Shown: piece by piece, positions 1-64,000 of the stretch
Layout: every line of letters starts with the position of its first letter
Numbering within the stretch: position 1 is the stretch's first letter
From: Meloidogyne chitwoodi
Taxonomy: Eukaryota; Nematoda; Chromadorea; Rhabditida; Meloidogynidae
Direction of reading: 5' to 3'
Assembly: GCA_015183035.1 (NCBI GenBank)
Contig: JACZZP010000008.1
Coordinates: 2,418,001 to 2,482,000 of the forward strand
DNA length: 64,000 nt
The notes under the pieces: generated by a model
The model's input: the letters and a program-made list of their open reading frames with translations, nothing else
The model's database searches: none
What the model was told of the DNA's origin: nothing
Program-made: the position numbers and the translations under genes

Positions 1-3000
1 GCTAGCTGAATTGCCATATTTGATGCAGAAAACACTGACCCAGGGTGAAAATGTGATTGTAAAGGTGGCGAGCAAAAAAGACGAATCAATTCACCTCCGG
101 GAGTAGAAAGTAAATCATTATCAGCGAAATTGAGTGGAATCCGAACCGGCTGGCCTTGAACCTAAAAGTTGAGAATAGAAAGTAATAAATTTTAAATAAG
201 CGAGGCGTTGAAAATTAACCGTTTCTGAATGCAATCGGCGAAAAGAATGAATTGAAACACGCCAAACAGCACGAAGTTCAATAGGAGAAAAGTTTTCATT
301 GTAGAAAAAAACAAGAAAATCACGTATATTTGGAGTTTCACTGACTTGACACTAAAGAAAAGCTAAAATAATTTTCGAAAAAAACCTCAATTCGAAGTAA
401 TTGCCCTTCTTCAAAAAGTTGACAATAAATCTAATGAATTGAATTATTCTATTTTTTCATTATAAAAATTACTGTTGGATCTGAGCATCGAATAAAACCA
501 AAAGACATAGGTAAACGTATAACTCGTGTCAATTTTCTGCATTCCTCTGTGAACCATCGCAAATGACTGTATAAATAATAAAATGTGAGAAGAAAAGGTA
601 AAAATACTGAGTGAGAAAAGGACGCCAAATGGTATAATTTAATTCAAAAATAGCAAGTGGGTTTCCGGAGGGAAGCTTACGCACAAAAAGTCGGCAATCT
701 CCTTGTATAAATTGTTGATTGTCGCCTAAATTTTAAATAATGCGAAAAAATTAAGGAGTCAGAATATATTCAACTATTGCCAAACATATCAGCTAGTCCA
801 GAATCAAATCGCATAGGAATCTCCAAATGTTCCATAGGCCTGCATCCTAAACGCCAACAAAGACGATGAGATTCGGGTAAATTGGCAACATCAAATTTAG
901 CAATTCTATAAATATCATTAAGCTGGCTTTGTAAGTATCTCAACTCATCAGAAGAACATATAGGACTTAAAAATAAATTATAAAAACTTATTTTAAAACA
1001 AGACAATGAAAAATATACCCAAGATTTTTATCATTGCTTTCCAGCTCGCATACAAACTCTTCGGCCAATGGATTTATAAATTTGAAGGAAAAAAGATAAA
1101 GTTGGCCAAATGTCAAGTCAACATGCATTCTTGTCGTAATGGATGAGAAAACCTAAAAATATAGTCAAAATTATTATAAAAAATTAGTTCTTTAAACCAG
1201 ATTTGAAAAAACCTATTTTTATATCTTTTCATTCATGTAATTTGAAGAAATATATACCGCTTTTAAAAGAGCATGAGCTTTGTTCTCGGTTCGAAGAGCT
1301 CGATAAGCAAGCAATTCTTCAGCAAAAAGAAATTTTTGTGGTTTTCCTTCATTTTTCCAGGATAAGTAACGAATATCTCCAGTTTTCTCTGATTCTTTCA
1401 TTCGATTCCAATTAAGAATTCTTTGTTGTTCTTTAGGATCAAAAATTTGAGCAGCTCTTTGAACAAAGTCAATCCTTAAAACGTGAAATTTAATAGCTAA
1501 AAGAAAGATACTTGTGTAAAGTCATAAATTGTTCCAAAGGAGTTTCTTGAATTTTAGGAAGTTGTCGAACTCGTTTAATAATTGTAGAAGAATTTTTTAC
1601 ATTCTTTGCAGTGGCTAAACAGAAAAATTAAGATTTAAACAATTTAAATTAATACGTGCAGAAAGACCAATATTTGCGAGGCGTAGGTATAGCATTCCAT
1701 TAAATGAGGTACCTTGTGAAGGGGTCAAATCTGGAGGAAACCCAGATTGAAAAACTTGGCACTGAACAGAACACTGTACTGCCGGAGAACCTTGTCTTAG
1801 CAAATGCTACAAAAAAATTTTGAATAGAACTGATTTGCCAAACCTTAAGCGGAATTGAAACCACACCCAAATGAAAAATAGAATCGGCTTCCCAGACATG
1901 CAAAATCAGATTATGTTTTAATAAGTACGTACAAAAATCTTGTTGTTGAGAGCCATCGATGACGAATCGTAGCTAAAAGATTAATAATATGTCCCTAAAA
2001 CGAAAGAAACCGTTAACCCAGGCTGATGACTATCTTGTTGAGCATCTTTACGCCATAAGAGCAAGTTCTCTTCGCCACAATTAGTAGACAAACGAAAAAA
2101 AAGAAAATCAAGACTTAAATTTGATAATACCTTTCAGTCACATAAGAGTGAAAACGATAAAATTGAAAAGTGAAAAAAAGTTTTTCCGGAGTTTGTAAAC
2201 AAGGAAAGCCAACACTTGAGGGACTGTAAGCCAAAAACTGAAGACAAAACTCAGAAGCAGTCCAAAGTCGTTCCCCAAATTCCAATTCCATGTCAGGGGG
2301 GCTTTCATTTTGAGTTTCAACGTTTACTGCTTTTGGAGATGGTCCATCCAAAATGATTGGAGGAAATTTTGTCAATTGGGAAATCAAAATACGAGGTAAA
2401 GCACTAATGCTATAAAAGTAATAATGTTAATTTTTAATGAATAAAAACCGGCCAATAGGAAGCTCGAAAAAGATTGCTCCATAACTTTCAGATTTTTGAA
2501 CTTGAACGAAAAATGGTGTTTCAGAAGTAACTTTCTGAAATATATCTAAATAAAAATTCATAATATAAAAAATTACTGTTGGTCGAAGCAAAGTTGAATT
2601 TTCTTCAAGTAACTCAAAGTCTACATTTGGTGACACATCTGAAGCAGATTCGGGAGATTTAGAAGAGTATGATACTTGGTGACGGTGAGACTTTTCCTCA
2701 TCTTGTGCTTTAGGAATGTTGTATGATCCTAGAGACGGAGTGAGCTGCTGAACTAATCCTTCACTAGAGCGTCTAGATGGCTCTGAGACATTATCCTCAT
2801 TTAAATTCTTAAATAATATATACATTATAAAAGTAAATTTAAGCAACAGTTAATGAAGCGAAGTTGAAATTAATGTCAATACGAACACGATTTAGCGCAA
2901 GCGAAGTACATTGAGCGAATTCTGATGTAGATGGAAGAGTAGAAAGATCACGAAAACAACAACTTAATGTAGTTGGTGAGAATCGGGGACCGCCAACCAT

Positions 3001-4615
3001 CTAAAATTAAAATTCATATAACACTAATGGGATTAAAGAACATGAAGAGAAATTGTATCGGCAGATCCTGAATGTAGTCTACCTTCTACAAAAGGAGACC
3101 AAGCAGTCCATGCAACATTAATTAGACGCGCATTTGTTATTAGACCCTTTGAAATATGATACAAATTTATAGCTTATAATCTATTTTTAACTTAGTTTTG
3201 TATAGAAATTGGATTACAAGAAAAATGATGAAATAGACAAGACAATATAATACCTTATTGTTGGGACAAGCGACTAAATAAAATAACTGAAATACGATGG
3301 AGAACTCTGATTGAATAGGAATTTTGTGAAAACGTACACACTGGCGCACACCAAAATCAATACTTAAAATGAATATTCATAAATTAATTTAATCAACTAA
3401 CTTTACAGCTGTACTGGATCTGCCGAACGAATGTTTTAACAACAGTAACGTATCACCATGAGAAGGTAAAAAAGGTAGTGGTTCCAAAAGAAGGAAAATG
3501 GGTTCCTCCAAAAATGTTAATCCATTATGAGCACCAATCTGGAGGAAATTTTTCTTAAATATTTGTTAATTTTACCCGCAAACGTCGTTCCAAAATTTGA
3601 AGATTGGCATTCGAAGTTCCATGAATCCACCTTTCGTTCATTGCATAATATAATTCATGTGACAATAAATCCAACATAACAGAATCACAATCAAATTGGT
3701 TCCCATTTGAATGGCTAAATCTATAACCTATATAGTGCATTTGTCAAGAGATACCTGAGCAATATATTGTCCAAAATAACTGAAATCTTTGGAAGCTCTG
3801 ACATAAAATTAAGAGATGATTGCGGTATAAAATAAAAAAGAGGAAGTGGAAGATCGATAAGTGTTGTTGAAATTCGTTTATGTGCTGAAAGTACTGCATC
3901 CTTTCGACATAGTGATTGGAGTTGATTAATACACGAAACAAGCAAAAGCATTCGACAAGATCCAGAGAAAAAAGGAAAACTAAAATGTACATTTTGAAGA
4001 ATTTGTTATTCATGATGAACCTAATTATAGCTGTTCCTACCGTTGAAGTATTGAACTTGAGGCAAAATCATCGGGTCCAATTTGCTCAGAAACATCGCTC
4101 AATGATATTACAGTCCATCCCAAAGAAAATTTTTCACTAAATGTGTAACGAATAAAAACTAGACAGATAAAATTTTTAAACAAACCGATTTGCCAATTCG
4201 ATAACGATCAACGAATTTCTATCTGCACGGGAACAAACGATAATATTCTGAAACAAAGCGAGGATAAGCATATAAGACAACAAACCCACTTGTTTAAGGT
4301 GGATACAAGAAGTTTTTGATAAACAATTAAGCTCTAATTGATTGCCAACAAAGCAACCAAAGCTAAAGTCGTAAAAACACAGATTTAAAATATAATCGCC
4401 ATCGTTCAACTAAAAAATAAAAATGTCTTATATTACATAAAGAGTAAAACCTGTCTAAACCCGATACTATCAAGTTCAAGTATGTGTATAGATTTGCGTG
4501 GATTAGCATTTTCAGGAAAAGAATCTGCTGCTGGTGGTAAGATCGCCGATTCGCTAAAGTAAGGAAATTAAAAAATATAATTTTAAATGACTTACAACCA
4601 ACTATCCACGTTCAT
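1..4615 (-). CDS. NPHP4: Nephrocystin-4 (NPHP4), C-terminus beyond left edge
   Basis: Nephrocystin-4 is a ciliary transition-zone scaffold; in worms it works in sensory cilia with NPHP1. The start ATG (4615-4613) gives MNVDSWF, close to the known start MNDWHRIF. Downstream exons carry family landmarks in the right order: ILERRLRV followed by GAHNGLTF (about 3600-3530), a WTAWSPFVE block (about 3100), FFTFQFYRF (about 2170), LRQGSPAVQ (about 1790), and an ASH-like beta region near 1100-1050. The exon near 4170 uses the acceptor TTTAG at about 4131, giving a 49-nt intron. Introns are many and short. The last visible segment (STPGGELIRLFC, about 70-110) matches the region roughly three quarters through the human protein, so the C-terminal quarter is outside the window. 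It is divergent but the landmark order makes the call firm. Confidence 0.88.
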
Positions 4616-6397
4616 CTACAAATTTAGGATATCAAAAGAAAAAAATATGTATTCGTTGTTATGACAACATTAATAAAAAGGTAAAAACATCAATTGTGTA
4701 GTATAATTTCTCGCTTCTTTTTTTGTTGATTTTATTCTATAAAAAAAATTCATTTAAAATTTAGTTATAAGGACTTGAAAAATTATTTCCACTAACATGC
4801 ACAGACTCAAAATGCATATTATCGATTTTTACAGAACAATTTAAATTTACGTTAAAATATAAACATAACGCCAAAAATGAGAGACAACGTAGTCATATTT
4901 TCATAGATATAGAGACAAAGTTTTGTGCGATTTTCTTCATTTTGAGGTGCGCACCGTGGTTGTTTTTACGTGTTTTTGTTCGTTTTTGTTTGTTTTTTAT
5001 TGTTTCATTTATTGTTTTAATTGTGTTTAATACCTTTGACCCGCGCGCGATGCTAAAATTTAAAAAAAATCTAAAATTTAAGAAAAAATTAAATTTTTTA
5101 ACATTTTTCTTTTAAAGCACGGCAGTCATCATCTACATGCTGTACGTGGCTGATCGTGTTTTTTTAGTTTTATTTACTTTTATTTTTTATTATTATAATT
5201 AGATTTTAACTTTTTGAACTTATAGGATGTTTGGTGGTTTGCTGCTGCTGCTCCGGGACGATGTTGATGTGCAATGGAGCTGATGTTCAATGGCCCGTGG
5301 ATGGACAATGGCAGTGGTGTGGTTGTCCCTTTTTTATTATTTTTAAATTTTTTAAATTATATATATATATTTAATTAAATTTTTTAAATTTATAGGGGCA
5401 GGGTTTTCAGGTTCCAGCTGGCCATCAACTGCTGCAGCTGATCAACTACTGGCAATGTCTTCATGGTTTTTTTATTTTTTGAATTTTTCAATTTTTTTAA
5501 CTTTCATTTCAAGGACGTCATGCTCTTCAACTGCTGATGATTAACCACTGGCTCTTCACTCCGCCAATGGTTCACTTTTATTTTTTGAGTTTTTACGTTT
5601 TTTATTTTCAGTTCAAGGACGTGCTCTACATGGTCAATGGCGAACTGGAGCAGATCAAGGACGATGGCCACCAGTTTTTTTAATTTTTATTATTTTTTAA
5701 TTTTTATTATTTTTTAATTTTATTACTTTTTTACTATTTAGCCTAGGTGCAGTTTCTAGGTGCTCCTGCTACTCGTCTACACTTCTTGCTCTGGATGGTG
5801 GCAGTGCTCTTCATGGATGGTGGGTGCTCTGCTGGCTGACTCTTGTAAGTTTAAAAAAATTTAAATTAAAAAATTGCGAGCGAAAAATTTTGCGACCAGC
5901 GTCCCTTCCCTTATTCGTTTCATGTTTTCATTCGTTTTTCATTTTTTATATTTGTCTTTTTTTGCCTTAAACTTTTTTAGCAACTTTAGAAGTGATCAAC
6001 ATGGATGGCAATGCAACAAACAGAAGATATCAAAGTGGATGCAGTTTCAACAACTGATCAGGACAACAGGTTTTCTCGATAATATCGAAAAGGATTTTTG
6101 AGTGGAGCAGAGAAATTTTTCTGCGTGTTCCTGGATTGCTTTTTTTGGATGTGCTTTTGGTTTACGTCGCTTTTATTTAAAAATTTTGTTTTGGCATAAT
6201 GTTTATTTAAGATATTTTGTCTGCACACTATTTCGTAGGTTAGAGAAAAAAAGACAAATAATATATTGTTTACCTATTTTTATCGATTTTTACCTCATTA
6301 GTTTAGGGTCATCTACTTATCTCAAACATATCGTTAATTTTGTGTATCTGTGTAATCGCTTTTTTCGGATCAAGCAGTACGTATTTAATTTCAAGTG
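4616..6397. other. Intergenic region between NPHP4 and MRPS5 with GC-island mosaic
   Basis: This is the shared upstream region of a head-to-head gene pair. From about 4,960 to 5,850 it alternates 60-120 nt GC-balanced islands, rich in words such as CAATGG, TTCATGG and GCTGCTG, with T-rich tracts (TTTTTATTTTTTAATT). The islands are bounded by splice-like GT/AG signals but give no consistent reading frame. Between 5,850 and 6,397 I see only T-rich DNA with short open stretches. I find no supported gene here. Confidence 0.5.
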
Positions 6398-8460
6398 ATG
6401 TTATTCAAATTCTTGTCTTCTTGCTTATCTTGCTCAGTCACACGAATTCCATCTCGTTCAAATACAGTCAATTTTTTTCAACGACGGACTGAAGATGTTC
6501 TTTGGAAAACAGTGACAAATATCACGAAATATGGCGCGCGTAAAGGACGTGGAAAAACTCGACAGCCGTTTCGTTATTTACCTGACTATTATAAAATTGG
6601 AACACTTAAAGCAAGTTAGTTATTTCTTTCAGTTTTTCAATCAATTTCATGTCTAAAATTTAAAATATATGATATTTTTGTACAGGTCCTATGCGCATTC
6701 GTTATCCAGGGCTCAATGCACGTATCCCTGATAAGGTCGCTGAACCTATATATTTTGAAGAACAAACTGAAGATGAAAGGGATACCTCATTCAAGGTAAA
6801 CAAAATTGAGCTTGCCAAGAAGCCTCCTAAAGCTAGTCGAAGAATTCTAAGGGAGAGACTTTCTGCGTGGGAGCGTGGCTTCAGTGGTGGTCAGTGGCTT
6901 GGTCAAAAATTAGGACCACCGCCTGAAAACTTGGAAGCTGGAGTAAACTTTGAAGATTTTCAGTGCATTTGTTTTCAGGTTATATTTAGAGGATCTTTAG
7001 TTTTTTATTTTTTTATCTTAGATGAGACGTCTCTGCGCAATGAAACCTGGAATCGGGCGCGATTATCGTATACGTGCGGCTGTTTTTATTGGAAATGGCA
7101 AAGGAGTTGGAGGTTTAAACTTCTTTTTTCTTTACAAATTTTTTTTGTTAGGATTTGCTTTTACTAGAGCACCTGTTTTTCAATCAAATCTTGCTGTTGC
7201 TAATGCGATAAAGCGTGCTTCTCGGAAACTTTTTTACATAGAGCGGTTTGAGGATAGGACGATTTATCAGGTTTCATTTTATTTGAAAGTCATTATGCTA
7301 AAAACATTGCAGGACTTTTTCGGAGAATATCGGAGCACTCGTGTTTTCGCACAAAGACGAGAGCCAGGCTATGGAGTGATTGCACATCCGAGGATTAGAA
7401 AAATCTGCGAGGTTTTCTATTTCAAGAATTTATTACTATTATTCTTTAGCTTTTGGGCATCAAGGATCTTTACGTACGAACTGAAGGAAGTACAACTAAT
7501 TACATTGGCATAGCATATGCCTTTTTAACCGGCCTAATTCACCAAGAATCTCACAGGCAATGTGCTGACCGAACTCGTCTCCATGTTGTTGAATTGGATC
7601 CAAATCGAATGTTCTACCCGAAAAAAGTAGCATCACCAATTAATGCCCCTGTTAAACTCGACGATGAAGTTACTCCAATTGAGGTACTAAAAATTCTGAT
7701 ACCTTTTTTTTATATGAATAGCATATTTGTTAAAAAAATTTAACATTATAAAAAAAATTTTAAGCGAATGCGTTTGGAAGACTATTATGGTGAAGGTGAG
7801 TGAAGTATAATCATTTTTTATTTTATGTAGTTGTCCAAAAGTCTAAATAATTTATTTTTCAGTTATAAAGTTCGAAACTTCTAAATGTACTTTAATTATT
7901 TAGGTCGTTTTCCGCAGCATTATGGAAAATATATACTAAGCTATAGAAATCACATTGGTCATTTATGCGCAGAATGGAAAAGACACCCGTACCGAAATAT
8001 GGAAAAGGTATGTTTTAAGCATATATATTTCTGACGTTGCTATATATAATCTATTTTTTACAGAAAATAATCCGGTATTTAGCTGATGGTGAGGTCAAGC
8101 GTTGGACTCGTAGGGAAAGGAAAAAATGGTCAGATCGTCAGCATGAGATGGTAACTAACGGACAAAAGCCTATGCCTATGGGTATCGGACTTTCTAATTG
8201 GGTTCCGATGGAAGGAGAGGTTATTATTTAATATACTTATAAAAATGAAGCAAGTATAGTATTAAGCAAAAATTTTATCAAACTAATATTTTATATTAAT
8301 AATTTTTTCTTACTATCAATATTTTTTATTTTAGGATAATGTATTTTTGGGTTCTATAAACAATTTATTGCCGCCTTTTAATCTTAATGATGATCAAGTT
8401 ACTGACGAAAATAAATTGGCGCAATTAGAACATACGAATGAATTAAATGTTTCAAATTAG
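6398..8460 (+). CDS. MRPS5: Mitochondrial ribosomal protein uS5m (MRPS5)
   Basis: This is a small-subunit mitochondrial ribosomal protein. Ten exons (6398-6614, 6686-6978, 7022-7112, 7152-7270, 7313-7411, 7450-7683, 7765-7795, 7904-8007, 8064-8219, 8335-8460) sum to 1470 nt, or 489 residues with an in-frame stop; the human protein has 430. The N-terminus is short, hydrophobic and Arg/Ser-rich, as expected of a mitochondrial presequence. The GARKGRGK motif, the S5 RNA-binding double-stranded fold (AVFIGNGKGVGGFAF, then LFYIERFEDRTIY) and the S5 C-terminal part (LLGIKDLYVR, LHVVELD) all line up with the family. An ATG immediately follows GTG at 6395; the ATG at 6398 is preferred. Confidence 0.95.
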
Positions 8461-8601
8461 TTTCAAAAATACAATGACAAAAATGTGATTCTCTGGATAA
8501 AGTTTTGTTTTAATTTTATTATTCATTCAAAAAATTGAAAAATATTGTCTTAAAGTTTCTACTTTTAAATTTTATTGAGATCATGTTTTCAACTGAAATA
8601 C

Positions 8602-9331
8602 ATGTACAAAGGGCAGTCTAAGAGTTTAAACGGCGATGTGCCAATTATTCTTATTGGATGGCTGAAGGTTTGTTCTAATCATTTTTTATAAAGCCATCAA
8701 ATTCAGCGTCGTCCAACCGGTATCTAGAATGAATGTTTTTGTTTATTATTTACTTTTGACGTACTCGATCTTTCATCATTAAAACTTTCATCAATTTTAA
8801 TGCTGGTGCTCTCTTATCAGGTATTAGTTTTGATCCATCAAAATTAAGTTCTGCGAGTTTATCACTATCTCTTTCTTTTAAATCTAAATTTTCAATTATT
8901 GATAAGTTCAAAATGTTTTAATACCTAACAAACTTTCCAAATAACAATTTGGAAAACGAGTGCTCATCTCTTCTAAGCATGAAACGTCTCCTTGACAAAT
9001 TCCAATAATCACTCGACATGACACTAAGATATTTTTAATTTTTAAAATATTTTGAATTTTTAATAAGCTTTTCTTTTTTTGGAATTATTAACCGAAAAGT
9101 TTAGATTTTCATAACTTTTTTTATTATAGAAGCTTACACAATGTCATAAATACTTACAAAAAAATCTTGGATGTGAAAGCGTTGATGCCATAACAATTCT
9201 GCTGGAAAACATGGTGCACATGATCAAGAAACAAACCAGTGATGGTGAGGTAATTATTTTAATAAATGTAGACTGAGATGTTTTCATTGTTATTTGATTA
9301 GATTTGCTAACAATGACCAAGATTCAGTAAA
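8602..9331 (+). CDS. Unidentified plus-strand exons
   Basis: Two plus-strand pieces look coding: an ATG exon at 8602-8667 (22 codons, containing DVPIILIGWLK, ending in a GT donor) and an exon after TTTTTATTATAG at about 9,130 with KNLGCESVDAITILLENM and MIKKQT, which can splice from 9,244 into a short last exon ending at a TAA near 9,331. Whether the two pieces belong to one gene is not shown. They overlap a minus-strand gene, so one could be intronic to the other. No family is recognised. Confidence 0.25.
8686..9045 (-). CDS. Unidentified minus-strand gene, 3' exons
   Basis: Three consecutive minus-strand segments join cleanly: an exon starting after TATCTTAG near 9,025 and ending with the residues NCYLESLL; a middle exon of charged, helix-prone sequence (LKERDSDKLAELNFDG, then ALKLMKVLMMKDRVRQ); and a last exon ending YRLDDAEFDGFIKND and a stop near 8,690. 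The splice signals and the frame agree across both introns (about 41 and 30 nt). The upstream exon carrying the start was not found. I do not recognise the family. Confidence 0.4.
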
Positions 9332-11824
9332 TAAGAGTTGGCTAAATTGCTATAATTTTTAGTTTTTGTTTAAATTCTGTGATTTTTGAGGTTGTTAGTT
9401 TTAGTGGTTCCTTTATTATGAGGATTAAGGAGAATAAGAATTAAAAAAGAAAAGTTTTGATTTGTCTAGAGATTTTATAAAGGTCTCCAAAAAATTTAAT
9501 TTTTGCAAAATATTCACTGTCATTTCGAGTTTAAAAAGTTTTTTGAACAGCTGAAATAACAACGCATTTCTAAATTAATGTATAAGATTAGATAAATAAT
9601 GTAAATAAGAGTTTTTGTACAATTAGTTTTACGCATAATGAGTTTCCTTTAGATATTTATAAGCGAATATTTTAAAAAATCCCGAATAAAAAGTAATATG
9701 TTCGTCAAAACCAATTTATTGTTCAGCTGTTTCCTTTTTTGCTATTCCGCCCCTCACTTTCCGTTTTTATCAACATGCTCAAAACTATTTACACCTTGAG
9801 GCTATGTTGTTTTTGGTTTCCTTCATTTTTTCCTCAGCTTACACATCATTCAAATTTTCGAGATTGATTCTCATCAAGATAATGTTAGACGACGGAATAT
9901 GTGGGCGGAAACTTCTTATGTCATATTTCATAAACATCATCGAAAACAACTCTTTATGATGGAAAATGAGCTTTTGGAAAATTTTTTAATAAGGTCGAAG
10001 GGACTGGGTAGGGGACATTTTTAGAATATGTGTATTTTTTATTGACACTACTACATTTTAGTTTTCCCGTCATGTGTGCATTATGGTCGTTCTTTTTTAT
10101 GTTAATTTTGACGAGCAGCTCTATTCTTTCTACTGACTTCTCACTTATTCAGTGTCATTTTTAATTAGCTGTGTTTTTATTTGTTGTTTTTAAAAAATAA
10201 TGAAAAATAGAATAGTAATAGCATAAAATATGCGTAAAATACGAACAGAAATTGTGTTATTGTATAATAAATTTAAAAAAGTGCAAGACGAAAACCTGCT
10301 ACGTATATGTCAAGTCAAGTAAAAACTTTTGATTGGGTTAATGTTAGTAAAATTATTTTGGGTTTATATCTATCATAATGAAATAGTATTAATTGTAAGT
10401 GTTGCCACTGACAGGCTAAAGATTTTATCATGAATAAGATTAGTTTAAAAAAGACTGATTTTTGTAATCCGAGTAATGCATTTGATAAAAAAATAAAATA
10501 TCTATGTGAGTTATTAAAAAAATTGTTTGAAAATACAGGAACATTAAATATAAATATATTTTTTGCAATAAGCTTTGAATAAGATTGACATGTGTAATTG
10601 GATTTTTTTTAGCTTTAATTTAATGACATTAATGATTTAACTATTTTTTCTTAATTATACACATAAAGGGGGATAATATTTTGTCAATCTGTCTGCTCAT
10701 GAGAAATAAAATAAAATGAAAATTATTATCTAATTAGAAAATATGTATTTAGTTTTTCTATTTTTACATCTAGAAAAAGATTAACTAATTAATTCCCTTC
10801 AAAATTTAATTCTTATATTATTTCTTTTAATATGAATATCTTCGATTAATTAAGACCACCAACTTTTGCAAAAGACTCTTGTTTATCCTATCCAAGATCT
10901 CCGACTATTTATATATATATCAGTAATTGATCAGTTCTTTCACCATTCTTTTCTTTAAAATTTCCCAGGCGGCCAATCATTGCTCTTTCATTGTATTTGA
11001 ACAATCTTTTTAAATAGTTGGATTAAATTCTGTTTTCTTATTTACCATTCTCATTATTCATTCTTACATTTTCAGTATATTTGTTTCTAAGAATAAGAGT
11101 GTTATTCATGGGGAAGTGAATTGTTTGCTGCGTCAATTAGGCGCCATTTTGACCTCCTTAAGTTTGTGATCTTTATATTGAAATGGCCGTCATGTTGACG
11201 CGGATTTAATTTTTCCTCATGAGGCTATGTTATTAGATTCATCATTTACATATATTTAAAGAATAAATATGTTCCTATCTATAATTAATTATTTGTATTT
11301 TATATCTTTCTCTTTCTAGTATAACTGTTTTTATTAATAGTTTAGTTAGAGACAAATTCCCTGTCTTCTACTTGACTAATATTTAACATTTTTCTAACTA
11401 ATCTTGTTGATAAATTCAACTTTTGACAAACACAAATACACATACACTTACTATAAATAACTTACGCTCACCTCTTTATGCGACAAATATAAAATATTTA
11501 ATTTAGTTATTTTAAGGCCAAAATGGCAAATGTCCATAACATATTTTCATTTATAGCATAACAAATCATCTGCGCACACCACGAGTCCATTATCAATTAA
11601 TAATTGTCTATTTTATTTATTATTTATCATTTAATCTATTTTGTCCTATATTTATTAACTTTTGATCTATCTTACCTGATTTATTATTTAGTAACCTATT
11701 TGATATTTAGAATTGTTTCTACTATTTTAAGTGTTTTTAAATATATTAAACCCACAAAAAATAAGATTAAAAAATATAAAATTAAAGAAAACTTTTTTTA
11801 TTATATTGCTTTCTTTGTGCTTAT
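9332..11824. other. Long intergenic stretch with one possible exon
   Basis: This is mostly T-rich DNA without a convincing gene. The one exception is 9839-10024 (+), which follows a CCTCAG acceptor and stays open for about 60 codons with non-repetitive, charged sequence (NVRRRNMWAETSYVIFHKHH). It may be an isolated exon of the unidentified gene upstream. A 106-codon open frame at 11,604-11,924 is low-complexity Ile/Leu/Tyr/Phe and is treated as chance. Confidence 0.35.
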
Positions 11825-11950
11825 TCAATCTTCTCCTATCAAATTTCTCAAGTTATTAATTTTTTCGTCTTTGGGACTGACACTATCGTTTTTTGATGAT
11901 GCCGCCTTTTTGCCTGAATTTTGAATTATAAATCCTTCAATTGTCGGCAT
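11825..11950 (-). CDS. Possible 41-residue protein or terminal exon
   Basis: An ATG at 11950 opens 41 codons to a TGA at 11825, with a Lys/Ser-rich, hydrophilic, non-repetitive composition (MPTIEGFIIQ at the start, KINNLRNLIGED at the end). The composition differs sharply from the Ile/Leu/Phe noise on the opposite strand. It could be a micro-protein or the last exon of a minus gene whose upstream exons I could not find. A poly-A run directly precedes the ATG. Confidence 0.3.
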   Translation of the reverse strand: MPTIEGFIIQNSGKKAASSKNDSVSPKDEKINNLRNLIGED

Positions 11951-12587
11951 TTTTTTTTTTTTGTGAATCGAATTTCACTACCTGAGCTTTTAAAATTTCC
12001 TTTCAGTCTCTCTTTGTGTTATTTTCATTTGATAATTATGATCTTGAATTTTTTCTTGAGTGTTTGCAATAATTTTTTACCTTTATGAGAAGGAATGAAA
12101 AACTTTATATGAGAAAATCATTGTAGATCTTTATAATAAAACTATTAACTTCTATATAGGATGTTTAATACTTGCAAAAAATGTTACCAAAAATAGTTTA
12201 GTTAAATATTTTGCCAAATAACGAATTTTTTTAGAAATACGCTAAAATATTAAAATAACGGTTAAACTTAAAAGAAAAATGTAGTTTAAGTTTATATAAA
12301 TTTGGCGAGAAGATTAATGTGAAGTGGCCTTTGAACCCCTTTACTATAACCAAGAATGGGCAAGTAAAAAAAGGTGGTGGTGGTCTTCGAGAGCGAATTG
12401 AGGGCATTGTTATTGACTTCTATATTTAAAAAACTGATATTTTTGAGAGAATTTATGAAAAACTCAAAATTTTTTAAATATTTTTTCAACTAATAAAAAA
12501 ACTTATTTTTTTTTATTTTAGTCAACTTACCTTAAACTTTCATAAGTTATTCTTTTATTAAATACATCTTAATTTACATCTAATATT
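11951..12587. other. Intergenic, upstream of the BMP ligand gene
   Basis: AT-rich sequence with no gene that I can support. A 65-codon minus-strand frame (12,292-12,489) is low-complexity and has no splice context. Confidence 0.5.
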
Positions 12588-14515
12588 ATGTGCAGAATCC
12601 GACGACTACATCAATTCCACAATATCAACGATAATTTTTTGAGCATTCAAAGTCGTAAATCAATAGCAGCATTTCAAAGATGGACAGAAAGATTGATGTT
12701 ACTGGCAGCAACAGTTTATCAATTAAATAGGAAAAAACGAAGACGATTGATTATAGCAAAAAATACTGGTGGCGATTTGTGGCCAAAACATACTTCAAGT
12801 TTTACAACTTTGCTGGTCAATAGACCCAAGAGATATTGTAATATAAAACGTTTTTTGTGTAAGTGCTGCTAAAATTAATTATATGTCACTTCTTTTTTTT
12901 TTTGATTTATTTGGTAAAACATAAATAGGTTTTCTAAACAACAAGAGACAAAACTAATTTTATAATTATTTTGAATTTTATCAGATACTCAAAGGTTTCT
13001 TCCTCGTTTGAATTTCTTAATTCGTTGGAATTTTTTACACTCAATTCTTCTGATTCTCTTTATCTTAACTCCATGTGTTTTTACTTTTGAATACTCAAAA
13101 AATGTTAAAACGCCAACATTCAATGCAGAAGAACGGGTTTTACTTCGGAAGACATTTTTAAACAAATTCGGCCTTTCCCATTTGGAAGGTCAGAAAAGAA
13201 TTGGAAACTCAATAACAAAAGTGCCTGATTATCTTTGGAATTTATACAAGAAGTTGAAGCAAAGGAGAGTAGAGTTTACTACAATACGACATTTTGGTAT
13301 TTATTCACTTCATTTTCTGGATAATGGATGCGCTTTACTTACATTTAATTTGAGTACAGCTGCCAAACAACAGGAATCTGTAAGTCTATTAAATATCTAA
13401 AGTTTTGTTTTATTTTTTTAGGAGTTTATTTCTTATGGCGAGCTTCGACTGCCAAATTGGAAAACAGCACTTGCTGTTAACTTGGCCAATACCAAAAATT
13501 CTAATTCATCACATGTTTATAATAATAGGACTGATTTTGAAAAAAGGCCATGGGTTGATTTGGACGCCGAAATGTTCACTGTTGTCTATAACAATCCTTA
13601 TTTGGTAAAGAATTTTAAAAATTTACATACTTATTTTTAAATAGTTTTAAAAATTAATGGTTAATTAAATTTTATAGTTGGATTTACTACTCTACTTTCC
13701 TAAGGAACTTACTTTAAAGAATGTAGAATATATGCTTCGAGCTTCAGCATTATTAATTTATGCAGTTGACAAAAATTCTGTATTAGTATCAAAATTTAAT
13801 GTGCATCATGTAAGAAAATCAAGAAATCGGATAAAACGTTCATTAATTGAAGAAAAAAGCGACAACAATGAGAGCAGTAAATTTGAAGAAGACGCAGACG
13901 CATCACGAAACACTAATCAACAAAAACGTCGGAGATCAAGTCATCAAATTCAAATGACTCAGCAGAAGCAACATAGACACCGTCAACATAGCTCTGGGAG
14001 TTTGTGCCGTCGTGTCGATTTATACGTTGATTTTGGACAACTTAATTGGCAAGATTGGATTGTCGCTCCATGTTGGTTATCATTTTATTTTATCGTTCAT
14101 TAAAATTTTTTTAGCAGGTTATGCGGCATATCAATGCAAAGGTTTTTTTAATCTTTTATGACTTTAATTTGCGTTTATAAACTTTAAATTAATCCAACTT
14201 TGTACAAGGTCGCTGTTCGCATCCGTTACCTTCCAACTTGAATAGTAGCAATCATGCAATAATGCAATCTTTGCTTCATTCGTAAGTGATGAAAATTAGT
14301 TTCTAGAAAAACAAACCATACGTAGAATCGATCCTGGAGCAGCCCTAACACCTAGCTGTGTACCAGTAAAAATGAGCCCGATCACCATCCTTTACAGAGA
14401 CTCGAATAACAATGCACTTGTTGTTAAAGGTTTGTCAATTAGAAAGTATATATAATGTATATTTGCAATGTTAGCCTACGCAGATATGCGTGTTGATGCT
14501 TGTGGGTGTCAATGA
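12588..14515 (+). CDS. dbl-1: BMP/TGF-beta ligand, DBL-1/Dpp type
   Basis: This is a secreted BMP-class growth factor; DBL-1 acts through SMA/DAF-4 receptors to control body size. Eight exons (12588-12858, 12985-13379, 13422-13604, 13678-14071, 14115-14141, 14209-14281, 14326-14429, 14475-14515) give 495 codons plus stop. A hydrophobic signal segment lies about 105-125 residues in (HSILLILFILTPCVF), so the long N-terminal exon may be an extension or the start may be misplaced. Basic processing sites RNRIKR and KRRR precede a mature domain with DLYVDF, LNWQDWI and AP, then GYAAYQCKGRC, NHAIMQSLLHS, SCVP and ADMRVDACGC. The usual CC pair reads SC: the Ser codon is 14354-14356, replacing the cysteine that normally makes the interchain disulfide. 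The other six knot cysteines are present. Confidence 0.93.
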
Positions 14516-15114
14516 ATGCTGAATTTTTTAAAGATAGAATGCCTACAAGGGTTTTGGTTAGAAACTGTTCAATTTTTTATATTTATTCTTTTTGTTTTAT
14601 AAAGTTAATGATCTCATTGCCATAATAATAATTTTGATTGTTCTTTGTTATATTTTTCATACATAGAAATTTTTATATCTAAAATTAAAGTTTTATTATT
14701 TTTTACTTATTTTTTTTTTAGATTTTATAATCATACAACGTTAACAACTCATTGATGCGCGAAAACTAGTTATTTTCTTTCCCTTCTTGTCCCTTTACTC
14801 TCTTAAATCCAATTTATTGAATTTTACACTTAAAAAATTATTTAATAGGAGAAATAAAATTCCATGATTTAATGATACCAAAAATTAACATTTTTGCTAT
14901 TGGCCATTTTATAACCTTTGACCAATGTTTATAAGTACCAATTTGCGCATTACGAAATATTAGAATGAGCAAAGTAAAAACTTCCAACTTGTAATTAAAC
15001 TGGTTGATGGCTCAATAAAAATTTCATCACTTGTTAATATTTTAAATGTTTTAATTATTTTTAGTAAATAGGTATTTTAATTAAAGCTACTAATTGTAAG
15101 TGTCAAATGACCTC
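14516..15114. other. Intergenic between the BMP ligand and SNX27
   Basis: AT-rich sequence between two plus-strand genes. I see no further coding or structural signal. Confidence 0.5.
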
Positions 15115-17691
15115 ATGGAGGGTCTAAATACAAATGGTGATGAACAATTATCAGTAAAGGATGTTCATACGTCCGGACCACATTTTATATCGATTTGTAA
15201 ATCAGAATCAGGTTTTTTACTTAAAATCAATCTTTAATTTATTATCCATCTTAAGGGTTTGGTTTTAATGTGAAAGGTCAGGTGAGCGAAGGTGGTCAAT
15301 TGCGCTTCTATTGTGGTATTTTTTTGTTTTTTATCTGCTAAATTTATTAATTTAGGCCAGTTGTATGCGCCCCTGCAGCATGTTAGTGCTGTCTTGTCAG
15401 GTGGGGCGGCTGACAAGGCTGGTTTGCGTCAAGACGATCGCATCGTTGAAGTGTATCTTTCATAATTTATTATATTTGATTTAATTTGGTTTTGATATTC
15501 TACTTTTGGCTAACATAATCAAAAAATTATACTTTTATTTAAGTAACGGCGTCAACGTGGAAGGCGCTAATCATCGTCAAGTTGTCGAATTGATAAAAGC
15601 CGGTGGTGATAGGTGAGACAATGAATTTTTGAATTGTAAGATTGTTAAATTTCCGGCCCAATTTAACTAACGATATGTTTATGTGCCTTTAAAAACAATT
15701 TATATAGAGTTGAAAACCCCATCTTTAACAAATGTTTTTTATTAAGGCTTGTTTTGCTTGTAATCACTGCTCCAATTGATAATTCCGAGGCAACTAATTG
15801 CTGTGGACACAATGGTGGTGGCATTACTGACGATCACTACAGTGGAGTTAGCAATGGTGCCTTTCGTTATTACGACTACTCAGAAAAACGGTATTAGATT
15901 GTTTTTATAATCTTATGGTACTTTTATGTTTTAAGATCACTCCCTATTACTATACCCAGTTACCAGACAGTTAATTCAGAAGATGAACAGGTATTGTAAT
16001 TCCTAAGAAAAGTTTTATTTTTTTATTTTTAAGTTTGTTGCATACTCGATTCATATGGCTGGTCGTCACTTGGGTTCTAGACGATTCAGTGAATTTCTTC
16101 AGCTTAATAAATTGCTCAAAGATGAATTTTCCGATTTTTCATTTCCAAAATTACCTAACAGATGGCCTTTTCGTATGTCAGAACAACAATTAGATGGACG
16201 TAGACGTATGCTTGAGCAGTATTTAGAAAAAATTTGTGCAGTAAAAGTGATAGCTGACTGTGAAATTATTCAGGTTTTGATTATATTATTTTTTTACCAG
16301 AGCCGTGGGAAATAATTAGGATCATCTTATGATTTATATTCCATTCCTTCATGTTGGTAATAAGAATTTTTTATTATTAAGAATGCTCGTGCACCCACTT
16401 TAAAGAAAATTCTGTTAATACCAATTATTGGAATATTTGGATTAGTTCCGAAAGCCTAATTTTTCATTTTACAAACAAGCTTAAATTTTTTTGCGAATGA
16501 CCTTGACTAATTTAAATTTCAGGAGTTTCTGATGGAAGATTCCAATTCAAATAGTCCAGTTTTAGATGTTTCTCTCCGCTTACTTGTCTGTGGTGATACA
16601 CTTACATTAAATATTAAAAGACACAGCGATACACAACAAGTTTATCAACAAGTTTTGGTACACCTCAAGTTAAGTCCAAGAGCTGTGACCAATTGTGCAC
16701 TTTTCGAAATGATTGATGTTTGTTTTACTTTTTTTTCAAAATTTTTGTAGAAATGAGAAATTTATATACATATGTATTTGTCATATTAAAGAACACAACT
16801 TTTCGACGATTACACGAGCGAGAATGCCCTCACAATATCTATATTCAAAATTATTCTTCTGCTGCGACCTCTTGCATTGTTCTACGCAAATGGTGTTTTG
16901 ATGTAAATACTGAAGAAAAACTTTGCGAGCTGGATAGTCAATTTAAAGCAATATGTTAGTTTATATTAATATTCTAGTAATAGGTGAAGATATTTAAATC
17001 AATTTACGCTTTAAATGCTTTAGCCTGACTCGATTTTTTTAATCTCAGGTTTTCACCAAGCGGTTGAAGATATTAACAATGGAATTATTCGAGCTGGGGA
17101 GAAACTATACCAACTTAAAGCTCTACAAAGAGACGATCGATGTGACCAGGTTTTATTTAAATATTAAAGGTTATTGTTTCGTTTTAGTACTTAAAATTGG
17201 CACGCCAACTTGAAGGTACTTTCATCAAAAATTTACATTAAATTTAAAATTTTCACTAGTTTATATTTAGAATTTAAAAATAAATTGTTTTAAGGATATT
17301 CCAGTATCCGTTTTCCACAATGTCAATTTAAAGTACCAGAAGCAGAAGAAGGTCTTGCAATACTTTCAGTTGACATAAAAACGGTTACATTAAGGATACA
17401 AAAGGATCACAATCAAAATGTAACAATCGAGTTTTATATGTAAATTTTTTTGTTTCCCATTTATAGAGACATACAATTAGTCTAAAATGGTCAAACATTA
17501 TTGGCTACTCTGTTTTTCCGGAAAGCCATGTGTTCCAGCTTAAATATGTTCGCACGAATTCCGAGCGTGAACTGGATCTCATCTCAATTTTCTCTGAATC
17601 CATGTATGACGTGTTCACTCGAATTGGAGCTGAATTAAAAGCTAGAGCAGATACAAATGTTCCTGCTGCGGTTACTCTTTCAAATGCATAA
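15115..17691 (+). CDS. snx-27: Sorting nexin 27 (PDZ-PX-FERM-like)
   Basis: SNX27 recycles membrane cargo from endosomes to the plasma membrane with retromer. Thirteen exons sum to 1599 nt (532 residues; human is 541). The order of domains is complete. The PDZ domain spans about residues 20-120 ([12 protein letters not shown] carboxylate loop, [20 protein letters not shown]). The PX domain spans about 150-250 (RRFSEFLQL with the phosphoinositide-binding Arg, [17 protein letters not shown]). The FERM-like module fills the rest ([27 protein letters not shown]). The start ATG at 15115 sits two short exons before the PDZ core. The exon 8/9 junction (16717/16792) skips a short stretch present in the vertebrate FERM F2 lobe. 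Confidence 0.95.
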
Positions 17692-18345
17692 AGTCAGATG
17701 GAAACATATAAATAACGTAAATTCCTATAAATCCTATTTAATTTTATTCTTGGCCAATGATATAATATTCATTTTTAAGATATCTCGTATTATTATTATT
17801 CATAATTTTCAACACCTTATCGCTTTTCCCTACTTAATTGACTATTATTTTGATTTACTTTTATCACTAAAATGTTATAGTTTTTCTATATATTTGTTTT
17901 CTTGAAACGTTCTAAAATTTATTTATTTTGCCATGTTTATATAAAGATTACTTATTTTTCATTGCTATGTACATACATATTTTTTGTAAAATACATAGTT
18001 AACTTTCTATAATATTAATTTAGCACATCAATTAGTTACAATTATGAACTGAATAATTAGCATACTTCAATGTGATTGTGTGAGACTTTGTAACTGTTTT
18101 TGGATCATCATGGTTGCTCACGGTATGTTTATTTCAAATCAAAAATAAGACATGAATTTTTATCGTTAGTAAAGATATATCCTAATAGAGATCTCGAAAC
18201 AAAAGATTAATATTATGCTTAATAATTAGAGGTTAAAACTTAAAAATAAAGTTATCGATTTTTCGACTGGTCCAATTAAAAAAATACATTTTAGGCCCGA
18301 ATATTGTACGGTTATAGCTTAGATATTAGTGTGTTATTAAAATAT
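17692..18345. other. Convergent 3' region between SNX27 and the EGF-like gene
   Basis: AT-rich 3' flank shared by two convergent genes. Short open frames here are Ile/Leu/Phe/Tyr noise. Nothing else is seen. Confidence 0.5.
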
Positions 18346-20786
18346 TTATCTATTTTTGGTATCAATTTGAGTGGATTCTTCAGTCGTTTTGTCCTTATCC
18401 ATGTCTAGTAATTCGTCAAGTTCGCATCTTATTCTCCCCTCAGTTACAGGTTCTACTACAACAGTCTCTTCTGTCTGTAATGGATAATTGATTTGATTGT
18501 GAGCCTCATTTGCCAATTCTGAATCACATAATTCATCCTGATGTCCTTGGTTTGCTTGATTTTGTACACCTTCACTTTGTGGTTCTACTCTTATCGCTGC
18601 TAGTTTAGTTGCATCTTCATAGCTTGGTAATGGTGGAAGATTTCTTGATCGTCGCACTGATTTTAACTTGTAAGTTTTGCTTTATTTTCTCATTTACCTC
18701 TCTGGTTTTGCGGTGCATAAGGAGGTGGACTGTCTCCAGTAGCAAAAAATGGGGCCAACGATCGCATCAGTGGTGGTAAAGAATATCGTCCAAGACCTCT
18801 TACTGCTACCGATTCTTCCACATTACCAACTGGGAAAAGCTCTACCATCCGCGCATGGCTATTTTCATCTCTTAATGTAAAATGTGAAGGTGGTGATGAC
18901 ACGACTTCACTCGTTCCTCCGCTTACACTTTCAATACCAGGTGGAAAATTACAAGCTCCTAGTAAATCTGTACTTCTGTTGTTCATATAGCGAGATTGTA
19001 CCTGTAGTATAATTTTATGGTGAACTTTGTTTAATTTTAACCTGCATACGATGCTTCATCAACAAATACATACTTAAGACGAGCTAAAACAATTTTTAAA
19101 TTGCATAGGATTTGTTTTTTTATTGAATGTATGTACATGATTATTTTTCATATATGTACTTTATGTGGACTAAAAATAGCGTAAAGATAGCTTACCACTA
19201 TTATCATGACCAATGAAAAAACGGTGCCCGATACATCTCTGGTGGAGAACATTTCTCTTCCCTATCCATAATACATTTTATATTAATTTTTTTAATTGTC
19301 ATTTTAAATTAATATTACTAACATTTTCAGAACTTTCAAAATGTTGACGAAAGCGAGAATTTGCACTTCTGGATCCTGTACCACCAACCTCTGATTCAAA
19401 TTCAAATCGGTGTGTTCGATTCCCATTAAATTCACAGTGAAACCCTAAGAATGGTGGAATGCAGTCACAACCTCTACCATGTGGCAGTCGTTTGCCGCCG
19501 TTGAGACAAATTGGCTCTCTACATTCAACACCTCGATAAAAGGGTAGGCAGTTGCAATAATCTCTACCATCGGAACCTTAAACTATTTATAAGATTTAAT
19601 TGATTTAATCTTCATTTTCTACATATATATAGGATATTAGTTAACTTCCTACCAGACCTGTGCGAAACTCCAAAAATTTTCCGAAGAATGATAAATTTTA
19701 TATTTGTGTTAAAACGAAACGGGACTGAAAAAATAACGAAACGTTCCGCATAGGTCTGCTCCAAATATTTTCTAAAATTAGTTTCCAACATACCGCGTGA
19801 ACGCTGGCCTCGATCACATAACTTATCACACCACTCACCAAAAAATGGTTCTAAACAAAAGCACCGCATAGGATCCAACAATGAGCGAAATCCATTGTTC
19901 TGGCAACTAGGAAGTTTTCGGCAAGAGCTTAAAACACATTTAAAATTTACTTCCAAAATTATCTCATTATTGTGTTGCATTATATTAATTTTTAGTTACC
20001 GGTCTAATGCATGACCTAGCGTTAATTCAGGGCACCTGCAAACAACTTGCGTAGTATATGACAGCTCAACAGGCATACCAAAAAACAAACTAGGTTGTGG
20101 GACCATAAAAGAACCCTTAATAGATAATATGGTAATCTGAATTCATCATGGCTCATATTTTTAGACTTTTTATGCTTAAAAATACAAGCCCTAGTAGTAT
20201 ATGTAGTATACCCTGAAAAGTCGACAATTGAAATTTGAGTCGAGATTTGCCGTATTATCAAGTGCTTCTTTATGCTCAGAAATTCCGTAAGATATAGACT
20301 AAATAGTTAAAATTTTCCTGCATAATTTTACTTGAATTTCTACTATTAAGATTCTATTATATCTCTATCTTTAAGATTGTTTTTACTGCTAAAAGTTATA
20401 CTCACCTTGTCTATACTGAAGTTACGCGCCAACTCTGGATGGCTTAGCTGAGGTGTACCACCCATGCAGCAAACAAGTTGAAAATATTTGACGAGCGAAA
20501 AGATGTGCTGTGATACTCGTAACTTCTGTTTAGTTAGGAAAAGTGGCGTGTCACCTTGAAAATATATATTTCTTGAAAAATTTTAGGATATTGTGGATAA
20601 AAGAACTAAAAATTTAAAAATAATGCCTAGCGAGCTATTTTCATCGTTTTCAATTGAATCATTTGAGACAGACGCTATTTGTTCAGTTTCTAAGCTTGAA
20701 TTTTCTAGGCTTTCAATAATCTCAGTATTAATAGATATTAACGGCCTTATGAAAATGAATAAAATACATGGAATAAGTGAATACAT
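18346..20786 (-). CDS. EGF-like single-pass membrane protein with PPxY-type cytoplasmic tail
   Basis: The ATG at 20786-20784 begins a signal peptide (SLIPCILFIFIRPLIS) followed by an Asn/Ser/Glu-rich segment. Later exons, read on the minus strand, encode a Cys-poor stretch (FSIDK then GSFMVPQP), two EGF-like cysteine clusters (CRKLPSC..CFCLEPFFGEWC near 19,900; YCNCLPFYRGVEC..CDCIPPFLGFHC near 19,500), and a transmembrane helix built across a splice site (VFSLVMIIV joined to LVLSMYLLMKHRM). The cytoplasmic tail has SPPPYAP and LPPLPSYEDA, which are WW-domain/Nedd4-type recognition motifs. The first intron appears to use a GC donor at 20626. I do not recognise an orthologue; a Notch-ligand relative is possible but no DSL domain is visible. 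Membrane topology is inferred. Confidence 0.75.
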
Positions 20787-21618
20787 CACTAAAACAAAGC
20801 AATTTATTATTTTAAAAAAAGTTATTCGTGTTGATGCCTCTAGAAATTACTGACCTGGCTGGCGCAAAAAAATAGTTTTAGGATTGTCTAAGGAAGAGGC
20901 TATTCATCGATTTTCTTTGAGAAAGAGTATAGCAAGGCCCAAGGCCAACCGGCTGGCAAGGACACAAATTGAGAGTCACAATCAATATGAGAAAAATTTG
21001 TCCAAGCAAAAATATTGAGTCTTTTCAGTTAAAATTTAAGTGCAAAATCAGTTTTTTATTTGGCTAATTTTAAAATATGTATATAGATAGGTATATAGAA
21101 AGTCATTTTACTATGGATGCTTCATATGGCAGGTAATGGAGAAGCGAAGGTGGCTGTCAGCTTGTCTATACTAGTAATTGCGCCTATTCTTTTTTACCAA
21201 AAAAACGGTTGGATCTTTTCGCCCATACATTTTGAATTATTTGAAAGGCAGCAATGTTTTGTTCAAGCTAAACTCGTTGTAATCTGTGACTTCTCATTAT
21301 GTCCTGAGATTTTTTTCTTTGATGAAAAAGGAAAAATAGCGAAATAAAGTTAAAATTCTTTCCAATTTGTTTTTTAGTATCTAAAAATAGGATAAACTCA
21401 TTTAAACTTTTTTAAGTATGATTTATCCACAATAGGCTTGCAATTCATTCTTTAGATACAAAATGCTGCGATGTTTTAGTGATACTTAACATACTTGAAG
21501 AGTAACTCTTTGTATAACAATGGAAACATATTCCTTGTTACAAAAAAAAAAAGAAATCTTCAGAACTAGGTATAATATACAAACACTTACGTTGAAATAT
21601 ATAGGGAGTGCATTAAGA
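20787..21618. other. Divergent promoter region, EGF-like gene and ZP gene
   Basis: This is the upstream region shared by the minus-strand EGF-like gene and the plus-strand ZP gene. Short coding-like scraps occur on both strands (for example a 76-codon plus frame at 21,117-21,347 with a hydrophobic stretch, and Cys-containing minus frames near 20,900), but none has a consistent splice context, so I annotate no gene. Confidence 0.35.
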
Positions 21619-23353
21619 ATGAAATTTTTGGGAGTTATTTTAACTAGAATTGTTCGGCTCACTACTTTAAAAATGTTTAATTCAGCATACATAAATTCTT
21701 TTAATTCCGTGTTTTCATCATGTTCAAGTCTTACATTAATTTTGACCTCTAATTTGCTATTAATTTATTTCCCGAGTCAAATATTTATGGAAATTTCTCA
21801 ATTGCCAATTATTGATCAGAAATTGATGCTACAGAACGGTGCTCCCTTGCCAATATGCTCACAGGGTAGATAATAGTCTTATGATTATAACAACAAATTC
21901 TGTGCTTAACATTGTAGATTCAATCGGTATCCTTATATCAAATCCAATAGCCACCTCGAATGTGCCGATCCTTATGTATGCAGACGGTCATATGAATGAA
22001 CAGCCCTGTATGCAACCGTTTCCCCCAAAAGCACCGCTACTTCGCTTAGAGGTTCAACTGCGCTTTGGTTTCCCATGTGGCGTGAACAAAAGGCGAATGG
22101 TGTAAAAATCTACATACATAATATATTTAATATTTTTTCAGATATTCCCGCGCATCGGTTTAGAATACTCGCTTCGTATTTTGCTTGATAATGATGATAA
22201 AAAATATTTGTTTCGTACGAATAAGATTAACAATCTCCAACAATCACACCGACGCGACAATCGAGTTTTCGATGTCCACTGCCAGTATTTTACTGATCAT
22301 AATCAAACAGTTGGACAAGTGTTGGAGATTAGGTGGAAGATTGTTCAATTTCTTAATAAAAAAACATAAAATTAGTGCATTATCAGGAACATTATTGATA
22401 GAAAAGTCAGTGGATCAAAGTCCTGGAGTTTCAATTCAACAGCCTGATTGCAAATATACGTATGTGAAAGTTATGAAATGTTTTGGATTTTAACTTATTT
22501 CAGTATACACATTCATTCAATGTATGGACCAGAAGTTGATAAGGTAAAGCTAGGTGACCGAGGTAAAAATTTTTTAAATTAATTTATATAATAGAAATTT
22601 TAAGTTTTCCATAAATGGAGTTGCGATAGAAAATATGCGCTTAAGGTATTTTTCATACTGAAATATAAATACCATCATTGTTAAGGTATATCGATGCTAT
22701 GCTACAGATGGTCGTGACAGAGAATACAAAATCATTGATGATGATGGGTAATTAATTTCTACCTTTCGGATATTTTATCTATATATTATAGTTGCTCTAC
22801 CGACACTTCTTTGATGCCCCATCCACGGTATTTAGACAATTTTTCGGAAGCGCTTACATCTAGCCGAGTGTTTCGTTTTAATTCATCTTCAAGAATATTT
22901 TTTGATTGTCTTCTTTATGCATGTTTTAAAACTGACCCTGAATGCCAAAAAACGACCGTAAGACCGAAATTAGATAAAATAAAAACCAAATTTTAGGAGC
23001 AAAAATGCAGGCACAATATAATGTCAGAAGATACAAATAAGCGAAAAAAGCAAAAACGTGAAATACTTTCCGCCGAAAGAAAGGGACCAAAAATTGAAAA
23101 GTTATCTGTTCGCTTAGAGACTTTTGAGAAGAAAGCAGGTTAAAATGGAATTAGTTATCTTTAACCTATAGAGGATGATGACAAAAGTTTCGCGGAATAT
23201 AAATTGCGAGTTGCGCTAGATCAATCACAAAAAGCAGTGAAGGCATTGGCCTTTCTAAACTTGTTTAGTTTGATTACTTCCGTTTTGCTTGGATTTGCAC
23301 TGTGTTGTCAGAAAAGACGTTCTAGTAATAAAATATCAATCTCACATAGTTAA
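21619..23353 (+). CDS. ZP-domain (cuticlin-type) membrane-anchored protein
   Basis: ZP proteins are secreted, cleaved and polymerise in cuticle or apical matrix. Ten exons (21619-21865 up to 23172-23353) sum to 1356 nt, 451 residues. A hydrophobic signal lies about residues 37-58 (SSLTLILTSNLLLIYF); a start at 21673 would shorten the leader. ZP-N runs from ICSQDSIGILISNP to FDVHCQYF. ZP-C includes KLGDRVFHKWSCD, IIDDDGC, LMPHPRYL and FFDCLLYACF. A tiny 41-nt exon (22605-22645) supplies part of the core. A furin-like site (RKKQKR) precedes a C-terminal helix (ALAFLNLFSLITSVLLGFAL) and short basic tail, the standard layout of the family. The exact orthologue among nematode cuticlins is not identified. 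Confidence 0.88.
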
Positions 23354-23609
23354 TAAAAAATTGGAACTCTCTTATTGTGGCATATCTGCATGCAAAAGGT
23401 GCATGTTTTGCACAGCCCTACTTATTTATTGTCTGCGTTCTTATGGGTTTCTCATCGAATTGCGATTAATTTTATTGCGAATAAATAGAATCTCAATGAT
23501 TTTTAGTTATTTTCATGTAGTTTGACTTTTTTATACTTTGAACTGTTTGCTCAAATGTATTTCAAAATTTTTTAGTTATTTTTGTGCTTTTATAAACGAT
23601 TGTTCTAAT

Positions 23610-26797
<3,188 letters not shown>

Positions 26798-27414
26798 AAA
26801 TGGCGTCACAATCGTAATTTTTATTTTAACTTTCTGAAGGCGCCCTTTCAGTTTTTGTCTGTGTTTTGTTTGTTAATTAATGCATTGTGAATCGAATTTG
26901 TGATTTTTTATTGATTTTCTAATAATATGATTTTTATTTGATTTTCAGATGTGCATATTGAAGTTGACTGGTTCGAACACATCGACCTAATACATATTTT
27001 TTATTCAGATGGTCTATTTTCTCTTTTTTCTATCTAATGTTGTGGGTAAATTTTAGAGAAAAACTTTTAATTTACTTTATAAATAGAAAATATTTTAAAT
27101 TTCAATAAGCACATAACATGTATAATTTTTAGTTTTCTTTTTATTTTTCGATGAAGCTTCTAAATTGAATAATGTATGTAAATTGAATTTAACTTTCATC
27201 ATTTTATGCGTTGAAAGGAATTTTTAGCGGTTAGAATATTGCTTGCGTGTAACACGAGGATTCTCAAGATTTTGAAACTATCAGTTAATTTCCAATATAA
27301 AGTAAGAACGTCCGTTTGACTTCAGTCTGATGATTCAATCGACTTTATTTCCTTAGACCGGCCATTAATCTTCGTGGGAAATAGTATGTAGGTGATAGAG
27401 GGGCGGTTTATAGA
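26798..27414. other. 3' flank of the kinesin light chain gene
   Basis: AT-rich 3' flank. I see no further gene until 27,415. Confidence 0.5.
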
Positions 27415-27543
27415 ATGGAAGAAAGTCCACAGCGATTGCCACTCTTGATTATCTTTGCTAGCTCACTAATTGTCAGTGGAATAGGAACGATTTTACTGGC
27501 GGTAGCTTTTATGTTGCCTAAGCATCCATTAACACTTACATAG
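27415..27543 (+). CDS. Possible 42-residue single-pass membrane micro-protein
   Basis: The ATG lies two bases after a TTTATAG acceptor-like signal, as is common for trans-spliced worm messages, and opens 42 codons to a TAG. The protein is a short charged N-terminus plus one hydrophobic helix (LLIIFASSLIVSGIGTILLA) and a short tail. It sits only about 110 bp upstream of the BPI-like gene in the same orientation, so a small upstream cistron is possible. No family is recognised; it could equally be an exon with an unseen partner. Confidence 0.3.
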   Translation: MEESPQRLPLLIIFASSLIVSGIGTILLAVAFMLPKHPLTLT

Positions 27544-27652
27544 GGAACGATTAAAAACTTAGACAATTCATTAAAAAGGATTTCAGGCGGATTTACTATA
27601 TAAGTGACTTTAAGATAACAAAATTAAGCAACTATAGTGCTTAAAGTCATTA

Positions 27653-30395
27653 ATGATTTCTTCAGAATTGATCTTTATTATTTTTCTATTCTGTTTTATG
27701 GTGCAATTTACTCAAACAAATGGCAAGAAACTAGTTTAATATTGCATTATTAATAATTTTAGTGACAATAAACGAAACCACAAGCGAATTGCCAGTGGCT
27801 AAAAGTTTGATTTATGAATCCGTCCAAATCGACGACCCAGCGGAAGATGGTTCTTCTGGAATTTACTTCCGGATAAGCCAGAAAGGTATATCTAGAACTT
27901 ATGGATTGATACTGACCCAGTCTTTTACTTTAGCAATTTATTTTTAGGTGTTGATTATCTTGCAGATTTGGCTTCGAAGGGGTTGCCCAAAATAATGGTA
28001 ATCCGTTTTCTAATTTTTATCAACTTATTTACCATGGATTTTAAATTTAAACAACTTTATTAATAGAACCGATTAGCATTACCGACGATCCGTGAAAGTG
28101 GCTTTGTGATTAGTGATGCAGTGATTACAAAGATGGATGAGCCACAAATTTTGGTTAAATTCGTGCCAGATTATGGTATCTAAATTCTCTTAGTTACTTC
28201 TAAATTATATTTATCATTTTCATTAAATTTTGGCATGTTTACATTTTTGTTTTTTAAATTTAAGGCGTTGATCTCTCTGTTGGTATACCAGAAGTGGGAA
28301 TAACTGGTGGAACGGTTTTGTTCATCTCTTCTAAATAAAATTACTTTTCATTTAGGAACTATCTTTCTTTTTTGCATCATATAATGCTCAAATGATGGCT
28401 AACTTATTTAACTTGTGAGTTTAGTTTACAATTATATGTTAAATTTTTTCTTTTATTCCTTAGCTTTTTCTTTTCTATCTTTGTTTTATAGAACTGTAAA
28501 AATGCAAGTTAACATTCATCGTAACATTGCGGAAGAGTCTACGTCCGTTGAGGTTGGCATTACATGAAAAATATAACACTTCTTAGGTCACCAATTGTAC
28601 GGTCAATCCAGGGACATTTGTTATGAAATTTTATGGACCTGAAGCAAGCGAATTCTATGCAATTGTCGACTTGATAAGGTTTATATTTTACTCTTAAAAT
28701 TTGAACTTTTTTTTACTTCAGAGCAGGTATTGATACCGCAATTCGCGATAAAATTTGTACTCTTCCACCGCTCATGCGCGAATTTATCTATCAAAAAGTG
28801 ATTTTGAGTTAGTTTGGCTGGCTTAATATTGAATTTTATAGATACATCTTATCTCTCAACCATCGTCATCACTTCCAGCTGACAATGAGACCAATTCTAA
28901 CAAAAATTTTACTGGAGCTAACGACTTTGACGAAGCTTCTACCATCTTTAACCATCTTTGTTCAACATCTGACAGTCGAATGACTCATCAGGTTTAAAAG
29001 GCCCAGTTGAAAACTTATTTTTTGTAGGAACTTAAATCTACGCTGGCTTCAGAAGAGGATCAATCTATTGAAGTAGATGTTGCTGAGATGAATGAATTTG
29101 CTTTATTACCGGATCTCACTCTTCGTTATCCGCCAAAATTTTCACAGCGTGACCTTATTTTTGGTATTGCCGGCGGTTTTCTTTACAACGGACATCAAGC
29201 ACCCGCTTCTGTGCGAAGACCCAAGTTTAACGATATTAAAGTCAGAGATCAGGTTATAATTTTTTAATTTTACTGTATTCTAACCATGTTTTTTGTTGTG
29301 TAAATAATTCATACGTCCGTTTAAACAGATGCTCGGTCTCATACTCAGTGAATACTTACCTAATACTCTATTTTACCACATCTTTAACTCTGGACTTGGT
29401 CATGTTTCTGTTAGTTATTCACATCATCATATGCCTAAAATGCTGTGAGTATTGTGAAGTTGAAGGTTTATTAATTTTATTTTAAAGTCGTTCGATGGCC
29501 AAATTGGTTTGTGCGGATTGTCGTTTACGAATTAAGTCTTTAACTTATAAAATTTTTAATCCCACTAATTTTCTTAGTGCTAACCTTACAACAACACCGA
29601 AAGCGTTAATTGATCGTAATGGGATCACACTTCTGCTTGAAGGAGATATCGGTGTGAGTTTGCTTAAGTTTTTTTTTAAATTAGTCGTTTGCTAACGTTC
29701 TTAAGTTATTAATAATGTCTTTTTATTTATATTCAGGCTCACTTTTGGCGTAAGAATCGAACTTATAACATTCTCTCAGCAAACGGTCAACTTCGAGTGG
29801 GGGTAAATTTTTTTAGATATTTATTTTAATGAATGATATTTTTATAATTTTTAAGTTTTAACTAATTTTTATTAAGATAAAACCACATTTTCGACATTCG
29901 CGCCTCTATAATGATGTTTTATTAGCTGGAGTTGATTTTAAAGTCTATCGAGCAGGTATGAAAGGAATTGTGTCCGGAGCAGTTCGGAAACTATTGAGGC
30001 TTGTTTTTAGTTGATAGCGACATTTTTATTATCTATACATTTTAGCCTTCTGATACCCCGCGCAATTTGGCCAAAAATACAACAGAGGCTGCGTCTAGTT
30101 GTCAATCACAAAGGTTTCTTTTTATTTTTAGTTATTAAAATTGAGTTATTAGGTGTTCAAATTCCTCGCTTATGTGGTTATGTGGAATTTATTCGGCTAC
30201 ATCTTGACTATATAAGATAATTTTTATTTAATGCTAACATACATAATATCTAATTTTAGTCATGCTGCAATCATTAGTGGTGATTTTGATGTCGATCTGC
30301 CAGTCTTGATCAATTCTTTTAAGCAGTTCGTGGATGAACGTCAGAGAAATACAAAAACGCGTCGAGAATTGGCTCAGAAGTTCAGATACTTTTGA
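27653..30395 (+). CDS. BPI/LBP/CETP-family lipid-binding protein
   Basis: These proteins bind lipids in two elongated hydrophobic pockets and are usually secreted. About 18 short exons give roughly 560 residues. The start at 27653 gives a signal-like N-terminus (SSELIFIIFLF). Family features are the N-terminal barrel (GVDYLADLASKGLPKI, LPTIRESGFVISDAVI), a cysteine pair region (VTNCTVNPG.. KICTLPPLMREFI), the second barrel (LRYPPKFSQRDL, LGLILSEYLPNTLFYHIF) and a C-terminal half with LIDRNGITLLLEGDI and FDVDLPVLINSFKQFV. Joining the exon ending 29998 to the one at 30046 needs a GC donor, and the last intron (about 30209-30259) has no GT at its start, so the C-terminal splice is uncertain. Several nematode paralogues exist; the specific one is not identified. 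Confidence 0.85.
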
Positions 30396-30796
30396 ATAAT
30401 GATGAGATCTTTGAAATTTTCCGTTAATAAAAACGTTTTTGAGTAAAAAAAGCAGTATGCTTAAGTTAAAATACTTGTTCCATACATTTACAAAATTTTA
30501 TTCTAAATTGAATTTTCTGAATGTGAACGCTGGCACATTGCTTCCACAAAATTGCCTCATTCGGAGATGAACTTGGTCGCTTGGAAAATAATGCTATTAT
30601 GTGAGAGAAAATTTGTATATTTTATTAAACATCTCTTATATGTATTTAAAAGTAGGATTTTAGAATCAGAATATGATCAACCGATTCAGCTTTTTTCTTA
30701 ATAATTTTCTCTTCCTGTTTGTCTCTGTTGGAGTGTGCAGCTATGTCGTGCAGTTGTGCTGAACGTAAATTTTTTAGTCTTTTTAATTATTGCTTG
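30396..30796. other. Convergent 3' region, BPI-like and MARVEL-like genes
   Basis: AT-rich sequence between two convergent genes, with no additional feature that I can support. Confidence 0.45.
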
Positions 30797-32262
30797 TTAT
30801 AAACTGAAGCATAGATTAAAATCCTATTTAACTTTGGACAAATCGGATCAATACAATTAGGATCTACACATACCAATTCCACATGTGTAATTTATCTAGG
30901 TCAACAACTCCTGCTGGTTTTGATCTATGGTCACATAATGGTATTGATCTGACATTATTAACTAATATACATACTTATCTCGACGTAGAAAAACAACAAT
31001 AGCATCCGCCATTAGAAACAGGGCGCACAAGAAGTATAAAGCCTGTTGCAATAGTATTCATTAAAAACCTTGCTTTAATTTAAGCACCCTCGCTAATAGA
31101 GACCCTTTCTAGATTTAGAGATTACTAGAATATGAAGGTATTTTAATAGACGCTCACTGACGAGGGATTGAAAAAAAGACGGGTGCTCGTTAGCATTTAC
31201 GGTACGGGATTATTTTAAATATTTTTAGGCCTCTAGAAGAACGCGAGCGAATTACAACAAACCGCAGCAGCAGCCCATCCTTTTACTAGGAAACCAGTCT
31301 CGCATCCTATTGTTATAAAGTGTTAGATTGTTTAAATTATTCTTAAATCCATACCCGGGATACCAGCGCATCCACTGAATGTACCGCCTCCAATCTAAAA
31401 ATCTTTTAGTTTAGTCTAAAGATGTTAAATTTGCTCATTTATCCATAACCTGTCGAATGAATGTCTGCATATGATCTGAGATTTAAATAAAAAATTTAAG
31501 GAGAACGGTTAAACTGACCGAATCCTGTTGCATACCAAGTCTATAAAAATATGGTAATTAATATAAAATATACATAGTACCTTTTACCTCAAATGCACCA
31601 AAAATGAGAAAGGCAATTACTCCAACACCAGAAGCAATAATTTGCTAAACTGAATGATAACATTTTTAGATTTTAACGTATATGTGAACCGAGAAACTTA
31701 AGCTTCTTCCTGAGGTTAGATAAATGCAAGTGAATATCATAGGAGCAAGTGCAAAAATAAAACTGAGAATGATGATGACGAGTTGCCCCCATACGCTAAT
31801 TAGAAAAATATGAGTATTTAATTATTTCTTAAGATATGTAGCATGTATAAAACGCCTAAAGGCGGGCTTTTTAAAGTATCTAAAAATTGAAGATTGAGTC
31901 GAACTTTTGTCCACGCATTTGAAAATGCAACGCAGAACCCCATCGGTCAATGTTCATAGGAAAAAAGGATGGCGGACATATCTCTCGGCTCTGCTGCGTG
32001 GAGTTGATAGTTCTCCAGAAACAAACACCACTAAATTAAATATATTCCTACAAAAGGAAGTATCTAAATGTACATACGGAGCTGTCATGATCAATAGCAT
32101 GGAGCCTATGCAACATATCTTGACATTTGGAAAAATTAAAACAGTATTTATGGCGAAAATGAAGTACTATCACAAATTTGAATAAAAATACAAAAATTTA
32201 CCAACCAGCACAATTAGACGAATTCCTAACGAGACGTGAGCATAGATTCTAGTCGATGACAT
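30797..32262 (-). CDS. Probable MARVEL-like four-helix membrane protein
   Basis: Minus-strand exons join in frame from an ATG at 32262. The first segment is SSTRIYAHVSLGIRLIVLVV. After a hydrophilic loop with several Cys comes helix VWGQLVIIILSFIFALAPMI (about 31,800), then QIIASGVGVIAFLIFGAF followed by ETWYATGFG (about 31,650-31,530), then a Trp-rich segment (31,390-31,255). A further exon carries helix ALYFLCALFLMADAIVVFLR (about 31,050) and a tail ending HMWN. The small-residue GAFETWYATG pattern and the last-helix ALYF..ADA pattern resemble MARVEL proteins. Whether the Trp-rich segment and the 31,050 helix belong to one transcript is unresolved: an alternative stop lies at 31252. The family call is tentative. 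Confidence 0.45.
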
Positions 32263-33252
32263 TTTCTGACGTCGTTCCTATTTTTATTGTACACGATTTT
32301 GTTAGTTTATTTGCTGACCAAGTTCAGTTGTTAGAAAGGTGATAATTAATTGTTTACCCAAAAGAAGGAATTTGAGTGATAGCACTAGGAATAGAAGTGA
32401 ATATCTAAAACTCGAGCTTTTAGGTAATCTTATGAAATTGAGGCGAAAATCTACGCTAATATTTTTTGTTTTCAAGTACTTTTTTCTCAAGGTTTCTACT
32501 CAATATAACACGTTCTCAACTTTCTTAACACGTAAAAAGTTAAGTGTTAACATAATGGATAGAGAAAATATAGGATCGCATAATTTTAGCGCAGGTGTTC
32601 TACTAAGAACCGAGAAATAACGTATATTTAAAAAATTATTTACGAGCAAAATTTTAACGAATAAAAAAATGCCGCAATATTATCACAGCGGATACACCAT
32701 ATAGTGAGAACTGTCCTATTCATATTTTGAGGATAGTAAGTGGAAAAGAATGAAGGGAGGATTGTGAGGAGCAAGAACCGGATCGTAATGGGAGACAACA
32801 ACCACCTTCTCATCCCTTGTGCTTTACTACTTATTTTCCAACACATTCACAATATATTGATGCGGATCAGTGATCACTCACTACTGGCAAATACTATAAA
32901 CATTATTTAAAACTGATGATAAAAATGTCAAAATATTTATTAAAAAATACAAACAATTCTTAACTTTTGATTGGAGTTGACATCCGTGACTTCACGTCTA
33001 TTCGACCGTTTTTGCAAAATGATATTGTCGAATTCTTGTGGATTAAACGTAAAAAGTGCCATGAAATTTATAATATAGAATGTGGAGCTTAAACAAATTG
33101 TGAATGCTTTTAAGAGAACCTTTACTACATATTACAAATTTAGAATTATGATAAGATTTCTAAAAAATTTTAAAAATTGGCAATACAACAAAAATCATAA
33201 AATTATCCAAAAAAGCGAAATTGCATATGGGATATAAATCAACCTATTAAAT
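32263..33252. other. Intergenic, downstream of AP2S1
   Basis: AT-rich DNA with short open frames on both strands (for example 32,339-32,620 plus and 32,640-32,846 minus) that lack splice logic or recognisable motifs. I annotate nothing here. Confidence 0.45.
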
Positions 33253-34429
33253 TCATTCCAAGGAGCTAAGCATCATCAGTTGTTTTAATACTTTTGTTTG
33301 TGATGTTTCCCTAATCTCTCCAGCTAAAAACATTTCATCCACCACTGAATATACCTTAATTAGTATTTATATGCATATCTTGAGAATTTTTTCTTCGGGA
33401 AGATAAAAATTTGAAAAGTGATAATTATATCATTTAGAAACATTTAGAGTTTTTAGTATTTTGATCCCATAAAATTGGCAATCCTTCGGAATTGTGGTCC
33501 CATCGAAAAAAATTAAATAATTCTGAAAACACGTTTCTAGGGGTAATTTGGGGCGCTGATCACTAATCTGTTGTCAGATTTTGTCTATCACTTGATTTTA
33601 TCTATGATTTTTAATCAAGTACTTGATTTTTTGAAAAAATAATTTTTCAGCGAAAAAAATACATAATTCGATTCGTTTCATTGAGCTGAATCGGATAGTA
33701 CCACTCATGTTTTATAGAAATGAATATGGACTGAATTACAGCGATTAAAAATCGTAAATCATCTCCATGATTAACTAAAAATCATTGATAAAATCAAGTG
33801 TTAAACAAAATCTGAGTTCAGATTCGTGATCACCGCCACAAATTACCCCTATAAACAAGTTTTCAAAATTAAAAAAAAATTTTTTCGAAGGGACCACAAT
33901 TCCAAAGGATTGCCCTAAAATTACTATTGCAAAAATAAATAACCTTGTAAAAATTAAAGACGAGGTCAAGTTCGCAAACATTATGAAAATATTCATTAAG
34001 GACCTGAAAGCAAATTAAATTGAAATATCCTCTGATCAAACCTCAACAAAATTGTGAATAGCCTCAAGGTAGTACAGGTTATTGTCCATTATGTCAACGC
34101 AAATGCAAAAATAAAGACCAGCATACCTCCGGTAAACAATTTTGAAATTGCGGAACTGTGAACACGTTTTATAATTTATAAGTAAAAAACATACTTCAAC
34201 AAAATTGGTGTGTTTTGCGTCACGAACTGTAACAACTGCATGAACTTCCTCAATTAATTTCTGTTTTTCATCATCATCAAAATTCATATACCATTTTGCC
34301 AGTCTGGTCTTTCCTAAATAATTAAGATTTCGATATTAACAAAAATACTAAAAATTGACAATTATAAAATTAGTTATTAAAAAAATAAAACAAACCTGCG
34401 CGATTCTGGATCAAAATAAATCTTATCAT
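33253..34429 (-). CDS. AP2S1: AP-2 clathrin adaptor sigma subunit
   Basis: This is the small subunit of the AP-2 adaptor for clathrin-mediated endocytosis; with alpha it binds dileucine cargo signals. Five exons (34429-34396, 34313-34195, 34155-34042, 34003-33944, 33354-33253) sum to 429 nt, exactly 142 residues as in human. The sequence is nearly identical to the family: [100 protein letters not shown] followed by IMDNNL distinguishes AP-2 from the AP-1 and AP-3 sigma subunits. Intron 4 is 589 nt against 40-90 nt for the others because it contains a palindromic repeat. Confidence 0.98.
33474..33923. mobile_element. Palindromic (MITE-like) element in the last AP2S1 intron
   Basis: A left arm of about 150 bp (33474-33622, starting GGCAATCCTT and including AATTGTGGTCCC, GGGGTAATTT and CACTTGATTTTATC) is repeated in inverted orientation at 33776-33923 with some mismatches, around a loop of about 150 bp. 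No ORF is inside. The arms are diverged, so the insertion is old. The element type is not assigned: I see no clear target duplication. Confidence 0.8.
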
Positions 34430-34746
34430 TTACTACTCGACTGAAAAAGCGGCTAAAAATAATTAGAATATGTTTAAAACGATGTTTAAAACGATTGGAT
34501 TTTTAGGCAAACGGGAAAACGTTCCGAAGTATGAAATAGTATTTTAAATAAAGAGTATTAGGGATAAAGAGGAAAGCTAGAGATTACTTTCGGCCCGCGA
34601 CTACCAGGCCGAGTCTTATTGCGCATAATTGTCCTTATTATTTTTGATAATATCGAATAAAAGTTATTCAATATGTATTGATTTTTAATGTATTCTTAAT
34701 TACTTTATAATTTTTTATATTTAATTTGTTATTTGTAATAGTGTTT
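34430..34746. promoter_or_regulatory. Short divergent promoter region, AP2S1 / kinectin-like gene
   Basis: Only 317 bp separate the two head-to-head start codons, so both promoters must lie here. The sequence is AT-rich with no recognisable binding motif. Confidence 0.5.
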
Positions 34747-37207
34747 ATGGATATTATTACAATTGGAGGTTTGGTTGCGGTTGTTGCTGTTGTAGTTGGA
34801 GCATGCTTTACCATATATAAGTTGTTAAGTCGAGAAACAACATTTGAGGAGGTACATATGTATTACTTTATTATTTAATATTAGAATAAAAAATTTAGAT
34901 TTATGGAAATGACAATGTTAAGTCATTGAATGCAGAAAAGAGCAAAAAAGCAAAGCGCATTCATTCAAAATGGAGACAGAGTCCAAAGAAGGAAGCAGAT
35001 CCAAAAGAAGTTCATAATTCGGAAGATGATGAAGTTAGTGGAGGTTCGGTCAAACAAAAGAATAGCATAGTTGAAGGTATAAATAAGTATTTATTGAAAA
35101 TATAATTCCGTTAATTAGAGTTGCCTTTGGATTCTGAGCTTAACGACGAGTTAAAACATCTGCGGATTGAGAATGAGAAATTAAGAGTTGACAACAGCGT
35201 GAAAACCAAACAACATGTCGTATTTGAGAAAACAATCAAGAACAAGATTGCTGAAACAAAACAGGTTATTTTTGAATAATATTTGTTAATTTTATTTCTA
35301 AAGCTTGGTGATGAGAACAAGAAGTTACTTTCTAAAAACGAACAGTTTTGTGCACAATTGGAAAAGCAGATAGAGGAGTTGGAATATTTACGGAATGAGA
35401 ATGCCAAGTTGAGACAAGAGAAAAACGAACAAAGTGAGCGACATGTTATATTTGAACAGACAGTTAAGAGCAAGCTTATTGAGACTCATAAGGTTCGTTC
35501 TGAATTTGTATGATTTTTCTTTGGTTATTATGATCGGTAATCTGATTTCAAACACTAGGCTTAATTCAATTAATTTCTTTAATTTAAATTGTGAAGCTGG
35601 GTGATGAAAATAAGAAACTGCGTTTGAAATGTGATCAGTTTTGCGAGCAGTTGGAAAAGCAGCAAGCTGAAGTTAAAAAGTTTCAAGAGGAGCGTGAATT
35701 GATTGTAAAAGAGATGTTAAAACTTCGTGAAGATCGCGACCTCGCGAAAAGCATTGCCGATAATGTTGCTAATGACGTACATTCAAAGGACCTTTTGATG
35801 CGAAACATGGAGACGAGCTTTGAACATCAAAATCAAGCTCTTCAACTGGAATTCAATGTTAGTCCCATTTTATTTGCGTTAAGAATTTCTAATTATCACT
35901 CTTGGTCTGAGTTCTTCGTGCTTCATATAACGGCATTTTTAAGATTTTATTGTTAATAAGGAATTCAAATATACATTTTCAAAAGTTCATATTTATTTTC
36001 TTTTGTTTCGCTATATGAATTGCAGGCAAGAATTTAATGAATATTTTCCGAATGAACTAAATGCTTTAATTTAAATATTTTAATTTTTTTAATCACAGAA
36101 AGAACGTGTTCATTTCAAAAAATTGGAGCAGGATTGGTTAACTGCTAATGGAATGCTTGAACAAATGACTAAAGAACTGTCTAATACTAAGGAGCTTGTT
36201 CGGGAGCTTGAGTATAATAAATCGAAAATTGAACATAATCTCAACGAAGAACAGGTTTTTATGTTTTGAAGTGACGTAAAAGTTAGCTTAACGTTGTTTT
36301 ACAATAATTTTATATTTAAATTAAGAATTATTTAATTATGCAGAAAGCTCGGAATGATTCACTTGCACAGGTTGAACAGCTTAAAATTGAGATTAATCGT
36401 GTTTCTGAATTATACAACAATCTTCAAACAAAATTTGAAGTTGTTCATGCCGAAGATGAGAAACTACATTCTGTGAACAATGCGTTAAAGGCAGAGTTAA
36501 TTAATTTTCAAACGAAGAATCAATCAATGCAATCATCAGTCACTGAATTAGAACAACTTAAGGTAAATTGCACATTAATTCATAAGAAATCTTTAAGAAA
36601 AATTGGTGAAAAGACATTTTTAAATTGACTTTAGCTTCTTTAAAATTATATTTTCAAGATTACAATTTCTGAATTGAACACAAAACTGGATTGTCAACGT
36701 TCTCGCAATCAGGAGCTGAGGGATGCTAATTATAAGCTGTTGGATACTGTTAAGGTTGTTAATTATTTTCTCTGACTTGAGGCTATCTAATATAAGCTTT
36801 TTTCTGAAATATAAAATAGCAACGTAAATAGTTTTTTATGATAAAGTAGATGTTCTAAGATATTTTAACATTATTATAATAAGTTTTAGGTCCTTCAAAC
36901 TTCTAAACAACTTAACGGTACATCCGCTATCACAAATGGTGACATTGCTGGCAATCATCTTGGAGTGGATTCTGCCGAATTAATTCAACAGCTTACTTCA
37001 GAAAACAATCAATATAAGTCTACATTGGATTCTCTGGTAATCTTTTTACTATTCATCACAATTATAGTTTCTAAACCATTTATAAATAATTTTGAAATTA
37101 AGAATAAGCAGTTAGAGCAAGTCTCAAAAATGGCAATGGAGGTGGAATTCGAGAAAGACTCGAAGATTGCTCAGTTCGAAAAAATGTTACTGGAATCGAA
37201 ATCATAA
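34747..37207 (+). CDS. Kinectin/RRBP1-like ER-anchored coiled-coil protein
   Basis: Ten exons (34747-34851 to 37103-37207) sum to 1602 nt, 533 residues. The protein opens with an N-terminal membrane anchor (GGLVAVVAVVVGACFTIYKL) directly followed by RETTFEE, matching the short lumenal/anchor start of RRBP1 and kinectin (KET.YEE pattern). A Lys-rich stretch (AEKSKKAKRIHSKW) follows, and then almost uninterrupted coiled coil to the end. Two adjacent exons (35304-35492 and 35597-35857) begin with the same LGDENKKL block, suggesting an exon duplication. The protein is much shorter than vertebrate kinectin (about 1,350 residues), so orthology is likely but not certain; it would act as an ER-membrane tether for ribosomes or microtubule motors. 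Confidence 0.7.
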
Positions 37208-37552
37208 TGTACGTTATATTTGAGTTTTTTACTTGAGTCATGCGATACGGCTATTAAGTTATCTGCTATCTATTTTCAGTAAATTTATAGTAATAGAAAA
37301 GAATAAATGTATTTTAAAAATTGAAAATAAACTACATGTGTTAAATATTCAGCAGTTTTTATTTTATATTCTGTTTTAAAACACATTGCACTTTCTTTGA
37401 TTTCTAATAGAACAACGGAAAATTACGAATTAAAAAGAATAAATGGATTAATATGTTAATTTGTTTAGACAATTTATCTTAGTAATGCGGTAAATTTGAT
37501 CGGTGATACGATAAAAACGATTTTATCAATAAAATTATTGATAAACCACTAC
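37208..37552. other. 3' flank of the kinectin-like gene
   Basis: AT-rich sequence up to the left target-site copy of the hAT-like element. I see no gene. Confidence 0.5.
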
Positions 37553-38620
37553 TAGAGATCGGCCAAATTCAAATATTTGTCAAATTTTTTCAAATATTTG
37601 ATCAAATATTTTTCAAATTGTTTGATTTGAATTTGATTTGATGTATTTTTTGAGAAATCAAATAATTTTCAAATATCAAATATTATCAAATTGTTTGATT
37701 TGAATTTGATTTGATTTATTTTTGGGAAATCAAATATTTGATCAAATATCAAATACTTTGAAATTATTTGATTTTCTGGATTATGTCTAATATTGGAAAA
37801 GGAAATATCGTGTGTCAGAGTGATAGAATAATTTTATATTCACTATGTCTCCTTCTTTTACAAAGTATTTATTTTTATGCATTTCTTTCGGTCCTTTGAA
37901 AAAAAAAATGACAAAATGTCACAAAGGGGGTGGTTGGACAAAATGTCCGTAAGGGTAAATATTACAAAATGTCAGTAAGGGTAAGTGTGAATCAGGGTTG
38001 CCGCGGGTTACCCGAAACCCGGTCTTTTTTCGACCCGAAACCCGATCCGGAAACCAGACCCGGAAACCCGACCCGGAGAATCCGCACCGAGGAATTTTAG
38101 ATGACCCGAAACCCGACCCGACACTTGATCTCAACCCGCGGCAACTCTGGTGTGAATGATAAAAAGTAGAGACCGAAACGGGTCCGGGCCCAGTTTCCGG
38201 GCCCATTTACCCGGCTTTTTGGAGTCACCGGGTTTAAATCGGGACTCGGAATTCCGGGTTTACTCGGTTCGGGTCCCGGCCGGTCGTTTCATATTTAAAA
38301 ACCCGGAACCCGGACCCGATTTTTTAAAAATTCCGGTATTTAATAAAAAGTCAATCTACTATATACTAAAATTAAAAACTATTATTCAAAATTCAGACTT
38401 ATTTAGCCTTTTTTGACCTTTTTAGGGCCTATTTTGCATTATTTGATATTTGATCAAATATTTGAAATTTTTTGGTCAAATTATTTGAAATCAAATATTT
38501 TTCAAATTGTTTGATTTGAATTTGATTTGATTTATTTTTGGGAAATCAAATAATTTCAAATATCAAATTGTTTGATTTGAATTTGATTTGAATTTGATTT
38601 TTGGAAAATCCCGATCTCTA
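37553..38620. mobile_element. Non-autonomous hAT-type element with 8-bp target duplication
   Basis: The element begins TAGAGATCGG at 37553 and ends CCGATCTCTA at 38620, a perfect 10-bp terminal inverted repeat. It is flanked on both sides by the 8-bp direct repeat ACCACTAC (37545-37552 and 38621-38628), the duplication length of hAT transposons. Subterminal DNA on both sides is packed with repeats of TCAAATATTTGA and TTTGATTTGAATTTGATT. The interior holds G/C-rich tracts of CCCGAAACCCG and its complement. No transposase ORF is present, so it would need an enzyme in trans. Confidence 0.85.
37993..38149. mobile_element. Nested 157-bp hAT MITE
   Basis: It starts CAGGGTTGCCGCGGGTT and ends AACCCGCGGCAACTCTG, a 17-bp near-perfect terminal inverted repeat with the CAGGG..CCCTG-type ends of hAT elements. 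It is flanked by the 8-bp direct repeat GTGTGAAT (37985-37992 and 38150-38157). It lies wholly inside the larger hAT-type element and so was inserted later. The interior is made of CCCGAAACCCG-type words. Confidence 0.85.
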
Positions 38621-38628
38621 ACCACTAC

Positions 38629-39181
38629 TAATTAGTATTACCAACAAGGGTTTACATCTAAACAGGATTGATTTTATTTGTGCTTGTCTACGACTAAAAT
38701 GTAATTATTTGGCATTGATTCAAGGGTGTCAGCTGCTGTTCTCTAACTTCTTTTTTAATATGAAAAAGTGTGGAGTGAGATATGTGACTAGAAAGTGATT
38801 TGGGTAAGGATCTTTTTATGAGAACCAAAAATACGGCGGTTGTTTTATCTTTAGATTTGAGCGGCTGTTTCCAAATCATGATGAAACTAAACTGGCCTAA
38901 TAATGGAACAAAAAAGAAAATAGGATTGAGTTTTACATTTACAATCAGTAAGCTTATGCACAATACCATTACTGGAAAAATAACATGTTAAATCATAGGT
39001 TTAGTTAATCCGGGAGCGTAGACGCAGCGCAGAAACATTTTTAGATTTTTATATTGAATGGCGTTGGAAAAGAATTTCAAATTATTGTTTTTTTAAGATT
39101 AGGGAGTGTAAAAGTATTCTTAAATTTATCTTCCACACCCTGATTTGGTCCCTGTTGTTAAACATATTATTCTAGAATGTA
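38629..39181. other. Upstream region of the ALK-family gene
   Basis: Sequence between the hAT-like element and the first receptor exon. Short overlapping frames on both strands (38,694-38,991) show no family signature. I see nothing further. Confidence 0.45.
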
Positions 39182-45452
<6,271 letters not shown>

Positions 45453-46025
45453 ACGAGGTTTTTTGTTATTTACTTAGTCCTAACTGGTGATATTGAACGG
45501 AAGGATTGGAAAAGTTTTGATTTTCACATTTAATTTTAAATCTAAGTTAATTTATTTAATCCATTTTTAACAAAGTAAATTTTAGTGAAATTTTTTGTAT
45601 AGCTTTTATTTCCAAGCATCAAAGAGATGCGTCCGAAATCTCATTATTTTCTGCCATAAACATAATTATCTAAACCAAGACCACCTAATTAGCACGCTTC
45701 CTTATTATTATGATTTGTGTGTGCCTTCACCCACTTTTTTTCAAAAATCCTAACAAAAGTTAATTGGCAAACATGCATTTTTTCTTGCTATTAATAAGTG
45801 ACATAGGTCTGGGCTCATGGAATTAATCCTGATATATGTATTATAATTATTAGAATTAAAAAATCTTATGAAAAACAAGGAAATTCAATACATAAGTAAT
45901 TAAGTTTCAATAACAGAAAATAATCCAAATCTAATCTTTAACGGGGAATATTCAGATTTTTAACATCAAAATAAAAAAATTACGTGCAGAAAAGAATTTA
46001 CACCTATAACAATAAAGGAATCTAA
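45453..46025. other. Intergenic, ALK-like to neuropeptide gene
   Basis: AT-rich 3' flank and upstream sequence. No gene or structured element is seen. Confidence 0.5.
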
Positions 46026-46625
46026 ATGTTCTTATTTCCGTTAATTTTAATTGCACAAATGATTCTACTCACGTCATCTCATGGTACTTTACTTAAATAG
46101 GAATGTAAACATTAATAATTTTAGGTCCTGATAATGGTGCGTTCTTCATGATTTCGCCTAGTGATGTACTTAAGTTAAATAAACTAAATTTGTATCATGG
46201 TTGGAAACCAATTCAATGGAAAAAACGTTCTATAATCACAAATGGGGATTTTCAGTTACTTCGGCGGTTACAACAAACAAATGCAAATACTCGACAGGTT
46301 CGATCATTTGTTTTTTAAAGATCATGTAGTTTCAATACCCTGATATTTTGTATAATTGGATTTATCTTTAAAGGTTAAAAACATTTTAGCAAAACAGCAT
46401 TACGTTGTAAAAGTTTAGCCTGGGAATAAAAACTACATGATTGTTAATTGATATGTAGCAATATTGAGAAAAATTCTCAATGTTAATGTAGACAAAACAT
46501 AATTATGAAGGTTTAAGATTATTCTTAAGGCGATTGGTGATTCTGTCAACAGTGCCAGGGTTATGCGCTCTGCTGCAAGTAAACAAAGTCCTGATTGGAG
46601 CGATCTAGGATGGGCTTGGGGGTAA
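46026..46625 (+). CDS. Candidate amidated neuropeptide precursor
   Basis: Three exons (46026-46083, 46125-46297, 46530-46625; 327 nt) encode 108 residues. A clear signal peptide (MFLFPLILIAQMILLTSSHG) is followed by a basic site (WKKR), a helix-prone stretch (ITNGDFQLLRRLQQT), a possible monobasic site (VMR), and a C-terminus of SKQSPDWSDLGWAWG then stop. The final Gly directly before the stop is an amidation donor, and cleavage after Lys would leave an N-terminal Gln able to cyclise. The last eight residues before Gly fit W(X)6W-amide, the allatostatin-B/myoinhibitory peptide pattern. The frame is conserved across two introns. I do not recognise a known nematode precursor. Confidence 0.7.
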
Positions 46626-47286
46626 ATAGACTTGTGAAGAAGGAAGTTTATATAATAAGTGCAGAAGGGAAAAATGTATAAATAAATATATTAACGGAAA
46701 ATATAAATAAAGCGCGATATCAGATCACTAAATATATGTACATGTACACAATTGTTAAGACTAATAAGGTGCAAGTAAAAAATTAAACTATAGAATTCCA
46801 AAAAGCGCGGGTCTATAGGTGGTGACCTGACTTGACTAGTTGTAAGGTTTATTAGTACAAGAATTAATATCCTTTAATTACATAATTACCCTTTATCAAA
46901 AATTGACAAAAATTAAAAAAATGATGTTTTTGAAATTGGAACTTTAGGAATAAAAATGAGGATTATTTTTCTCTATAAGTAAACCAAAAACTAGCGAAGT
47001 GTAGACACTCGTATGACAATATACTAGTTGGCAAAATCGATATCTATGCATATACATAAAATGCAAACTAAAAATACCTAGTACTCATTATATGTACATG
47101 GCGTTTTTTGTAATGTTTCCGCGTCTAGAAGGTTATTTTTACATTAAAATAAGTTATCCATCTTTGTTTTAATTTAATTTGAATTACCATTTTTGTACTA
47201 AATAATTTATATTCTATTTTGTGTTTAGAGATCTTTTATTGAATAGAAACGAATATTATTTATAGAATTGCTAAGGACATAGTGAA
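46626..47286. other. Intergenic upstream of RUNDC1
   Basis: AT-rich sequence with scattered ATGTACAT words. No gene is seen. Confidence 0.5.
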
Positions 47287-50200
47287 ATGGAGAAGAACAA
47301 TAATCAAGATGACTGTTCGAGCTCAGATGCTTACTTTTTATCATACAACGTGAAAGAGCCTCATGGTCTTTTGAATAAAAAACATAGAATTAATTAATGT
47401 ACCAGTGGATATTATTTCAGAACGCTGCGTTGACGTTGGTGACGTGACATTTGAGGACACTAGCAGAAGCAGTTCCCGAATAGGGTATGATTTTCCGAAT
47501 TTAAAAATTGATCAAAATATTTTCTTTTTTGTAGTGGGAGTGTCATCGCAAGGATCCAGGAGCTAGAAACTGAGCAGCATCAACTGAGCGAATCACTACT
47601 GTCGCTGAGTACAAAATTCGCACAAGTATAATTTGTAAAATAGCCATATGAGTAACAAACCCAATGAAATGAAATATAAACTCCGTGGGTGGTAATTGAA
47701 AAATTGTACTCCAGAATTTCTATTGTGGGGAAATATATATTTTTTCTAAAAAATTACTATTAAAATTAGACATGAAATTTTTTTAGGTACAATTTCGAAT
47801 CCAACAGATTGCCATCGCGCCTTCCGAACAACGAGAGGTTAAACAACTTACTGATGCATATTTGTTTATTTAGGAAATGCTTCAACAACTTCAACAATTT
47901 GCTTCTAGAAGTTGTACTAATATCCGAAAACTCAGACAGCAACAAAACGATGAAGATTCAAATTTTTCGCGGAATATTATAGATGTTAAGGAAAAAAAGA
48001 ATGACACGGATTTAGATAACGCCGCACAAATGCGCCATCTTATTGAAGAGTTGCGCGTACAACTAGGTAAGTGAATAATATACCTATACTGGTTAATAGT
48101 TTGAATGTCCATAAGGTTAAAGAAATATACAAAAAATTTTATTGGGTTCGAGAAAAAATAATGCTTGTTTTTTATGAAATCAATTTTTTTCATTGATAAT
48201 AAATTTGTAATTAGGAGAGTTGGAGAATTTCGCATGGCAAAATGGACATTTAAGTGCCGGTGATTTACCACTTGCTGAATTACGCGCAAGGCAAACTCTG
48301 GTTAGCTAATACACTTGCAATTGTTTTTTATATCTTTTTTGAAAGTTTGCAATCTTAAAAATAAGGGGCTCACAAGGGACACTCACAAACTGTAAGTATG
48401 AATTTCGAATTTTTTTTCTCAAGATCGTATAGAGTAGGGTCGATAACCTATTGCAAATTTTTGGCTTTTTTGGCTAGGATCCCTAAACTAAAAAGTTACA
48501 GGGCTTCAAAGTTTGAGACTTTGGGGCAGTTTGTGTCTTTAGCAACTAATCTGAAAATAGTGTGTTTAGTAACAATGAGACGAACAGAGTGATTTTTCTC
48601 TTTCTCCATGTTAAAGAAAAATAGGTTAGCGATAGAGAAAAGGCGTTAACCACAAATGGTATCGAACCCACCCGATTAACCAACAAGCCGGGAACACTAT
48701 CACTGCACCACAACGACAACAAACAAAAACTTTTTTATTTAATTTATATAGTAAGGAAGATAAATTGTAAAACTTATTAATTTACGGAGGACTCAAGCGG
48801 TCTAACTTTGAAGCCCTGAAACTTTTTAGTTTGGGGGTCCTAGCCAAAAAAGCCAAAAATTGGCAATAGGTTATCGACCCTGCTCTATACGATCGTGCAA
48901 AAAAAAATTCGAAATTCATACTTACAGTTCGTGAGTGTCCCTTGTCAGTATAGAACTCGTAATTAGAAAAGTAATCTGTACTCAAAAATTTACAATGATT
49001 TATATGATTTAACATTTTATCAGATACTAGAACGAATACGTGAGAGAATGAATCTTCAAGTTAACTTGGCTGGGCCTGATGCAGATGCGGATGAAAATGA
49101 ATTTCGTAGAAAACTGGATGCAGATTTAGACGAAGCTGAACGAGGATTTCGTGAAAAGGTTTGTAATAAGATTGAGTAAAAATAATTGAAAAATTAATAC
49201 CTCATTTAAATTTTATATTAAATCAGGATCAACTTGTACAGCAACTGAGCACTCAGGTTGTTTATTATTTTTTGCAATATATTATTTTTTATGTCTTCTA
49301 ATATTACATTCTCTTCTACAAATCAATATCAAATATTAAAAACGTATTTGAATATAAATACTTCTTTTAGATATCCGATTTGGAGCGTTATGTACATTTA
49401 TTGCAACAAGAAGCAGTTTCATTTTCTGACTCGCAATCAGGTATAATTTTACTATGTTTGGTATAGTAGAACAATGATTCAAGGATCAGACATTTTAGCT
49501 ATTTCAATCCCATGTAAATTTAAGATGCGCAACTCAACACACTAGAAAAACTCAATACACCAGCGCAACAGTTATCAAATGGAGATTTTAATCAACTAAC
49601 AAGAAAGACAAATGGCAACTGGTTGGCGCGCTACTTTTGGTATGTGGAATAATTTGTACATTAATAGATAAACTCAGGCCTCAGGCACACCACCACTTTG
49701 AGCGGAATGAGCTTAAACGTTCAGCATTGGGTAACCATTATGGTGATCAGAGAGCAGAGTTGGAATTAGCCGTAGATGAGGTATGATGATTCAAGTTATT
49801 GATGTTAACATTTTAACAATATTTTATGTGGTAGAGGTGATGCGTAAACACCAGATTTTGAGCGTCGACAGAGAAGAGCGTGCCAAACTGAGTATTGATG
49901 AACTTAATAAGGTTTGTATTTTATAAATTGTAGAGCATATAAAATGAATCTTTGATAAGTAAATTTTATGAGACAACTCTAGTTGAATAAAATGTTAAAA
50001 ATGAAATTTAAAAAGATTTGAATATAAGCTTTTAATCATGAAAGTTATAGGTTGTTATGGAGTGCAGTCACGAAGCAATTATAGCTACAATTCGCAAGCG
50101 TTTATGCCCGGCATTGCGTGCACTTCTTGAACACGGTCTAAAAGATAAGCTAGCGCCAGCAGAAAATGGAAGCCAGATGTTTGTCTCTGGAATTAGTTCG

Positions 50201-51068
50201 TTTTTTACAATTGGATATGAGATGGTTTAATTTAGATTTGATAATATTTTAAAGGTATGTTTTCAAGTCGAAAAAAGCATAAATTGAATGGTGGTCCGAC
50301 CTTAAAGGCTGGTCTTGATAAAATAGAAGGTCGAAAATTTGATCATGTTTGGGACGTGGTTCTCTTGTTCCTAGAATTGAGCAAACTTGATAAACTTCAT
50401 GATGCTGTGATTGGTAATCTTAATGACACGTTCAAGTAAGTGTACTATTTAATTATGTCGTTGAAAAAAAATTTATATTTGTAAAGTAAATATTTGTTAA
50501 AAAGTGGTTTATATAAAAGTATGTTAATGTTCGAAATAAAATATTATAGGCTAGAAACGATGGAGGGTTCTGTAATACCACAACCAACTTCAAAGCAGAT
50601 TCTAGTTTCCACTATAGAGTATATCATTAATAGTCATTGTAGACTTCATCGTTCGCAGGATGCGCAATGGAAAGCATTGTAAAATAGAAAAAAGGTTTTG
50701 ATTTTTTTTAAATTAAGCGTGTGCGCTGCATTGAACCGTAATCGACTACCGGCTTGGATTCGGATAATAGTAAGACTTTCATAAGCTAATATAATCATGA
50801 AATTTAACAATAGTTCCGCTCGGAGATTGTGTTATCAAGATGTTATAATGATTGGTCCTATACAGCAAGAACGGTTTATATTATTTTTTGATGGATTATA
50901 AAATCTGCTTTATTAAGGGAGTTGAGGATATTCGACCATTACTTGAGGGACTCCAACAATTTAACTTTGGTAAATATAATTTAACAATTATATAAGATTG
51001 AAAATTAAGATTTACCAGTCGATTTAGCAGTTAAACCCTTTGAAAGTATCAAAGAAGCTTTTGGGTAA
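47287..51068 (+). CDS. RUNDC1: RUN domain-containing protein 1
   Basis: The ATG at 47287 (MEKNNNQDDC) leads through short exons into a coiled-coil region (IARIQELETEQHQLSESLLS; MRHLIEELRVQLGELENFAW; FRRKLDADLDEAERGF; ISDLERYVHLLQQE). A C-terminal RUN domain follows (CPALRALLEHGLKDKL, FDHVWDVVLLFLELSK, TIEYIINSHCRLHRS, SALNRNRLPAWI-like exon, PFESIKEAFG before the stop at 51066-51068). The arrangement coiled coils then RUN, and the helical RUN signatures, fit RUNDC1, a protein implicated in autophagosome-lysosome fusion control. The intron after 48300 is about 720 nt because of an inserted palindromic element. The join at about 50,675 uses a donor inside an apparent stop (GCATT before GTAAAA). 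Confidence 0.85.
48373..48944. mobile_element. Palindromic element in a RUNDC1 intron
   Basis: Left arm 48373 to about 48525 begins CAAGGGACACTCAC and includes AAGTATGAATTTCGAATT and GGGTCGATAACCTATTGC. The right arm, about 48787-48944, is its inverted copy with a few mismatches. Each arm alone shows a 60-75 codon chance frame on opposite strands with the same translation, confirming the inverted repeat. The central 260 bp differ from the arms and carry a tRNA-like sequence. No clear target duplication is visible. Confidence 0.85.
48598..48725 (-). mobile_element. tRNA-derived (SINE-like) core
   Basis: Read on the minus strand there is an A-box-like TGGTGCAGTGATAG (about 48698-48711) and, some 30-40 nt on, an exact RNA polymerase III B box GGTTCGATACC (48669-48659). 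Spacing fits a tRNA or tRNA-derived SINE head. A full cloverleaf with a good acceptor stem is not evident, so I call it tRNA-derived rather than a tRNA gene. It lies in the loop of the palindromic element. Confidence 0.55.
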
Positions 51069-51488
51069 CATTCAAACAGTGATAAATCATAAATAATTTA
51101 ATAAAGATTTTATAAATATTTATACAACATGACTTGCTTTAGATGGTATTTTTCTCTGTAAATAGAAGGAAGAATACCACTTCCATGGCAGAGCTTTGAG
51201 CCAACCCCAGAAAATTTATTAAAATGCTAGTTCGGAGTTATGACCGATTTAACTCTTTTGACCGTTTTGAGAATTAAGGATTATCTTTTTCGTGTCGTTT
51301 TTTAAATTAAAATATTTTTCGAAAATAGTTGTTTACATTATTTATTGATTTTGTTTTTTCTTCTTAAAAGTAAAGGAAAAATTGTTTTGTAATTAGCCAT
51401 ATTTACAATCAAATTTTTTATTTCTATTATTTTCCTTTCCTCAAATATTTAATTAATCCTAAGATGTTTAAGACAAAAAAATAAAATT
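51069..51488. other. AT-rich flank at the gene/satellite boundary
   Basis: No coding or repeat structure is seen. This is the 3' flank of RUNDC1 before the HSP70 fragment and satellites. Confidence 0.5.
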
Positions 51489-51682
51489 ACTAAAGCTAAC
51501 GCGGTGGACCTTGCAACAGCTTATTCTTGCGTTGATTTATTCAAGCATGAAAATTTGAGATTATTTTTAACGACCAAGGTAATCGTACTACTCCATCGTT
51601 TGTGGCATTTACGGATCCGAACGTCTGATTGGTGAGGTGGCTAAAAATCTAGTTGCGATGAATCATCACCATACTGTTTTGG
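51489..51682 (+). pseudogene. HSP70 N-terminal fragment, broken
   Basis: The sequence matches the start of cytosolic HSP70: KANAVDLATAYSCVDLF corresponds to the KANAVGIDLGTTYSCVGVF region with an internal deletion. After a frameshift comes NDQGNRTTPSFVAFTD, and after a further shift GEVAKNLVAMN. Introns are not seen within it. It has at least two frame breaks and stops at the edge of the satellite block, so it is a truncated, possibly retroposed copy. Confidence 0.8.
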
Positions 51683-51730
51683 GTTTATTTTTAAATTTTT
51701 TTGAAACAAATATTTAAATTTTATTCAAAG

Positions 51731-52183
51731 ATTTTGTAGATTTTTAAATTTCATAGCTCATTCGATTCAGCTTATCGAGCTCTTTCGAATGATACCAAAT
51801 TCAGCAAATTTCCAACGATGGAAATTTTTTTATCTAACCTTGAATTATCCCTTCAACCCCAAATTTTTAAAATTTTCAAAAATTTTTTTTCTCAAAAACT
51901 AGTCTGTAGATTTTTAAATTTCATAGCTCATTCGATTCAGCTTATCGAGCTCTTTCGAATGATACCAAATTCAGAAAATTTCCAACGATGGAAATTTTTT
52001 TATCTAACCTTGAATTATCCCTTCAACCCCAAATTTTTAAAATTTTCAAAAATTTTTTTTCTCAAAAACTAGTCTGTAGATTTTTAAATTTCATAGCTCA
52101 TTCGATTCAGCTTATCGAGCTCTTTCGAATGATACCAAATTCAGAAAATTTACATCGTTGGAAATTTGCTGAATTTATTATCA
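51731..52183. repeat. 170-bp satellite, left block (satA)
   Basis: Nearly three monomers; TAGATTTTTAAATTTCATAG recurs at about 51736, 51906 and 52076, a 170-bp period. Each monomer contains CTCATTCGATTCAG, CGAGCTCTTTCGAATGAT and the tract CAACGATGGAAATTTTTTTA. The same family reappears at 57319-58330 in the same orientation. Confidence 0.92.
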
Positions 52184-52625
52184 TTTGAAAGAGAATGAAT
52201 TACTGAATCGAATGAGCTTTATTTAAAAAAATCTACCGACTAGTTTTTGAGAAACAGGTCCATGAACATAGAAATTTTTTGGGGGTAAATAAATTTTTTA
52301 AATTGATGGAACTCTAAGTCCCTCTGGGAACTTATAATGAATTTGGTATCATTCGAAAGAGCTTAAAGAGCTGTATCGAATGAGCTATGAAATTCAAAAA
52401 TCGTATGATTAGTTTTCGAGAACCAGGTTCATGAACATAGAAATCTATTAGGGGTGAATAAATTTTTTAAATTGAAGAAATTTTTTTTCCCTCTGAGAAA
52501 CTTTATTGAATTTGGTATCATTCGAAAGAGCTTAAAGAGCTGTATCGAATGAGCTATGAAATTTAAAAAGCGTATGATTAGTTTTTGAGAAAAAAATTTT
52601 TGAACACCCCTTCTACCTTTAAGTT
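52184..52625. repeat. Diverged, inverted copies of the 170-bp family
   Basis: Two to three degraded units carry ATCATTCGAAAGAGCT followed by TATCGAATGAGCTATGAAAT, the reverse complement order of satA, at a spacing of about 175 bp (about 52348 and 52525). Confidence 0.75.
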
Positions 52626-52777
52626 TCATTGGGTGATAAAAAGTTAAACTCCAAACCTTTAAGCTTCAAAAGGTACAGAAGAGACCAGATACGGTCACAT
52701 CCAAGCATTAGAGCTTCAATAGGTGTAGAAGAGACAAGCCACTTCCACTTTGGAGGGTTTGGGCTTTGATTGGGTTA

Positions 52778-53315
52778 TTTTCGACGGCGCGTCGAAAATT
52801 GCCATTTTTTTTATATTTTCGACGGCGCGTCGAAAATTGCCATTTTTTTTTATATTTTCGACGGCGCGTCGAAAATTGCCATTTTTTTATATTTTCGACG
52901 GCGCGTCGAAAATTGCCATTTTTTTTTATATTTTCGACGGCGCGTCGAAAATTGCCATTTTTTTTTATATTTTCGACGGCGCGTCGAAAATTGCCATTTT
53001 TTTATATTTTCGACGGCGCGTCGAAAATTGCCATTTTTTTATATTTTCGACGGCGCGTCGAAAATTGCCATTTTTTTATATTTTCGACGGCGCGTCGAAA
53101 TTGCCATTTTTTTTTATATTTTCGACGGCGCGTCGAAAATTGCCATTTTTTTATATTTTCGACGGCGCGTCGAAAATTGCCATTTTTTTATATTTTCGAC
53201 GGCGCGTCGAAAATTGCCATTTTTTTTAATATTTTCGACCGCGCGTCGAAAATTGCCATTTTTTTATATTTTCGACGGCGCGTCGAAAATTGCCATTTTT
53301 TTATATTTTCGACGA
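52778..53315. repeat. 37-39 bp palindromic minisatellite, 14 copies
   Basis: Fourteen full units and one partial consist of TTTTCGACGGCGCGTCGAAA followed by TTGCCA, a run of 7-10 T and ATA. The core TCGACGGCGCGTCGA is a near-perfect inverted repeat with several CpG steps, in sharp contrast to the AT-rich surroundings. Units differ mainly in T-run length; one lacks an A and one has CCG for CGG. All three plus-strand frames are open through the array, which is a property of the repeat and not evidence of coding. Confidence 0.95.
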
Positions 53316-53838
53316 AGAGGATTTAATTCTGAATATAATGAAGCTAGAATCAAGATTTTTTGAAGAAAATTTAGTAAGTTATGAGACTTGTTCCGAAAAT
53401 TTCAGACTTGTTCCGAAAAAATAATTTGGGAGGTTCAACCGCGGCTAAATTATTATCGACAAAATATTTTTATATGATTCATATATCATTCGAAAGAGGA
53501 TTTAATTCTGAATATAATGAAGCTAGAATCAAGATTTTTTGAAGAAAATTCAGTAAGTTATGAGACTTGTTCCGAAAATTTCAGACTTGTTCCGAAAAAA
53601 TAATTTGGGAGGTTCAACCGCGGCTAAATTATTATCGACAAAATATTTTTATATGATTCATATATCATTCGAAAGAGGATTTAATTCTGAATATAATGAA
53701 GCTAGAATGAAGATTTTTTGAAGAAAATTTAGTAAGTTATGAGACTTGTTCCGAAAATTTCAGACTTGTTCCGAAAAAATAATTTGGGAGGTTCAACCGC
53801 GGCTAAATTATTATCGACAAAATATTTTTATATGATTA
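53316..53838. repeat. 179-bp satellite, left block (satB)
   Basis: About 2.9 monomers, with AGAGGATTTAATTCTGAAT at about 53317, 53496 and 53675 and an internal duplicate GACTTGTTCCGAAAA. Copies are almost identical. It shares CATATATCATTCGAAAGAG and the TTCTGAATATAAT stretch with the 179-bp family at 58331-60575. Confidence 0.92.
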
Positions 53839-53864
53839 GTAGTTAACCATACGGGTATGTCGTG

Positions 53865-54055
53865 GGTGTCGGGGGAAGAAAAAGAAGAGAGTAGTCGGTG
53901 TCGTGGGGGAGGGGGAAGAAAAAGAAGAGGGCAATTAGTGTCGTGGGTAGGAAAAAGAAGAAGAGAGTAGAGGGTGAAGGGGGAAGAAAAGGAAGAGGGC
54001 AATTGGTGTCGTGGGTAGGAAAAAAGAAGAAGAGAGTAGGAGGTGTTGAGGCCTT
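53865..54055. repeat. GA-rich purine minisatellite
   Basis: Irregular repeats of GAAGAAAAAGAAGAG, GTGTCGTGGG and GGGCAATT on the plus strand. It is purine-biased on one strand. The open frames on both strands are low-complexity. Confidence 0.75.
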
Positions 54056-54458
54056 TTCCTTTCTATTGAGCAGTCGTCTTTCCAAGTCTTCTATAGGCCT
54101 TGAAAAGTTTTGGAAAAATAAAATCCTTTTTGTTCATCCAAAGGATTATGCATTTCTTTCCATATTTGGTTGAGAATAGGATAAAATCTATTCTCATTGG
54201 TCATAAAAATAAAACTCTTTTTTTTCGCGCACTGAATAAATTATTGCGAAATAGAGGGAGAAAATATTTTATGAATAAATTATAAACCAATAAAATTTAT
54301 AGAGTGATAGAAGGAGAAAATATTTTACGAATAAATTATCTTTCGCGCATTGAAAAAATTATTGAGTAATAGAAGGAGAAAATATTATATATTTTTTAGT
54401 ATCACTTCTTCTCCCACTATAAAAACAGAGCGTTTTTACATTTTACATTCATTTTAAA
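54056..54458 (+). promoter_or_regulatory. Upstream region and TATA box of the virus-like cassette
   Basis: Three imperfect direct repeats of the form AGAAGGAGAAAATATT followed by TGAATAAATTAT-like sequence lie at about 54258, 54310 and 54370, two preceded by TCGCGCA(C/T)TGAA. A TATA box (TATAAAAA, 54418-54425) lies 34 bp before the first ATG at 54459, in a stretch that reads CTCCCACTATAAAAACAGAG. The spacing suits a start site about 10 bp before the ATG. Confidence 0.55.
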
Positions 54459-54941
54459 ATGAACAACAAAAATTTTCCTAAAATTTTACCCGAAATAGAT
54501 TTTAATATTACCTCTAGCGGAATCACTATTTCTAGTGTCCGACTTACAACTCCGCGTTTTATTCCTTATGATCAAGCCGGAAAATGTACCAAATGCAAGG
54601 CTACGGAAGTTGAATTGGACTTTGTAGTAGTAAAAGAGGGCGTGATTGTTTACTGCACACGCTTTTCAGGGAGTCGCTTTGTTCCATTTGATTCTTTCTA
54701 CGATTTACCCGGCCACTGTTTCTTTAAAGTGAAGAATAAGGGACGTGTCTTTAATGTTCCATACAATTCTACACTAAAGACCGAGATTCCTACCCCAATT
54801 ATTTCAACGTCAATAGAGAGTGCACCACCACCATCCGAAACTGTTCCACCTCAATCACATGATTCTCTTCCATCAAAAGATGGTTTGGATGAATTCTTCA
54901 AGGGCTTAGATGTTTCTTTAACAGGAATTCCAACAGATTGA
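54459..54941 (+). CDS. Virus-like cassette ORF 1, unknown function
   Basis: An intronless 160-codon frame from the ATG at 54459, directly behind a TATA box. The first 110 residues look globular with a CTKC pair, a later CxnC and a GHCFFKV strand. The last 50 are Pro/Ser/Thr-rich and end in a short acidic-hydrophobic segment (LDEFFKGLDVSLTG). I do not recognise the family. It abuts ORF 2 with almost no spacing, as in compact viral operon-like blocks. Confidence 0.75.
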   Translation: MNNKNFPKILPEIDFNITSSGITISSVRLTTPRFIPYDQAGKCTKCKATEVELDFVVVKEGVIVYCTRFSGSRFVPFDSFYDLPGHCFFKVKNKGRVFNVPYNSTLKTEIPTPIISTSIESAPPPSETVPPQSHDSLPSKDGLDEFFKGLDVSLTGIPTD

Positions 54942-54982
54942 AAGATATAAAAGAGTCAAATAATGTTATTTGTAAACTTGTT

Positions 54983-55630
54983 ATGGATTTAATTTCAGAT
55001 AAAGATTTAAAATTTAAACTTCCTTTTGGTATGATTATATCAGGTCCTAGTTCCAGTGGTAAAAGCACATTCATTTTAAATTTTATAGCAGATTCGAAAG
55101 AGCTAATTTTCCCTAAACCCAAATCAATACTTTATTGCTTTGGCGAAATGAATATACTTGTACCTATTTTACAGAAATCGGGAGTCAATGTGTATTCAGG
55201 TGTCCCTTCAGAAGAAGTTATTAAAAAATATCATAAACCATTGCTTTTAATTTTAGACGATTTACTACTTTCTATAAATGAAAAGCACTTATCTGAATTA
55301 TTCACTAAAAAATCCCACCATCAAAATTTTGCCATAATTTTTGTAACACAAAATTTATTCGAACCAAAAATTAAAGTTGCAAGACAAAATTCTCAATATA
55401 TTATACTGATGCGATCTCCGAATTCTATGCTTTCTGTACGCAATATTGGTGTACATTTATTTCCTCGCCAATTAGATTATTTTCTAGATGCGTATAAACA
55501 AGCTACGAGTCAGCCCTATGGTTATTTGGTCATCGATATGCATGCATCCTCAGATCCAGCTTTACGGCTAAGGACCAACATATTTAAGGAGGATGACGAA
55601 AAAATTATTTTTATTTCTAAAAATGGTTAA
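54983..55630 (+). CDS. Virus-like cassette ORF 2, P-loop packaging-type ATPase
   Basis: The frame is open from 54938; the first in-frame ATG is 54983, giving about 215 residues. Walker A is GPSSSGKST (about residue 20), Walker B is LLLILDDLL (about 93-101), and a sensor-like strand FAIIFVTQN follows. Small size, this spacing, and a C-terminal stretch with RQLDYFLDAY resemble the FtsK/HerA-type genome-packaging ATPases of Polinton/Maverick and adintovirus-like elements. It would power DNA loading into a capsid. Superfamily assignment is confident; the exact viral lineage is inference. No breaks are seen. Confidence 0.78.
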   Translation: MDLISDKDLKFKLPFGMIISGPSSSGKSTFILNFIADSKELIFPKPKSILYCFGEMNILVPILQKSGVNVYSGVPSEEVIKKYHKPLLLILDDLLLSINEKHLSELFTKKSHHQNFAIIFVTQNLFEPKIKVARQNSQYIILMRSPNSMLSVRNIGVHLFPRQLDYFLDAYKQATSQPYGYLVIDMHASSDPALRLRTNIFKEDDEKIIFISKNG

Positions 55631-55982
55631 TAAATTGATTCAAGAAAATATTGATTTTTTAAATTTACTATCAAAGACAAAATCTGAAAGAAAACGTAAA
55701 AAACTTTTGAGACTTTCAAATACTAATCAGCTTTTAGCAATAGTTGAAATATGTTTGAATATTGTAAAAGGGAGATTTCATCTCACTAATAGACAGAGGA
55801 AAAGATTAATACCATATGCAGAGTTTGTTCGACATATGAGTAGAGTAAGAAGCGAGAGAGGAGCTCGTCATATTGTTAATCAAAAAGGCGGAGGGATTGG
55901 GGTTTTTGCAGCTCTTTTAACACCTGTGCTGATGGAAATGGCTAAGAGTATATATAAGAATGATAGTTCCGAAACTCAATAA
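55624..55982 (+). CDS. Virus-like cassette ORF 3, small basic protein
   Basis: The ATG at 55624 overlaps the end of ORF 2 by 7 nt and gives 118 residues. The protein is basic and helical (SKTKSERKRKKLLRL, IVEICLNIVKGRFHLT, RQRKRLIPYAEF) and ends with a Gly-rich to hydrophobic segment (NQKGGGIGVFAALLTPVLME). That pattern recurs in small proteins that accompany packaging ATPases in invertebrate Polinton-like elements, where a core/membrane-active role like adenoviral mu or protein VI has been suggested. The role here is inference. Confidence 0.7.
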
Positions 55983-55988
55983 TTAGAT

Positions 55989-56393
55989 ATGGCAAATAAA
56001 TTTATTTTAGTTCCAGAGGAGATATACAAAGGACTTACGACTCATGATACAGGTGAACCAAATATAGATTTTATTCGTACAACTCTTGAGAAAACTAAAA
56101 GAAAAAAAGAAACTCCAAGTGAAAAAAATATAAAGTACAATCAGGAATTGAGAAGATATTTAAAAATGCGTATTGAGCAACAAAATCGACCTGTTAGAGT
56201 AGAAATGGTAGCTAGTTCTAAAGGTATCACAGCTAGGCCTATTTCAGGAATAGATGAAGAGAATGACGATAATATGTTTATAGATGATAGTTTTACATCG
56301 ACATATCTAAATCCTTCCGCTCAAGATATTAAACCTGCTATATTTCAAGATATTAAATCTTCATCTAGACTTAAACTAAAATTTTGGCCCTAA
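55989..56393 (+). CDS. Virus-like cassette ORF 4, small conserved-type protein
   Basis: The ATG at 55989 follows the ORF 3 stop by 6 nt and opens 134 codons. The N-terminus FILVPEEIYKGL, then TGEPNIDFIRTTLEKTKRKK, and KYNQELRRYLKMR resemble another small protein found next to packaging ATPases in invertebrate virus-like elements; function is unknown. The C-terminus KLKFWP and its stop codon are encoded by the first copy of the 169-bp hairpin repeat (CTAAAATTTTGGCCCTAA), so the gene runs directly into the array. Confidence 0.7.
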   Translation: MANKFILVPEEIYKGLTTHDTGEPNIDFIRTTLEKTKRKKETPSEKNIKYNQELRRYLKMRIEQQNRPVRVEMVASSKGITARPISGIDEENDDNMFIDDSFTSTYLNPSAQDIKPAIFQDIKSSSRLKLKFWP

Positions 56394-57318
56394 AAAAATA
56401 AAAAAAAAATAATAATTTTTTTTTTCAAGATTATTCTTGAATTTTTTTTTTTAATAAAAAAAAGGTTGGATATCTCATATCCAATAACCTTAAAAAAAAA
56501 TTATTTAAAAAAAATAAAATTGAAAAAAGTTATGGGCCAAAATATTAAAATTTTGGCCCTAAAAAAATAAAAAAAAAATAATAATTTTTTTTTTCAAGAT
56601 TATTCTTGAATTTTTTTTTTTAATAAAAAAAAGGTTGGATATCTCATATCCAATAACCTTAAAAAAAAATTATTCAAAAAAAATAAAATTGAAAAAAGTT
56701 ATGGGCCAAAATATTAAAATTTTGGCCCTAAAAAAATAAAAAAAAAATAATAATTTTTTTTTTTCAAGATTATTCTTGAATTTTTTTTTTAATAAAAAAA
56801 AGGTTGGATATCTCATATCCAATAACCTTAAAAAAAAATTATTTAAAAAAAATAAAATTGAAAAAAGTTATGGGCCAAAATATTAAAATTTTGGCCCTAA
56901 AAAAATAAAAAAAAAATAATAATTTTTTTTTTCAAGATTATTCTTGAATTTTTTTTTTTAATAAAAAAAAGGTTGGATATCTCATATCCAATAACCTTAA
57001 AAAAAAATTATTTAAAAAAAATAAAATTGAAAAAAGTTATGGGCCAAAATATTAAAATTTTGGCCCTAAAAAAATAAAAAAAAAATAATAATTTTTTTTT
57101 TCAAGATTATTCTTGAATTTTTTTTTTTAATAAAAAAAAGGTTGGATATCTCATATCCAATAACCTTAAAAAAAAATTATTTAAAAAAAATAAAATTGAA
57201 AAAAGTTATGGGCCAAAATATTAAAATTTTGGCCCTAAAAAAATAAAAAAAAAATAATAATTTTTTTTTTCAAGATTATTCTTGAATTTTTTTTTTTAAT
57301 AAAAAAAAGGTTGGATAT
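56372..57318. repeat. Hairpin array 1: 169-bp units, 5.5 copies
   Basis: GGCCC recurs at 56386, 56555, 56724, 56893, 57062 and 57231, an exact 169-bp period. Each unit contains three inverted repeats in order: GGGCCAAAAT paired with ATTTTGGCCC; TCAAG paired with CTTGA around ATTATT; and GGTTGGATAT paired with ATATCCAATAACC. They are separated by A- and T-runs. The array is cut inside the third hairpin, where satA begins. Confidence 0.95.
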
Positions 57319-58330
57319 CATCGAGCTCTTTCGAATGATACCAAATTCAGCAAATTTCCAACGATGGAAATTTTTTTATCGAACTTTGAATTATTCCTTC
57401 AACCCCAAATTTTTAAAATTTTCAAAAAATTTTTTCTCAAAAACTAGTCGATAGATTTTTAAATTTCATAGCTCATTCGATTCAGCTTATCGAGCTCTTT
57501 CGAATGATACCAAATTCAGCAAATTTCCAACGATGGAAATTTTTTTATCGAACTTTGAATTATTCCTTCAACCCCAAATTTTTAAAATTTTCAAAAAATT
57601 TTTTCTCAAAAACTAGTCGATAGATTTTTAAATTTCATAGCTCATTCGATTCAGCTTATCGAGCTCTTTCGAATGATACTAAATTCAGCAAATTTCCAAC
57701 GATGGAAATTTTTTTATCGAACTTTGAATTATTCCTTCAACCCCAAATTTTTAAAATTTTCAAAAAATTTTTTCTCAAAAACTAGTCTATAGATTTTTAA
57801 ATTTCATAGCTCATTCGATTCAGCTTATCGAGCTCTTTCGAATGATACCAAATTCAGCAAATTTCCAACGATGGAAATTTTTTTATCGAACTTTGAATTA
57901 TTCCTTCAACCCCAAATTTTTAAAATTTTCAAAAATTTTTTCTCAAAACTAGTCGATAGATTTTTAAATTTCATAGCTCATTCGATTCAGCTTATTGAGC
58001 TCTTTCGAATGATACCAAATTCAGCAAATTTCCAACGATGGAAATTTTTTTATCGAACTTTAAATTATTCCTTCAACTCCAAATTTTTAAAATTTTCAAA
58101 AATTTTTTTCTCAAAAACTAGTCGATAGATTTTTAAATTTCATAGCTTATTCGATTCAGCTTATTGAGCTCTTTCGAATGATACCAAATTCAGCAAATTT
58201 CCAACGATGGAAATTTTTTTATCGAACTTTGAATTATTCCTTCAACCCCAAATTTTTAAAATTTTCAAAAATTTTTTCTCAAAACTAGTCGATAGATTTT
58301 TAAATTTCATAGCTTATTCGATTCAGCTTA
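57319..58330. repeat. 170-bp satellite, right block (satA), about six copies
   Basis: Units of about 169 bp in the same orientation as the 51731-52183 block, with CGATAGATTTTTAAATTTCA in place of CTGTAGATTTTTAAATTTCA. The copies are very similar to each other, and single-base T-run differences are common. Confidence 0.94.
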
Positions 58331-60575
58331 TGAATTCTGAATATAATTAAGTAAGAATAAATCTTTTGAACAAAATACAGATGAGAGTAATGGACTTATG
58401 TAATTGTAGGTCAGTTATTTAAAAAAAAATTTTGGAATTTTCAAAAAGATCTAAAAGTTTTTAAAAAAATTATTACTTTATGATTCATATATCATTCGAA
58501 AGAGCTTTGAAAGCTGAATATAAATAAGTAAGATTAAACTCTTTTGAACAAATTACAGATGAGAGTAATGGACTTATGAAAATGTAGGTCAGTTATTAAA
58601 AAAAAAATTTTGGAATTTTCAAAAAGATCTAAAAGTTTTTAAAAAAATTATTACTTTATGATTCATATATCATTCGAAAGAGCTTTGAATTCTGAATATA
58701 AATAAGTAAGATTAAACTCTTTTGAACAAATTACAGATGAGAGTAATGGACTTATGAAATTGTAGGTCAGTTATTAAAAAAAAAATTTTGGAATTTTCAA
58801 AAAGATCTAAAAGTTTTTAAAAAAATTATTACTTTATGATTTATATATCATTCGAAAGAGCTTTGAAAGCTGAATATAAATAAGTAAGATTAAACTCTTT
58901 TGAACAAATTACAGATGAGAGTAATGGACTTATGAAATTGTAGGTCAGTTATTAAAAAAAAAATTTTGGAATTTTCAAAAGATCTAAAAGTTTTTAAAAA
59001 AATTATTACTTTATGATTCATATATCATTCGAAAGAGCTTTGAATTCTGAATATAATTAAGTAAGAATAAACTCTTTTGAACAAAATACAGATGAGAGTA
59101 ATGGACTTATGAAATTGTAGGTCAGTTATTTAAAAAAAAAATTTTGGAATTTTCAAAAAGATCTAAAAGTTTTTAAAAAATTATTACTTTATGATTCATA
59201 TATCATTCGAAAGAGCTTTGAAAGCTGAATATAAATAAGTAAGATTAAACTCTTTTGAACAAAATACAGATGAGAGTAATGTACTTATGAAATTGTAGGT
59301 CAGTTATTTAAAAAAAAAAAATTTTGGAATATTCAAAAAGATCTAAAAGTTTTTAAAAAAATTATTACTTTATGATTCATATATCATTCGAAAGAGCTTT
59401 GAAAGCTGAATATAAATAAGTAAGATTAAACTCTTTTGAACAAAATACAGATGAGAGTAATGGACTTATGAAATTGTAGGTCAGTTATTTAAAAAAAAAA
59501 AATTTTGGAATATTCAAAAAGATCTAAAAGTTCTTAAAAAAATTATTACTTTATGATTCATATATCATTCGAAAGAGCTTTGAAAGCTGAATATAAATAA
59601 GTAAGATTAAACTCTTTTGAACAAATTACAGATGAGAGTAATGTACTTATGAAATTGTAGGTCAGTTATTTAAAAAAAAAAAATTTTGGAATATTCAAAA
59701 AGATCTAAAAGTTTTTAAAAAAATTATTACTTTATGATTCATATATCATTCGAAAGAGCTTTGAATTCTGAATATAATTAAGTAAGAATAAACTCTTTTG
59801 AACAAAATACAGATGAGAGTAATGGACTTATGAAATTGTAGGTCAGTTATTTAAAAAAAAAAAATTTTGGAATATTCAAAAAGATCTAAAAGTTTTTAAA
59901 AAAATTATTACTTTATGATTCATATATCATTCGAAAGAGCTTTGAATTCTGAATATAATTAAGTAAGAATAAACTCTTTTGAACAAAATACAGATGAGAG
60001 TAATGGACTTATGAAATTGTAGGTCAGTTATTAAAAAAAAAATTTTGGAATTTTCAAAAAAGATCTAAAAGTTTTAAAAAAATTATTACTTTATGATTCA
60101 TATATCATTCGAAAGAGCTTGAAATTCTGAATATAAATAAGTAAGAATAAACTCTTTTGAACAAAATACAGATGAGAGTAATGGACTTATGTAATTGTAG
60201 GTCAGTTATTTAAAAAAAAAATTTTGAAATTTTCAAAAAGATCTAAAAGTTTTTAAAAAAATTATTACTTTATGATTCATATATCATTCGAAAGAGCTTT
60301 GAAATTCTGAATATAATTAAGTAAGAATAAACTCTTTTGAACAAAATACAGATGAGAGTAATGGACTTATGAAATTGTAGGTCAGTTATTTAAAAAAAAA
60401 ATTTTGGAATTTTCAAAAAGATCTAAAAGTTTTTAAAAAAAATTATTACTTTATGATTCATATATCATTCGAAAGAGCTTTGAAAGCTGAATATAAATAA
60501 GTAAGAATTAAACTCTTTTGAACAAAATACATATGAGAGTAATGGACCTATGTAATTGTAGGTCAGTTATTTTAA
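58331..60575. repeat. 179-bp satellite, right block (satC), about 12.5 copies
   Basis: Units of about 179 bp begin near CATATATCATTCGAAAGAGCT and contain ACAGATGAGAGTAATGGACT and AAAAGATCTAAAAGTTTTTA. Two variants are interspersed, differing at TTTGAAAGCTGAATATAAAT versus TTTGAATTCTGAATATAATT. Copies are highly similar, which suggests recent amplification or homogenisation. Confidence 0.94.
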
Positions 60576-62628
60576 AAAAAATTGGGCTAAAATTTTAATA
60601 TTTTGGCCCATAACTTTTTTCATTTTTATTTTTTTTTAATAATTTTTTTTTCAGAATACACGACTTGTCAAGTCGTGATTTTTTAAAAAAAAAAATCAAG
60701 AATAAACTTGATAAAAAAAAATTATTTATTTATTTTTTTTTAAAAAAAATTGGGCTAAAATTTTAATATTTTGGCCCATAACTTTTTTCATTTTTATTTT
60801 TTTTTAATAATTTTTTTTTCAGAATACACGACTTGTCAAGTCGTGATTTTTTAAAAAAAAAAATCAAGAATAAACTTGATAAAAAAAAATTATTTATTTA
60901 TTTTTTTTTAAAAAAAATTGGGCTAAAATTTTAATATTTTGGCCCATAACTTTTTTCATTTTTATTTTTTTTTAATAATTTTTTTTTCAGAATACACGAC
61001 TTGTCAAGTCGTGATTTTTTAAAAAAAAAAATCAAGAATAAACTTGATAAAAAAAATTATTTATTTATTTTTTTTTAAAAAAAATTGGGCTAAAATTTTA
61101 ATATTTTGGCCCATAACTTTTTTCATTTTTATTTTTTTTTAATAATTTTTTTTTCAGAATACACGACTTGTCAAGTCGTGATTTTTTAAAAAAAAAAATC
61201 AAGAATAAACTTGATAAAAAAAAATTATTTATTTATTTTTTTTTAAAAAAAATTGGGCTAAAATTTTAATATTTTGGCCCATAACTTTTTTCATTTTTAT
61301 TTTTTTTTAATAATTTTTTTTTCAGAATACACGACTTGTCAAGTCGTGATTTTTTAAAAAAAAAAATCAAGAATAAACTTGATAAAAAAAAATTATTTAT
61401 TTATTTTTTTTTAAAAAAAATTGGGCTAAAATTTTAATATTTTGGCCCATAACTTTTTTCATTTTTATTTTTTTTTAATAATTTTTTTTTCAGAATACAC
61501 GACTTGTCAAGTCGTGATTTTTTAAAAAAAAAAAATCAAGAATAAACTTGATAAAAAAAAATTATTTATTTATTTTTTTTTAAAAAAAATTGGGCTAAAA
61601 TTTTAATATTTTGGCCCATAACTTTTTTCATTTTTATTTTTTTTTAATAATTTTTTTTTCAGAATACACGACTTGTCAAGTCGTGATTTTTTAAAAAAAA
61701 AAATCAAGAATAAACTTGATAAAAAAAAATTATTTATTTATTTTTTTTTAAAAAAAATTGGGCTAAAATTTTAATATTTTGGCCCATAACTTTTTTCATT
61801 TTTATTTTTTTTTAATAATTTTTTTTTCAGAATACACGACTTGTCAAGTCGTGATTTTTTAAAAAAAAAAATCAAGAATAAACTTGATAAAAAAAAATTA
61901 TTTATTTATTTTTTTTTAAAAAAAATTGGGCTAAAATTTTAATATTTTGGCCCATAACTTTTTTCATTTTTATTTTTTTTAATAATTTTTTTTTCAGAAT
62001 ACACGACTTGTCAAGTCGTGATTTTTAAAAAAAAAAATCAAGAATAAACTTGATAAAAAAAAATTATTTATTTATTTTTTTTTAAAAAAAATTGGGCTAA
62101 AATTTTAATATTTTGGCCCATAACTTTTTTCATTTTTATTTTTTTTTAATAATTTTTTTTTCAGAATACACGACTTGTCAAGTCGTGATTTTTTAAAAAA
62201 AAAAAATCAAGAATAAACTTGATAAAAAAAATTATTTATTTATTTTTTTTTAAAAAAAATTGGGCTAAAATTTTAATATTTTGGCCCATAACTTTTTTCA
62301 TTTTTATTTTTTTTTAATAATTTTTTTTTCAGAATACACGACTTGTCAAGTCGTGATTTTTTAAAAAAAAAAATCAAGAATAAACTTGATAAAAAAAAAT
62401 TATTTATTTATTTTTTTTTAAAAAAAATTGGGCTAAAATTTTAATATTTTGGCCCATAACTTTTTTCATTTTTATTTTTTTTTAATAATTTTTTTTTCAG
62501 AATACACGACTTGTCAAGTCGTGATTTTTTAAAAAAAAAAATCATGAATAAACTTGATAAAAAAAAATTATTTATTTATTTTTTTTTAAAAAAAATTGGG
62601 CTAAAATTTTAATATTTTGGCCCATAAC
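60576..62628. repeat. Hairpin array 2: 168-bp units, 12 copies, inverted relative to array 1
   Basis: GGGCT recurs at 60583, 60752, 60920, 61087, 61255, 61423, 61592, 61760, 61928, 62094, 62262, 62430 and 62598. Read on the minus strand each unit has GGGCCAAAAT paired with ATTTTAGCCC, then ATCAAG paired with CTTGAT, then CACGACTTG paired with CAAGTCGTG, and it returns through GAAAAAAGTTATGGGCC, which is the same order and the same joining sequence as array 1. The third stem differs completely in sequence from that of array 1. Confidence 0.95.
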
Positions 62629-63007
62629 TTGTCGTAAAATATACAACAAAAATTTATAAAAAATAATCCTTTTCTTTTACAAATATTTATTCTTTTAAAT
62701 AAAACAATTTAAAGATAGAGAAGCTTGTCCAAGAGAAAAAATATAACATCTTAAATATAAAAAAAAAGAAGGCGTATTTAAAAAGTACATAAATATAATC
62801 ACCAAATATTTTTCAGAAAAAAGGGCGTATTTAACAATTAAAGTAGAGAAAAAATAAAAATACCAAAAAAAGAATTTAAAATCATCTTTTTTACAAAAAG
62901 ATGATTAATGGAAAGAAAAATAAAAAATTAAAAATGTCGCATTTAGCGACACTCCAGAATTGACAGAAAAAAATTTTAAGATAATTCAGAACAACAAAAA
63001 AATATGT
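62629..63007. other. AT-rich 3' flank with two further hairpins
   Basis: Two exact inverted repeats lie here: ATCATCTTTTT facing AAAAAGATGAT (about 62881-62906) and TGTCGC facing GCGACA around ATTTA (about 62935-62951). GGCGTATTTAA occurs twice (about 62771 and 62824). No gene is seen. Confidence 0.6.
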
Positions 63008-63778
63008 TTAATCTTTCTTTGAAGATGATGATTGTAAATGTATGTCGTTGATATTATCCCATTCTCCCGCATGTTTTATCATCTGCTGTAGGCTCTCTCT
63101 AATCAACTCGATTTTTGTCCAATAGTCAGCTCGATCAACTACCGTTTTGCAGCCCGAATGTGGAATGAGAGCGAGACAATCAAAAGCTAAAGAACGAATG
63201 CGTTTAACACAGCTTGCTTCTTTAGAATGAGAGCCTCGAATGTCATTTGATTGATTATTTTTAACTTCACTCATTAATTTTTCTCTCTTCATCTTTAAAA
63301 TTTTCATGGCTTTTTCTTCAGTCTGATTGGGTATTATCATTTTTACTGGTGAGCTGTAAAATACTCCATCTGAAATTAAAGCTTTCTTTCTCGGAATTGG
63401 CGGTAGTGGCAAATTTTCATTTAGATCGTCACGTGCACGCTTAACTAAAATTGAGTCAACAATTCTTTTTCCTATCTCCTTTTCTCTTCCAAATACTTTT
63501 CTTAGTTCATTTTCTTTTTCAATTTTAAGAGAATTTTCAATTTTATTCGCTTTGATTGGTTCTTTACTGGATACAATTTCTGAAACTTTAAAAGTTTGTT
63601 TAATTATTTTTCTTTTATTTATTTTACTTAGTAGCTCTTTGTCCTCAGGAGTGGCACTGCGTTCTATCTCGGATTTTTCACTTTCGCTTTCAGTCCCACT
63701 TTCAAAAATTGCCGGGTCTGTCATTTTAATCTTCTTTCCTCCTCTAATTTCTTTTTGAGGTGCTTTTTTAGGTGGCAT
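63008..63778 (-). CDS. Unidentified Lys/Glu-rich protein next to hairpin array 2
   Basis: The frame is open from 63973, but the upstream part is AT-biased Ile/Phe/Leu noise; the ATG at 63778 (MPPKKAPQKEIRGGKK) is the likely start, giving 256 residues. The N-terminal half is basic/acidic and disordered (ESGTESESEKSE). The C-terminal part is more globular (RIRSLAFDCLALIPHSGCK, DYWTKIELIRESLQQMIKHA) and the tail is Ser/Lys. It is intronless, like the virus-like ORFs, and convergent with them across the satellite block. I recognise no family; it could be a viral DNA-associated protein or a retroelement gag-like fragment. Confidence 0.55.
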   Translation of the reverse strand: MPPKKAPQKEIRGGKKIKMTDPAIFESGTESESEKSEIERSATPEDKELLSKINKRKIIKQTFKVSEIVSSKEPIKANKIENSLKIEKENELRKVFGREKEIGKRIVDSILVKRARDDLNENLPLPPIPRKKALISDGVFYSSPVKMIIPNQTEEKAMKILKMKREKLMSEVKNNQSNDIRGSHSKEASCVKRIRSLAFDCLALIPHSGCKTVVDRADYWTKIELIRESLQQMIKHAGEWDNINDIHLQSSSSKKD

Positions 63779-64000
63779 TTTCCAAAAAAATTTTTCTAAA
63801 ATATGAGAAAATGTTAATATTAATATCAATGTGAAACATAAGTATAGTATCATTATGTGGATGAAATTAAAATATTTAAAATTAATGAATTCTTTATAAA
63901 ATATTATAAGATTTAAAGATTTAAAATGAAATTTCTTTATAATGTTCTCATATTTATACAAAATATTCCCCAAAAATAACGGGCCAAGGACAAGATGAGT
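63779..64000. other. AT-rich upstream region of the 63-kb ORF
   Basis: Very AT-rich; it probably holds the promoter of the minus-strand ORF. No motif is certain. The element appears to continue past the right edge. Confidence 0.4.

Follow-up and report, generated by a model that had tools for sequence, protein, structure and literature searches.

Stem-loop satellite arrays beside Maverick/Polinton and BEL/Pao sequences at contig ends of Meloidogyne chitwoodi

Meloidogyne species, M. chitwoodi included, are reported to lack telomerase (PMC10844300). The same report describes complex telomeric repeats in M. incognita, M. javanica and M. arenaria, suggests several end repeats, each on few chromosomes, and states as open how the second end of most Clade I Meloidogyne chromosomes is protected. 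A 16-mer of M. hapla, also reported without telomerase, forms tandem arrays at contig ends as well (PMC12643312). M. chitwoodi and M. fallax are further described as carrying AT-rich tandem satellites with higher-order repeats, abrupt switches between satellites and a shared CENP-B-box-like motif; the main text of that paper contains neither "palindrom-" nor "inverted" (PMC3694981). A viral palindromic terminator would be expected to lie 3' of an element's own genes across copies. The arrays described below are tandem and occupy contig ends like those of the first three species, which are described as G-rich and oriented (PMC10844300), whereas the present arrays are AT-rich and unoriented. They share AT-richness and abrupt satellite switches with the M. 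chitwoodi/M. fallax satellites as described in PMC3694981, but the CENP-B box core TTTCCAACGA is missing from arrays 1 and 2.

Two arrays of one stem-loop satellite

The window analysed here, 64,000 nucleotides of the M. chitwoodi genome, contains two stem-loop arrays and other satellites.

53315..53837, plus strand: 179-bp satellite array, apparent insertion target of a Maverick (TRF; abrupt junction at 53837/53838)
56377..57319, plus strand: array 1, stem-loop satellite of subfamily T1 (TRF: period 169, 5.6 copies, 99% matches)
57320..58331, plus strand: 169-bp satellite with the CENP-B box core (TRF; core positions)
58325..60581, plus strand: 181-bp satellite array (TRF)
60570..62629, minus strand: array 2, stem-loop satellite of subfamily T2 (TRF: 60570-62630, period 168, 12.3 copies, 99% matches)

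An earlier note on this DNA had described two arrays of like architecture with a common linker, and TRF together with a comparison of units confirmed this description. Read on opposite strands, the units of both arrays show the same order of inverted repeats, IR1, IR2 and IR3. IR1 is GGGCCAAAATATTAAAATTTT[G/A]GCCC and IR2 is TCAAG...CTTGA in both, and the joining sequence GAAAAAAGTTATGGGCC is common to the two; on the strand named earlier, IR1 of array 2 contains one mismatched pair. Array 1 has GGTTGGATATCTCATATCCAATAACC as its third stem and array 2 has CACGACTTGACAAGTCGTG, and both versions pair. This pattern of altered letters with retained pairing was correctly recognized, and it extends to at least five subfamilies, each with a palindromic third stem of its own. 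Single units were folded as suggested: one unit from each of four subfamilies, folded on both strands, was more stable than 200/200 dinucleotide shuffles in all eight tests, with z between -4.0 and -6.6.

The two arrays are not adjacent, since two other satellites (57320-58331 and 58325-60581) lie between them. Array 1 stops mid-unit at the junction with the first of these, which is probably a satellite of the M. chitwoodi/M. fallax type. The CENP-B box core occurs in the neighboring 169- and 170-bp satellites. For the whole box, T1 scores 10/17 and T2 9/17, compared with 12 for the two satellites that have the core; an unrelated stretch gives the 181-bp satellite 12 as well, so that the score alone is unspecific. 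A history shared by the window's 181-bp/array 2 junction and contig C24 was considered and rejected because the junction on C24 differs.

Mobile elements beside the arrays

Parts of two mobile elements adjoin the arrays.

53838..53859, plus strand: left terminus of a Maverick/Polinton, beginning AGTAGTTAACC; the 22-mer also ends full-length copies as inverted pairs
54459..54941, plus strand: Maverick ORF1, 160 aa (ORF list; best Pfam match E 0.18)
54938..55630, plus strand: Maverick ORF2, packaging-type ATPase, first ATG at 54983 (Pfam Adeno_IVa2)
55623..55982, plus strand: Maverick ORF3, 119 aa (ORF list)
55989..56393, plus strand: Maverick ORF4, cut off at 56376, the remaining codons being array 1 sequence
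62630..62951, minus strand: BEL/Pao LTR (TGTCG...CGACA), 322 bp (paired LTR; TAACT at 62625-62629)
63008..64000, minus strand: the BEL/Pao element's envelope region, C-terminal end, extending past the window (domains in the same frame)

ORF2 matches Adeno_IVa2 with 23.6 bits (cut-off 21) and Pox_A32 with 21.9 bits, slightly below the cut-off of 22.8; the ATPase has 64 matches across the genome. ORF1 returned no PHROG match and no Pfam match better than the one listed, and a Pfam search with ORF3 gave nothing above cut-off; judged by eye, ORF3 may resemble an adenovirus-type core protein pX. From 53836 to 56376 the cassette is 99.8% identical to a copy on C1, after which the two diverge at the edge of array 1, inside ORF4. 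Homology to the copies on C1 (99.8%), C6 (92%) and C26 (94%) ends at this same position, and all three read on. Three pairs of inverted termini, on C1, C12 and C26, lie 15.3-15.5 kb apart and delimit full copies, including C1:718435-733928 with its inverted 22-mer termini; all three are flanked by 6-bp target duplications (AACGCC, CTTACC and CCACTG). PolB (PF03175) is encoded at C1:721039-722586, between the termini of that copy, and a PolB match lies within 15 kb of the ATPase at 39 of 59 ATPase loci and is absent at the other 20. Downstream of ORF4, the C6 copy contains an integrase-like rve match (E 2.9e-5; 24.7 bits, short of Pfam's 32.6 cut-off), to which a stretch of the C1 copy is similar by eye. 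AG termini, terminal inverted repeats, 6-bp duplications, PolB and the ATPase, as expected of a Maverick/Polinton, are present in other copies, and the sub-threshold rve stretch may represent the integrase. Unlike a complete element, the window copy comprises only the left ~2.5 kb of ~15.4 kb and has a single terminus within the window. On this comparison the four-ORF cassette is evidently the left fragment of a Maverick/Polinton, cut in ORF4 where array 1 begins. The virus-like block does adjoin the 169-bp array as had been noted, but it does not end there as an intact block, given that ORF4 is truncated and finishes on array codons. In IMG/VR, relatives of the ATPase gave three pattern matches, none of which was confirmed.

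The minus-strand ORF at 63 kb had been described as facing array 2. It is no independent gene: it forms the end of a longer retrotransposon frame, unrelated to the Maverick. The second LTR lies at C29:2490233-2490553 and is 99.7% identical to the first; TAACT flanks both sides and is a 5-bp target duplication within array 2, which picks up again at C29:2490554. Next to the ORF, the frame contains Phlebovirus_G1 and G2, with Pao peptidase and reverse transcriptase farther upstream. E values were 2.7e-51 for Peptidase_A17, 2.6e-10 for RVT_1, 1.8e-9 for Integrase_H2C2 and 9.9e-7 for rve, the last being under its cut-off. Judged by these domains, the facing ORF is evidently where the envelope region of a BEL/Pao LTR retrotransposon ends, the element having inserted into array 2. 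Other copies reside on C5, C25 and C11, and the open frame spans 1396 aa in the window copy as opposed to 2993-2997 aa in three others. BEL/Pao pol and a Phlebovirus G1/G2-like envelope in a single long frame are likewise described for Atlas virus, an endogenous belpaovirus of hookworm (PMC9094657); the host differs, and the frame of the window copy is interrupted.

Arrays at contig ends

Stem-loop arrays extend to 12 of the 60 contig ends and are terminal at 9 of the 36 ends of the 18 contigs longer than 2 Mb. All matches in an exact scan for T2 (94/94) and a long-pattern scan for T1 (70/70) are no more than 18 kb from an end or belong to contigs shorter than 50 kb. The generic unit scan and the T4 scan were judged from 100 of 309 and 100 of 126 hits, respectively, so that interior copies are possible. 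Since contigs break at long repeats, the terminal position may in part be an effect of assembly. We consider it very probable that these arrays represent satellite DNA of the host, situated in or close to the ends of contigs and most likely subterminal on the chromosomes, and that they are no part of a virus, the Maverick and BEL/Pao elements being incidental. On this reading the palindromes would persist at the DNA level through structure-dependent repair or selection. Any function would more likely concern chromosome-end heterochromatin than gene expression.

The original proposal was that the arrays may be amplified 3'-end/terminator elements of the dsDNA element, or elements used in its replication or packaging. 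Array 1 does follow ORF4 directly, the units fold well, and Mavericks or their genes recur on contigs with arrays: in the window, on C24 and on C22, a single 46-kb contig. The second Maverick, on C24, however, sits inside a T1 array with a 6-bp target duplication and is therefore a plain insertion; on C21 an 8-bp duplication accompanies a short element that interrupts a T2 stem. Array 1 cuts ORF4, and the three full copies are bounded by inverted termini of their own, flanked by target duplications. Among 30 ATPase loci fetched of the 64, the window's is the sole one with a stem-loop unit within 1.5 kb; the unit is absent at 29/29 others, 10 of which show weak 29-48-bp matches to this AT-rich unit. 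With no unit within that distance of the 29 other loci and ORF4 reading on in the three copies compared, the arrays do not behave like viral palindromic terminators. The facing ORF comes from another element type, and the unit core has no exact match in IMG/VR contigs. Units away from virus-like genes, named beforehand in the earlier note as evidence against its proposal, were found. Together these observations make the proposal extremely improbable. They also caution that, in satellite-rich ends, a structured repeat may adjoin virus-like genes purely by chance.

An alternative telomere, in which folding protects the ends, would fit the terminal arrays of the large contigs, the reported lack of telomerase and the second end left open in PMC10844300. 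It would also fit the opposite contig ends, which bear an oriented satellite (a 179-bp-type match) on C4 and C7, and same-group G runs on C25 and, less clearly, C12. Yet the orientation of arrays relative to the end is not fixed (7/12 one way, 5/12 the other), GC amounts to only 0.16-0.25 in the 1.5-kb array-bearing ends, the array at C27L lies outside the other satellite and array 2 is split by a retrotransposon. CCCC or GGGG runs occur at only three of the 12 array ends (C9L, C12L and C29R), in stretches shared with other sequence. A telomeric repeat in the usual sense is unsupported, given this lack of strandedness, and we regard the broader reading as unlikely. Unlikely, too, is a variant in which the unoriented palindromic satellite caps ends without oriented G-run satellite by its shape, its stems folding into hairpins or cruciforms that would shield or prime the end and leave the letters free as long as they pair. 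A chromosome-end role in a genus reported without telomerase is nevertheless possible, and with 9/36 large-contig ends and a paired third stem of different letters in five subfamilies, the stem-loop family is a concrete candidate for end protection.

Origin of the locus and pairing of the stems

The assembly directly shows the break points and termini, the target duplications, the subfamilies and the distribution of arrays over contig ends. On the host-satellite reading, a Maverick inserted into the neighboring 179-bp satellite, its apparent target, and later lost its right part (~12.9 kb relative to full copies) at what is now its junction with array 1. A BEL/Pao element inserted into array 2, and other arrays received other elements. 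Recombination among ends may both spread the arrays and drive their turnover. The palindromes may be extruded as hairpins or cruciforms, and the third stem could stay paired, while its letters change between subfamilies, through hairpin-templated repair, through selection for units able to fold, or through both.

Sequence variation was counted in 73 distinct monomers of T1-T4 (monomer set, 114), including two T1 variants with changed stem ends and leaving out the four monomers of T5. Stem arms contain 28/3668 variant cells and non-homopolymer linkers 71/2484, a roughly four-fold lower proportion in the arms, although misalignment possibly inflates the linker counts. A/T runs contain 38/5022, and the arms are no less variable than these (p 1.0). 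The question of whether substitutions break the stems equally often thus has a divided answer, the comparison with linkers favoring conserved stems and that with A/T runs speaking against them. Within T1-T4, each of the 19 arm sites that vary does so on one side only, so that no compensatory changes were observed inside a subfamily.

That paired changes arise entirely without selection, through hairpin-templated repair of imperfect palindromes, is a serious contender to which we assign slightly less than even chances. It accounts for third stems that pair in five subfamilies despite different letters, and the center base of T2 is A or T across copies, as expected from arm inversion. Such repair would have to be incomplete, because all four subfamilies counted contain one-sided variants, and it leaves unexplained why all three palindromes are retained in an unchanged order. 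Transcription of the arrays with selection on an RNA fold appears very unlikely. Six of eight one-sided arm transitions would keep pairing as G-U when read on the complement of the GTTATGGGCC strand, and two when read on the GTTATGGGCC strand itself (by eye), but this is no significant bias, and a search against Rfam gave four chance-level matches, all in the neighboring 169-bp satellite and none in arrays 1 or 2. A ninth arm transition, also judged by eye, restores a pair.

Units and subfamilies of the stem-loop arrays

The argument below refers to the following features of the window.

52776–53314: 37-bp satellite, 14 copies, with the GC-rich palindrome TTTTCGAC...GTCGAAAA, a second kind of palindromic repeat in the region
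53315–53837: composite satellite with the 179-bp-type unit
53836–56376: four-ORF cassette, with a packaging ATPase at 54938–55630
56377–57319: array 1, 169-bp unit
60570–62629, minus strand: array 2, 168-bp unit
62630–64000: part of a BEL/Pao element, with the minus-strand ORF facing array 2

TRF confirmed both tandem arrays described in the earlier note and placed two other satellites between them. The shared architecture was also borne out: both units contain three inverted repeats (IR1, IR2 and IR3) in the same order, and the linker named in that note is common to both. Of 15 array sources examined, 13 gave complete monomers (none came from C9L or C15L; L and R denote left and right contig ends). 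Further pieces brought the collection to 114 monomers, which form five subfamilies, each with its own third stem, IR3.

Subfamilies of the stem-loop unit (sorting of 114 monomers; last column, letter shuffles out of 20,000 with an equally long perfect third stem)
Subfamily; sources; third stem; shuffles
T1; array 1, C4L, C24, C25L; TTGGATAT/ATATCCAA; 35
T2; array 2, C1L, C1R, C12L, C21, C22R, C27L, C29R; CACGACTTG/CAAGTCGTG; 3
T3; C1R, C15L, C21; CGGACTT/AAGTCCG; 106
T4; C7R, C25L, C21; TTGGACA/TGTCCAA; 4 (slot taken: minor variant of C25L and C7R)
T5; C22R; TTGGAAAA/TTTTCCAA; 114

The third stem had been said to differ between the two arrays while still pairing, and this holds in all five subfamilies. 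By eye, the pair following TTGGA is T-A in T1, C-G in T4 and A-T in T5; the outer pair of IR2 is T-A in T1, A-T in T2 and an unpaired T-T in T4. Single units of T1–T4, whose folding had been proposed earlier as a check, gave more stable folds than all 200 shuffles in each of 8 tests. In T2 the third stem is centred on A, T or AT (units of W2, C12L, C1R and C29R); inverting the arms of the palindrome would give both A and T at this position.

Variation within subfamilies gives mixed support to the idea that structure is maintained. Among 73 distinct monomers of T1–T4, stem arms are steadier (28/3668 variant cells, 7.6 per 1000) than non-homopolymer linkers (71/2484, 28.6 per 1000; Fisher 3e-10, a value that overstates the contrast because cells share descent, with linker counts possibly misaligned beside A/T runs). 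On the other hand, the arms are no steadier than A/T runs (38/5022, 7.6 per 1000; p 1.0), and no compensated pair was seen within a subfamily of T1–T4: all 19 variable arm sites changed on one side. Third-stem arms contain 9/1384 variant cells and third-stem loops 10/171, nine of these ten at a single T2 site. Pairing of the third stem could be kept either by hairpin-templated repair or by selection, and we prefer neither.

Virus-like genes beside the arrays

The earlier note read the arrays as terminators or replication/packaging elements of a virus-like dsDNA element. The genes and the arrays were instead brought together by insertion and breakage. The cassette is a Maverick/Polinton fragment. 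Its left terminus, AGTAGTTAACC, lies at 53838 immediately after the 179-bp satellite array. With at most one mismatch, the terminal 22-mer occurs 11 times genome-wide: in three inverted pairs 15.3–15.5 kb apart, all with 6-bp target duplications, in two short pairs (1.5 and 0.5 kb), and as the single window copy. Positions 53836–56376 are 99.8% identical to a copy on C1, and the C1 element contains a PolB gene. Genome-wide, 64 matches to the ATPase were counted; after fragments of one gene were merged by hand, and PolB matches thinned likewise, PolB lies within 15 kb of 39 of the 59 ATPase loci. Where the best 120 ATPase relatives have an organism name, it is Meloidogyne except for one Globodera and one Heterodera; many relatives come from metagenomes. 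The compact block thought to end in an array is a truncation: homology stops at 56376, array 1 begins at 56377, and ORF4, the last ORF, is cut at this edge but reads on in the C1, C6 and C26 copies. In the C6 copy it is followed by an integrase-like stretch (rve E 2.9e-5, below the Pfam cut-off).

The minus-strand ORF that appeared to face array 2 is part of a BEL/Pao LTR element inserted in this array. Positions 62630–64000 are 99.7–99.9% identical to copies on C5, C25 and C11, starting exactly at 62630 and with differing flanks. The LTRs lie at 62630–62951 and C29:2490233-2490553, the TAACT duplication lies inside array 2, and the array resumes past the element. The frames encode Pao peptidase, RT, parts of an integrase and a Phlebovirus G1/G2-like envelope; belpaoviruses such as Atlas virus likewise combine Pao-type frames with such an envelope (PMC9094657). 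The three other copies keep an open frame of 2993–2997 aa, which is interrupted in the C29 copy.

Among 30 loci fetched with 1.5-kb flanks (of the 64 ATPase matches), the unit stands beside the packaging ATPase only at the window locus itself, contrary to the proposed association; 10 of the 29 others have weak single matches of 29–48 bp to this AT-rich unit. A different Maverick (C24:11826-34405, termini AGTAGTAAGAGCGACGGG) lies within a T1 array and is flanked by a duplication of CATAAC. At about C21:31360-32510, the third stem of a T2 unit is interrupted by a ~1.2-kb element that has inverted ends (CAGTGATCGG) and an 8-bp target duplication (TTGTCAAG) and is hAT-like by eye. Transposons therefore land in these arrays; the window is one example of the resulting patchwork. 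The insertion sites of the C24 Maverick and the window BEL/Pao element, CATAAC and TAACT, overlap beside IR1.

Arrays at contig ends

The assembly comprises 30 contigs (47.48 Mb). The window spans C29:2418001-2482000, and the right end of C29 (2491486) lies 9.5 kb beyond it. Eighteen contigs exceed 2 Mb; since this equals the chromosome number of M. graminicola (18; PMC10630426), we infer that many of them may be near whole chromosomes. Stem-loop arrays extend to 12 of the 60 contig ends; counts from similarity searches are lower bounds. Exact scans placed 94/94 T2 core matches near contig ends or in contigs <50 kb, and 70/70 matches to the long T1 pattern on C24, C25 and the window. T4 gave 126 matches, of which the 100 listed lie on C7, C21 and C25; the generic core gave 309, of which the 100 listed lie on C1 and C4. 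For these two patterns, placement covers the listed matches.

The 179-bp-type satellite (match at least 92%; two partial) has the same outward orientation at all 13 contig ends where it occurs (10 left, 3 right). These ends show a telomere-like pattern, C runs on the left and G runs on the right, and the composite satellite is a candidate for the species' telomeric repeat. Homogeneous 169-bp arrays depart from the orientation rule, for example at C3R, and the stem-loop arrays show no single orientation (7/12 ends one way, 5/12 the other). G-rich oriented repeats have been described mostly at one chromosome end, the other being left open (PMC10844300). Some of these second ends may carry the stem-loop satellite, although contigs also break at repeats. 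Turnover of the arrays might proceed through recombination between ends. In the main text covered from the Meloidogyne satellite and telomere literature, palindromes are mentioned in PMC12643312 only, with reference to a fold-back of 16-mer arrays; a description elsewhere is possible. Satellites neighbouring the stem-loop arrays contain the CENP-B box core (10 bases), a motif reported in satellites of M. chitwoodi and M. fallax (PMC3694981). Together with the organisms named for the ATPase relatives, this makes M. chitwoodi the probable source species. Contigs C16 and C17 (153,282 and 153,258 bp) carry the same end repeats, with ATPase and PolB matches at corresponding places, and appear to be two versions of a single region.

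Mirrored Maverick derivatives

A 15.4-kb Maverick derivative at C12:2244190-2259602 carries two PolB genes in mirror positions, and the central 1 kb that was read forms an almost perfect palindrome (490/496 pairs). The derivative resembles what a snap-back product of protein-primed replication would look like. At C26:1776977-1792344 the PolB genes and termini are also mirrored, around a non-palindromic centre (151/500). Two further mirrored PolB pairs with constant coordinate sums, at C6:111283-118355 and C6:133480-140546, are possibly more such inverted-duplicate derivatives.
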